Positions 1-64,000 of a stretch of 64,000 bases of DNA are shown here, piece after piece. The stretch comes from Aspergillus flavus (Eukaryota > Ascomycota > Eurotiomycetes > Eurotiales > Aspergillaceae): assembly GCF_009017415.1 (NCBI RefSeq), contig NC_092407.1:434001-498000 (forward strand), given 5' to 3'. The notes under the pieces were generated by a model that did no database searches, had not been told where the DNA came from, and worked only from the letters and a program-made list of their open reading frames with translations. The position numbers and the translations under genes were made by a program. How positions within the stretch are numbered: position 1 is the first letter of the stretch; every line of letters begins with the position of its first letter.

Positions 1-1306
1 TGACCATGGATTGGTAGTACACCCAAGGGAAGAAGTCTTTCTTCAGATGATAGAATGCACGGCGAGGAGTGGCTTGGTCGATACCGAACAGGTTGCCAAA
101 AGTCTCCTTGGGCTGCCCGCCGTACTTGAATTCAGCCAAAAGAACCTTGCCGTACTCAGTCAGCAGAGGACAGGAAGTATAACCGTCATAGTTTCCTTCG
201 GGCTCCTTGCCTTCCATTGTGGAAAGCAAACCACGAACAAGAATGGGTGATTGGGAAGTAATTGCGGCCGCCGTCTTGGCTGTAGGAAGACTGGAGCCAT
301 CACCCGCAGACCAGACGTTAGAGAATTTCTTGTGACGCAGGGTGCTATCATCGACATCGACAAAACCAGCCTCGTTCGCTAGAGGGCTGTTCTTGACAAA
401 TGCGTGGGGTCCCATCTTGGGTACAACATGCAACAGATCGAACTGCTTCTTGACCTTCTCCTGACCATCGAGACGAGCAAAAGTGGCTGTGTTGCCTTCG
501 ATGGCGACGAGGTCATGCTGGAAGAGTCCCTCGACGCCCCTTTCCTTCCGCAGAGCCTCAAGTGTAGCACTGTACTTGGGCACACCAAACATGGCCGGGA
601 GAGCAGTGGCAAAGCTGATATTGATAGCAGAACTGGAGGGGTTGCTGGGATCGTACAGGCCGGCTCTCTTCCAATGGTCCAATGCGAGCCACATGACCTT
701 TTGCGGCGCACCTGCACATTTGATCACACCGGCAGGTTGGGTGAAAAGAGCAACACCTTTCTCGAGTTTTTGGACAGTGCGGAAGACTTTGTCGCAAGTG
801 TTGTAACCATAGATAGTAGAGACAAGAGAGTCGGGAGACTCCAGAGCCTCGGGCAGACCCTCAATGCTACCATAGTTGATGTTAATGCCGGGAACCACAA
901 CCAGCTGTTCATAGTTGACCTTGTCGCCATTACCAAGAGTGACAAGATTCTCCTCAGGGGAAAACGTGGACACGCTGTCGTTGTAGAATTTGAGCTTAGG
1001 GTCGACCAGACTGTTCATTGGCCTGCGCAACTCCTCCTTGGTTTTAAGACCACCGCCAACTAGAGTCCATCCGGGCTGATAATGATGCCACTCTGCAGGG
1101 TCGATAACAGCAATATCGTCTTGAGTAAATTTGCCAGAGTGAAGAAGCTGATGGCTGATAGACAGACCAGCCGTACCACCACCAACTACCACGACCTTGT
1201 GGTTCCGAGAAGCAGAGCTCACTGGTGAAGCTGTTGCGAAATTGCGTGCTGCTGGAGCTTTTTGGGCAGCAGCGCAAGCTGCCGACGTTACTCGAGTGCG
1301 GAACAT
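1..1306 (-). CDS. Sulfide:quinone oxidoreductase, mitochondrial (3' part outside window)
   Basis: Oxidises sulfide at the mitochondrial inner membrane, passing electrons through FAD to ubiquinone and sulfur to an acceptor. The frame is open from the ATG at 1306 to the window edge with no intron, about 435 residues visible. The N-terminus is Arg/Ala/Ser-rich and fits a transit peptide. A dinucleotide-binding motif VVVVGGGTAG lies at about residues 38-47. Family cysteines are visible in YGYNTCDKV, KCAGAPQK and YDGYTSCPLLT; the first and last fit the redox-active pair of the eukaryotic (HMT2/SQRDL) type. Its divergent neighbour is a persulfide dioxygenase, the next enzyme of the pathway. Only the extreme C-terminus is missing. 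Family assignment is very secure. Confidence 0.93.
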   Translation of the reverse strand, partial: MFRTRVTSAACAAAQKAPAARNFATASPVSSASRNHKVVVVGGGTAGLSISHQLLHSGKFTQDDIAVIDPAEWHHYQPGWTLVGGGLKTKEELRRPMNSLVDPKLKFYNDSVSTFSPEENLVTLGNGDKVNYEQLVVVPGININYGSIEGLPEALESPDSLVSTIYGYNTCDKVFRTVQKLEKGVALFTQPAGVIKCAGAPQKVMWLALDHWKRAGLYDPSNPSSSAINISFATALPAMFGVPKYSATLEALRKERGVEGLFQHDLVAIEGNTATFARLDGQEKVKKQFDLLHVVPKMGPHAFVKNSPLANEAGFVDVDDSTLRHKKFSNVWSAGDGSSLPTAKTAAAITSQSPILVRGLLSTMEGKEPEGNYDGYTSCPLLTEYGKVLLAEFKYGGQPKETFGNLFGIDQATPRRAFYHLKKDFFPWVYYQSMV

Positions 1307-1674
1307 GTCTAGAAATGAATGGTGCTCAACGGAAAATGATAATTAGCTTGTAAGAAAAAAAGTAGTTAAAAAGACAAACGGCAAGATCACTTTAAAAAGA
1401 ATGGGAGAATGGCCGTCGGTGGTGAATGGAGTAACACCGGGGAGCGATGGATAAGATTATCAAGAAGGCGGAACAAGTTTGATCGCCGACTGCTCTTTAT
1501 GTACCTGACAGCACGTGGACCGGTCGGCGAAGAATCGGACGGTCGCAGCGCTTGCCACTTCCCGCATTCGGTGGACCCCGGGAACCCTAACTTGGATAAC
1601 CTTAAGTATTTGTAAATCCCCTTCTCTGTACATATCCCATGCTTTCTAATGTTCCATCATAACACAAAATCATC
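1307..1674. promoter_or_regulatory. Shared divergent promoter region of the sulfide-oxidation pair
   Basis: These 368 bases separate the start codons of the two divergent sulfide-oxidation genes and must hold both promoters. No clear TATA box was identified for either direction. Co-regulation is inferred from the arrangement. Confidence 0.6.
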
Positions 1675-2928
1675 ATGAACTCCCTTAGAGCTTCCCAGGC
1701 TGCTTTGGGCTCACTTGAGCCAATGGCCAACTCGATCCGAGCCACAACTCTTAGGAGGCCGCTCCGTTCTCTTTGCCAACATGCCAATATGAGGGCCTCA
1801 TATACCACCAAAACCTACTATTTACCCATCAGTGCTGATTTTCGAAGAGCTTCACTGAAAAACAAGTTGGATGAAAGACGTACATTATCATGTAATAACT
1901 CACCGTCTTCACGCTCTATTACGACCAAAATCCCACAAGCTGTGGCCCGAGGCCGAGCTTCGTACAGCACGGAAGCCACCGCGGCCGGGGAGCCTACCAT
2001 TCACGCCGTGTTTGAGACGAAGACAGGTACATGGCAATACGTGGTCGCTGACCCATCCACTTTGGCTGCTGTCATCATCGACCCAGTCTTGGATTATGAC
2101 CCAGCCAGCCAAGCCGTTACCACCTTCGCTGCCGATTCACTACTCTCATTGGTCAAGGAAAAGGGTTACAAGATCGACAGGATCTTGGAGACTCATGCCC
2201 ATGCAGACCATCTCACTGCAGCGTCTTATCTCCAAAGTCGCCTTACGCAGGAGCATGGCCACAAGCCGTCGATCGGCATTGGCAAGCGTATCGGCCAGGT
2301 GCAGAAATTATTCGGTCGGAGATACGCAGTTCCACCCGATGAATACAGTGTTGTTTTTGACACACTATTTGACGATGATGAGAAGTTCAAGATTGGAAAC
2401 TTGGTAGCCACAGCCATGCACCTGCCCGGGCACACTCCAGACCATTTAGGCTATAAAATTGGAGGTAAGGGTCTCAATACAACCACTCCCGAGTTCCAGA
2501 TATGCTGACAACTCTCAGATAATGTATTCTGCGGGGATTCTTTATTCCACGCGGATATCGGTACTGCGCGTTGCGACTTCCCTGGCGGAAGTGCACGCAG
2601 CCTCTTCAACTCCGGGCGTAAGCTTCTTAGTTTGCCGGACCACGTAAAAATCTGGACAGGCCATGATTATCCACCGGAGGGTCGCGCAACCCCGATACCT
2701 TGGCTGAGTGTGCAAGATCACAAGAGCCAAAACAAACACCTGAGGGACGGTATCACTGAGGAGGAGTTTGTGTCTCTGCGGCAGGAGCGAGACGCAAAAT
2801 TGGCAGAGCCAAGATTGCTCCACCAGTCTCTCCAAATAAACATCCGGGCAGGACAACTTCCGAAGCCAACGGAAGCTGGGCATCGGATGCTTCACGTGCC
2901 GCTAAAACTTGGAGATGTTAAATGGTAA
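1675..2928 (+). CDS. ETHE1-like persulfide dioxygenase (metallo-beta-lactamase fold)
   Basis: Predicted to oxidise glutathione persulfide to sulfite in mitochondria, the step after sulfide:quinone oxidoreductase. Two exons, 1675-2464 and 2519-2928; the 54-base intron (GTAAGG...CTCAG) restores the frame and gives 399 residues. Metal-binding motif THAHADH is at residues 173-179, LPGHTPDH around 250-256, then CGDSLFHADIGTARCDFPGG and TGHDYPP after the junction, the full metal set expected for the ETHE1 class. The N-terminal 100 or so residues are basic and Ser/Thr-rich, longer than usual; a later ATG at 1735 is possible. No rhodanese domain follows. Paired divergently with the quinone reductase at 1306. 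Confidence 0.9.
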
Positions 2929-6895
<3,967 letters not shown>

Positions 6896-7733
6896 CGATA
6901 TTGAATTTAATGAGCGATGCAATAAGATTAGCGCTGTTTGTCTATGTTTATTGATATTGGACTGTACAGGGGAATAAACCCAAACGACGATGACCAGGTT
7001 ATGTTGATAGACCCTGCATGTGTATCCATTGATTTTATTTGTTTTCACTTCTAACCATTGCGATTATGTTTGTGGCGCGATGGATGCGTATGTGATCTAG
7101 AGATACAAACAATATACATCAGCATTAAAACTGGTCTTGGACCTTCAATAATCCGTCTAATTCTGGCAACCTTTTACACCATCACTCAGACTTGAGTCTA
7201 AAGCTACGCACGTACTACCTCGCAGGGCATACAAAGTGAAATGTCACGCCGTCGCAAAGCATAACACAGCAAACATGACATTTTCCAAGGACTGATGTGC
7301 GAGGAGTGTTCGCCATAGTCATACCCATGTTCAATCATGTCATTGCGCTAGGTAGATCTCCCGCATGGCTGGTCTATATTAAGAACGCAGCATCTCGTAC
7401 ATCCGAGTATACTTAGGGGGTGGGGAGGTTCAAGCCGTACCTTAATATGTTAGCTCTCCACACGGATGTCTTGGCATGCTTTATTTAGTTCTCGGCAGGG
7501 TGGATGCAGTGGATGGATCTCGATGAAGCGTCCATGATCCACATCTCCACCCGAAGTGGAATAGGCAGCAGTGGCTGAGCCCTCGTTATCTTCATCCGTC
7601 CTATTTTAGGCACAGGGCCCATGCTTCCTCCAGGAACAGCGTTTATACTGGTCTATTAATTCATATAGGTGGACTCCGTATAAATATGTCCAGAGAAGAA
7701 CCCACACAGTGAGATCAAGCCTTTCCCAGGATC
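6896..7733. other. Intergenic region upstream of Zn2Cys6 regulator
   Basis: About 0.8 kb with no supported gene. It contains the 3' region of the flavoprotein gene and the promoter of the regulator starting at 7734. Confidence 0.6.
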
Positions 7734-10373
7734 ATGATCAACATGAGAAGATCTGAGGGCAACCAACCGACTCAAAGTAATCGAGCTAACAGGCGGTCTC
7801 GGGTAGCCTTGGCCTGTGATATCTGTCGTCTGCGAAAGTCACGGGTAAATATATATCCCTATCCTTAGACTGCATGTGTAGGCTGACACATTTCTAGTGC
7901 GATGGCATTCGCCCCAGTTGTTCTGCGTGTGGTCGTTTGGGGTTTGAGTGTGTATATACTACCCCAAACCATAGCCAGAATGTTATCATTCAGAAAGAGT
8001 TTGTGACGCGCGCATTAGTCCAACTGTGGAGGCGTTGTTTGTGGGGCTGATCATGTTATAGGTATTTCCAAGCGCTGGAAGATCGTGTTAAGAGCATAGA
8101 AGAAACCCTAGCCTCCATGAAGGATGACTTTGGGGCGTCGATTTCTTCACAGACCTCCGACATTGAAGTTAAGGGCGCTATGAATGATACAAATAGCCCA
8201 GTCCAGGGTATAGGGTTAAGTTATCTTATCGATGAAAATGAACCTGGATTTCTTGGTATATATGACATATGTTTCCTTCTATTCGAGTGCCGATTAATTA
8301 ACGGGTGTGCAAAAGGCCCTTCATCAAACGATCACTTCCTGCGTTGTTTATGCTATGCCATTACACAGGGAAAGGATATGCATTTTATAACTACCTCTAC
8401 CACGGAGTCTTACGTGGGCTCCTCCCAAACTCAATATCCAACTCCAGCCTCCGAAAGAAAACAGCCATCGGAGGTAAATATCTTTGCACTCCCACCAGCC
8501 AACGAAATGACGGAACTTGTCCAGAAGTTTTTCTTTCAAATTGGGATCTTGTTTCCTTTCATATACCCGGTTACGTTTCTAGAGACATACAGCCATTTGC
8601 TCAAGAATGGTTGCTTAAGTGTGAGTCGAAAATGGCTGGCACTTCTAAACTTGACTTTCGCCACGGTTAAACTATCTATAATCCCGAACAGGCAGTTCTT
8701 TGCAACATACATTGCCCAATCTGATGTTTATTACCAACGGGCAGTAGACCTATTCGGCGAGCAAGTATTTAACGGCGAGAACATCGAAGATGGTGAGTAG
8801 TCCTCCGTGTCACTAAATGGCATGATACAGGCTCATTGTCCACCGCAGTGCAGTTCCTGCTCCTCCTAGGCCAATATCTTCATGGGAGACATAAGCCTGG
8901 ACAGGCATGGACGGTGCATACTTTAGCTGTTAAGGCAGCCTTTAAACTTGGCCTCCACTCGCAAAATGCTCTGAAAGATATGCCCGCGCTGACAAAGGAG
9001 GCGCGCAAACGCACCTGGTATGGGTGTGTCATGATCGACAGGTATATGTTCCTGGATAATGCCTATTCCCCTGATGTCAACATTGGCAGGCTGAAGCGTC
9101 CGTGCGATTCAGGTTATTGAGTATGACACTTGGAAGACCAGCCGCCATACCAGACTGCTACGTAAAGCTCGAACTGCCTGCGAACCACGAATGCATAGAT
9201 ACATCCACTATCATGGACAATACAACAGCTGACCTTAGTGTTTCCTGCCTCAATTCTACTATGTAAGTTCGCCGATGCAGCAGGCTACACCTATTATACT
9301 AAACGAAGGACTTAGTGTCCTATACAAACAACTCGCAACCATCATTGACATACTATTCGACCACAATCTGGACACTGGCACGTCTTTAAGTATAAACGAG
9401 ATTATTTCACACATTTCGACAATGGAGGATAACCTTTGCGCTTGGCAGATATCACTCCCCCAAGGTCTAACCATTCTCTCGGCTGCAGGATTACGTGATG
9501 AGCAGCAGGAGCCGATCACCAACGCTGAATTCTTCTCAAGAAAGTTCTCTGTTATGATTTCATTACGATACTACAATATCCGTACTCTTCTCCATCGTCC
9601 AACACTGGCCAGTATGGTTGAAACATGCCGCCATACAACCGATGACCAGGGATCTCAGACGCTTCCCCTAGTTGGACTTCACAGCTTGGAGATATGCACT
9701 GAGTCAGCAATTGCCACTATAGATATAATATATGAATTAGTCCATGCCTCCGATTGGCGAGCTAATCTTCTAGAGACCTGGTGGTTCTCGCTGCACTATG
9801 GTACGTGTGCACCAGCAAGCCTGTTTTGACTCTCCATTCTTTCTCAATCTAATGTAGGTATAGTATTCAACGCGGCATTAGCTATCATAGGCGTGCTGTG
9901 GCTCTGCAAATCAAACTATGTGTTGGGTCTCGCAATGGAACAACTGGCGACAAATGCGAGGATGTATCCTGACCGTGCCATTGCAGTACTGTCTCAGCTA
10001 GTGTCTGGTGACGCCGTTACAGATCGATGTCGGAATATTCTTCAACAGTTGACAAAGCTTCTCAATGATCATACCAGTGAGATAATGTCCTCTCTATGAT
10101 CATGTAACATCCGCGATTGCTAACGCGTATGAGGGATAAGGACAAGGAGACGTGTTCCTGGACCAGTTGACATCACTCCAAGGCCAAGATAGTATGTCGG
10201 AGACGCTAGATCCCCTATCTCACGGCAGCTATCATTCGATACATAACGTGCGTTTCAACGCCTCTATAACTATTGAGGATCTTCTGGCCTTATCTAGTGG
10301 AACAGGGATGTTACCTAGTGTCCAATGGCAGGGGCTTACTTCTATGCAGGGTTTCGACGTAGAAGGGCCATAA
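7734..10373 (+). CDS. Zn2Cys6 transcription factor with fungal-specific TF domain (nine exons)
   Basis: Nuclear binuclear-zinc regulator. Proposed exons: 7734-7844, 7898-7998, 8062-8255, 8316-8792, 8849-9041, 9113-9262, 9316-9800, 9858-10076 and 10141-10373; the sum is 2163 bases, 720 residues, with no internal stop. The zinc cluster CDICRLRKSR/CDGIRPSCSACGRLGFEC shows all six cysteines and is split by intron 1 before the third. A short coiled linker (YFQALEDRVKSIEETLASM) follows. The middle-homology domain shows typical signatures: GPSSN, IEDVQFLLLLGQYL, ARKRTWYGCVMIDRLLSMT and LGRPAAIPDCYVKLELP. The last intron is needed to skip a stop at about 10097 and enters a C-terminal exon ending in GFDVEGP. 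The 8256-8315 intron is the least certain, because its length is a multiple of three. Target genes are unknown. Confidence 0.88.
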
Positions 10374-10532
10374 TCAATGTACATAATTGCTACTCAAACC
10401 AAGAAAATATTGAGACCCCAAAACCAATGGTAATACGATACCCTTGAGAAAGTCCTACAGAATAATAGAATTTTACTTCACTTAAGTAATATTGCCTCAT
10501 CATTCCATTGCGTCAACTATTCCTTCAAAATT

Positions 10533-10931
10533 CTAATCCTTCTTCGCAGCATACTCCTCATCAGTAACCGGATCAAGCCAAATAGTCTTCCCCAACCCCA
10601 CAACAAAATGCGTCATGATACTCCCATCATCAGCACCATGCCAGTGAGTCGTTCCCGGGGGAGCCCAGATCAGGTCTCCCATCTTGATGCGACGTGGCTC
10701 ACTACCCTTATCGCAGATCCAACCGGACCCGGCCACAACCTTCAGAAATTGCCCTCCTGGGTGGGTGTGCCAATGTGTCCGCGCACAGGGAGTGAAAGTC
10801 ACATTGGCCATGGAGGTGGTTTCATCCGTATGAAGCGTGTCGAAATAAACTTCGCCCGTGAATATGGTGGTGGGTTTGAGGGTTGTTTGGCTGCCTTGGG
10901 AGGAGCTGGAGATGATGATTGTTTCGGGCAT
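10533..10931 (-). CDS. Small single-domain cupin protein
   Basis: Intronless, 132 residues, the usual length for a one-domain cupin. Metal-binding cupin motif 1 is visible as THWHTHPGGQFLKVVAGSG (residues about 52-70) and motif 2 as GDLIWAPPGTTHWHGAD. The His-rich sites suggest a bound metal. It resembles cupins encoded beside carboxymuconolactone-decarboxylase-type enzymes in bacteria, but no such partner is here. It is convergent with the regulator ending at 10373, about 160 bases away. The reaction is unknown; no signal peptide, so probably cytosolic. Confidence 0.8.
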   Translation of the reverse strand: MPETIIISSSSQGSQTTLKPTTIFTGEVYFDTLHTDETTSMANVTFTPCARTHWHTHPGGQFLKVVAGSGWICDKGSEPRRIKMGDLIWAPPGTTHWHGADDGSIMTHFVVGLGKTIWLDPVTDEEYAAKKD

Positions 10932-12499
10932 TGTTGGAATTTCACCACGAGGCGTTGAATGGAGTTTCTTTTTGAACTGTTTAGTTCTAGTGTTAGAGCT
11001 TTAGGATATTTGAAGCGTCCGGATGGAAGGTAGTTGTTGACTTATTTCATGCGATGTTGGTGACTGACCTTTTGGATGGGATATTGGTCACTTACATAGA
11101 TAAAATGCTTAGATTCGCGGGGTTCCTGTTGTTGGGAAAGATGGGCTTTTATAGGATTTATTAGCATTGACCCCTCGGCACAATTAACAAATAGCTATGC
11201 CGTCCGAAATTAATTATGGAGTATAACCTGACGATCTATGTAATCTGCAGCTCACTGTCGGACTTGGCGGGTTTACGGCACTTTAACAGGTGGGTTAAGG
11301 CCGACGGATGACGGATGATGGCAACGCGGGGTTTACGGGGTGTAGAGCCCTAATCTAATCTGTTTCTGTTTCGAGTACTTGATATAGAGGAAAAGGATAA
11401 AAATCACTTTATTAGTATTCTATTCTACCACTCAGTTGATAATATGACATCTTCGTCCTTGCCTACATATCCTTACCTAGTTAACAGACTATCTGTCCTG
11501 TATAGTAGATCTACCCTTCCCCTTCAGCCTTAGGCCTAGATTTACTAGTTAATACTAAACACTTTCGATATCATCTATACTCATCATGATACCAGCGTAA
11601 AGGATAGCAACATGAAACACCGCTACTGTGACGTATTTAACCCCAACCGCGATGAATATCAACTTTAGAGGCGATAAGAGATGAAGCTTTTATGTTAGCG
11701 AAAGCAAGACCATGGGGCAAGGATTTTAGTCCAGCGAGTGAGGCTGCAGAATTTCCACCAGGGCTACATGGCACGAAATGATTAAAAGCCGTTAAAGTGT
11801 CAGAGTAGCTAGCTTTCTTGGTTTAAAACATCCCAACTGTCGCTTTCTAGCAATATTCAGTTGTACGACATATATATATTTTGTGTGGAGCTCCACTGCA
11901 ACAACGTGGTCGTGCCAAGCATATGCCAGGTAGCCTTCATTACATGGGCGCAGATCGTCAAAAAAGCGTCAAATAGGCTAATATACAGTGATGCAAGACC
12001 TTCCGTCGGGACTACTTTGCTCTAGAAATTAAGCACGGCGGTACCGGTCACATATCGATGTCAATTTATTTGGTCTTTACAAGTTGCATTTCCATACGCA
12101 CCGTCTGTCAACGAGAGACATAACAAGAAGAGAAGAGAGAACAGAGAGCCCTAATTTCCCGTACAAGTGCACTGATGGCGATACATTTGGAGGCAAATAA
12201 TGGATTGGAAGTGAAGAGTGAAGCTAGCAAAATGCAGAATCCCAGCCTTGTCTGCGGACACCAACACGTATATCCCGTAATTGAAGCCAATCAATCAAAG
12301 CCACGCACGCGCATGTCTGGACGATGTGGATACGAAAATAACCTTTTCTTGCTCAATTCCGTCGCATTTGTTAGTTCATATGACTATCATCTACCTTCGT
12401 ACATATTCTTATTATGCTCTGTTGCTGTCACTCTTTTCTTTCTTGCCATTCTCCTCTTTCCTCATTCCAGATGTCTACCAATAGCCTCTGAGCAATAAA
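10932..12499. other. Long intergenic stretch, no gene recognised
   Basis: About 1.57 kb. Parts (11.4-11.6 kb and around 11.87 kb) are AT-rich with TA runs. A 107-residue ORF at 12175-12498 has no family features. Old repeat remnants are possible but I could not identify one. Confidence 0.5.
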
Positions 12500-13356
12500 A
12501 TGGAAACTCTCGTAAGCTATGGAGTTACCTACCTAATAACGAACAACTCCACATTAGCAACCTTGGCTGCTGCTGTCTACGGACTCTTACTCAAATCATC
12601 AACGAAACGTCTCTCTGTCCGCGCTGTTCTACTATGTCAATCACCGGAGTATTCCTTGACCAAATCAGACATCGACGAATTCTTATCTAGTTCTTGCGGA
12701 AGAGATACTTGCGAGTGGTCATGCACATGCACTAGCGTTGACGAAAACTACAAAGGACCAGCAATGAAAGCTGTTCATGTAAGCCTATACTCGTCTCACT
12801 CGTTTGCCTCGCATCTTATAGAACATTGGCAAAGGATCTGTACTATCGTCATGGAGAGTGGCTAATAATCAAATACCAGATTGATCTCGAACACGAAAGC
12901 ATGTTATACGATGACTCGCTTCGTGAGCTTCCAATTCGTCAACTAAGCAGTAAGCTTGTTGGCCTGCATACATTCAAAGAACATCGCTTCCGGATCGTAC
13001 CTGAACGGGCGGGCGAGGACACAGATGATGTTGGTCAGCTTTTTAGTAGCTGTCTTGTACTGGTGCATTTAAAGGATATCTATGAACGATGCTATGGGGA
13101 TGATTCGGGCGACGATGAACGATACTCGGAGTAAGTGAAGTATAGTGGACTATCTCTTTGCGGCATAACTGACCATAATAGTGAAAGGATTCTCTGTTTT
13201 CTGCAGAAGTTCACAGAAGAGTACAGAGTATATCTGGAGTCACTTTCAGATGAAAAGGTCTCTGAGATTCTTGGGGTTATCGAGGATCCTAAGTTCGGAT
13301 GGATGCTCAATGAGCTTAGGAAACGGCGTACGAAGAGCACTATGAGGCAAGGGTGA
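12500..13356 (+). CDS. Uncharacterised protein, three exons
   Basis: Not recognised. Exons 12500-12778, 12835-13130 and 13182-13356 join through introns of 56 and 51 bases (GTAAGC...AAAG and GTAAGT...AATAG) to 249 residues without stops. The splice-consistent reading supports a real gene. The N-terminus has a hydrophobic stretch (about residues 18-32, LATLAAAVYGLLL), possibly one membrane segment. The middle is cysteine-rich (about residues 68-80). The remainder is charged and ends with a basic tail (LRKRRTKSTMRQG). A nearer acceptor at 12821 breaks the frame; the one at 12834 keeps it. It may be a lineage-specific gene. Confidence 0.55.
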
Positions 13357-13781
13357 CTGTAACATCGAATGACGTGCAAATCTAGTCGAATAATGATTTT
13401 TGATGTGATTATACCTCTACCTTTTCACATGTCTCCGGCACTGTGTGCGCTGCTGCCAGCGATATTGATGTGCACTCTCGGATTAACCGCAACCTCTACC
13501 TGATGGTTGAATATGATTAATGCGCTCGAACCTACGGTGCCGAAGTGACAAAATCAAACCCTTCAGTATTAAGTGACTACAAAGCATCTAAATACAGAGA
13601 GATCAGGAGGTTATGTATGCTGCAAGGGTTACTCACTGCTCTACCTATAACAAGCAGTTTGGAGATGAGTTATATGTTACATAAAGCTATACATAAGTGG
13701 AGATATGTTTATATCCTCGGGCTGTCCATCGTAAGGTTCACAACCATTATATTGGATGATTGACGATTGCTACCCAGGGGG
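13357..13781. other. Intergenic, nothing recognised
   Basis: About 425 bases holding one 72-residue ORF with no family features. Confidence 0.5.
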
Positions 13782-14745
13782 TTACCTTGGCCTATCGCAA
13801 CCGTTAATCCTCCGTCTCTTGATATGGCCAGAGCTTGGAAAATAGCTCTCTCTGAGTTTCGTCTTGAGCCAACCCAATGAAATCTCTTTTATTTTCTGAC
13901 TAATTTTAACCGCAGCTTCATAGTCCTCGGATCTAATCATGCCATCGTGAGGAAGGAGTGCTTGATCATGGAGTATTGTGAGCAGCTGCCCAACACCATC
14001 AATGTTCTCTTCTTCCTCCGAGTAGAGCTCGAGGTCAGTTTTCGTGACTTGAACTGGACAAGTCAGCCCGCTGTCCGAGGAGATCTCTTCCCAATAAGCA
14101 GCAAGCACAATAAGCGACTGTCGAAGGAAGAAAAGGTTTCGCCTTTCCCATACACCGGTTACCACACAAGCCGTCTTCTGTTGAAGGACAGCCCAGTGAC
14201 GCGGTGCTCGTTTGTATACCTGAGCTTCGCAGTATATATGCATTGTCTCGCTCTCTAAGTTCTTCTGGATCTCATTCTGCTCTTCTTCGCTGAGACTGTC
14301 GAAATTTTCGGGCTTCTGTGGAACGACCTAACCCTCCCGGACAGGCCCGGTGTGTTGAACCATCCTCGGAACGCCGGACTGGTAGAACAAAGGGGCAACG
14401 CACGCGGATTGCCAGTCTATTATACTTGTAATCTCATGGGTATTAGGGTCCACGAATACATTGTCCAAATGAAGATCTGGGTGCCACAGGACATTTGAAC
14501 TTGCTGCTTCGGGTACGTGTTAGACAGTTAGCACCCATATGTGTGGACTCAGCTCATATAACACTTACAGTATCTGGAGCCATCGCTAACATCTAGAGCG
14601 GTTCGAATGAGCTCTTGGAGATCAAATCTCACATAGCGTTTGCTGAGCTCCTTTTGCTCATCGCACCCAGGTATCCGGCTAATGAGCAAGCCGGCATAGC
14701 CAGTATAAATGGTGCTATACTCTTACAGCCATCGGCGCCTCATGT
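13782..14745 (-). pseudogene. AIM9-like (APH-fold) phosphotransferase, decayed
   Basis: Reading the minus strand gives clear pieces of the fungal AIM9/aminoglycoside-phosphotransferase family. An N-terminal piece (ISEEDLYRYMRRRWL, then KELSKRYVRFDLQELIRTAL) joins, across about 60 bases, directly to the catalytic loop WHPDLHLDNVFVDPN and metal-binding IIDWQSACVAPLFYQSG. It ends in a normal-looking C-terminus (RAPRHWAVLQQK onward) at 13782. The central ATP-binding lobe is absent, an apparent internal deletion. In-frame stops occur at 14723-14725 (TAA) and 14328-14330 (TAG, after GPVREG, where the family usually has Trp). The open C-terminal 153 residues alone cannot form an enzyme. Confidence 0.75.
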
Positions 14746-16058
14746 ATCGATATAAGTCTTCCTCGGAAATATGCTCATCTGAAATTTGTTAATTCTTTGG
14801 ATTCTTGAAGGGAAAATGATGAATGGTCACATACACGGTCCATTTTCCGTTTCGATGTATAAATCTGAGGGTTGGGGCGAGTGTCTTCCGCCCATCGAAC
14901 TTACCGAAAAAGCGCGTATAGTATGGCATTGACTGTATCCATTCCAATACTCTCGCAGGACTGAGTATCTCCAGTTTGTGGATACAATCTTGATCATACT
15001 GATGGTTGGTTGCTGTTGTTACCTGAGATCCCGCTGACCTGATGTCCGCAGGCGGGTCCGGATTTACTAACATTCCGTCTGGCATGTACATATACGCATG
15101 GATGATATGGCAAACAGAGACACTAGTAGACTTATCAAGTAAATAGTTATTTTGAAGTGATTCTTTCGGAATTATAGCTACTAATAAGAGTCCATTTTTC
15201 ACATGGGTGTTTCAATTACATTGTTCATCCATCCAAATATATATATTCACTCGGAGATGGGACCATGATACTTGCGTTTAGGACGTTTATGCAGCCGAAA
15301 CCATGGCTACTGTCTGGCTTACCCAAAATTTTCGGAACTTTGTCAGTTTTACAGACAATGCCCATAGATCATAGGTCGACATCGGCTGTAGAATATGTAC
15401 CAGAGTTTGGTAAGTTTGAAAATATCCCTTATCTTCATGAAGGCACTATGCAGAGATGTTCTGGTTGGTCCTAGTTATTCATCGTCCAGTTCTTGGAGTG
15501 TGCCCGAAGAAATATATCGTAGGAAGTTGTAAAGGTGTGAACTAGAGTATAGCCTTCACAAGGATGATGGGAGCGTCAGTAGCAGCTTCTCTGTGACGTG
15601 AGGTGAAATTTGGGGTGGAAGCTGAGGAGCGCGCTCGGGTTGGCAACGTATATCGGATTTTACACACGTCAATGTCAATCGCTAGCAGTCTCTAAATTGT
15701 ACTGCAAGAATTATTATTTGTCATTGACATCGGGGTTACATTTCCACTGATGCTTAGTCTTCGGCTCGGTGGAGCTGATGCCCATGTTTCATTGGGGCAT
15801 ATTTTGTCTACTGTTAATATGCGTCTGTTAACAGTGGGACTCGACGAACAAATCCTCGGAACCCACTAAGTAGAGTAAATTTAAGTTGGGTAATGACTCA
15901 TGTAATACCTCTTGTGGTAAGATAGAAGGCGGTTCCGCTAGTAACAACATTCCCCAGATGTAACCAGCTATAAACAGGCCTATTGTCGCGATTGTGGATT
16001 TGGAAATCAATATCATTATACTCACACCATTCAATCCTCGTACTATCCCATTGCCACC
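14746..16058. other. Intergenic with one unassigned 137-codon minus ORF
   Basis: A minus-strand ORF at 14789-15202 has no recognisable domain. It abuts the AIM9-like remnant and might be a broken 5' part of it or unrelated. The rest, 15203-16058, shows only short ORFs. Confidence 0.4.
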
Positions 16059-16390
16059 ATGCCCGGTGCACGTTTTGCTGCAAACCCTATAATTATACTC
16101 GGAGATGAGAGAGCCAGGATTGGCAGGCATGAGATCCCCTGTCGAATGGCCATTGATGACGTCGTTGAAGCGATTACCATTATTCGTCCAGATGGTCCAA
16201 CCGAGTACAAGTTCAGCAGAAATGTGCTATTTAATCCAGGAGAATCAGTTGAGTTAGACCCTTCGGGTGAGTAGGCCCAGGATCGTTAAGAGAAGTAAAC
16301 ATGACCAATAAGTGCAACTGTACAGATAAGGATTGTTGTATACTCTCAACTCGACGAGGTGACATATCTGTTGAGGTGCCAAAGGCATAG
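16059..16390 (+). CDS. Small uncharacterised two-exon protein (90 residues)
   Basis: The ATG sits in a near-ideal fungal/eukaryotic context (GCCACCATGC). Exons 16059-16266 and 16326-16390 are joined by a 59-base intron (GTGAGT...TACAG); the joined frame is exactly 91 codons and ends at TAG 16388-16390. The product has alternating hydrophobic stretches (NPIIILGD, AITIIRP, DCCILSTRRGDISVEV) suggesting a compact beta fold. It has no signal peptide and no family I recognise. It could be a fragment of a larger lost gene, but start context and splicing favour a real short gene. Confidence 0.45.
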
Positions 16391-16900
16391 ATGCTGTCTG
16401 GCCTAAGCGATCAAGGGAGTTTTACCTCGCGTGAATGGGAACGTCTTTTGGAAAACCTCGTTCTTATCTCTCGCGCCTTACTATGTTGCAGTCTTACCAA
16501 CATGGCCACAAGCACATACGCGTGTCGGTCAGAAACCACCAATGTTGGGGTATATACGCATCTTGTATTGGAAAGGCTTTCCAGCATGAATGACAAGTAT
16601 TATGTTTTGACGATTTGACACTTTTTACCTTGCACTTCCTAGGGCTGTTAGCGGCAACGGGCCGCAGGGAGGAAAAGTCGCGGAGACTTTTAGTAATCAG
16701 GCCGACATGGCGCAATCGCCGTCGGGCTTTATTGGTTATGAGGTCGGCTAACTCGATGGGACTTAGTAATGCCATGCAATCCTTCTAGAATATGCACCGG
16801 TGCCTCGTATTTATTTATACTGACATGATCATCTTGGATTTAGTCAATTCACTGACCATCTACTATTCATACTTACTTACTACACATCAGAGAGTCCAAT
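16391..16900. other. Intergenic, nothing recognised
   Basis: About 510 bases between the small two-exon gene and the AsaB-like gene. Short ORFs on both strands overlap and look random. Confidence 0.5.
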
Positions 16901-17743
16901 ATGTCTTCACCAGCAAACAACCCACGAGTACCACGCGGTCCAGTCGAGGCTGAGATAGTCTTTTATAAAGACCCCGCGGATGGCTCTGCTCCCTTCAACT
17001 ACGTGGAGGAGCCACCGGAGGGACAGCCTCAGCGCAACTATAGCGAAGCTGTCCACAAAGTTCATATTACGGATATCCGAGGGCAAGAAGATCAGTTCAC
17101 GTTAGATCGCGACGCATTCCAAGTTTTACGAGACATCCCTTCACAAACGACGTACGAGACATTCAATTCAGACGATGCCATCAAACAGTTATATTACCCT
17201 GAGGTAGAAAAGCTACTCCTGGAAAAGGTTCCCGGAGCACACAAAATCATCATTTTTGATCACACCATCCGACGAGCCGATCCCAAAGCGTCACGCCAAC
17301 CCGTCCGACAAGCCCATGGGGACCAAACTAAATGGTCCGCAGCGCAGCGAGTCCGTCGACATGTTCCTGATCCAGAGGAAGCGGAAAAACTGCTTCAGGG
17401 ACGGTATCGTATTATCAACGTCTGGAGGCCGATAAATGGCGCGGTTGAATCGTTCCCTCTGGCTTTTGCCAGCGCTGCAACTTTGGGCGACAGGGACTTC
17501 GCCAAAATTGAACATCGCTATCCTCATTTTAGTGGTGAGATCATGGGCGTGAGACACAATCCAAAGGCAGAGTGGAAGTATCTTTCCGGAGTGGATGATG
17601 ATGAGAGACTGCTTCTGAAGTGTTCGGATACGGAGGAGGGCATGGCCGAACGTGTCCCTCACACTGCCTTTGTCGATCCTCGCACGGCTCCCGATGCCAA
17701 GGGACGGGAAAGCATTGAAGTGAGAACCATCGTCTTTGGATAG
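16901..17743 (+). CDS. AsaB/CmcJ-like hydroxylase-desaturase family protein
   Basis: Intronless, 280 residues, the normal length for this fungal family, whose members include the AsaB-type enzyme of aspergillic acid biosynthesis and CmcJ-like proteins. Recognisable blocks: an N-terminal IVFYKDPADGSAPFNYVEEP, then FDHTIRR (about residues 124-130), RYRIINVWRPING (about 168-180), and a C-terminal HRYPHFSGEIMG...WKYLSG segment. His and Asp residues in the FDHTIRR and VWRP blocks are usual in the family. Related genes often lie in secondary-metabolite clusters; no synthase is in this window, though a glutathione transferase lies about 1.7 kb downstream. Substrate unknown; probably cytosolic. Confidence 0.82.
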   Translation: MSSPANNPRVPRGPVEAEIVFYKDPADGSAPFNYVEEPPEGQPQRNYSEAVHKVHITDIRGQEDQFTLDRDAFQVLRDIPSQTTYETFNSDDAIKQLYYPEVEKLLLEKVPGAHKIIIFDHTIRRADPKASRQPVRQAHGDQTKWSAAQRVRRHVPDPEEAEKLLQGRYRIINVWRPINGAVESFPLAFASAATLGDRDFAKIEHRYPHFSGEIMGVRHNPKAEWKYLSGVDDDERLLLKCSDTEEGMAERVPHTAFVDPRTAPDAKGRESIEVRTIVFG

Positions 17744-18176
17744 AGTGAGGAGGGATATTATAAACTGATATTATGTCAATCGTTTTCGGTCTCGTGGCAT
17801 AACTTGGTTTTTTCATGATGGATACTACATACAACAATGTCTTAAGTTGTCTAGCTGGGATATACCCCATTTTAAACCACCCAGTATAACGAGTTATGTT
17901 GTGGCTCACAATTTAGCACAATTCCATGTCTGATACAAAGAGACGACTTCCCGTTCTGTTTTAGCGCCTGCACCGCGTGCCCCTTTGCCCAGAGCAAAGT
18001 CACTCTCTCTTCCTACCATCCTGGTGAGCACATTCGTTCCCTTTTGCCTTTCATCATCTCCAAATCCATCATGGCATATGAACTCATGGAAGAGGATCTT
18101 GATCGCGAGTCGGAGTGGAACCCCACCCCAGTCCCGGGCGGCGAAGAATCCCAACCCTGCCGTGCTCTAGGCTCTC
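17744..18176. other. Intergenic; possible upstream exon of the ankyrin-like ORF
   Basis: An ATG at 18071 opens a short acidic frame (MAYELMEEDLDRESEWNPTP) that is out of frame with the ORF at 18177. It could be an upstream exon, but no convincing splice pair was found. Confidence 0.35.
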
Positions 18177-18659
18177 ATGACCTATTACCACAAAGGATTC
18201 AGTCGCTTGAATGAAATGTCTGCTGATGAGCGGAGGATTCTGGAGGCATACTCACCCAACAACGTTATATGCGGGGCGATATGGGGAAGCCATGAGTCTC
18301 CACTGACCGCGGCCATCATCATGAAATCCACGCAGAATGTGAATATCCTCCTCGAGGCTGGCGCAGATATCGATGGCATATCAGCTGAGGACTTACCAGA
18401 CTATTCAGTTCGGATCCTGCGCGGCCTTGATGCTGATATCGATATCTCCAGTTTTGGCTCTGTTCCTTTTAGAGCACAGCTTCTTGCGACCGCAAAGGCC
18501 AAAGGGGTCGAATACCAAACGGCACCGCTGACCCCCGTCGAATTGGTGCGTGAGATGGAAGGAGGGGAGGACGTCTGGGAAAATGCCACAAACCAGTGGG
18601 GTTTCACTCCGAAGCAATTAGCTGAGGAGACGGTGGTGGATAATTGCAGAGATGCGTAG
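18177..18659 (+). CDS. Short ankyrin-like protein or gene fragment
   Basis: A 160-residue ORF. Residues about 40-65 (SPLTAAIIMKSTQNVNILLEAGAD) match one ankyrin repeat (PLTAAI...NILLEAGADI), and a weaker second unit ends the protein (NQWGFTPKQLAEE). A single complete repeat is too little for a stable ankyrin domain, so this is either a fragment of a larger lost gene or a short member. No signal peptide. The start is simply the first ATG; see the possible upstream exon noted in the preceding interval. Confidence 0.45.
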   Translation: MTYYHKGFSRLNEMSADERRILEAYSPNNVICGAIWGSHESPLTAAIIMKSTQNVNILLEAGADIDGISAEDLPDYSVRILRGLDADIDISSFGSVPFRAQLLATAKAKGVEYQTAPLTPVELVREMEGGEDVWENATNQWGFTPKQLAEETVVDNCRDA

Positions 18660-19414
18660 GTGGTCGAGGAAGCCTTCTCTGCTTTATAGTTTGGTCATCA
18701 TTGCAACGACTATATCAAGTTTTGACACGTGAATTTGATCATGCATGTTCTCGAATAATTGGTCACCTCCGAATTCTCTATAATAACATTTGTCAGAGTG
18801 CTCTCTATGTTGAATGAGCGTTTAGGACACAAATTCGATCCTTAGCGACCAATGGCCTGTATATCTAAGTTTATGGATATATTGCCGAATCTGGAATTAT
18901 ATCTGTTATCCATTACTTATTGTCAGGCAACGTAGTAATTGGGAAAGGGCCCCAGCATTTCCTCACTGATCCTTGAGGAAAGAGTTTCATAGCACGGCTA
19001 CTGGGTTTTCCAGTACGCTACTAGTGGGAGTAAGCTTGGCAAGTGATACCTTACTTCTGCCTCTCGTAGTCCGATCAAGCTCGCACGTTGGCTTCTTCAA
19101 TCCTGTGGATTAAATGGCGTAAGTGAAGTAGTCTAGGCAGTGTTCGAAACTCGGACTATACTATTAATAATTCCAGGCGCTGCGAGATATATCTCACTTC
19201 TGGCAGTATGAGGAGAAGCTGCGCGAGCCACCGTGTTCAACGTTCTGTTGTCAAACGTACACTCTCTATACAATATGAGAATAAGCCTTTTTATGTTCGA
19301 TATGATACATTGCACTGAAATCGGAGCAAGAAAATGATATTTGAATCCTCCCCGGGTCCTGTTAGGAGTGTATTGCCGACGGGCTTTTAGAATTCCCCCG
19401 ATCAACTGTACACT
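18660..19414. other. Intergenic, nothing recognised
   Basis: About 750 bases downstream of the ankyrin-like ORF and of the convergent glutathione transferase. Only short ORFs without family features. Confidence 0.5.
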
Positions 19415-20086
19415 TTACAAACCAGTCTGATTCTTGATCGACTCCTCAATCGCCCGATCCTGATCCGAAAAAACCTTCTTAACAGAAGGCCTCTCACTCA
19501 ACTTCTTGAACCACGCTGCAGCATGAGGAAAATCCCTATCCACGTTCTCCGCATCCGTCGCATACTTCGACACCCATCGTTGCCAGGGCATGAAACATAA
19601 ATCAACATAAGTGCACTTATCCCCAACCAACCACTCTCTATTCTTCAAAACGGAATCCAAAACCCCAGTCACACGCCGCATCTCATTCCCATACCGCTCA
19701 ATAACACTGGGCAGACGTTCCGGATGGGCACGGTTGAACCACCCAGCCTGTCCGTAGTACGGGCCTTGACCAGAAACTTGGAAATGCAGCCATGCCTTGG
19801 TTTCATATTTGGTAGCGAAGTCAGTGTAGCTGAGCTCGTGCTCGGTATCGTAGTTATCGATGAGGTATTCCACGATCGCGCCGGATTCCCAGAGTGTTAT
19901 GTTTTTGTTGGGGTCTTCGATGGCGGGGAGACGGCCGTTGGGGTTTAGTTTGATGAAGGGTTCTTTTTTAACGTCTTGGAAGCTGACGAAGCGGGTTTCG
20001 TAGGGGAGGTTTAGCTCTTCCAGGATGATGGCTACCTTCCAGGGGTTTGGACCGTAGGGGTGGGAGTAGAGGATTATGGGCTGCAT
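19415..20086 (-). CDS. Glutathione S-transferase, Ure2/GTT-like
   Basis: Intronless, 223 residues, standard length. The thioredoxin-like N-terminal domain begins PIILYSHPYGPNPWKVAIILEELNLPYE and includes the cis-proline/glutathione region NPNGRLPAIEDP (about residues 49-60) and LWESGAIVEYL. The all-helical C-terminal domain carries EWLVGDKCTYVDLCFMPW, the conserved N-capping region. It belongs to the fungal Ure2-like class: an Asn and Pro, not Tyr or Ser, sit in the active-site loop. Probably a cytosolic detoxification enzyme conjugating or reducing electrophiles with glutathione. Confidence 0.9.
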   Translation of the reverse strand: MQPIILYSHPYGPNPWKVAIILEELNLPYETRFVSFQDVKKEPFIKLNPNGRLPAIEDPNKNITLWESGAIVEYLIDNYDTEHELSYTDFATKYETKAWLHFQVSGQGPYYGQAGWFNRAHPERLPSVIERYGNEMRRVTGVLDSVLKNREWLVGDKCTYVDLCFMPWQRWVSKYATDAENVDRDFPHAAAWFKKLSERPSVKKVFSDQDRAIEESIKNQTGL

Positions 20087-20915
20087 TTTGATATTGGTTT
20101 TCAGTAGACGTGAGTTGCTTGGATGGAGGGTAGAGAATAGTTGTTGTTGGTTAGTTACTAGACTCCTACGGCAGATGATATTATTTATTTCTTCAAGCGT
20201 GTTATTAAAATGATCACGGTGCAGTGCTACATGTCGTTCTGTTAGGGCTATCTGGACGCCGGCCCGGACGTCGGTGATGCCTCATTTGGTTGGTGTTTAT
20301 GAGACATCGCCGAGCTCCACAGATGCTTTATCAGCGTGATATGTCAGCAGCATCGTGTTCATCCGGTCAGTGAACAAAAGGAGGGTGACAATTATGCAAA
20401 TCTCTATCGTTAGCTCCGGCTTGGGATTCCTTGAAAATCACACTACAGGTCATTGCCACATGAGGGTCGGCGTCTGGTGGGACCAGTTCGGCGTTTGCCC
20501 ATATGCCGAAGTCACCAATTTATCAGATCCACTCGGTGCGCAGTTCGGCATGCCTACAATTTCTTAAATATCAATGCATACAGTTTCAATTAATGGTTAA
20601 GCACCTTATGTACATAGGAATTATTGGAGTGTTGTGAGCTTTACATTAGAGACCATGTGGTGACGATACGCGCTCGAGTAGGCTCAACTTGTTTTCAACT
20701 TCCTTTACCCATAATGACCCCCATTACAATAACACCTTTAGCCCCCCCCCATATAATTGACTCATAGGCCTATCTACGATCATCGTTATCTTAGCGACCG
20801 ACTAAAGCCGAGTTAGTCCACACAGGCTTCACAGCTCCTACACCATGATTTACACCTTACGGCCTCACTTTTGTGATATGTCGCAACCGAGTTCTATATT
20901 AACACCGCAGTAACA
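20087..20915. other. Divergent intergenic region with a poly-C tract
   Basis: About 830 bases between the divergent glutathione transferase and the PLP-enzyme remnant. No gene seen. A run of ten C lies at about 20743-20752. Confidence 0.5.
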
Positions 20916-22150
20916 ATGTCCAACGACAGCCTCGCCACCCAGGCACTCCATGCCGACAATGGCCTAGACGGCAAGTCAGATATCGCTCTGCCAATCCATC
21001 TCAGCACAACCTTCCGGTACGTCTACAATACAGACCAGGATGAATCTCTGCGCGGACCAGCAGTATGTCACTCCACGGCATTTCCTCATCAACCATGCAC
21101 AAACACTAGAGCACGAATACTAATAAGTTCATGGTTTGGAACCTTCTGCTACTCCCGAGACCGCGCCCCAACCCGCACCCGGCTGGAAACAGTCCTCTCA
21201 GCACTCATCCACGGCCCAACACTAACATACGCCTCCGGTCTAGCCGCCGTACATGCATATCTCGTATTCCTCAAACCGAAACGCATAGCCATCGGCGATG
21301 GATACTACGGCAGCCTTCAGGTAGCAAATCTACACCAACAGCTAACCGGCTGTGAGATCCTGGGCTTCGACCAACTGGACGCTCTCGAAGCAGGGATGTA
21401 ATCCACCTCAAAACACCGATTAAGCCAACAGGGGAAGCACTGAGTATCCGACGATCCGCAGATGAGGCACACAAACGTGGAGCATACCTAATAATTGACT
21501 CTACATTAGGACCACCAGGTCTCCAGGATCCGTTTGCGCTGGGCGCAGACATTATCATGCACAGTGGGACGAAGTATTTCGGTGGTCATTACGATCTTCT
21601 CTGTGGGACGTTGTCAATTCAGCCTGCTAGAGAAGAAAGCTGGTTCAAGACTCTACATGAGCAGCGGACTATTCTTGGTAGTGTACTCGGGAGCATGGAG
21701 GTGTGGCTTGGATTGCGGAGTCTTCGGACGTTGGAATTGCGGGTTCGACGACAGAGAGAGAATGCTACTGCTTTGGTGCTCTGGCTTTATGAATGTTTGA
21801 AGACTGAGTTTGATTATGTGGTTAAGAAGATTGTTGCTGCTGTGAGACATGCCAGTCTTCAGGAGGGGGATATGGATTAGTTGCGAGAACGAATACCGCA
21901 TGAGTTTGGGCCGGTGTTTGGTACTGAGATGAAGACGGAGGAGATGAGTCGTAGACTATCGGGATTGATGCGTTTGTTTCAACATGCGACTAATCTTGGT
22001 GGTGTGGAGAGTCAGATTGAATGGAGGAGGCTGCTGGATGTGTCAGCGAAGCCGACTCTTCTTCGGGTTAGTATTGGGGTGGAATATTTGGAGGATCTGA
22101 AGAGAGACTTGCTTCAGGGATTCGAGGTGTTAAGACATGAAATCGGGTAG
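20916..22150 (+). pseudogene. Cys/Met-metabolism PLP enzyme (cystathionine gamma-lyase/synthase type), disrupted
   Basis: Fold-type I PLP enzyme of the trans-sulfuration family. The first frame reads from MSNDSLATQALHAD through PIHLSTTFRYV, YSRDRAPTRTRLE, LTYASGLAAVHAY and GDGYYGSLQVA to LDALEAG. It then hits a stop at 21399-21401 because one G is missing at about 21392-21396. Restarting one frame over continues with VIHLKTPIKPTGEA, the cofactor-lysine region IIMHSGTKYFGGHYDLLCG (Lys in SGTKY) and on to QEGDMD. There a TAG (21878-21880) replaces the Trp usual in relatives. Coding-like sequence resumes to 22150. A segment around 21063-21127 also lacks a clean intron solution. Either a pseudogene or, for the indel only, a base-call error. 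Confidence 0.8.
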
Positions 22151-22390
22151 CACTCGAAGAAAGTAGGTGTCTCTTAAATTTCGACTTGTAAGAGCTATAA
22201 CAATCTCTTGTGACAAAAAATGATAACTTTGCCTCATGCTTTTGTCATTTCACGCTTGGAAGTGATAAGAATCAACAGGTAGAGCTAGTTCATTTACATA
22301 TTCGGCATGAGGTCTGGTAAGTCTAAGAGTAATGCTTCAGGTATACACCCTCTTAAGTTACAGGAGTAGGAAGGACATATCTTCCTCTAA

Positions 22391-24569
22391 CTACAACACC
22401 CTCAAACCAACAAAGTCAGGCCCGTACGACGTGAATCCACTTTCACCACCCTCGTTTCCGATGACAACGTCATTGTCCCCATCCTTCCAACCCTCAGTGA
22501 GCACCCCTATCGTCGCCGTATCCCACCACCCTTTTCCAGGTCCAAACAACTCACTATGCTGACCACTCAAAGGAACCTCAATTCTGACTGGCTTGTTACC
22601 ATTAACGCTCACAGTCAGGTTCCTAGAGTTGGACCCCCAATCCCAAGCCGAATCAAATGCAACATCGTTATTGATGTAGTCGATCGCCAGATACTTCGTT
22701 CCGGCAGTGGCGGGGATCACAGCCCGAGCTGTGCCGTTCGTACTGATGTTTCCTATCTTAGATCCAACTGGCTGACAATAACCTGCACCACAGGAGACAG
22801 TATCCGCATCTCCGATTGTTGTGAAGGCTGTATTCGGAAAGTATGTGCCATTGGGAGGGGTGATTGTGATCGCGTCGACGGATTGCGGGGACACAATTGT
22901 AATGGAGTTCGATGAGCCAGCCAGTAGGGGTATTTGTGCTGATGCTTCGGTGCCCGATGCAGACACCTGTGCCGTAATGGTCTTATTACTTGCCGTCGAT
23001 TGTATTTTCACATCGCTAGAGGAGCTTGCTTCGGATAGTTTTACTGTGATGTTATACCTGAAACTTGTGGTGACGCCGTAGATCGATTCAAATGTAGTCG
23101 AAGAACTGATAGCAGGGTTAGATCAGCATGAAAGACAAGGCATGCAAGCCATTACTCACCCAGTTGACGTAGCGAACGTATCACCCGGGTATTGACCAGA
23201 AGCTGTGGTATCCTGAAGCTCGAGTAGTATCGTTCCATGTCCCTGAACCTTTGCTGTATAGGAAGTTTTAACATTCTGCGCAGTAGTTCCATCCCAGATA
23301 TTCTTCACTGTGCCGGCATACTGTAAGCCAATATCAGGGAGGTCCAAAGTAAGATCTCTAGATTCGTTCCTCCAATTTATCAAAGCCGCCACGGTACGAC
23401 CACCAGATAGGGGCCCACTCCAAACTTCATAGCCTTCCTCCGTCCAACGTCGCCGGAGACTAGCACTCACACCCAATGAATCCTGGTTGTAACCAATAAT
23501 ATCCGCCTGCTTCAATATCTGTAAGGACTCGTCATTTATAGAAGTCTCATCGTCTTTCAACGCAGCCCCAATAGTCAAGGGACTCTTGAGAATTGCCCAC
23601 AGAGAGAAATGAGTTTGTTCTTCGGGAATAGACAGTATATCGTTGCCCACAAAAAGCATGTCCAAGTCCGGCCATTGTCCAGGTCCAGCAAAGCTGGTTT
23701 GAGGAACAGCTTGGTTCAACGTTCGGTAGATCGCCCTCCAGTGGGGGATAATATCATTGCCGATTCGCCACGAGTGACCGAGCGCGGGTGCCCATCGTGC
23801 TGGGAAATCAATGCCCCATTCACAGACTTGAAATACCATAGAGCGATTTTGTGCTGCGAGGGCGCGCGACATGTTTGCGAATCTTGGCTGCGGTGATGTG
23901 CTCGGTTCGTAGTTTACGTTTGGGTACCCTGTTGCAGCGTCGGAATAGCAGTTGTCGTCTATAATCCCGATGCATTAGTAGTTGGACGGCTGCAGATAGA
24001 AAGGGTAGTGTACATTTTAGAGAGTCAACCTCCCAAGATGCAAAGGTCCTCGCATCCTGATCCTCGTAGTCTATGGAAAGTTATCAGTACTTGAGATCCA
24101 GCTCGTCGAGAAATACATACATAGACTGCCGACATTATCGGGCGGACTGCCGCATAGCTTGATTCCCGAATCCTGATAAACACCGAAAAGAAGGTCGAGG
24201 TCATGAAGGTACTTCCCAAGCGCGGGGAAGCCTTCTGGGAACAAGGTTTCATTCCAAGTCAAGGATCCGTCAGACAGTCGATCCGCAACGGTCCAGCCAC
24301 AGTCAGTAGTGACATATCGATACCCTAGCGAGGCCAATCCTAAATCCACTAAGGCTTGGGCGTTAGAACGCACGATAGTTTCGTTTGGGGAACATGAGTA
24401 GTGATTGTAGGTGTTCCATCTGCATTGTCAGCTTTACTCTATTTATAGGGTTCATCAATCCCTACCCCATCTGAGGCGTCCGTGCGAGCCCATTGTCCAA
24501 CCGCGGTTGGAGATGCGGATGCCCCAGCGCAGCTGGTAGTAAGGACAGATAAAAGATCTTTGGTAACAT
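22391..24569 (-). CDS. aglD: Secreted alpha-galactosidase, GH27 (AglD-like)
   Basis: Hydrolyses terminal alpha-1,6-galactose from galactomannan and raffinose-type sugars outside the cell. Five exons on the minus strand: 24569-24466, 24419-24121, 24070-24014, 23958-23160 and 23105-22391; introns are 46-55 bases and the sum is 658 codons (657 residues), matching long fungal AglD-type enzymes. A signal peptide (MLPKIFYLSLLPAALG) starts it. GH27 signatures: TPQMGWNTYNHY (31-42), TDCGW (73-77), nucleophile Asp155 in SLKYDNC, acid/base Asp222 in WRIGNDI, and GPGQWPDLDML. About 300 C-terminal residues form beta-rich domains (residues about 370-657) ending in GPDFVGLRVL, with several N-glycosylation sequons. 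The symbol is by similarity only. Confidence 0.92.
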
Positions 24570-25553
24570 TTTGGCATGGCGTTGTGCAGAGCCCTGGTTC
24601 GGGATCAGCCTCAGTTGAAAAGAAAAAAACACAGGGTCAACATACTACTGGGGTCTAACTTATAGCAGCTCAAGATGCCCCACCCCCACACCGAGGGGTG
24701 CGGAGACATTATGATTACATGTCCTGCAGCTTCTTACTTGTTAGAGGTTTGGTTCTCTTTATTTTACAAACCCCATTCCCGACCTTGATTCCCTTGCGGA
24801 GAAGCGCCGATGTATCAGCCAAGAAGACTCATTCATTGCCGTCTTCGATTTTTCTTCTAGTCTAGATAAAGAAAGCATTAGGATAATCGCTTATTCTTGT
24901 AGGCATACCTTGTCAACTATAGTATGGGATGTGCCGATTGGAGGGAAATCGGATCCGTGCATCGGGAATTTGCCTTTTCGGGATTGCAGATCAGAGGTTC
25001 GCGCTCCTTTATGCCAGGCTAGGTAACTCCCCGCTTGTATCACTCTGAATGAACTCTGAATGAACTCTCCAATTGGGTTCAAACTGACATCCTCCCTCGC
25101 TATGGAATCAAAGAGACATTCCTGGTTACCAATCAGCCAACGCAGATGTAGGAACTTTCTCATGGTTAAAGGATCTCAGGTCAATTAAGATACCTACCCA
25201 AAGACAGTTTGCATATGAGTGCTAACTATAATCTGTAGCTGGTGTAATGACACAGAACTTAATGAAGGCTCATGGTGCCTCTAATATCGCAGGAAAATGC
25301 TTCCGCAGTTATTAGCATAGACTATGTCCTGAAGAACTGTTCATTGCCTGCTATGATAAGATGAACACTAGCACCCTCCGCTGAAAGGCGAGACTGAGGG
25401 GCAATAAAGAGAATGGTAAAAGAATGAGTGTAATATGGCCGCAATATTCCCATTCCTGAGTTAGTCCTGTGGGATGAGACCAAGGCCTATTCGAGCCAAT
25501 TTAAATTCCTATCCATCATGTTAGCTCCTATGAGGGTCACGCTTAGGAGCTCC
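24570..25553. other. Intergenic, nothing recognised
   Basis: About 1 kb upstream of the alpha-galactosidase start; its promoter lies at the left end. Short ORFs only. Confidence 0.5.
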
Positions 25554-26285
25554 TCAGCAGAAAGCTACACCTACATCGAACCCCATCAGCACAGAAAACA
25601 CATCGGATGCCTCACTCATGTCAAGGACCCAGCAGCTCTTTGTAATCTTCCCGATCCAAGAACAGTCTGTTGTGCTGGTGTTGAACTTGATAGCGTGAAT
25701 ACCTTCGTTCGACATCGCTATCTTAAACCCTCTGAGTGATCGGATATCTTGCTTTATACGGCCCGGAGAACTAATGTGCCCTACTCTCACCGTTTTGTTT
25801 TCTCCAGTAAATTCAATACCAGTTATGAAGGTGTTGTGCCCATCCTCGAGAACGGACACTGCGATTTGTCTCAAGGAATGTGGAAGCGAAAATCACCCGA
25901 GGTAGGTGAGCGATGCCTTGTAACCGAAGCACGAGGGCCAAGAAGATGGCCAATGAAGTCTGGTGTCGGTACAACCACTAATCAAACGGCAACGCCACCA
26001 GATATCTTGCCTCTCTAGCAGTCTTTGTGATAGAACCTTCTCATGTGTCCAGTAATACAAGAGGTGCCAGTTTCCTCTGCGTGGTATCTTTGGCGGACCT
26101 CCATCAGGAGAACCGAGAAAACAGCGATCGCCATGACACTCGAAACGAGTTTTCCAAAAGGATTGGCTAAAGAATATCCCACCCATAGATTGAGATGCGA
26201 GACGAAGATTATAAAAATCGGATGTAGGGAGGTATGAAGCAATTTCGCGGCGGAGCTCTTGAGGCAAGCTGTGGAAGACAGCCAC
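25554..26285 (-). pseudogene. F-box protein (DUF7600-like), truncated by a stop
   Basis: The minus strand opens with a canonical F-box (SLPQELRREIASYLPTSDFY) followed by the block typical of a large fungal F-box family (FWKTRFECHGDR, then LLERQDIWWRCR). The frame meets TGA at 25893-25895 after KASLTYLG. Coding-like sequence of the same family continues in the same frame (LRQIAVSVLEDGHNTFITGIEFT and on) to 25554. A CGA-to-TGA change is the simplest cause. Even read through, the product of about 243 residues is shorter than typical relatives, so the 3' end is probably lost too. An intron skipping the stop would be about 38 bases, too short to favour. Confidence 0.65.
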
Positions 26286-26345
26286 ATTTGCTTCATTACG
26301 CTCTTGTCGTAGCCTGCGGACTCTATTACTTGGCTTCGGTGGGAG

Positions 26346-26361
26346 AGGGGGGGGGGGGGGT
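26346..26361. repeat. Poly-G homopolymer
   Basis: An uninterrupted run of more than ten G bases just upstream of the F-box remnant start; a likely length-variable or error-prone site. Confidence 0.8.
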
Positions 26362-26574
26362 AAGGGCTGGTAAAAGGTTCGGGAACTCTGTCACTTCCGA
26401 TGGTGGCTGGTGCTCCGATTGGAAATGCCCAGTAGGGGTGGCAGGTCTCTCTAAAATGCGTAAAGTCTCATACAACCGTGTTAGGAGTATTGGCCTTCGC
26501 AGATGCACCTCCAAAATCTTCCAGCAAGCATCATGCATCAAGCACACATGCGAGTCAGTGGTTTCGAGTTTGAG

Positions 26575-27080
26575 TACCACGTTATTCTTAGATATAAGTT
26601 CTTCCGGAGGGTCTTGGGACTCAATAGTCAGATCAACACATGCGGACGTGGAGGAATACCAGCGACGGGAGTTGCAGAAAGATCACGGTTTCAAGACCCG
26701 CTATTTCAGTCGGGAAGATGTTGTGGCCAAGGGAAAAGAGGTTCTCACGTCCATGAATATGAACGAGGTGATGCTCGACGGTATGGCCGAAGCAATCCGA
26801 CCTTACTTTAGTCACTGCTACGTGACGTGGAACAGCGGCAACTTCTACACGCTTGTCGCAAGCAACAGTCTGCCGAATTTCAAATCCTTCATGACTTGCC
26901 TGGGTGATCCAGCCATTCCTAATGAATTTGTATATGGGACAGTGCCTCGATCTCTTTTAGATGAGTGTGATCCAAGGGTGGGGCCCTCATCGTAGGTACA
27001 ACGAGATGCGTCAGTTTCTTGCGACGGATATTGAGAGGTTAATACCTGCAATTGGGCTATACGAGGCTGTAGAAGCATGA
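26575..27080 (+). pseudogene. Unidentified gene remnant with frameshift
   Basis: Coding-like sequence begins around 26575 and runs in one frame through DHGFKTRYFSREDVVAKG and FMTCLGDPAIPNEFVYGT to LLDECDPR, then falls out of frame at about 26976-26984 in a G-rich stretch. One frame over it continues WGPHRRYNEMRQFLATDIE to a natural-looking end at 27078-27080. One extra G explains it. I do not recognise the family. No convincing 5' part exists: the frame upstream runs antisense through the F-box remnant. Confidence 0.4.
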
Positions 27081-27670
27081 TTCCCGAGGGATGGCAGAGT
27101 CGAAAGAAGAGTTCTGTGTCCATATTACTTATTATATATTGCTAAAAAAATCATGTTAGACATAAAAAATAGTAGAAGCTAAGTAGCAGCAAGGAATGCA
27201 ACGGATAGAGTTCTCATAGGAGAAACGTTCTCACGAGTAATTTGTGATATCATATCAAATAGCAATTCTAGATCCTGGTCGGTGCCTAGCACCCTATGAA
27301 TGACTGGTGCTCTACCGGATACAATTTCTGTACGGAATCCCCACCGTTATTCCGCTGCTGAAGTCCATCAAGAGTCATTCACTGACGATATAATCTTTGA
27401 TCGGGCATCGTTCCCACAGGAAATCCATATAAAGTGAGTGATAAAAACATCGGTGCCTGACACTTGTCTCCCTAATACTGTCCAGATCCAGCGACTGTGT
27501 AAGGCATGGTGATACCAACCCACTACTGCTCCTGTGTGGTCAACGGTTTGCCAGCGGAAAACCGTACATTTCGGCTCTTGTAGAGAAGTGATACAGCCAA
27601 GGCAACTCAGAGTTTACCTAGCTTATAACCGCAGGACTGGGCGCCGTTTCCAACCTTCCTGGACATAGTT
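27081..27670. other. Intergenic, nothing recognised
   Basis: About 590 bases before the tRNA gene; no ORF with family features. Confidence 0.5.
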
Positions 27671-27744
27671 GGTCCCGTAACTCAGTCGGTTAGAGTGCTG
27701 AGCTAATAACTCAGAAGTCGAGAGTTCGAGCCTCTCCGGGACCA
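27671..27744 (+). tRNA. tRNA-Ile (anticodon AAT)
   Basis: The full cloverleaf can be drawn: acceptor GGTCCCG with CGGGACC, D-arm ACTC/GAGT, anticodon stem CTGAG/CTCAG around loop CTAATAA, T-stem GAGAG/CTCTC with loop TTCGAGC, discriminator A. No intron. The loop gives anticodon AAT, read as IAT, for isoleucine. Confidence 0.96.
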
Positions 27745-29115
27745 TTTTCTTTTTGCACTGGAACGCACTGTTCCACCTCAAGGAACACGATACCTGACGT
27801 GTGACTCCTTTCGACTACACAGTTGATGCTCAACCGTGGTATCCAAACCATTATTGATCGCTAACCACCGAATGGTCCAGTCTATGGCCCACGAGGAAGA
27901 GATAGAGGCCAACACCAAAGGAGCTTTTGACGCGTCTAGCTACTGAAGATGACCGAGGCAATTCCATAATGCGTACGCTGTGGATAAAACAAGTTGACTG
28001 CCTCCTGCTCCCTGGGTTGCTGAACTCCAATCGTCCCCAGGCATTACTAAAGACCAGGGTTGATACTGGGAGATATGTTTCCCAATCACAACATTGGCGT
28101 TTTTAGTTGCCTTTGGGGTTTTTCCCAACCTCGAGTCCGCTAGCCTGACATTGTCATTCAATCGGAGATCCAGTAGACCTGGGATTTTGTTCATATTGAC
28201 TTCGACAGTTCTCGTTATGACTGCATTTTAAAGCGAGGCCCTGAGATTGAAGGCATGGATCAACTCCACTGCTGTGTTCTGGATTGGATCGCAAACAAAG
28301 CTGATGGCAAGTGGAGACCTACAGGTGACCCAAAGTCTTATGAAAAGAGTGCGAGTGACACTAGCAACTAGCCAGCACAGTGACGTGTGGCGACTCGGTT
28401 CACTGGAGACAACATCACATTGAACGTGCATACGAACAGGCCTCACACAACAACTGACTATATCCAGTGTTCTATAGGTCCTCATCGGGATTTACCATTA
28501 ACTCCGTCTCAGAACCTTTTTCAACCAAGACCGGAACCCGGGAGGTGTCCTACCCGGGGCCCTAAGCCTGCTTTAGGGTCCGACTGAGATTAACTAACCC
28601 CAGTTATTACCGTTGATCGTCCATTCGTCGAACTTACTGTATAACAGCAGCCATAATACTCTCAGGCTTGACGCCTTGGAGCTTACACAGAGTGAGCGCT
28701 TGCATACGATGCATTGGGATGAGGTATTGGTTGCATTTAGTTGGCAGCTTCGCTGAGCCTTTCTAGGTGTGGCCCATACAGTCCGCTGTTAAGCTGCTCG
28801 GCTCAAGATAGAGCGATTTTATATCGCTGGAACGTCTGAAACACGGAGTCTTAAGTCCGTTTCTTTCCCGTATTGGCAGCCTTGGCATTTCTTTAACGAT
28901 CATGGCACCAGCTTTCAGTCCCACAGACCTCGGAGCTTGCTTTATAAGCGGGGATGATTGATTACAATATCCAAACAAGCAATGGATTTCCTTGTACCAG
29001 ATCTTTCGGAAAGACAGATATAAATGGCCCAGAGTTCCAATATGATTTGAAAAACAGAACGACAGACCAATCTTCATTGAATCAGGCATTGAGCTCTTCC
29101 CACTCCTTCTCTAGA
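27745..29115. other. Long intergenic stretch
   Basis: About 1.37 kb with no supported gene. A small inverted repeat (CCCTAA...TTAGGG around a short loop) lies at about 28559-28579. A TTTATAAG-like element around 28941 may serve the reductase gene. Confidence 0.45.
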
Positions 29116-30153
29116 ATGCAACCATCCAAGACCATTCTTGTGACAGGAGCCTCCGGCTTTGTAGCCGCTCATATCATCGAAGCTTTTATCTCTGCCGGCT
29201 ATAATGTCCGAGGCACAGTTCGTTCTGAAGCTACGGCGGAGAAGGTCAAGCGTACATTCCCACGATACGGCGAACAGCTAAGCTTTGCCATTGTTCCCGA
29301 CATTGTCAAGGATGGTGCCTTCGACGAAGCAGTCAAAGGCGTCGATGGAATCATGCATACGGCTTGCCCAGGTGCTATTGAAACAGACAGCAACGAGCGA
29401 GATATTGTGCAACCTGCTATCAGCGGGACTATTAACATTCTCAAGTCCGCCCAAAAGCATGGACTTCAGGTCAAGCGCATTGTCATTACCTCTTCCTTCG
29501 CTTCCATGATCGACATGTCCAAAGGTACCTGGCCCGGTCATACCTACTCCGAGAAAGACTGGAACCCCATGACCTACGAACAGGCTGTGAGCGAAGGCAC
29601 CTCCAGTGTGCAAGCATATCTTGCTGCAAAGAAAGTCGCAGAGCGAGCTGCATGGGACTTTGTCAGAGACGAAAATACTTCCTTTGACCTCGTGACCATC
29701 TTGCCGCCTATGATTTACGGCCCTAATATCAATGCTACCCATGTGTCGCAGTTGAACATCACCTCAGCTGATATATACCGGTTCATGTCTCCGGACTCGA
29801 AGCCAAGTGATCCCATACCTGACAATGGATTCTGGTCCTGGGTCGATGTAAGAGATGTTGCGCAGGCTCATTTGAAAGCGTACGAAGTTCCAGAGGCTGG
29901 CGGCGAGCGTTTCTTTATCTGTGCTGGAAATTACAGTTATCAACAAATTGCAGATATTTTGCGGGAGAAGGTCCCTGAAGTAAAGGATCGTGTACCTATC
30001 GGAAAGCCTGGCTCGGGATTCGGGGGTGTTGAGTTGTATACACCTGACGCCGGGAAGTCTCAGAGAATACTTGGGCTTCGTTATCGAGGCCTTGAGGAGA
30101 GTGCTGTCGACTCGGCTTATGCCTTTTTGGAGCTAGAGAAACACTCAAATTAA
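29116..30153 (+). CDS. NAD(P)-dependent reductase, dihydroflavonol-4-reductase/GRE2-like (extended SDR)
   Basis: Cytosolic carbonyl reductase of the extended short-chain dehydrogenase family. Single exon, 345 residues from the ATG at 29116. An in-frame ATG at 28954 would add 54 residues ahead of the cofactor motif and is not favoured. The Rossmann motif TGASGFVAAH is at about residues 11-20. The active-site YLAAKK (Tyr-x3-Lys) follows a catalytic TSSFAS serine segment. Family blocks VTILPPMIYGP and WVDVRDVAQAHLKAYE are present. Natural substrate unknown. The MFS transporter gene lies about 740 bases beyond its 3' end on the opposite strand. Confidence 0.9.
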   Translation: MQPSKTILVTGASGFVAAHIIEAFISAGYNVRGTVRSEATAEKVKRTFPRYGEQLSFAIVPDIVKDGAFDEAVKGVDGIMHTACPGAIETDSNERDIVQPAISGTINILKSAQKHGLQVKRIVITSSFASMIDMSKGTWPGHTYSEKDWNPMTYEQAVSEGTSSVQAYLAAKKVAERAAWDFVRDENTSFDLVTILPPMIYGPNINATHVSQLNITSADIYRFMSPDSKPSDPIPDNGFWSWVDVRDVAQAHLKAYEVPEAGGERFFICAGNYSYQQIADILREKVPEVKDRVPIGKPGSGFGGVELYTPDAGKSQRILGLRYRGLEESAVDSAYAFLELEKHSN

Positions 30154-30890
30154 GGTCTGACTCCCTTGCAAGAGTTTGCGGTTAGTGATCGTCCTTGTTT
30201 TGTTTTGTCATGGCCTTGCCACCAAATAACTATAAAGGATGCACTATCTAACCTCTATCTGGGCTTCAGAATTTTTAATATTCCGTTTTAGAGCCGAATA
30301 TATGTCTTCGTGCAACCGAAACTTAGCTACTTCCAATGAGATATCCAAGTCATCCTCACTTTGTCAACACTTTGCCCGCTGCGTAAAGATGAAACAACCA
30401 AAGTTTAATGTGAGCGGCTTTGAGATATCCTAATCTAGACAATTTTTCTGGCAATGCCTCGGATTTTTTGGCCTTAGCAGGTTAGATAAATCTGTAGTTG
30501 GATTTGAATATCTCCCTTCCGTAACAGACTTCATGCGGATGTGGAGCCGAAGCACTCAATCACGAGCAAAGTAGGTCCCCATCCAATCATCTTCCGGTAT
30601 TAACCGCGAGGGTACGAGGACTATCTGGTAATAGTAGACTGGAGCAAAAATACACAATTTACAGGCCTGGAGTTAGGCCTGGACAAACCTATTCCTGGAT
30701 CTCCAAGGATTGCTTTGCGACTACCCCAACCCAGTGAGCAAAAACAAAGCGCTAGAATGGAAAGGGGAAAGATACACAGCTCATGTGTTCAAACAGATTA
30801 TACACATACTCTGTACATCCTGTTCATCCTACCCAACCATCTATGCTCACTGACACCCACTATCCTCTCCCTTGATTGTCAAAACAACCC
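30154..30890. other. Intergenic (convergent 3' ends)
   Basis: About 740 bases between the 3' ends of the reductase and the transporter; nothing recognised. Confidence 0.55.
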
Positions 30891-32343
30891 CTAAAATACA
30901 GTCTTTAACCTCCACCCAGTACAAACCCCCCTCGCCAAAACAAAAAACAAACAAGCACAAGCATACACCAACCCACAAAAGAGTACAAGCCCCGAATAAT
31001 CCTCTTCCTCTCCTCCCGGGCTCTGAGCTTTTAGGATCTCCCCGGCAATAGGTATAGCAAACAAAGCACCAACACTAACCAACGAATACGTCGTCCCATA
31101 TCTCTTTCCGAAGTCCTCCGTGGACGAGATCTGCGCAACACAAACGGGGGCAAGACTAATAGCAGAACCGCTCCAGAACCCAAAGAGTACAGCATATGCC
31201 ACGATAGCTGCGGGGTTGGACCCGGCTGGTAGCCATAGTGCCAGAGTGAAAATGGTACACACCAGTGTTGTGCCGATCATCACATTGAACCGACCGTAGC
31301 GGTCTGCGAAATAGCCCGGGACGACTCGTCCCAGGATCGAAGCGGCGTTGAGGATCGAGACTAGCTGGAATGCTAGGCTCTCTTTCATGTTGTGTGATTC
31401 GGCGTATGAGGTCAGGTAGGTCAGAGGGATTAGCAGGGCGAAGTCGATGAGGAAGATGGCAACAGTGAGGAGGGAAAATGGGGTTTCGCGTAGGGCTCTA
31501 ATGTCGACCTTGCCCCCGCCCAGGTTTTTAGGGGGTAATCTGGTCCTTAAAAATAGGACGCATAGAATACAGAAGAAGCTGCAGATGAAACCGGTTATTC
31601 TGATTGCCCATTGGAAACCGACTACTTCGCTCAGGTTCCATATCATGATCGGGAAGATAATGCCGCCAAAACCACCGGCTGTGGCTGCGATTCCTGTCGC
31701 TAAGGCGCGACGTCGATGGAACCAATGTGCGATGCAGGCTATGCTTGGGGTGAAGACCATTGATGAGGAAGTTCCGCCGAGGACGCTGAATCCGAGCATG
31801 AATTGATAATATTCTAGCGAAAGATAAGGTGTACCATCAGTATAAAAGACAGTGAATGTTTCATCACGTTAGACGAACCACTTGCTACACTGAAAACCAT
31901 AAGAGAACCGACAAGTCCGATACATCCTGGGATAAGCAAGGGTCGGAGACCGTAAGCATCAAAGACCGGCCCTGTTTTGAGTTAGCCTTGAGTATCTAGT
32001 ACTTAACATAAAGAGTTTGATCACGCATACCAACTTGCACGCTTCCGAAGTAAAGGAAGAAAGAATACAGGCCAAATATCCAACCGATAGACGCTTTGGA
32101 ATATTCTTTCAGCTGGTCATTTGCCAACCAAGCTTCCAGGACACCCATTGTATTCAAAAGACCGAACGAGGGAACCATTGCACACCACGACCCCAGCACC
32201 ACGCTCCATGCTCGCCATCCGCCGTCTGGAAAGCCTACGGCACTGTCTTCCTCAGTCCGGCCTGCATGCGACCTTGCAGTCTTGTCCACGGTGCTATTCG
32301 GGGCGGTTTGCGACAGGCTATATGTGAGGTTGTTGTCGTCCAT
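30891..32343 (-). CDS. MFS transporter, monocarboxylate-porter (MCT/Mch) family
   Basis: Plasma-membrane major facilitator. Three exons: 32343-32031, 31971-31879 and 31813-30891, introns 59 and 65 bases, total 443 codons (442 residues). The N-terminus is hydrophilic, then the hallmark motif of fungal monocarboxylate porters, FPDGGWRAWSVVLGSW, begins the first membrane segment. Further segments: FGLYSFFLYFGSVQVG, LIPGCIGLVGSLMV, the loop HWFHRRRALATGIAATAGGFGG, and the second half from FLIDFALLIPLTYL through FADRYGRFNVMIG. About 12 hydrophobic segments can be counted. Substrate may be a monocarboxylate or a metabolite. The Zn2Cys6 regulator directly upstream on the same strand could control it. 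Confidence 0.9.
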
Positions 32344-32829
32344 GTCGCCTTTTTCTCTTTTCCTGTGGAATTCGCATTGATCGTCCACTTCCACAATACA
32401 CTACCCAGTTTACATAGATACCTTTGAAAATTGTTTGATGAGTTTAGGGCATGGCACAAAGCTTCACTACAAGCTAATCCACTTTCGGACGCCGAAGCAT
32501 TGTTTGGTGTCCGCGGAACCCGAGAGAGCATTTTCTTCTCCTCCGCTTCTTCGTTTCGTGTTTCTTTGCCTTCTCCTCGATCTATTTTGTGATTATCAGA
32601 AGCCTTCTTCGGTCAATTCCCGGGATTATAACTGAGATCAATACAACACATGTCTGGCGGGAAACTAGTTGTAAAATCGCAACATCTTCCTAGAATAACG
32701 CTAAAATACATGAGAGAAAGGCAAATCATACGGTAGGGAAACCAGTCCTATCGTCAAAGTGAGACCTCATGCCGAGTCGTCGGCAGCTGCTTCATTTCAG
32801 AAGTCTACACTGTCCAGGAAATATGACGA
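32344..32829. other. Promoter interval of the MFS transporter
   Basis: About 490 bases between the end of the upstream regulator gene and the transporter ATG. No additional gene supported. Confidence 0.55.
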
Positions 32830-35307
32830 CTACCTTTGCTGACGTGCGGGAGGACGCGACACTTCTTGCTCGAAATAATCAGTTTGAAAGACTGAGAGAT
32901 AGACAGCAGTAAGTCCACGGCACATGGCAGCAATGCCTTCGAATACCATGTCCCTCTCCATAGAATGCTTTAGACACTCGATCGCATGTCGCAGCTCTTC
33001 AATGAGTCTCCTAGCATCTTGGATTTCTGTGGCGGGTTCTGGGCTGGCCATCAGAGGATAGCAAACCGAAAGACGATTAGAAGCAATAGCTGCCCGTATT
33101 CGATGCACCAACATGAACATTGAGTAGCTAGCCTGCATAGCAGTACATTTAAAGTACGGCAAGGCACTTGGAGAGGTCGCCCCCAAAGTGGTAGATGATA
33201 CTGCAGAAGGAATGTCCAAGCTCCCAGCTGCTGGTGAGTGATGATTCCCTGAGCCCCCGGTCGACCGGGACGGTTGTGGACGGGGGAGGTTTCGAAACGC
33301 TCGAGCGACAGAAAGGGATGACTTCAAGCACCTGACGGAGGATTGTTGCTCGGTAAACGGAAATACAGCCTCAAAGTTCGAGGATACTTCTGGATATGGA
33401 GCCTTGTCATTGATAGCAGTAAGGTCACAATGCTTTTCAACAAAAAGCGGAATGTCCATGAAGGCTCTGAACCGATGGAGTCTGATCCATGCACTGTGAA
33501 GGGAAAAGTAACGTTAGACTTCCAAATAACGTAGTCGTATATGTGGTGTACTCACGAATGAAGCAAGAGATATGCGATCAGTCCCATACCCTGCATTGCA
33601 ACACCTTCGGCATCGTCCTTACATGTTAGACCCATGTAGAACTCGGAGTCTGTCGCCAGAGACATTATACGTGAGTGTAGTTGATAGATCTGATCGCGCA
33701 ACTCAAGGGACTGTGTGGGAGCTTTATATACTAGACCCAAGGCTCCCAGAAGGTCAGAGACAGAGATGTAAGCTTCTTGAGCTTTAAGTAAAAGTGGCCA
33801 TGGCTGATGGAACGCGTCAACTACAGTTTCCTCATAGACAAACCGAGAACGGCATAGTGGGGACTTTCCTTACCTCCGGTCCATCTATGAACGCTTTGAA
33901 TTTGGGGAAAGGTGTAGTTATCCTAGGATCGTTTGCAGTGATGATCGGTGACTGATGATATATTATTAATTAGATCGCTGTGAGAAAGATCGCTCATGCT
34001 CCGGAGTCTTACTGATACTTGTACGACTGAAGTATGATAAAGTATAGAAACCTGTGATGAGTAAGTGACCATTGCCCACAAGATTGTTATCTGGAAACAC
34101 CGACCGCGGACCACCATGCTCGTCGGTGTGCTTCTGAAGCATTCGTGTCCAAGCGATGGAGACCAAGATCCATGGCCGTTGTAATGGCCTGGTTCGCGCG
34201 GGTGCGCATCCGGGATACATTGCCACATTGACAATACTCGTAGATACTTAGGGCGACAAGAGCCAAAACTGGATAAAGCTGGAAGGGGAGTTCGTTGTGA
34301 AGGCGATCGTCTTCCGCATAAGAAGTTAAGTTGTTTGGTGACACAAGATCGTCTATCTCCTTCTCCGCAATACTAAGGGCGGCTTGCGCATAGAGACGAG
34401 CATATGCGCGTCGCATCCAGACATGGCATTCCCCTGACGGTTGCGGATCCTGAGGAGGCGGAATCAAGCAGAGTATCGCCGATAATGCTAAACTCAACGA
34501 AGTTGTTGGCCAATAAGGCAAACAGGACTGGTCCACCGTACCGGCCTCCGCAGCGGGAGGCTGAAAGACCTCTGGCCTGTCATCATACTGTGGACTTACT
34601 GACGCTGGTAGCAGTGCTAAGTATGGATGAATGTAGATATAATACGCATTCGCTCTAACTCCAGTCAGCCGGCACGGCAAATTTGTGAAAGATATTCAAA
34701 TCAGCTCTCTTCATTGCTCACATACATATCTTTTTCAGAGGTATAAACCCTCAAGACTGGGTTTTCTATCTCGCTAGGTGGCTCTGTATCCTGAGGGCCC
34801 CAAAGCAGGCCTGGGTCCACACTAAGGCTCTGCTCTCCACTGAAAGGCGTCAAGAGACCAATGATATGCCGAAGGCTGGGGTCAGTTTCCTGAGCAGAAT
34901 TCGTGTCTCCCGTGCCTGAAACACTTGAACACTGAGGGAGGTCGACCGCGGTGCCGGAAGTCGATGGATGTGATGAGGATATCGAAGAGCGAGATACACT
35001 CATGCGTCGGACTTCCTTGTCATTTTTGGTGCTTCGCCGCGGTCCCCCACGCCGACTGGGACGGTAAAAGCAACCACGGTTTCTTTCAAAACACTGTGAT
35101 GTCAGCTTGCATCAGCAATCTGACTCTCTCATTCGAGCTTGAGATCAAGTGACCCTACAGGTTTACAAGGATGCTGACCATCACAACGTGTTTTCGATGC
35201 ACGACTGCAGGTTAGTCAGCATGCGGCTATCAACACGCAAAATAAAATACTGAGTTATACCAGGCGAGACATGCAGCTTTAACGGGATGATTTATCACAC
35301 GTGGCAT
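32830..35307 (-). CDS. Zn2Cys6 transcription factor with fungal-specific TF domain (eight exons)
   Basis: Proposed exons: 35307-35261, 35204-35159, 35093-34726, 34654-34099, 34051-34013, 33951-33874, 33803-33556 and 33493-32830; total 682 codons (681 residues) with all phases consistent. The first three exons encode the zinc cluster, beginning MPRVINHPVKAACLAC, then RASKTRCDGQHPCKP and CFERNRGCFYRPSRRGG: C-x2-C-x6-C-x5-C-x2-C-x6-C. The middle-homology domain includes YYIYIHPYLALLP, VSILYHTSVVQVS, ANDPRITTPFPKFK and DGPEPWPLLLKAQEAY. Late sequence HRFRAFMDIPLFVEKHCDL is typical of the class. The splice at about 34099/34051 uses a weak donor and is least sure. It lies upstream of the transporter on the same strand. 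Confidence 0.88.
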
Positions 35308-36449
35308 CCTGTCGGTAGAAACATGGACAGATGTAATTCATCAGCAATCTTTGAATCTGGCTACCAGATTAGGTGAAACGCTCCCCACGTGATGAAGTGG
35401 GTTACATATGCCAACCGCATAACCATGCTGACTAATATAGTGACGGCTTATGCACAGTATCGTGAGCGCTGCATCGGTTTCAACTTTTATTGACTCGTCA
35501 ATTCCAATTAGAAAATCACTATCCTAAGGATGTTGCTAGAGTCCCTCTATATAATTGTTATGAATCAACAAACGTGTTGGTTGCCATACGACGTTGAGTT
35601 TTAATAGCTCTGACCAGCAAAATATACAATCGGTGGGTCCTTATACAAGTCGAAGGCTCATTGCTTGTCCTGCTTCCTCTTCTCCCAGGTATAGACATCC
35701 ACTAACAGCGAATTACTTAGTATACCCTTTGATCAACCATCTCAGTACCATCAGGATGTCTGAACATCCGAACGTCCGAGCATAAAGTACCCCCTTTACA
35801 CTTGCAAGTTGCTGCCCTCGGGCTAGAGCTTCCCGGCTCCGTGTTACGCAGAGTTGCACAATGAAGGTAACTTCCGATATTTGAATGAGCTATTTTAAAT
35901 TTATAAGGCATTCACCTCACCGGTTGTACGGAGCAGTAGTAGTAGTAGATATGTGGTGAAACCGTGAAATCCATTGGAGGTATGTCCGTGACGCACTAAC
36001 GAAAACCTCTCGTTGGGCATTGAACCCCACATCATCCTAGCGATCTTAATACCCTCAGTTAAGGTTGGGTTTAAGGTCACTAGTTTCCATTCACGATCCA
36101 CCCTGTGGAGCAAACATCTGTTGCGTATTTGAAGCGGACAAGGAAAAACAAGAAAAAGAAATCACCAAGATATACGGTAAAAGAAGCAGAATTATAGGCG
36201 GATGAGTCCGGTCAATATTCAATGTGTTACACAGATAAACCCAAGGTCACGGGGTGACTAGTCCCAAAAGATGAAAACAAAGAGGATTTCCCCTGCAGCT
36301 ACCGACTATTCTAGTACTTAGTAGTACCACCACCCTTCCTTGCTCACTCAGACTGTGTCACTACCCTCTCTCTTCAATTGTCCACCGTCATTTGGCTGTG
36401 CCATTGTATCTGCCCGCCACATTCGTCAACCCACGTTACTTGAATCATC
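35308..36449. other. Divergent promoter region between two Zn2Cys6 regulators
   Basis: About 1.1 kb between the start codons of two divergently transcribed regulators. Only short ORFs; a short AGT trinucleotide run lies at about 35935-35946. Confidence 0.55.
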
Positions 36450-37956
36450 ATGGTAGGGGTCTCGAGCAGTAAAGGATGTCGCATGTGCGTGAATCGCAGA
36501 ATCAAGGTCCGTATATACCAAAATATTTGCTCCGGAATGGAGTAATCTGGTCCACCCGGTTGATACAGAAACGAGGATAAACAATTTCATACGGGGTAGG
36601 TGGGCTAAGCTGGCCTTATAGTGCGACGAGACTCGTCCGCAATGTCTGCGATGCATCAAGAGAGGTTGTGAATGTCCGGGTTATAATCGTTACTTCAAAT
36701 TTCGCGACCAGACTCAAGCGCTGCAGCAGCGATACCGACGAGGGCCTTTGGTGCACCCCAGTCGAACTCCTCCAAGAGTGCAAAAGCAGAAACAGACCCG
36801 GCAAACAGAACTATCCGAGCTCATCATCGACGAGGTTTTCGCTCCCGGTCTGACCTTTGCGGCGCTGGACATCCAAACAAAGGAGCTGTTCAACGACTTT
36901 CTTGAATATTACTTTCCGGCGTATTCTATATGGTCCTCCCAACCAGAGGTAAATTGGATGGATTTCATACGCCAGCAGGGACTTACCTGTCCACAAGCGT
37001 TGATTTGGGCAATTAGAGCACTAAATACCTTTCATATGGGTGTCGTGAGAGGTGACAAAGGAGCTATCGCCTGTGGTCGACACATGTATGGCAGAGGAAT
37101 AAAGCATCTGGCGTATATCCTGCAAACGCCGGCAGCGCTCACCGATGAGACGCTAGCGGCTGCGATTTTACTTGGAGGGTACGAGATGTTGGATGAGAGC
37201 TGCAAGAATTCTTGGGTACTCCACTGCGGCGGCATTCGCCACCTTATGTGCGCCCGCGGACCTGCTGCGCATAAGCATGGTATAGGCCGGACCTTAATGT
37301 TGTCCTTTCGAAATTTTCTGGTCACAGAGGCGTTTAGGCAAGGAGAGTCATGCTTTTTGGAGAAACCGGAATGGTCATCGATGGTCATCAAAAAATCCGG
37401 TACGGAAAGTGAGAGGAATGAATATGACTTTGTCAGTCAGGCCACGGAGTTCATCTTCAACGAGACAGTTAGATGTCCGGGTTACTATGCAGCTACGCGC
37501 GCTATTATTGAATCACAAGTCAATACTAAGCCTGCTGCTATAGGCCAGTTAGTGGGGAAGATGACTGGAACGAAAAGCCGACTAACCCGGCTCCACGCAA
37601 GGATTACGCTTGCTTCGAAGGAAGATACAACCACGACATTTCAGGAATCATCTACCGGAATGACTGCGTCGGAATTTGCAAAGTATGTAGCGGAGCAGCC
37701 GTGCATTAGTCTTCTGTCGTCTGTCCTAGCCCTTCTCGACCAGCTTATGATCGTGCTAGAGCTTCATCAGAGCAGCCGTTCGCGTATTGATTCCAAGAGT
37801 GAGAATGATGGTGTACGGACCAATCATCAACCACACAATTCATCGAGAAATGTGGCACTGGGGGCTAAGATGCAGGAGGGGTTGAACAAGTTCTCAGCAG
37901 CGATGGTTGTCCCGAGTATACGTGGCATACCTATACGAACTGTTGAGGAGGAGTAA
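36450..37956 (+). CDS. Zn2Cys6 transcription factor (two exons)
   Basis: Exon 1 (36450-36506) encodes MVGVSSSKGCRMCVNRRIK and exon 2 (36622-37956) starts CDETRPQCLRCIKRGCEC, so a 115-base intron splits the zinc cluster just before its third cysteine. The complete motif is C-x2-C-x6-C-x6-C-x2-C-x6-C. The product is 463 residues. After a basic linker (LQQRYRRGPLVHPSRTPP) the rest resembles the fungal TF-like domain: FNDFLEYYFPAY near residue 90, LAAAILLGGYEML, and a CGGIRHLMCARGP block typical of regulators near secondary-metabolism or catabolic genes. The donor GTCCGT is atypical, but no other solution joins the cluster. Targets unknown. Confidence 0.85.
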
Positions 37957-38199
37957 CCCGCCAATGATGCGATATGCTAGCATGGTCATACGATTAAAGG
38001 GTATGGAAGAGGGAAATGTCCTAATTGTGCTTCTTTAAAACCAGTAGAGGTTCGAGAGGCAATAAGCACAGAACCGTTCCATTGCAACATGAATAAACAT
38101 AGGCAATGAGTCTTTATCCACAATACACCTTTTACCGCGGTATCCTTTGCCTTTCTTTTCTTCCAGATATGAATGTGACCAACGTGATACAGCAAGCCA

Positions 38200-39699
38200 T
38201 CAAGCTACCCTGGCCCTTTCTGAGGTACACCGGAAGATGAAGTTAACCAACGCCTCCCTACCATCCACCTTGACAGGTGCTTCTGTATGCAACGCCCCAC
38301 GTACGTCTTTCCTCTCAAGCTCTAGTTTGAGCCTCTTCCCATCTGATTCTAATCCATCCGCTACATGTGGCGGGATCACCTCGTCACTCTCTGCGGAAAG
38401 CAGCAAAATGGGAGGAGGCGAGCGAAAGGACTCCAAACTTATACAATTGTGCCTAGACCTGGGCAGCATCGGAGCTCCTGATTTAACCCGCTGGATGATC
38501 GCATCGCTTTGCTCTTCATTCTGGTCCCGCCAGCGAGCGATCCTCTCCATCGCCGTCGTACAACTCCAGTGATTCCATGAAAAGGGCCACAAATATCGAT
38601 ACGGGAGCCATTTCTGTGGGTATAGACTTATAAGCATGTCCTTGATACTGGAGGACGGTGCTTCCAGAATCAGTCCAGCGATGTTTACTGGAAGATGGGT
38701 TCCCCCCTTGCTCACAGATGACTGGTCACCATGGTGACGGGAGAGGTAAGTGGCAGTAGCACTACTCGCGATGGCCGAGCCGAGACTATGCCCCCAGAGG
38801 ATGACCTCCAGATCGGTCTCTGGTGCGGTATAGGTTTCCGATACCCAGTCGAGAAATGCTTGCGCGTCAAGCTCGATACCGGACTGCGTTGCCCGGCCCG
38901 ACGAAGTCCAATAGCCGCGATATGACAAGGCTACTATGGTGAATTCAGTGCCATCTGGCGAAGATGTTGATAATGGCGTTGACATTGACTTTTCCTTGAT
39001 TGTTCGCAGGACTTGAGAGAGAAGCGGCAAACGAAGTGGCGTTGAACCGCCATTACCCTGGAAATAACATATGACGACAGACTTTCTTTTCTTCATTTTC
39101 GTACCTCTGGGATAGTCCTCTCCAGAAGTCACAGATGCAATGCGACCACCACTACGGCTGTGAAGTGGAATGCGACCTTCACATACCGCTAGCTGAGTCC
39201 CATCTAGGCTGCAAATCTGCTTCTCCGTCCACTGGACCGGCCTACATTCGGCCTCGTAGTCCGTGATCTTCTCGGAGCGTGCAAGCGGTGGCAACCATGA
39301 GAGGTATAGAAGTTTGTCTTGCAAGACAACGATCCAGAAGCATTTCCACGTCCAGAGCGCGAGCAGAAGTCCGACGAAGATAAGAGGCGGCACGAGTAAA
39401 GAGGGAATAGCTGTAGTGACAAAGTTGCGTGGCCGGTGGAATTTATATAATCGTGTCTTATCTCTTGATTGATACTTGGTGATGCAAATTCTCTTCCCAG
39501 AGACACTGTTCAAGTTCCGATTAGAAATGACGTGATAGTGTGAACAGCCCGGGCGGTTCCGTCGTCCTATGTGAATGTGAAGCGGTGTCACTTTCGGATA
39601 ATTGCGCCATACGCGCTTCATAGCCCATGGCACTTGCATCCACAATGACGAGGGCGATGTTTGGGAAACGAAGAGTGCCAGAGTACGGTGACATTGCAT
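38200..39699 (-). CDS. Membrane-anchored alpha/beta hydrolase (Bem46/ABHD13-like)
   Basis: A single-exon serine hydrolase of about 499 residues from the ATG at 39699; later ATGs in the first 30 codons are possible starts. A hydrophobic anchor (IPSLLVPPLIFVGLLLALW, about residues 98-116) precedes the catalytic domain. The fold begins with VVICYFQGNGGSTPLRLPLL (oxyanion region), then ALSYRGYWTSSGRAT. The nucleophile elbow GHSLGSA follows LEVILWG, the acid region is LLLSAESDEVIPPH and the catalytic His is near ALHTEAP or within IPPHVADGL. The architecture matches fungal Bem46-type membrane hydrolases. Substrate unknown. Confidence 0.82.
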   Translation of the reverse strand: MQCHRTLALFVSQTSPSSLWMQVPWAMKRVWRNYPKVTPLHIHIGRRNRPGCSHYHVISNRNLNSVSGKRICITKYQSRDKTRLYKFHRPRNFVTTAIPSLLVPPLIFVGLLLALWTWKCFWIVVLQDKLLYLSWLPPLARSEKITDYEAECRPVQWTEKQICSLDGTQLAVCEGRIPLHSRSGGRIASVTSGEDYPRGTKMKKRKSVVICYFQGNGGSTPLRLPLLSQVLRTIKEKSMSTPLSTSSPDGTEFTIVALSYRGYWTSSGRATQSGIELDAQAFLDWVSETYTAPETDLEVILWGHSLGSAIASSATATYLSRHHGDQSSVSKGGTHLPVNIAGLILEAPSSSIKDMLISLYPQKWLPYRYLWPFSWNHWSCTTAMERIARWRDQNEEQSDAIIQRVKSGAPMLPRSRHNCISLESFRSPPPILLLSAESDEVIPPHVADGLESDGKRLKLELERKDVRGALHTEAPVKVDGREALVNFIFRCTSERARVA

Positions 39700-40205
39700 G
39701 GACAACTCGGCGCGGGACGGTAGAAAATCGCTTGGATTGTTAAATGTCTTGGCACAGTATTTCCACCACTGTATGTCCTATTTCCACATTCAATATTAAC
39801 TCTTGCCCCACGAGTAGTAGGGTAACATTCCTTTGATACCCTTCAAGAGTATCCAAATCTAAAAAAAAATGCGTTGGAGTTCCTCCCATAGCAAATGGCA
39901 AGATGTAACAGGAGGACATAGAAATAAATGAAACAAGGTAGAATATTATACTGACACATTTTTCCCACCTACTCTATGCTGTAACTTTAGCGAGAATGAT
40001 TAATTCGTAAGAACGATATGATACACAATCACCACACAGAAGAAAATATGCTTTCTATATTCCGTGCCTAAACACGGTCTAGAGTAGGTACATAAGCAAA
40101 GAGGAGTCTTGCCTTCAAACATGAACATGCTCAGCCAGAGATGCCCTATCAACATATGCAGGCCGACAAGACCAATCAGTGGTTGTGTTACATAAAACAC
40201 ACCCT
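39700..40205. other. Intergenic, nothing recognised
   Basis: About 500 bases between two minus-strand genes; promoter of the hydrolase and terminator of nothing visible on plus. Confidence 0.5.
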
Positions 40206-41144
40206 CTAAATATCAAGTTTAAGCGCGACAATCTTCCCCCCCTTGTGGTCAGTATTATTAACAGGTTCCTGTGTCTCTCCACCTGTGGTGATATAGAGCA
40301 CATTCCCATCCATCCTCGTCCTCCCAACAGCAGCCGACGTCGCCGTCATCACTGCAGTCGAGTTTCTAGTCCCCGCCACGACATGCGCTTCACCATTAAG
40401 GGATACCTTTGTGATAACATTATCCGTCAAACCAGCAAGATAGGCCCCCGAAGACGTAACAGCAAAATCATCCGCCAACACTCCTTGCGCAATGGTCTCG
40501 GGCTGTCCAACCGTATTGCCAGACTCGTGGACGCGAACGCGGTAGAACGATCTCTGGGGCGAGTTCCCATAGTATAGGTAACCGTCCAAGATCCTGATAC
40601 CATTGACACCGAGATTCGGGCCTAATGCTGTGCTTGTGGCTGTTGTGTTATCTCTTATCATGATGTCGTAAGTTCCTTGTTCGATGTCCACGCGCCAAAT
40701 AAGACCCAAGGATGAATCTGAGATAGCCAGTGATGAATCGTTTAAAGTTGCCATCCCGTTTAGAGTTCCAGCTGGAATTGTGATGTTGATTGGATTGACT
40801 ACTGGCTCAGTCGTGCTTAGGTCGACCTTCCATAGAGAGTTTGAGGCGATTGTCACGAAGATATCCTGGTCGATCTCTGTGATACCGGTGATTGTGCCCG
40901 GGTTTTGAAATTGGTGGACCAGACGCGCATGGTGGGAGTTAGTTCCATTAAATAGATTGATTTCCCATAGCTGGGCTAGGTTGTATGCTGTGACGAGAAC
41001 GTTGCCAGTAGAGCGAACGGCGATATTCTCTAGCCAAGTACCGTTCGGAAATTGATACACGTCTCTCAGACGTGTCGAAGGGGATGCCAGAACGGCAAGG
41101 GAAAATGATAGATATACGCAAAACGGTATGATATATGAAAGCAT
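40206..41144 (-). CDS. Secreted six-bladed beta-propeller protein (SMP-30/lactonase-like)
   Basis: Intronless, 312 residues, with a clear signal peptide (MLSYIIPFCVYLSFSLAVLA). The body consists of repeating beta-blade units: WLENIAVRSTGNVLVTAYN, GITEIDQDIFVTIASNSLW, MATLNDSSLAISDSSLGLIW, GIRILDGYLYYGNS and LADDFAVTSSGAYLAGLTDN. This is the pattern of fungal SMP-30/gluconolactonase-like propellers. There are several N-glycosylation sequons, as expected for an exported protein. Relatives occur in secondary-metabolite clusters and as extracellular lactonases; catalytic activity is not proven by sequence. A TATATAA element lies about 95 bases upstream of the ATG. Confidence 0.82.
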   Translation of the reverse strand: MLSYIIPFCVYLSFSLAVLASPSTRLRDVYQFPNGTWLENIAVRSTGNVLVTAYNLAQLWEINLFNGTNSHHARLVHQFQNPGTITGITEIDQDIFVTIASNSLWKVDLSTTEPVVNPINITIPAGTLNGMATLNDSSLAISDSSLGLIWRVDIEQGTYDIMIRDNTTATSTALGPNLGVNGIRILDGYLYYGNSPQRSFYRVRVHESGNTVGQPETIAQGVLADDFAVTSSGAYLAGLTDNVITKVSLNGEAHVVAGTRNSTAVMTATSAAVGRTRMDGNVLYITTGGETQEPVNNTDHKGGKIVALKLDI

Positions 41145-42124
41145 TTTGTTATGAGAGAGTTCCTTTCAACTCCAGTGGATGCAATTCTTGTCGTCCGATG
41201 CATATTGACAAAGGTCTGATATTAGGGTGAACGTTTATATAAAATCGTGGGACCCAGACTGAGGTATGGAGTTAAGGCCCTAGAGTCCGCGATTATGGCG
41301 CATCAATCAAGCTTGGAAGATATACACTCCAGGGCTAGTTGCAACCAGTAAGCGAGGCGGAGTTTAGGAGACATACCTCGGACTTATGCCCTTGCAGTGA
41401 ATATACTTGGCATTTCTTGGCCTCGCTAGAGCACGCTGCTTACACGGTGGACCTCATTCTCCACTCTCCACTAATGATCGCTAGCCTTGGGAGCCTTGGA
41501 CGAATATCCAGGTGTGGTAGCCCCACTACACCGGCGCTAAAAGATAGAAGTCCGGTCTGTTTCACATAGAGTATTCACATTATATAATGGTATTTAATTG
41601 GCAAAGAACAATTCAGGGACATTGCCAGGATCTTTGGTCGGTATGGTTTCCAGGTCCTTTATAGACATTATATGTTGCTACTGTTTCATTCTCATGGCGT
41701 GAGTTCTATACCCTAGTACCCACTCTCGCTTCTGTTTCTACTGGTAGAATGATAAAAATAAAAAGAAACAAAGACACTATAAATCAAGTATATTTATTAG
41801 TGATAATATCGAGTGATTATATATATCTTCCTTTGGACGGCTGTTGGGCTTCGCTTGCTAGCATGAGATCAGCGGTAAAGGCTCCTCTCAACCATATTTT
41901 GCCATTCCAACTGATATCAACCTTCAGTTGAATCTAGCCCATCTTCATATATCTTAGTAGGATCCCTGAGAGGCCAGCACGGAATACACACCCTCGCGAG
42001 GCAGCTCCAGGAAAGGGTGTGGCTTGCTACGTACGAAGCCTCAAACTCAAGTAGACCAGGTTGATATATTTACGGTGATAATTGAATAGTAACACTGTAC
42101 ATCAGTCAGTAATCGTGAAAGGTG
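41145..42124. other. Intergenic, nothing recognised
   Basis: About 1 kb, AT-rich in its middle (41.75-41.83 kb). No supported gene. Confidence 0.5.
41234..41243 (-). promoter_or_regulatory. TATA-like element of the beta-propeller gene
   Basis: TTTATATAAA-type sequence about 90-100 bases upstream of the start codon at 41144. Confidence 0.45.
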
Positions 42125-42920
42125 TTCATTCATCTCGCCGTGAAAGCGAAAAAGATGCCTTGACGCGCTTTCGACCTCATACCCCATTCATTCAACCACT
42201 AATCGATTAGATTGTGGAGTTGTCCCGTCCACTATTGATAGTGCTGAAACATGTGGACAATAATCTTATAAATGCCTCGGCCACTCAGAAAATCATACGG
42301 CGAGAGGTGAAATATGTCGCAAAATGAATTCTGGGAGCCCTGGAGGTCATACATGGTTATATTATGTGCATACAGGTGGGATGTCATCATACATCTGTTG
42401 GCTTGACAATTGCATATCTGAAACCCCAAAACGTCCTTGTAAATTACGGTCAGGGGGACATGCGCTTCACAGACGTCCAGCTCTCAAATTGGGGTAACAG
42501 TGCTCCTGCATATGAACCATATACAAGATACCGTGACTTAATTGGGACACCCACTAGGAGGAGCCCTGAGGCGCACCTTCGGATAGGCTGGGGAACACCG
42601 ACAGATGTATAGTCCTTTGGAGCCTTTGTATGTTTTCACCCCTTATCTCGATATATTTATTGTGGTGCCACTTCTAGGCTGGTCACCTTGCTATATGGCG
42701 ATAGCTCCTTCTTCAAGCCAGGTATTTCCGTGCACTATCAGGGATATGAAGTCGAGATGCTACGAAGACAGTGCCAACTCTTGGGGCCGTTTCTTTTGAC
42801 TTATTTCGTAGATTGTCCGCGGAACCTGTTAGTGTTCTGTCATCTTGGCACGGAGGCTATCCATCCGGCACGGATGAACGGTTTTGCATGCATCTCCAAG
42901 AAGAACTGTTTTTAAGAGAG
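42125..42920 (+). pseudogene. Protein kinase-like gene, multiply disrupted
   Basis: Kinase-fold sequence can be followed across stops: DALTRFRPHTPFIQPLID, then IVELSRPLLIVLKHVDNNL, then ILGALEVIHG, then LKPQNVLVNYG and RFTDVQLSNWG, then DLIGTPTRRSPEAHLRIGW. After a 51-base intron-like gap (from about 42628) it continues LLYGDSSFFKPG to LLGPFLLTYF. Stops lie at 42208-42210 (TAG), about 42325-42327 (TGA) and 42610-42612 (TAG). The last replaces Trp in the D-x-W-S-F-G motif. The catalytic loop Asp of H-T-D-x-K-P is also lost (AYLKPQN). It is a dead member of a fungal kinase-like family. Confidence 0.75.
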
Positions 42921-43494
42921 ACAAGGAGCTTATCTTGAGTAATGAAACTCGATCCCATGAATCAGTAATCAGCGTCCAAGCTGCTCAAGACAGGTTGTTT
43001 GGTGACGTCTAGGCACTGCAGTATCTGGCTGGCATCATCTGTTGATGTTTACGGGCTGGAGAAGCGAGAGGTCCACTTTCTCTAAGCATGGATTTGGATT
43101 ACGAGATACAAAGGAGAATGACAAATTGGAAAGTGAGGGGGCTGAAGCTAGAAAGGGCGGAAAGGGGAGAATGTTAGACTATCAGTCGCCTTGGGAGTAC
43201 CGTCGGGTGTTTTTGTGTCGATGTCAGCAGGACCCCCAGCGCGTGAAATAATACAGTACGATCTGTTGAAGCTCTTCGGTTTCATTTCTGTGGTCAATTT
43301 GGAAGACCAGTTTGTTCTCTGTATCTTATCATATTGATTCCTGTTGTCCTCCTACACAGAAGATTGTCCCGGTATGACCGCTTAACCATACGCATGCCTT
43401 TACTTACACAGTCATCAGCTGCCTGCAAAACACCACATGGGCATTCATCACGCCATGGACCAGTCCGGCTCCATACCAAGCGCTAATTCTGTTC
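42921..43494. other. Intergenic, nothing recognised
   Basis: About 570 bases between the kinase remnant and the feruloyl esterase stop codon. Degraded kinase 3' sequence may extend into its left end. Confidence 0.45.
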
Positions 43495-44307
43495 TCAAGC
43501 AGCCATGAAAAACTTCCACGTAGCATCCGGAGCCAGGGGATTACCAACACCAAGAGGTGCAGCATCATGTCCACCATCATAAGCAATAAACGAAACAGGC
43601 CTAGAGCACCCCTTAAAGTCCGTTTGAACGGAACTGTGACTCCCAAGTCCGGGCTTACCAACGTACGCTTGCTGGCACCCGTTATTCGCAGCAAACTTAT
43701 TCGCCAGAGTCACCCCCCCGTCAAATGGCAGAACCGGGTCACTAATTCCATGAATGCCCAGATAAGCGATAGGGTCATGTCCTCCTTCACACCCACTAAT
43801 CACTCCACCACTCAGAACGCTCACAGCTCTGAACTCTTTTGCCCGTGCACAAGCGAGCGCATAGCTCATGCCACCGCCCCAACTGAATCCTGTCGCGAAG
43901 CGAGAGCTCTGGTCTATGCAGAGATCATCCTCCACTTGCTTTATAATGGCGTCGATGAGGGCTACATCTTCGCCGTTGGTGTTGGCCCAGCCGGCGTTCC
44001 TGCCGTTCGGAGCTACCAGGATTGCGCTACCCTGTGCTCGGGTTTCGAGGCCGTACCAGGGCTCGACGCTTTCGCCGTTCACAACCGAGTTCATATTTCC
44101 ACCGCGCCAGTGGAGACCGAAGATGAGATGGTGCGGTTTGTTGGCATTGTAGTTGTCAGGAACCTTGAGAATGTACTCGCGGTCGTTGATTTTGTGGACG
44201 CCGTTGACAAGGGTAGGCTGTTTGCCACAGCCGGAGGAATTGGCACCGTGGACGGAGGTAAGAGTGCTCAGGACCATGATGGCCTGCAGAATGATGGACT
44301 TAATCAT
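43495..44307 (-). CDS. faeC: Secreted feruloyl esterase C
   Basis: Releases ferulic and related acids esterified to plant cell-wall arabinoxylan and pectin. Intronless, 270 residues from the ATG at 44307, the usual FaeC length. The signal peptide is about residues 1-21 (ends SVHG). Catalytic serine Ser142 is in the elbow [13 protein letters not shown]; the oxyanion region is [16 protein letters not shown]; the Asp is around [10 protein letters not shown] and the His in [10 protein letters not shown]. Even-numbered cysteines suggest disulfides. No cellulose-binding module. Part of the loose group of cell-wall enzymes in this window. Confidence 0.92.
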
Positions 44308-44412
44308 TTTCACTGAGGAGCGGACACGAGACAGATGACAATAATTTGCTCAAATCGAAGAGACGTAATGATACTCACTGTGCAACTGACACTCTCGAGA
44401 AGCTCATGCTGG

Positions 44413-44420
44413 AATTTATA
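44413..44420 (-). promoter_or_regulatory. TATA box of feruloyl esterase gene
   Basis: TATAAATT on the minus strand, about 106-113 bases upstream of the start codon. Confidence 0.5.
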
Positions 44421-46215
44421 GCTTTTGCCGTGTACATGTACGCTGCAACATTCATGGATGATTTGACCCCTGACATGATTCCTCGAGGATCCCTTCCCGC
44501 AGAAAAACGGAGTTCTGGATGATGTTGTTTTGGGAAGGAGGTGCGGTATCAACTTCCTCAAGCCGTGAGCCGCCCGGACCTGGCGTGATGCGCGAAAAGT
44601 CGAGAGTTTTCTCTGAGGCCCTCCCCTCACATGCCCGATAAAGGAAATGGAGGGATCCCCAGGAGTCCAGGGGCTGTCGCAGGATCAGCCTGTCTGGTTA
44701 AAAGGACTGCCAAGAGACGGAATCTATCATCCAACGGACCACTTGGTGCTGGGTTGAAAGACCGCAGTGGGTGTAACAATCTATTTTGGCACCTTCTCGG
44801 GATCATCAACTCGAGTTCCGCCTCACATCAGGGTTCTTCAAGCGGGGAATGGAGCAGGCACTACTGATTAGGCTATTATCTTGCGCTCTACGATGCACTC
44901 TGCAACAATGTCTGTGACAGGATGTCAGTGATTTTAACCAGGATCTTCCGATTTGCAGGCACCGATAAATATGACGACCCGAGGCACAACACATTAGAAC
45001 TGGGATGGCATGCCAAGATTCCACGGCAATTAGAGTAGCTTATGTACTACCGAAGGGTATGTTTTACCAAGCCGTCGCCGATTACCCCATCTGGTAGCTG
45101 TAGTCGAAACTGAATTTGCTAGGTGGAGACTAGCCACCCCTTGTGGGGTCGATACGAACCTTACTAAGGGATTGGTAAGGCGTTCTAGGTTCGGTCAGAT
45201 ACCGTAGCACTATTTAGACCCTGTGCAATGTTCCCCGGCGGCAAACCCCTTGTGGGCTAGGTCAATGATCAGCATGGGTTCATACACACGATGTAACCTA
45301 ACTATATCCCAATCTCGTTTAAGCGCCGAATTGACAGCCTATTGTGGATACTGAGCAGTTGAAGGCATCAGTCCATTCATCCCGTTTGTTTCAACATCAA
45401 ATAGATCCTCTAGAACCTCTACTTTACATTCTTATCATTATGTCGCTCCCCTCTCATTGCAAACGCCAGGCTATACCCCTGGAACCATTCTGTCTTAGGC
45501 ATTTGGGTTGTTCACATCCTATGGCTTTCTGACAACGGTACCTGGCGATCTACGACCAGCATATTGTACTGACCAATACCCTGGCACTTCAATTGGTACT
45601 GTGGCAGAGTGCGAAAAGATCGTGTTGAGCCCTGTAGGTGGTTTCGTATATTGTTTCCTACGAATTTTGCCAGCTGGATACACAATATAATAGGACCTGG
45701 GACGGGCGGTGATACTTTTGCCACAGTGGTTCTAACAGCTCCACACGCGATCTTTAGGCACTCTACCACAGTACTTCAATTAGTATCATGACCAGCCTTG
45801 TGCGGTTGTGGCGGAGAGGTCCACTTTCTACCCGCTTGTGACCACCCTATGAGCAGAAACACATTACTCCGGTACGTCCTAGAGACCAATAATAGAATAA
45901 GAATTTAGCACTAAACTCCTGATGAAAGCCAATCAGGTGGAAACAATATCCAAGCTTTCTACGCCGTTGAGCGCTTGAAGAGCTAATCTCCACTGATTTG
46001 AGACACGGCCTGCAGTGTGCACCGTACCAGTAAATCGTAGGCTGGCCTCGAAGCCTGTATAATCTTGGCATGTTTCTGATATACAGAAAGGCTTCACTGA
46101 CCGAACGGAGTGTGTGAATGTAACCAAGAAATTGTCGCACACATCGGTGTCATGTAGATAGCAGAGGTTATGATATGCGTCTAGAGCGAGAGCTTAAAGT
46201 CTCCCATCCAAAAGA
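44421..46215. other. Long divergent intergenic region
   Basis: About 1.8 kb between the feruloyl esterase and the AA9 gene. Short ORFs only; none with a family pattern. Confidence 0.5.
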
Positions 46216-46223
46216 TATATAAG
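46216..46223 (+). promoter_or_regulatory. TATA box of AA9 gene
   Basis: TATATAAG, 138 bases upstream of the ATG at 46361, a normal distance for fungal genes with a short leader. Confidence 0.6.
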
Positions 46224-46360
46224 GACAAGTAAATCCTGTCATCAATAACCTCAACAGAGTCACTGCGTGCCTATCTCTTCCACTCATTTCCATCTAAACA
46301 CATTCGCTTTGCCTAGGCTGGTTCCTAATCCATTCATTAACTTCTCTTTCCAACTTCAAA

Positions 46361-47322
46361 ATGAAGCTCTCTTTTCTCGCTCTTGCGGCCATCGCACCCT
46401 TCGTGTCGGCCCATTACTTCTTCGACACCCTCATCGTCGACGGCAAGGAGAGTTCCCCCAACCAATATGTCCGCTCCAACACCCGACCCGCCAAGTACAA
46501 CCCAACCAAATGGGTCAACACCCGCGACGACATGACCCCCGACATGCCTGACTTCCGCTGCAACAAGGGGTCATTCACCTTCGCTGGCCAAACTGGTACG
46601 GCGGAGGTCAAGGCTGGATCCAAGCTTGCCATGAAGCTCGGTGTTGGTGCTACGATGAAGCACCCCGGCCCTGCACTGGTGTATATGTCCAAGGCTCCCA
46701 GCACGGCCAAGACATACCAGGGCGATGGCGACTGGTTCAAGATCTACGAGGAGGGCATCTGTGACAAGAACAAGGACGTGAAAAGTGACGCCTGGTGCTC
46801 TTACGACAAGGATCGGGTTGAGTTTACCATTCCTAAGGATCTGGCCGATGGGGAGTATCTTATTCGGGCGGAACATATCGGTATGTCTTCTGGGTTGTAT
46901 TGGTAAGGAATGGATACTAATTTGGCTTAGGTGTGCATGGTGCACACGCTGGAGAGGCCGAGTTCTATTACGAGTAAGTCCACCTTTCCCATGTCTGTCA
47001 TTGTTCTTGAGGGATTCTGACAAAGCTTTCCAGATGCGCTCAAGTCAAAGTTGTCGGTGGCGGAAATGGAACCCCCGGTCCTACTGTCAAGTTCCCCGGT
47101 GCTTACAAGAAAACTGATCCCTCGTTCACCTACAGTGTTTGGGGTGGCTACAAGGACTATCCCATGCCTGGTCCGCAGGTCTGGACTGGTTCGTCGGGAT
47201 CTAAACACTTCTCGAAGGTTGTTGACGTTAATGCTACCGGTGGTACTTCTTCTCAGGGGAATGCGGCTACTTTCGACGGCAGCTTCACTCGTCGTGAGCA
47301 CGCTCGTGACTTTACCTACTGA
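46361..47322 (+). CDS. Secreted AA9 lytic polysaccharide monooxygenase
   Basis: Copper enzyme that oxidatively cleaves cellulose or hemicellulose chains. Exons 46361-46880, 46931-46973 and 47034-47322 (introns 50 and 60 bases), 283 residues. The 17-residue signal peptide ends VSA and exposes His18 as the mature N-terminal histidine, the first ligand of the copper histidine brace. The second ligand is His101 in MKHPGPALVYMSKAP. AA9 blocks follow: CSYDKDRVEFTIPKDLADGEYLIRAEHIG, GVHGAHAGEAEFYYECAQVKVVGG, and FPGAYKKTDPS. No cellulose-binding domain; the tail is a short Gly/Ser/Thr-rich extension. Confidence 0.94.
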
Positions 47323-47695
47323 AGTGATGGGGTACACTTTTGTCTAGGTCTATTGACAGGTGTTCGGAGGAAGGTGGTCAGGGGATGTGTAACTAGCGGT
47401 GTGGCATCAAGGATTTGAAGCTTCTGTATTTAATGCGAGGTCCTACCTTGCATTATCTTCATTGTTTCATTAGGGGAATTCCATTGTTTCTATACAGTGC
47501 TGTATCAACACTAAGACTTGCTGTTTTTAGTCACCTGCCCTTGATCTCAACGTAAATGGCTAGCTAAGAGGACACAGATCGAAGTATAAGCTCTAGACAA
47601 ATATAAAGTGACTAGAACTCCTATAATGCGCAAAAAGATAGCCTATAGCGAAGAACACGCTACGAAAAGACGACGGATGGCTGGCTCACTCATCG
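47323..47695. other. Intergenic, nothing recognised
   Basis: About 370 bases between convergent AA9 and kinase remnant; no gene. Confidence 0.55.
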
Positions 47696-49159
47696 TCAAG
47701 ATCTGCATAAAGCCAAGGATCCTCAAGTAGTTCTTTTGCTGTACTGCGTTCCTCTGGGCGCCATTTAATCATTCTTCTTACAAACCTTATGAACAAGGTT
47801 TTGTCATCACCGTGTATATTTTTAATTAGATTCTCAAAGTTGAATGTTGCCGGCACACGAGCTTCATTTCTCAGAGTCCCTGTTGGATCACGTCAACATA
47901 GGATTGCGGAGGTTGTACAAAACCTGTAATGATGCTTACCATCTGATGCGTAGAATAACTCGGATCGTCTACCCCTAGCAATGATATCCTCCGGAGGAGG
48001 TCCTAACAATAAAGTGATATGTGCAAGGTGGTTCGACTCATTGAACTTTTAGCCACAGAGAGGATCGACATCCTTGAAAAGCTTTTTACCTTAAAAGAGG
48101 TCCCACAGCTGATTATCAAAACGTAAGCAGAGTGCGTATAGAGACTTGGCTAGCATACCATCACTCCTAGGCTTCAAATATCGGCGCTGTATGTATACCC
48201 AGCATCAAATATGACTTCTGGTGCTCAATATATTTCTGCTTGAATACAACCGCTGTTAGGTCTATCTCCAGGCACAGAAAGAGCAAAGTCCGTAATGGTG
48301 ATGATCCCAGTAGTCTTTAAAGTGGGTTCATAATTATTCCGTGAAAGGTAGATGGTGCGACCATCAGGGCCAATCTTCTGAGGTAGAGGGTCTTTATATT
48401 CATCTTTCGCCGATTCCTCAAGGATCGATGGGTCTTCTATTTTGACCATTATATTGTCTGGTTTCAAGTCTGACTGAAGTTAGTGTCCGTTTTATTACAG
48501 ATATACCTATCCAGAGACTAACCAGTATGAACGATATGACACTCAGAGTGAAGATAATCCAATCCGTGGAGAATCATTTGAAGAATGATCTTCAGTACAC
48601 TAGACGGAATAACGTCCCCGATAAACCTTTCCCGGTATAGCCATAGAGGCTCACGTAAAGGTTCAAAGGCAAGTGCTAGATGCTTTCTTGAACCATATTC
48701 CACATAAAATGAATCAACAAGATGTCTGGTGAATTGCCATCCCTTATGTTAGGGGTTCTTTTTGTCGATCTGCTTTAGAAGATCAAGCTTATTTTGAGCT
48801 GCATTCTCTCGCGAATGATGGGTACTCGCGTTTATCTCGATAGCTACGTACTTATCTTGCAACCAGCGCCATCTAACTAAATCAGTGACAACCAGGTCGT
48901 ATGAGCAGAGAGGCACAAACTGGTTAAGGTGTCGAGCAAGCCATATCACACAGCCAACTTTTGTTACCAGTTGATATCTGCCGTTTAAGACACTGCTTAG
49001 TTTTGCAGGGTAGAAACGGACAGGATCATAGTATGGCGTATTTTCCTCTTCGAAGCGCCGATGCGTGTCAAGCCGTGGGGCGATCATCGGTGACAATGAC
49101 CAAGGTTGGTGTCGCAATTTGGGAAACGAGCCGCGTATTCGATTTAAAAACACTTCCAT
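47696..49159 (-). pseudogene. SRPK-like serine/threonine kinase, multiply nonsense-mutated
   Basis: The whole family sequence is traceable on the minus strand: DPVRFYPAKLSSVLNGRYQL, KYVAIEINASTHHSRENAAQ, WLYRERFIGDVIPSSVLKI, catalytic LDYLHSECHIVHT joined over an intron to DLKPDNIMV, TITDFALSVPGD, APEVIFDAGYTYSADI, and the C-terminal IKWRPEERSTAKELLEDPWLY. Premature stops lie at 48749-48751 (TAA for Gln), 48225-48227 (TGA for Arg in Y-R-A-P-E), 48174-48176 (TGA for Trp in D-I-W-S-L-G), 48091-48093 and 48049-48051 (both TAA, Gln expected). The glycine-rich loop is also shortened. All the stops are explicable as C-to-T or G-to-A changes, the mark of repeat-induced point mutation. Confidence 0.85.
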
Positions 49160-49597
49160 TCTCGGGATTGAAGAACTTGAACGGCAGGTATTTAAGTGTA
49201 AGTTTGGAGAACTAGTAGCAACAATGGAGACGTTTTTAGGAAGGGGGGACGTGCCAAGGCGCTCCCCGGCGCCTAAGCGGGACCAAGCATTGAAAGGTTG
49301 CCTTAAAACTGGACCGAGCTTGGGTTACCGATTCGCGATGAGTAAGAACAAATCCCCTATGAACGTCAAACGAGATACTAGTTTAGAAGTCTACATAACT
49401 TCTTTTTCCCCCTCTTGTTTCGCCTTCTAGAAATATTGTACAGAATAAGAAATTGCGTCAGGCACAATATGTAAAAGAATTGAATTGTTTAGTAGCTATG
49501 TAAAGCTAGATTAAACAGTCAGTGCCATAAAATAGCATCAACACCAAGAACAATAGATATCACAATGGCCGGCTGAACTGCGCCCGTGCGTCCGTAT
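49160..49597. other. Intergenic, nothing recognised
   Basis: About 440 bases upstream of the kinase remnant and downstream of the polygalacturonase; no gene. Confidence 0.5.
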
Positions 49598-50828
49598 TTA
49601 ACAAGAAGCACCAGTAGGAACGTTCTCGCACTTGGAGCTAGTCTTACCACCAGTGATGGAAACACCGGACCAGGTCCAGTCAGTGCAGCTGCCAGATCCA
49701 CAGAGAATGTAGATGTCAGTAGCGTCGCTCTCAACGGTACCGGTAACCTTGTCGAAGGTGATATCAGAGACCTTGATACCGTTGGTAGGGGTACCAGTGG
49801 GGCTGCCGTTCTCGTAATCCTGCTCAACGATGAGTCCGTACTTGGTAATACCGGAAAGAGTGATATCCTCGAACTTGACGTTGGAGACGGTACCGGTGGC
49901 ATCGTAGACGGTCTTGATACGGACACCATTCTGGGAGTTGACAACCTTGGAGTTGGAGATGGTCACGTCTTCGACGGTGTTGTCGCTACGACCACCGACC
50001 GAACCGATGGAGAGACCATGGCCACCGTCACAGTAGCCGTTGGTGAAAGTGATGTGCTGCAGGGTATTAGCAGGTGGTCGAAGAATGAAAAGTAAAGAAG
50101 GAATAAAATGTTTTTAACTGGGGTGGTGCTATCTTACCGATCCAGAGTTGATGGCGAGACAGTCATCCTGGTTGTACACGGTGGCACCGTCAATGTTGAT
50201 GTAGGTGCTAGAGCCGACATCGAAGGCGTCGGTGTTGTGGCCCTCTGCGGTACCAGCGGAGTTATCGATGGTAACATCAGTGATGTTCAGGTTGTCCGAC
50301 TGGATGCTGAAGCCCTGGACGGGGGTGTTGTAGATCTGGAGGCCGGTGATGGAAGAGGAGTCCAGCTTGTGGGCGTAGAAGAACTTGGGCTTTGTCTTTC
50401 CACCATTGCCACCCTTGCCATCCCACCAGCGGGATCCGTCTCCGTCAATCTTGGCACCGGATGCCTGTTGGACTTTGATGTTGGTTCCGGACACGGAGAT
50501 GAGAGGACCCTCCCACTCCTTGTAGCCGAAAGTGGTCTCACCCGAGAAGATGACCTAGATATGACTTAGTATACATTAACCAAGAGGAATATGATTAGAT
50601 ATCTATGCATACAGTGGTGCCATCGTTGAGACCGGTCAGATCAAGGGTTTCACCAGCGGGAACCTCGATGTTGCTCAGAGTGATGGTTGAGCAAGAGGTC
50701 TTGCCCGACTTAGCGTCGGCAGCCGAGGTGAAAGTACAGGAGTCGCGGGCTTCGAGTTCTACTGGGACTGCGGCGACCAGCGCAGCGCCGACAGTAGCGG
50801 CAATGACGGAAGATTGAAGAAGCTGCAT
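49598..50828 (-). CDS. Secreted endopolygalacturonase, GH28
   Basis: Cleaves homogalacturonan in pectin. Exons 50828-50613, 50554-50138 and 50056-49598 (introns 58 and 81 bases), 363 residues. A signal peptide (to about residue 20) and short propeptide ending LEAR precede the mature DSCTF start, as in Aspergillus PGs. All GH28 catalytic motifs are present: NTD at 179-181, QDDC with Asp202-Asp203, GHG around His224, and VRIKT. The protein ends in a disulfide-rich tail ([11 protein letters not shown]...GASC), and cysteine spacing matches fungal endo-PGs of the same length. Confidence 0.95.
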
Positions 50829-52665
50829 TTTTCCGAAAGAATGGATAGGGACTTGGTCAACAAGACGCCTTCAAATATGGACTGAAAGAAAGACTAAGGA
50901 ATGGAGGGTTGATGGAGACGATGCTGAGAGAAAGGAAGACATCGTAGGGGTCCAAGACTCTTTTTATGTCCCCTTTCTATCTTGCAATACAACCCGGTGG
51001 AGCAGAATATCTCGTTGGCGGGAGAAAATGTCTGGGATTGAAACAGGTGGCTTGAGTCTAGGCTAAGCTTCCGGTTCGCGTAGGCAAAAAAAGCTTAGCT
51101 GCGATTTCATCCGCCAATCGGCACTGACAATTCATCTACGTTTCTCCCTCAGGTCATCTTAGCATTGATCTATGATATTTATCTCCTTTGTAGCTATCTA
51201 GACCATGTACAATTAACAGAGATGGGGATGGAACATACAGGATTCGACATTTCGGAAGGTTGAAAAGACAGCGATTGAAACAGTAATCCGGGTATGAAAC
51301 GGGACAGCCTTGCCGGACCCTCTGGCGTGATCGGAAAGAGAGTCAGCAGTCTCCGCTCAATCTACGTAATCTGGCCCCAGGCAATAATATTCGACCCCTG
51401 AGCCGATCACTTCCACTTCAATTCAAGTGCCGGAAAAAACTATCCAGATACACGTTCCGAGCAGTGCCGGACTGACCCTGCAAATGCTATGCAATAAGGC
51501 TGCGTTGTGCGATTGGCGGGATTTCTTGAGATGTGTCCATATTATGGGGACTAGATCCTACATATGATACATGGATAAATTAAACTACCTAGATCAATGT
51601 CGGTTACTGACCCTACCTTCGTTGGTGTTTTGACTTGATATCGCTGCCTAACTGCACTTTCGCAGTGCTCCTGTCATCCTCCTGTCTGATTGATGGGTAG
51701 TGATCCAAGCAGCAGGGCTGACGATTCTTCAATCTTTACCTGGCCGTTGCAGTTATTAGCGTCCTAATTTACAGGAACCATGATAGATTATTGGTTCTGA
51801 CCTGATTACTACTGTTTATCCCGTGGAGAAATTTCATCTAATATATATCATATCAACTTAGTTGCCTAGGGCCGTGCGAACGCAAATTATGTACCCCTGA
51901 TGCATATGTGCTATATCACATCGACAGTACATAGTTGTTAAGTGTGTTACTACACTTGTGACTACCTCTGTATGCCGATTATCACTTCAGATACACCAAC
52001 TTGAATAGTAACACGGCCATCAGTCGGTCATACCCTCAGACGGAGCACCCATTTTGGAGTATTAGCCCGCTACCCGACACCCTTCAACCCTCAAAGATTC
52101 AATTCCAAAGGGACTATAACATATTTCACTGTATTCTGTGTCTACCACTAATGAAAAGCTACTCTGCAAAGATTCGCAATTTTCAAATAGCAGGCATGTG
52201 GGGGCCGAGGTTCCGGTAGAAAAGCTATCCACAATCTATCAGAGACTAGACCAAGATATGTGGGCCCTAGATGGTTGTGCAGGCACGCGGATGGTCGATG
52301 CGATACAACTTGAAGTCAAGCTTTGGATCTAATGTGCCCAGCAGGCAGCCCTGAACCTGAAATGAACGTTGCTTCAATAACGCCCCCTACTTTACAACAG
52401 GATCATCAGCTTTGGCTCATTACTCCGGTTGATAAACGCGGAGTAAACCTACATCAGTTGGCAATTTCCGCTCTACCCATTGATGCTAAAGTTAATTGAC
52501 CAGGACGATTACCGAATGGCCTTAACTATATGAGAGTCATCTGACGCTGACCCACGGCTACACATTTAGTACATAAAAGCAGCAGACAACTATGTGAATT
52601 GTGTGTTGGTCACAGCCTAGCTATGTCTCTCTAAACAGGCAGTTCTCAAAAAGCATCGCTCATTA
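50829..52665. other. Long intergenic region
   Basis: About 1.8 kb; the left end is the polygalacturonase promoter. A 64-residue ORF at 52138-52332 has no recognisable family. No repeat identified. Confidence 0.5.
51061..51067 (+). promoter_or_regulatory. GGCTAAG, candidate XlnR/GGCTAR element
   Basis: GGCTAAG lies about 233 bases upstream of the polygalacturonase ATG, matching the GGCTAR pattern bound by XlnR-type activators. Orientation is opposite to the gene; significance is only suggestive. Confidence 0.3.
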
Positions 52666-53842
52666 TCACCTTGCAGCTCTTGTCGCCGTATCAAGGTAAA
52701 TATTATCCAAAAGTTCACCAGCTTCTTCTTCGGACATTCGCAGCTTCAGGTATTTCTGTGGATACAAAGGGCTGTCTGGCAACCATTCATTTCTGCCATC
52801 TGGGTAAATATAGTTATGTCCTCCTTTATTTGCGTAAACAAACATGTTACTTAATCCGTCGATGGCATATAACACGGTAAGGGGATCCCATGAGCTCCGA
52901 GATATGTTGTATCCGCTGTAAGGGTCAGTTAGAAGTGATCGCATTTGTTGAACAGGAAGCTACATACGTGTACCACCGGTAAGCTGCGTTGACTGGGTCA
53001 CTGACAGGGCCCTCTACGGTCAACCGCGCCCCCGAGTAGACGGTCGCCCCAAGTTCACCACCAGAGAATGTCATGGGCCCCGGCCAAGTGTTTACTACAT
53101 GAGCAGTTGCAGAAGCATTGCTGCCGTAGAAATTGTACTCATATCCGCACGGGTATGCTCCGCCCATGATGACGAGTTCTTTCACTTTCGCCTTCACCAG
53201 GCCATGCCCTGAGAGCGAAGAGTATGTATCCCCGGGGGATGAAAGAAGCTCAGAGAGCTGAGAAATATTTAAGCCACTTCTTCAGGTAGCGGGCATTAGC
53301 AAAGTACTCACGTTGTCGAGGAACCCGATACTGGCAATTGTCACACTGTGATCACCCGCTTCAGATAAGAGCTTGCGATACAGCTCGACGGGATCCCACG
53401 CACTACTTACGTCTCCCCATGGCATCGATGCAGCATGTCGCCAGTTGTATGCGACTTTGCTTGCATATTCCCCAAGTTGGTATGACCAGGTGTCGAGGAA
53501 AGTATCATTGGAAAACGGTTGTTTGAGGGCAACTGGAACGTCAGAGTAGCCATAGTACCCGAGAATACTGGAGGCCGCCAAGGCACTATAACTGGACGGA
53601 TAATTGATCATGACGCCTATTGGCGTGGCCATTGGATGGTCACACGCCACCAAAAGAGCGGCTGCGTCGCTGAGGAGAGAGAGTAAGCAACGGGCGGGGA
53701 ATATGAAACGAAAGACCTCAACAAAGACTTACTCAACATCACTAAACAGATCCGTGTCGATAATTAGCTTCGTCGCTGGTATCGATCCAAGCGCCAAAGG
53801 GGCTACGAGTAATGCGACCGTGAATATCCAGCGTGTCCTCAT
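52666..53842 (-). CDS. Secreted inosine-uridine-type nucleoside hydrolase
   Basis: Hydrolyses the N-glycosidic bond of nucleosides to base plus ribose. Exons 53842-53733, 53669-53312, 53257-52968 and 52915-52666 (introns 52-63 bases), 335 residues. The N-terminus is a signal peptide (MRTRWIFTVALLVAPLALG), unusual for cytosolic family members and implying scavenging outside the cell. The calcium-binding motif IIDTDLFSDVDDAAALL has Asp29, Asp31, Asp35, Asp37 and Asp38. IASIGFLDN matches the family's T-x-G-x-x-x-N block, MGGAYPCG is the substrate loop, and SSWDPLTVLYAIDG carries the C-terminal metal Asp. Confidence 0.9.
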
Positions 53843-54719
53843 TCTGACGATGATGAGTCGAGAGATGAGAAACGCACAGGTGGTGGGCAGTTCCTGACTA
53901 TAGTGGACTAGATCGACTACCGTAGTAGTATACACGACGAGCCAGATATTCGGGGCCGGGGAACTCTGTGCGGCTTATATTAGAACCGTGACATATATAT
54001 CAGATCTAATATCAAGTCAGTTCCTACATAAATCTTTAGGAGAATCACAGGCTACCATAGCGTAGAACGGTTGTACGACGAGCCGATAGACCAATTCTTG
54101 TCCGCGTTGGGTTTCTTATGGAAGCTCCGCTATGTTACGAACATTAAGGGACTTTAGTGTTGTCATAGTGATGATGCCTATAAAACCTAATGTTGTAGGT
54201 AAATATACACAACGTCTATGATGTCTGTCCCGCAACTTCCATGGGTGGCTGGCTACCTCGCCCCTTTCTTGTTTCTCTTTCACTTCGCCCTTGTTCTCCT
54301 TTTAGTTTCTTTCCCAACCCACCCCAAGTGCCAAGCGACCAGCTCGACTGCTCCTCATCCATCCGCCATGAACCTAGCCGCGAACTGAATCACGGATCAC
54401 GCTTGGCGTTTCTCAGGCAGGTGCACAACACCTCTTAAGCGGGAAATATTGACTCATTTACGTGGTGTTCTTATAGCTTGCAGACATCTACGCTCTCAAG
54501 TTTGCAGCTCAGCACATTAACCCAGGTGACAAGCTCACGTGTCGAAGCTACAGAGCCCCAATCCCTATCCCTTCAATAACTGCAGACTGTTGGGCTGTAT
54601 CTCCGAACAGTTGATTACCCCTGGTCATTCTATTCAGATCCCGACCAATGGCTTTAGTTCTGGTATAAAACTTCTATGGACTTGCTTTTCTGCTGCTTCA
54701 TAAACCTACTTTCCCAGAC
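53843..54719. other. Intergenic, nothing recognised
   Basis: About 880 bases upstream of the nucleoside hydrolase and downstream of the tRNA synthetase remnant. Short ORFs only. Confidence 0.5.
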
Positions 54720-57222
54720 TTAAGAGTCTGTGCGTTGGCTTGCGACCCAAGCCTCGTGGGCTTTTTTCTGCCGCTCCCAGCCTTTTCTTAACTTTTTGCT
54801 TCTACTTTTGTTTATAGGTTCACCAACTGCGTCTTTCGTCGGCATCCCATCTTCATCCCAAGCGCTAAATTCACTGGTTCGGAACATGTCCAGGTGGCTG
54901 AGCCTTCCCTTTTCCAATCGTTCTTTGGCAAGCTTTTCTTGTTTTTCCTTCTCCTGCTGCTTGAGTAGCATTTTGCGCGCATGTTCTTCGCGAGACTGCA
55001 ATAAATCCCTAGTCACAGGCCTGACTAATGCAGGTTTATTCTCGCGATCTTCAAGATAAATACCAAGGTCAAAGAGCTCAACATCTCGTAATCGATCGCA
55101 CAAGGAAAGCAATTCCTTGGATGACGTTGGTGTGTCTTCCGAGTTACTTGGAGATATCCGGGCGTGGAAATCTCTGAAAACTTGGAAGTATGGCCTGGAC
55201 GCCTGAGATACTAGGCGCTCATCTACAATTGTCTCCGCGGTGATAGCTTTGAGTTGCTGATGCGTTACTTCGCCTTGTGATTTCGTGGCTTCACGCAAGG
55301 CGTCACGCATCGCTGAGAGTGGATAAAGAAATTGTTTTGCCGGTTCGGGGATGTCAGTTCCTTCCCAGCCAATTCCACAGCTCTCAGGGGACACTTTTCC
55401 ATTCAGGCCGAGGATAGTTACAATTCGAGTTACCCACTGGGCTAGTTCTTGCACTTCGTTGGGTTAGCATTTTGGTCGACGTTGTTGAAAGTGGTAATCA
55501 ACTCGGAGATAACGCCCATAACCTTGGGCGTATCGAAAGAGTCACAGAAATATTCGTGGACTTTTTCCTTCGCAGTGGCCAGAGCTTGTGCCAAGGATAT
55601 AATGGGGTCAGATGACCCATCTGTTGCAACGCCCTGGCTAGAAGAATCTTTGACTTTGACGAAAAAGTTGTTAAGCTTATCTTACTACGCGGATGCTGTT
55701 TGAATAAGTTCGGGTGTAATCTCAACCCCATCCCGCCAACCTCCTAGGAGAAAAACAATCCGCAGGCTTCGAGGATTCCAGTCACCCTTGTCAAGGGCAC
55801 TCCGAACAGTGGTAAAGTTCTTCAGTGACTTTGACATTTTTGACCCTTGTATTGACAAATGTCCCATGTGTAGAAAGTAATTCACCCATTGCTGCTTCTT
55901 CTCTGACCAATATGCCTCACTTTGGGCAAGTTCATTATCATGGTGGGGAAATGCAAGATCGATTCCACCAGAGTGGATATCATTTTGGCTCCCTAGTCGG
56001 CTGGAGGCCATTGCAGAACATTCAATATGCCAACCCGGTCGGCCTTGTCCCCATTGGCTCTTCCAACTAGGTTCACCTGGAAGTGATGCTTTCCAAAGGG
56101 CAAAGTCGTCAGGGGACCTTTTTTCGACAGCATGAGATAACGTCCCCTCGCCGTCTCTTTGCAAAGGTTGATTGTTTCTATTCTATGGCTCTAACCGTGC
56201 ATATGGATGCCCGGCCTTCTCGAAACACTTGATATCGAAGTAAACAGAGCCATCCAGCGTCACATAGCCAAAATCATTTGCCACAATTTTCTCCACAAAA
56301 TCTGCAATCTCCTGGCCGTATTCGGTGACTCTTGTTATTTCGTCTGGATCAAGCACATTGAGGTCTCTCATATCGCGCATAAAATGTTCTTCATACTTCT
56401 TCGTGAGTTTTGTGAAAATTTCATACGCATCCCCTGGCACAGTTGAACCTCTGAGCTGGTCAAGGTAAGGAAGGATGACATCCTGAGTTGCCTCATAGAA
56501 AGCTTCACTGGTAATCATCTCATTTTCAAGAGATCTGGGTTGCTCACCAGGTCCCTGACTGAACATCTCGGCTACTCGCGAAATCATTGCAGCTGCAATG
56601 GTAACAGTCCTAACATGCATCCGAACCTTTGCTTCAGCATCTCCAGGTTTCTTGTTGCCCTCTAAAGTCCCTCCCTTTAGAACCCCTCCGTATACCCTTT
56701 TTACTTCGGTTCTAAATTTCTCTGGCTCAGTCTCCTCATCAATCAATCGCAGGTTTTTCTTGATGTAAGCATAATATGCTAGTTGTGTGGTGTTCAGTAC
56801 ATCGGCGTTAACATCCGGATGTGAAGAAAGAAACTCGGAGAATAAATGCTGTTGCCATCCTCGGACAATGATCTAAATAGAGGCCCCCAGGCAGCATATG
56901 AGTCAAACTTGCTAAACAATGAACATGTCCTACCTTATCATCCACGTCGGTAATGTTCATGACAAACTCTACATCAAATTTGAAGTAGTCTTTCAAAATG
57001 CGACGAATGATATCCGTACTGGCGTAATTTCTTGCGTGGCCAAGATGTGCATCATCGTAGACAGTAGGGCCACATGCATACCATGTTACTTTGCGGCCCT
57101 TTGGGTCCAGGGCAATAAAGGGAGTCTTGGATCGGGTCAGAGAGTTCCACACCGTCAGAGGTGAAATTATTCTCTGGATGTGCTTGTGGTTGCCTCCAGG
57201 AAGGCTGTTTGTGGGGATCCAT
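54720..57222 (-). pseudogene. Cysteinyl-tRNA synthetase, disrupted
   Basis: Class I synthetase that charges tRNA-Cys. The full fungal gene of about 800 codons is traceable: zinc and substrate Cys in [14 protein letters not shown]-type [19 protein letters not shown], a 70-base-range intron, long insertion, [31 protein letters not shown] motif [10 protein letters not shown], then the C-terminal helical region and basic tail ending 54720. Yet the gene is broken. TAG at 56183-56185 replaces Trp (ARLEP-stop-NRNN); TAG and TAA sit side by side at 55682-55687; a one-base loss at about 55454 shifts the frame; and the N-terminal [12 protein letters not shown] is out of frame with [10 protein letters not shown] (shift near 57150-57175). 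All catalytic motifs remain intact, so decay is recent, or the copy is a duplicate. Confidence 0.85.
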
Positions 57223-58006
57223 GGCAATCCACGATAAGGAGAGTATGGAGGTTTCGAGTTGGTTGTGGTGAGAACACATATGTGGTCGGCCGTGACAACT
57301 AGGGATGCCCCGCCTCAAGGGAAATATGTACTATGCCCATTACGGAAGGGTTTTTGTCGAGGTCCACTCCACGGTGAGCGACCGTAAAACTGTAGGCATG
57401 TCAGGACTCTCACTTGAAAGTATGACGTGATCATAAATAAGTAGAGCATCAAAATACTACATAGCATTACTTCAAGAGTGGGTATATGCACCAAAGCTCA
57501 TCTCATACCATTGAGGAATTTCAAGACAGTCTATATGCATGTGGGAATGTGAAAGGACATTGAGTTTCATTGATAGATTCGGAACTCCTCGAGGATGCTT
57601 GACGATCTTCGGTGTTAGGCGTCAGTTTCTGCATTAACATTCAGATCAAAGTACAAGTGGTGGAACCTCAAGTCACTCATTATGAGGCCCAATCGGGAAT
57701 AACGCACTAAGCCACACCGATAAGAATGACAGTTTTGGTTCCTGTGGCTCCCCGGAGTCAGTGACGTTGAATCCCCGCGAATTGTTGCGGGCGGTGACTT
57801 TCCCGCGGTTCCAGCTATTGATGCCTTGAGCTCAGCCATCTCACTGCTTCCTTCTCTCCACAACGATTTGAACTTAGTAATAGCTTAATTTGGCTTCCTA
57901 TATAACTCTTCTTTCGACGGACTGGTTATTGTTTATGAGTTGCTCGTTTGTCTCGGATTCTTAGATTGCCAGGGCTGCCTTGCCCTGCCTCCGGTCTCCC
58001 AGCACC
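57223..58006. other. Divergent intergenic region
   Basis: About 780 bases between the synthetase remnant and the sorting nexin; holds the nexin promoter. No gene. Confidence 0.55.
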
Positions 58007-60217
58007 ATGTGGAACGACGAGGATAACAATCCATACGGCGCATTTGATCCCGAAGCCCGTCTCTCCGAATCCTTACATTCGGCGAACCTTTCTCCAAGTA
58101 AGGCTCACTGCTCAATTCATTGGCGCGGAGTCTAACCTTTGCAAGCTCTCTACGAACGCGAATACACTCCTCCCTCCCCCTCCAGCAAGGCGTCAACCCA
58201 GGATCCGACCGACGATTACCTTTCACATCCGCAGGATTTTAGCGATGAGGAAAATGAAGGATATGACAGCCAGCCCGCCAGCCATGGCTACTACCGGAAG
58301 AGCACCTACGATAGCCGCATAGAACAAATACTTTATGAGAACCCGGAGATGCCGATCCTCATCACCGATGCCGGGAAGAACCATGAGGGTGGTGGAAGCT
58401 TTATCGTGTACACCATACGAACTGGAGTATGTTATGATGCATCTCGGAGAGCATTTACAGATTTGACTCACATATGCAGGATCTGGAAGTCCGGCGACGG
58501 TACTCTGAGTTCGCCTCTCTGCGACAGACTCTCGTCAACCTCCATCCCACACTCATCATTCCGCCCATCCCGGAGAAACATACAATGGCGGATTATGCCG
58601 CTAAGCCTACCAAGGCTAAGGAGGATACCGCAATAATTGAGCTCCGAAAGCGAATGCTGGCTGTCTTCTTGAACCGCTGTCGCCGAATGAAGGAAGTCCG
58701 TGAGGACGGCGTTTGGTGGAGATTCCTAGATCCTAATGTTAGCTGGGTATGTATTCAGCGAGCACCTGCGAGCTCGACGCTCAAATGCTGATTTATGTAT
58801 AGAGTGAGGTTCTTCATTCTCACCCCGCATCTTCGGTACCCAAGAACAACTTGAAAGCACCTCCCCTAGACCCTGCCAACCCTACGGCCGCACACGCCTG
58901 GCTACCGGTACCATCTTCTTCCGCGAAGCTCAAGGGTACTTCTGGTCCTACAGCTTCGGCTGCGCCTCCCCCAGTGGACACGCCAAGTCCCGATGTTCTA
59001 GGGCGCTTCCCTCCGGAATCCCGCAAATTGAGCGAGCAAGAGTTGGACCCGTATTTCATCAACTTCGAGGCATCTACAAGGGAGCTTGAGCTGCTACTGC
59101 AAGGGAATATTGAGAAAGTCAATCGTCGAACAGTGTCACATTTGTCTTCATTGTCAGCGGACCTCATGGAACTTGGAGCACGATACAATGGCTTCTCTCT
59201 ATCCGAACAATCACCCACAGTAGCCGCAGCGATTGAGCGAATTGGCCAGGCAGCAGACACATCTTACATCGAAACTGAGGAGCTCTCCAACGCATTAAGC
59301 GCAAGCTTTGCCGAGCCTATGAGGGAAAGCGCACAGTTCGCTAGCGTTGTTCGTAGTGTTCTACGTTACCGGGTGCTGAAACGGGTGCAGGAAGAAATGA
59401 CAAGGGATGAGTTAGCGAAGAAGAAGACCTTGCTTGATTCTCTGGAACGGAGCGAGTTGGAAGCAAAGCGTATTGAACAGTACCTGAATCGGACGTCAGC
59501 TCAAGGATCAGGGACGAGATCGCAACGCTCCTTATCTACATCTTCCGCTACCAGCGGCCCGGGAAGTCATGGAGCAGATGTGCGCCCCAGTGGTCAGGAA
59601 GACACTACCTCTATCGATTCAGACTTTCCTCCTACCCACGGCGAGTCGATCGGCTCGCAAGCGTCGTTACCCGCAGCATCTCCATCGAGAAGGCCCGAGA
59701 CATCCTCCTCTCCAGCACATCGGAAGTCAGCCAGCGGGACATTCATGACGAACAAGTTGTTTGGGCGTATCAGTCACGCGGTCCACGGGTTCGTTGATGT
59801 TGACCCGGAGAGGACGCGACGAGATCAAATTGGAAAAACAAAGGAGAGTTTGCTTCAGGTGAGTCTAGCGACACTCCATTTTTAATTTCATGATCATCCT
59901 TGCCCCCTTCCCCTATATCTATTTTGCTAATATATTATGCACAGTTGGAGCAAGCACTGGAGGTTTCGGAAAAGGACGTTAAAGACGCCAGCACGGGGGT
60001 CTTGCAGGACTTGAAGCGATTCCAGAAGGATAAGGAGGCTGATCTGCGACGTTACATGGTAAGGAGCGACAAATGCAACCCATGGTTGAGGGAAACACTA
60101 ATATTGAGATATTTTCTGTAGGTCGCATATGCTCGATGCCATTTGGACTGGGCCCGGAAAAACCTGGAGACATGGACCGAGGCGAAGGATGAAGTGGACA
60201 AGATCGTCGTCCGCTAG
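58007..60217 (+). CDS. snx41: Sorting nexin SNX41/ATG20-like (PX and BAR domains)
   Basis: Endosomal membrane-sorting protein of the Snx4-41/Atg20 complex, acting in retrieval from endosomes and selective autophagy. Six exons: 58007-58097, 58146-58426, 58480-58746, 58803-59858, 59945-60058 and 60122-60217; 635 codons (634 residues). The N-terminus MWNDEDNNPYGAFD is distinctive. The PX domain (about 85-215) has the phosphoinositide site VRRRYSEFASLRQTL and HPTLIIPPIPEK, with RMLAVFLNRC. The BAR-like helical region runs from about residue 275 to the end, interrupted by a long Ser/Gly/Pro-rich insert (about 420-510). It ends with helix CHLDWARKNLETWTEAKDEV. Likely constitutive; not part of the neighbouring carbohydrate genes. 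Confidence 0.92.
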
Positions 60218-61607
60218 TCCCCTTGTAGTGTGCGAGGTTATGGCTTTTATCTTTACATCGGGCCTTTTGTTCCCCCGGTAATCACACTCAGAGAGTGAGA
60301 CTACCCGGCGTTGGTGGATTTCTAATTATATGTTCCATGAGCTCTACCTTGATGTATGATTGATTGATATTGGGCGCAATGATTGTCCTCTATTTTAGAT
60401 CGACCGAAAATCCGTTGATCATTTTGCAGATCAGTCATCCCTCGGAGGCGATGTTGTCAAATGTAGCCTCATCGATCCACCCCCTACCGAATTACAGTAG
60501 AATTCGAAGCGATAGATGTTGTATATTCTATTTTGTTGTTTCTTGCGGGCGCCATCCAACAGTAGAGTGGCAAGCCGCACATGATATACGCTACCCTATT
60601 TATTTCCATGGTTGCGTTCCGCATGGAATCTCATACATCAATTCAGGCACCCGCCCATAAAGATCTTCAGACCATTTACTAGATAAAGCTGCAGCTCTTA
60701 TGTGTCCGGGAAGCAGTGCGCATCAATGGATGAGTCAAATTTTTAAAGTCCGGAGCAAGGAGACGGCTCCACTTCGTGAGGCAATTATGGGAGAAGCATC
60801 CCTTATGCGAACGTCGAAACTCTCGGTGATCACCAACGCCGACGTTACTATATTAGTAAGTGCATTGCCTTTCTGCAATCGTTTGAGTGATGTCGTAATT
60901 CCCTCTAGAGTGGTTCCAGTGCGGGTTTTCTCCTTTCCTCCCAGGGATTACGCAAGAGTTACAACCGATGAACATCTCGGTAAGAAGTCCCGTACATACA
61001 CCTTCTCCCTAAACATGATACTAATCCAGGTTACCCGTGGCGATCATCCGTGTTGATCTGTCATGGACGTATGAGCGTATCCCCTGCCTATCCACGAACT
61101 CCAGGATCGACAGGGACCTGGACTTTTCCATCGGTGTCTGAATTTGGGCCTCCCTTGGAGCTATCCACTACCGGTTGCGGGTACCTTTCTGGCGCCAAGG
61201 CCCCACACCCCAGTGTTTATAGCCTGTTTGTTGTCTTGGAAGCTTCGCCAGGTTGTTTGGGAACGGAGTTACGCATTACCGATTATCCACTGAATAGTTT
61301 CCTATCGGAGTAAACTGTTGCTGATCCTGTTATTCTAGACTAGGGATGCTGCGCCCCTGGGGGCTTCCGGGCGACCCTGAGAGGCTATGTGACGCTGCTA
61401 TACTTCCTGTTCTCTCGCACAACCAAGAAAAGAACTAGGAGAGAGAAAAAAAAAATAAATCAAAAAAGAAATTATGGGGACGAGTCCCCCGGCCGCAGAC
61501 GAGGAGCTTGCTGGGGGGCTCCATTTATTAGCATGCTATCTCTCGTAACCAGCCTGAACACTGCTGGACTTGATACCAAATGGTTGTCCGATCGTGGTTT
61601 TATTAAT
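60218..61607. other. Intergenic with an A-rich tract
   Basis: About 1.4 kb. A tract around 61437-61471 is almost all A and G with long A runs. Short ORFs only. The GH43 promoter is at the right end. Confidence 0.5.
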
Positions 61608-62906
61608 ATGGTCCTCGTCGCGACATTATTCTCTCTTTTCACGGTCTCTTTATGCAGGAGCATACCGCGTTCTAGTCCTTCGTCTTCCCCCTACACACAA
61701 GCTACCGACCTAAAAATCCATGACCCGACTGTCATCAACGCTAATGGCGCCTACTATGCTTATGGTGTGGGAGAACACATCGTTATTCATCAAGCACCTG
61801 GCCTAGCCGGACCGTGGAAGCAGATCGGAAGTGTCCTGGACAAGGACAGCATCATCCCCAAAGGCGACCGTGCAAAACCCTGGGCACCAACAACTATCGA
61901 AGTTAAGGGTACCTTCTATTGTTATTACTCAGTCAGCAACGCCGGCTGTCGCGACAGCGCTATCGGTGTAGCTACATCACAATCACCAGGTCCAGGCGGA
62001 TGGACAGATCACGGGGCTATTGTCCAATCGGGCACAGGACAGGGTTCGGACGAGCATCCATTCAATGAAGTAAATGCCATTGACCCTGCAGTTCTGGTCA
62101 CTGGAGATAAAGGACATTTGGTTTTCGGCAGTTATTGGTCTGGAATATGGCAGGTCCCATTGAATGAGGACTTCAGTTCGGTCGGCAACACCACTGGACT
62201 CAATGCGCATCATCTAGCAAAGCATCCGAAGACTGAGCGAGTAAACTCACAAGATCAAAACCCCGATCCTCTCTGCCGGGATTCATCCGGTCGCCGTCCG
62301 GTTGAGGGTGCTTATATCTCTTACCACGCACCGTACTACTATCTCTGGCTGAGCTGGGGCCAGTGCTGCGATTATGACCCCAACAACCTTCCACCATCAG
62401 GTGAAGAGTAAGTCCTGCTGGCATTTTACTCGATCCCCCTATGCTTTATGGGCACTCTAGTGCTCAGTGCTGATTTGACAACGGTTCATGCTAACAATAA
62501 CATAGATATAGTATCCGCGTCGGACGCTCTGAGAGCCCTCACGGTCCGTTCGTAGACAAACAAGGGAAAGAGCTCACCCAGGGCGGAGGAGAACTCATCT
62601 ATGGCTCAAATAATGACGTCTACGCACCGGGAGGACAAGGAGTGATAACAGTGGAGACTGGAGATATTCTTTATTATCATTACTGTGAGTCCCTGTTCTT
62701 CCGTGGGCTTTCCGTTATTATATAGTACGGTAAGCTAACCAGCACAGTAAACACAACTCTCAGCTATGATTTCTGGGTAAGGCCTCGAACCATCTCTAAG
62801 CCTCTCATATCATGTCACATTGCTAATGTCTCAATAGGAAGCCCGACTGGGATATAGTTATCTGGGATATGTCGATGGTTGGCCCGTCATACGGGAAGCA
62901 CCCTGA
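61608..62906 (+). CDS. Secreted endo-1,5-alpha-L-arabinanase, GH43
   Basis: Degrades pectic arabinan side chains. Exons 61608-62407, 62506-62684, 62748-62776 and 62838-62906 (introns 98, 63 and 61 bases), 358 residues. The ATG at 61608 gives a good signal peptide ([16 protein letters not shown]); earlier in-frame ATGs would bury it. GH43 five-blade propeller motifs: [17 protein letters not shown] (general base Asp), [27 protein letters not shown] (pKa modulator Asp), and [23 protein letters not shown], with the acid Glu. The end [19 protein letters not shown] is typical of fungal arabinanases. A second TATAA-free promoter lies upstream. Confidence 0.92.
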
Positions 62907-64000
62907 CCTGGGAACGGTTTAATTGGATTTTGGATACCCAGCCTTGTATAGATATTCGACTCACAGCCTTTATACTTTCGCTAATCTAGATTTTAATCAA
63001 GGGTGTACTCTATCTATACAATAAATACAGGCTGACCCTACAGCATACTGTCATGGCTAATATTAGATGAGGTAGAGCCGACCCATGAACTAACCCCAAA
63101 ACTCCGATACAGCTGCAGCCTTAAGGCCTTCGAGCCTTTGGCGTGCGAGTATAAACCCCCCCTCTCCCGGCCTTTCCCAACTTCTACCCTCTTGCACTCA
63201 GCAACCCATATGATGTATCTCATCACCCCAGTACAAAGTTCCTTCTTTAATGTAAACCCGAGGTGCCCTGACCGCGCTTCCAATCCTCTTGTTCCAGGAG
63301 CACCTATGAGTTCCACAATCCCACTCCTTCGCGATCTCTCAGTATCTATCCTCGCGGAGGGCAAACTTCATTTACATCGATCTTGGTAGCCAGCCGCTGC
63401 ACTAAGTGTGAATCAATGTCACTCGGAAAGTCAATTACTCTACAATCATTCCTGAGGAACCTCACATGACTACGTCTTGTATTCACTAGAGTGTAAGTCA
63501 ATACAATCTATCCCCGATGAATGCCAGACTTGATTCCACGTATGATCCTCCCCTTTTTGGTAAGTCTCCCAGATAAAAATGACTGATCAGTTGAGTGACA
63601 TCTGATCCTAGGTAGGGCTACAAGTATTGGAAATGCGGGGACTGCTTATAAACAGTGTACAGGATGGGACTATCGGCATTCAGTACCTAGGTGCACATTG
63701 CAGAAATTCATTTGTAGAGCTGAATCATGTCACTATCACATTAATGGAAACGTCAGTCTCTTGGTCCGGGCCAGATCAGACACTGAATCAGGAGTTGGCG
63801 GAAGATAAATAAGACGTGTAACCGGACCATATAAACACCGTACAAACGTACTTCGCTAGACCATGGTGGGTCGGTGTTCTCTAGAGTTATCACAAGTTGA
63901 GTAAGAAGGGGTACCAACCAATAGTGGATGGAGAACAAGGAACTTCTTTCACGGCGATAGACCCTCATTGTTCAAAGCTAACTACAAGGTGACTCATGTG
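62907..64000. other. Intergenic to window end
   Basis: About 1.1 kb after the arabinanase; only short unconvincing ORFs. Confidence 0.5.

Follow-up and report, generated by a model that had tools for sequence, protein, structure and literature searches.

A broken second cysteinyl-tRNA synthetase gene in Aspergillus flavus, probably a recently dead and redundant paralogue

The gene at 54720..57222 on the minus strand of the Aspergillus flavus DNA analyzed here (the window, a stretch of 64,000 nucleotides at C3:434001-498000 in a 37.7-Mb genome with 8 contigs) is the relic of a cysteinyl-tRNA synthetase (CysRS) gene and not a working one. The Eurotiales sequences sampled fall into two CysRS clades, and A. 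flavus carries an intact clade A gene on another contig and a broken clade B gene in the window. We consider with high confidence that the window gene is a recently dead copy of this old second CysRS, redundant with the intact one. Since an intact CysRS lies on contig C6, the seeming contradiction of an essential gene being broken is resolved: the essential function rests on the other gene, and the window shows ordinary gene decay.

Results

The broken copy encodes a complete CysRS in pieces, from a candidate start codon at 57222 to a terminal stop at 54720, and aligns with the intact copy end to end. Three of the five pieces match the CysRS catalytic domain PF01406 in Pfam (E = 5e-58, 9e-13 and 1.3e-21). 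Three stops and two frameshifts leave it without an open reading frame for the whole enzyme. Frameshift 1 lies near the N-terminus, in a weakly conserved stretch, and is placed at 57165..57168 only approximately, the alignment not fixing the exact site. The remainder of exon 1 (56934..57164), with the HLGH motif and the first zinc-ligand column, is followed by a 61-nt GT-AG intron (56873..56933), which is not a lesion and whose position is common to the intact copy, where the intron is 76 nt long. A premature TAG stands at 56183..56185, and a double stop is formed by a TAG at 55685..55687 and the adjoining TAA at 55682..55684. Frameshift 2 falls at about 55460 (55459..55463, again approximate), beyond which the C-terminal part is open with 246 sense codons and the terminal stop (54720..55460). 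At neither frameshift is there a base run longer than three.

HLGH, KMSKS and the four zinc-ligand columns are retained, as judged by inspecting the columns aligned to E. coli CysRS (1li5) and its zinc ligands. The sequence-only reading had described a CysRS gene with three stops, two frameshifts and intact catalytic motifs, its frame destroyed at four or more places; the minus-strand coordinates, Pfam matches and alignments bear this out, with five lesions and with the extra break at 56933-56873 explained as the intron. Chance resemblance is excluded by the identity of 496 of 795 aligned residues to the intact copy (62%) and of 722 of 808 (89%) to the A. pseudotamarii protein P0001.

An intact CysRS, for which a search of the genome had been proposed, is found at C6:3696013-3693517, open over 806 aa with its single intron. 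A profile search of the full genome places PF01406-type domains at three loci, namely the open gene on C6, the window copy on C3 and a locus on C2 that fits the MetRS-type family PF09334 better than the CysRS domain; a protein search of the genome returns C6 and C3 only. The C6 gene adjoins a gene for a GCD14-type tRNA methyltransferase subunit. An in-frame upstream start in the C6 copy would add 38 residues with seven R/K and no D/E, an extension that resembles a mitochondrial signal in its composition. According to the passage on CRS1 in PMC9604717, this single yeast gene yields both the cytosolic and the mitochondrial CysRS forms. Because of the signal-like extension and the yeast precedent in that passage, the C6 copy probably serves both cytosol and mitochondrion. 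The in-frame upstream start of the broken copy would extend it by 19 residues, among them no R/K and one D/E. The suggestion that loss of a duplicated or organelle-shared synthetase would be unusual thus holds in part: "organelle-shared" fits the 38-residue extension, and "unusual" is unsupported because the lost gene is an extra paralogue. Third-codon-position G+C is lower in the broken copy (0.46) than in the intact one (0.61), which may reflect past lower expression of the former.

Among the best 120 of 7989 matches listed by the homologue search, the closest to the broken copy is P0001 of A. pseudotamarii (818 aa; 88% along the full query); next come A. ellipticus and A. niger, both at 71%, then A. 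aculeatinus (69%), P. hispanicum (67%) and an 807-aa protein (66%). Within section Flavi, A. pseudotamarii alone has a whole protein more than 80% identical among these best 120 of 7989 matches, and A. oryzae has no entry by name among the matches listed, these 120 included. Whole-protein annotations of clade B genes exist in A. pseudotamarii, A. niger and its relatives, Penicillium hispanicum and Paecilomyces variotii. Two CysRS each are present among the matches listed for P. hispanicum (P0006 and P0019) and Paecilomyces variotii (P0007 and P0011).

Three trees were built from rows chosen by hand, not at random: a first with 46 of the best 120 listed rows and the two A. flavus copies, a second with 25 of those 46, both copies and two incomplete lichen-fungus rows, and a final one with 25 rows and both copies (27 in all), rooted on four Onygenales rows. 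In the 27-row tree, clade B holds 10 rows (bootstrap/SH-aLRT 100/100) and Eurotiales clade A 13 rows (99/97), P. hispanicum and Paecilomyces variotii have one CysRS in each clade, and the broken copy groups with A. pseudotamarii at 100/99. Of 15 signature columns, 14 are B-like and none A-like in the broken copy, and all 15 are A-like and none B-like in the intact copy. On these alignments and trees, the broken copy is a member of a separate, old paralogue clade. With the Onygenales rooting of the 27-row tree, the duplication apparently predates the split of the sampled Eurotiales. Its depth is less sure than clade B itself, because in the tree whose outgroup was the long lichen-fungus branch the base was not resolved and the Arthroderma uncinatum CysRS P0120 grouped with clade B. 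P0120 lies on a long branch, is B-like in 6 and A-like in 3 of the 15 signature columns and is slightly nearer clade A in overall identity; it falls outside clade B in the first tree and was excluded from the final one as a long branch. It may be a clade B gene retained in dermatophytes or a long-branch error.

In a second reading, some Eurotiales would retain clade B for a separate task rather than for general tRNA charging. Another compartment, a growth stage or the production of cysteine persulfide, which is a CysRS activity, would be examples of such a task, and A. flavus would be just losing it, with some lesions varying between strains and the double stop becoming an intron. We regard this reading as improbable.

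The loss seems recent, because both the end branch of the broken copy and its changes at invariant columns are about those of its intact orthologue P0001. The end branches in the 27-row tree are 0.062 and 0.058, respectively. Of 227 columns that do not vary among the 46 other rows, three differ in the broken copy and four in P0001, with one column affected in both; of 301 columns fixed in the 11 other clade B rows, 8 and 10 differ, respectively. Private changes amount to 29 in the broken copy and 21 in P0001, with 36 undecided. These comparisons give no sign of long relaxed selection on the broken copy. Estimates of the time since death by mutational opportunity are 0.006 (missense), 0.010 (all events) and 0.027-0.031 (stops) changes per site, a roughly five-fold difference, and assume 0.1 indels per substitution. 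At least three stops among six events have a probability of 0.07-0.08 under neutral decay. As a sign of continued use, the excess of stops over missense changes is not significant, neither for stops alone (0.07-0.08) nor with the shifts included (0.17-0.18).

Three public A. flavus models cover the lesions. P0092 (499 aa, from NRRL3357) begins downstream of frameshift 1 and lacks both stop sites, and its last residues are exactly those read from the window in the shifted frame after frameshift 2. P0119 (531 aa), most of which matches the window, omits the first stop as well as a segment running from the double stop past frameshift 2; skipping of the 39-nt stretch 56157..56195, which removes the first stop, is consistent with this model. 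P0239 (414 aa; cluster of 10 sequences) starts after the first stop, agrees with P0092 in its joint at the double stop and runs straight across frameshift 2. As far as protein models tell, the lesions are probably real and shared with other A. flavus sequences; since P0239 reads across it, frameshift 2 is, by the same models, perhaps absent in that strain and a lesion that varies between strains. P0119 and P0239 carry the name cysteinyl-tRNA synthetase though spliced around the lesions of the window copy.

The shared joint would result from removal of a 48-nt stretch (55638..55685, minus strand), a multiple of three whose 5' end is overlapped by the double stop. It has GT-AG ends, starting with GTAAGA and ending with TAG, and contains CTTAAC, which resembles the fungal branch site consensus; the joint may be either a gene-finder patch or a new intron. 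If the double stop were spliced out in this way, the gene could be partly used for an internally shortened protein, as the intron-like features, the presence of the joint in models of two A. flavus clusters and the barely altered conserved columns would allow; taken alone, the substitution pattern is compatible with continued function of the broken copy. However, frameshift 1, the first stop and frameshift 2 would remain, the 39-nt bypass of the first stop is short and occurs in one model only, and the three models dodge the lesions in three different ways, as is typical of gene finders on pseudogenes. Partial use of the gene is therefore quite unlikely.

Still less likely is an intact gene with clustered sequencing or assembly errors, which the sequence-only reading had offered beside decay with a second copy. 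The otherwise well conserved frame and the straight passage of P0239 across frameshift 2 speak for such errors. On the other hand, P0092, which comes from NRRL3357 and from a contig of 5100955 nt as against 5196380 nt for that of the window, reproduces the exact shifted residues, and P0092 and P0239 share one joint at the double stop. Because other A. flavus models end or splice at the lesions and base runs longer than three are absent at the frameshifts, this half of the earlier proposal is unlikely, while the other half is supported by the intact CysRS on C6.

A processed pseudogene or a copy killed by repeat-induced point mutation (RIP) is very hard to credit: TAG accounts for two of the three stops, which speaks in its favour, but the intron is retained, identity to the other copy is just 62%, and TpA/ApT (0.61) and (CpA+TpG)/(ApC+GpT) (1.41) are close to the values in the intact coding sequence (0.60 and 1.33), both indices of the broken copy lying outside the range usually taken for RIP, for which the first would be high and the second low.

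The window also holds plant-cell-wall or sugar-cleaving families, namely AA9, GH28, GH43 and alpha-galactosidase, at 46298-46903, 50132-50494, 61344-62408 and 23159-23974. Of the 41 remaining open stretches of at least 130 aa, 28 were compared with Pfam together with one further piece, and none showed PKS, NRPS or similar core domains. A role as a self-resistance synthetase in a biosynthetic cluster finds no support, no adjacent core genes being present among the stretches examined. No RNA families reach the gathering threshold in 50000-62000.

Discussion

We propose that clade A would cover cytosol and mitochondrion via alternative starts, and that this dual service would have rendered clade B dispensable. 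A disabling mutation would then have been tolerated in the lineage of A. flavus; the later stops and shifts would have accumulated by neutral drift, and one of these lesions may still vary between strains. The decay of a redundant CysRS copy is ordinary in kind and not very surprising. What is of interest beyond this is the role of clade B where it is retained, and the models spliced around lesions. The locus points to a second CysRS clade in Eurotiales that has drawn little notice, is patchy in its presence and is caught during loss in A. flavus; none of the literature titles searched concerns a second CysRS in Aspergillus. It also gives a warning, as two public A. flavus models that go by the name cysteinyl-tRNA synthetase have been spliced around the lesions of a probable pseudogene.

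The canonical fungal CysRS of clade A, represented by the C6 gene, resembles the broken copy in domain, motifs, length class and intron position, with 62% identity, whereas the broken copy falls in a distinct old clade, has five disabling lesions and is without the mitochondrial-signal-like extension. Its nearest relative among the best 120 of 7989 matches, the 818-aa clade B CysRS of A. pseudotamarii (P0001), is annotated whole, while the A. flavus copy is broken. The retained intron, the intact paralogue elsewhere and the stops and shifts are shared with duplicated (non-processed) pseudogenes. The difference from these is that the duplication here is old, apparently near the base of the Eurotiales in the 27-row tree, and the death of the copy recent.
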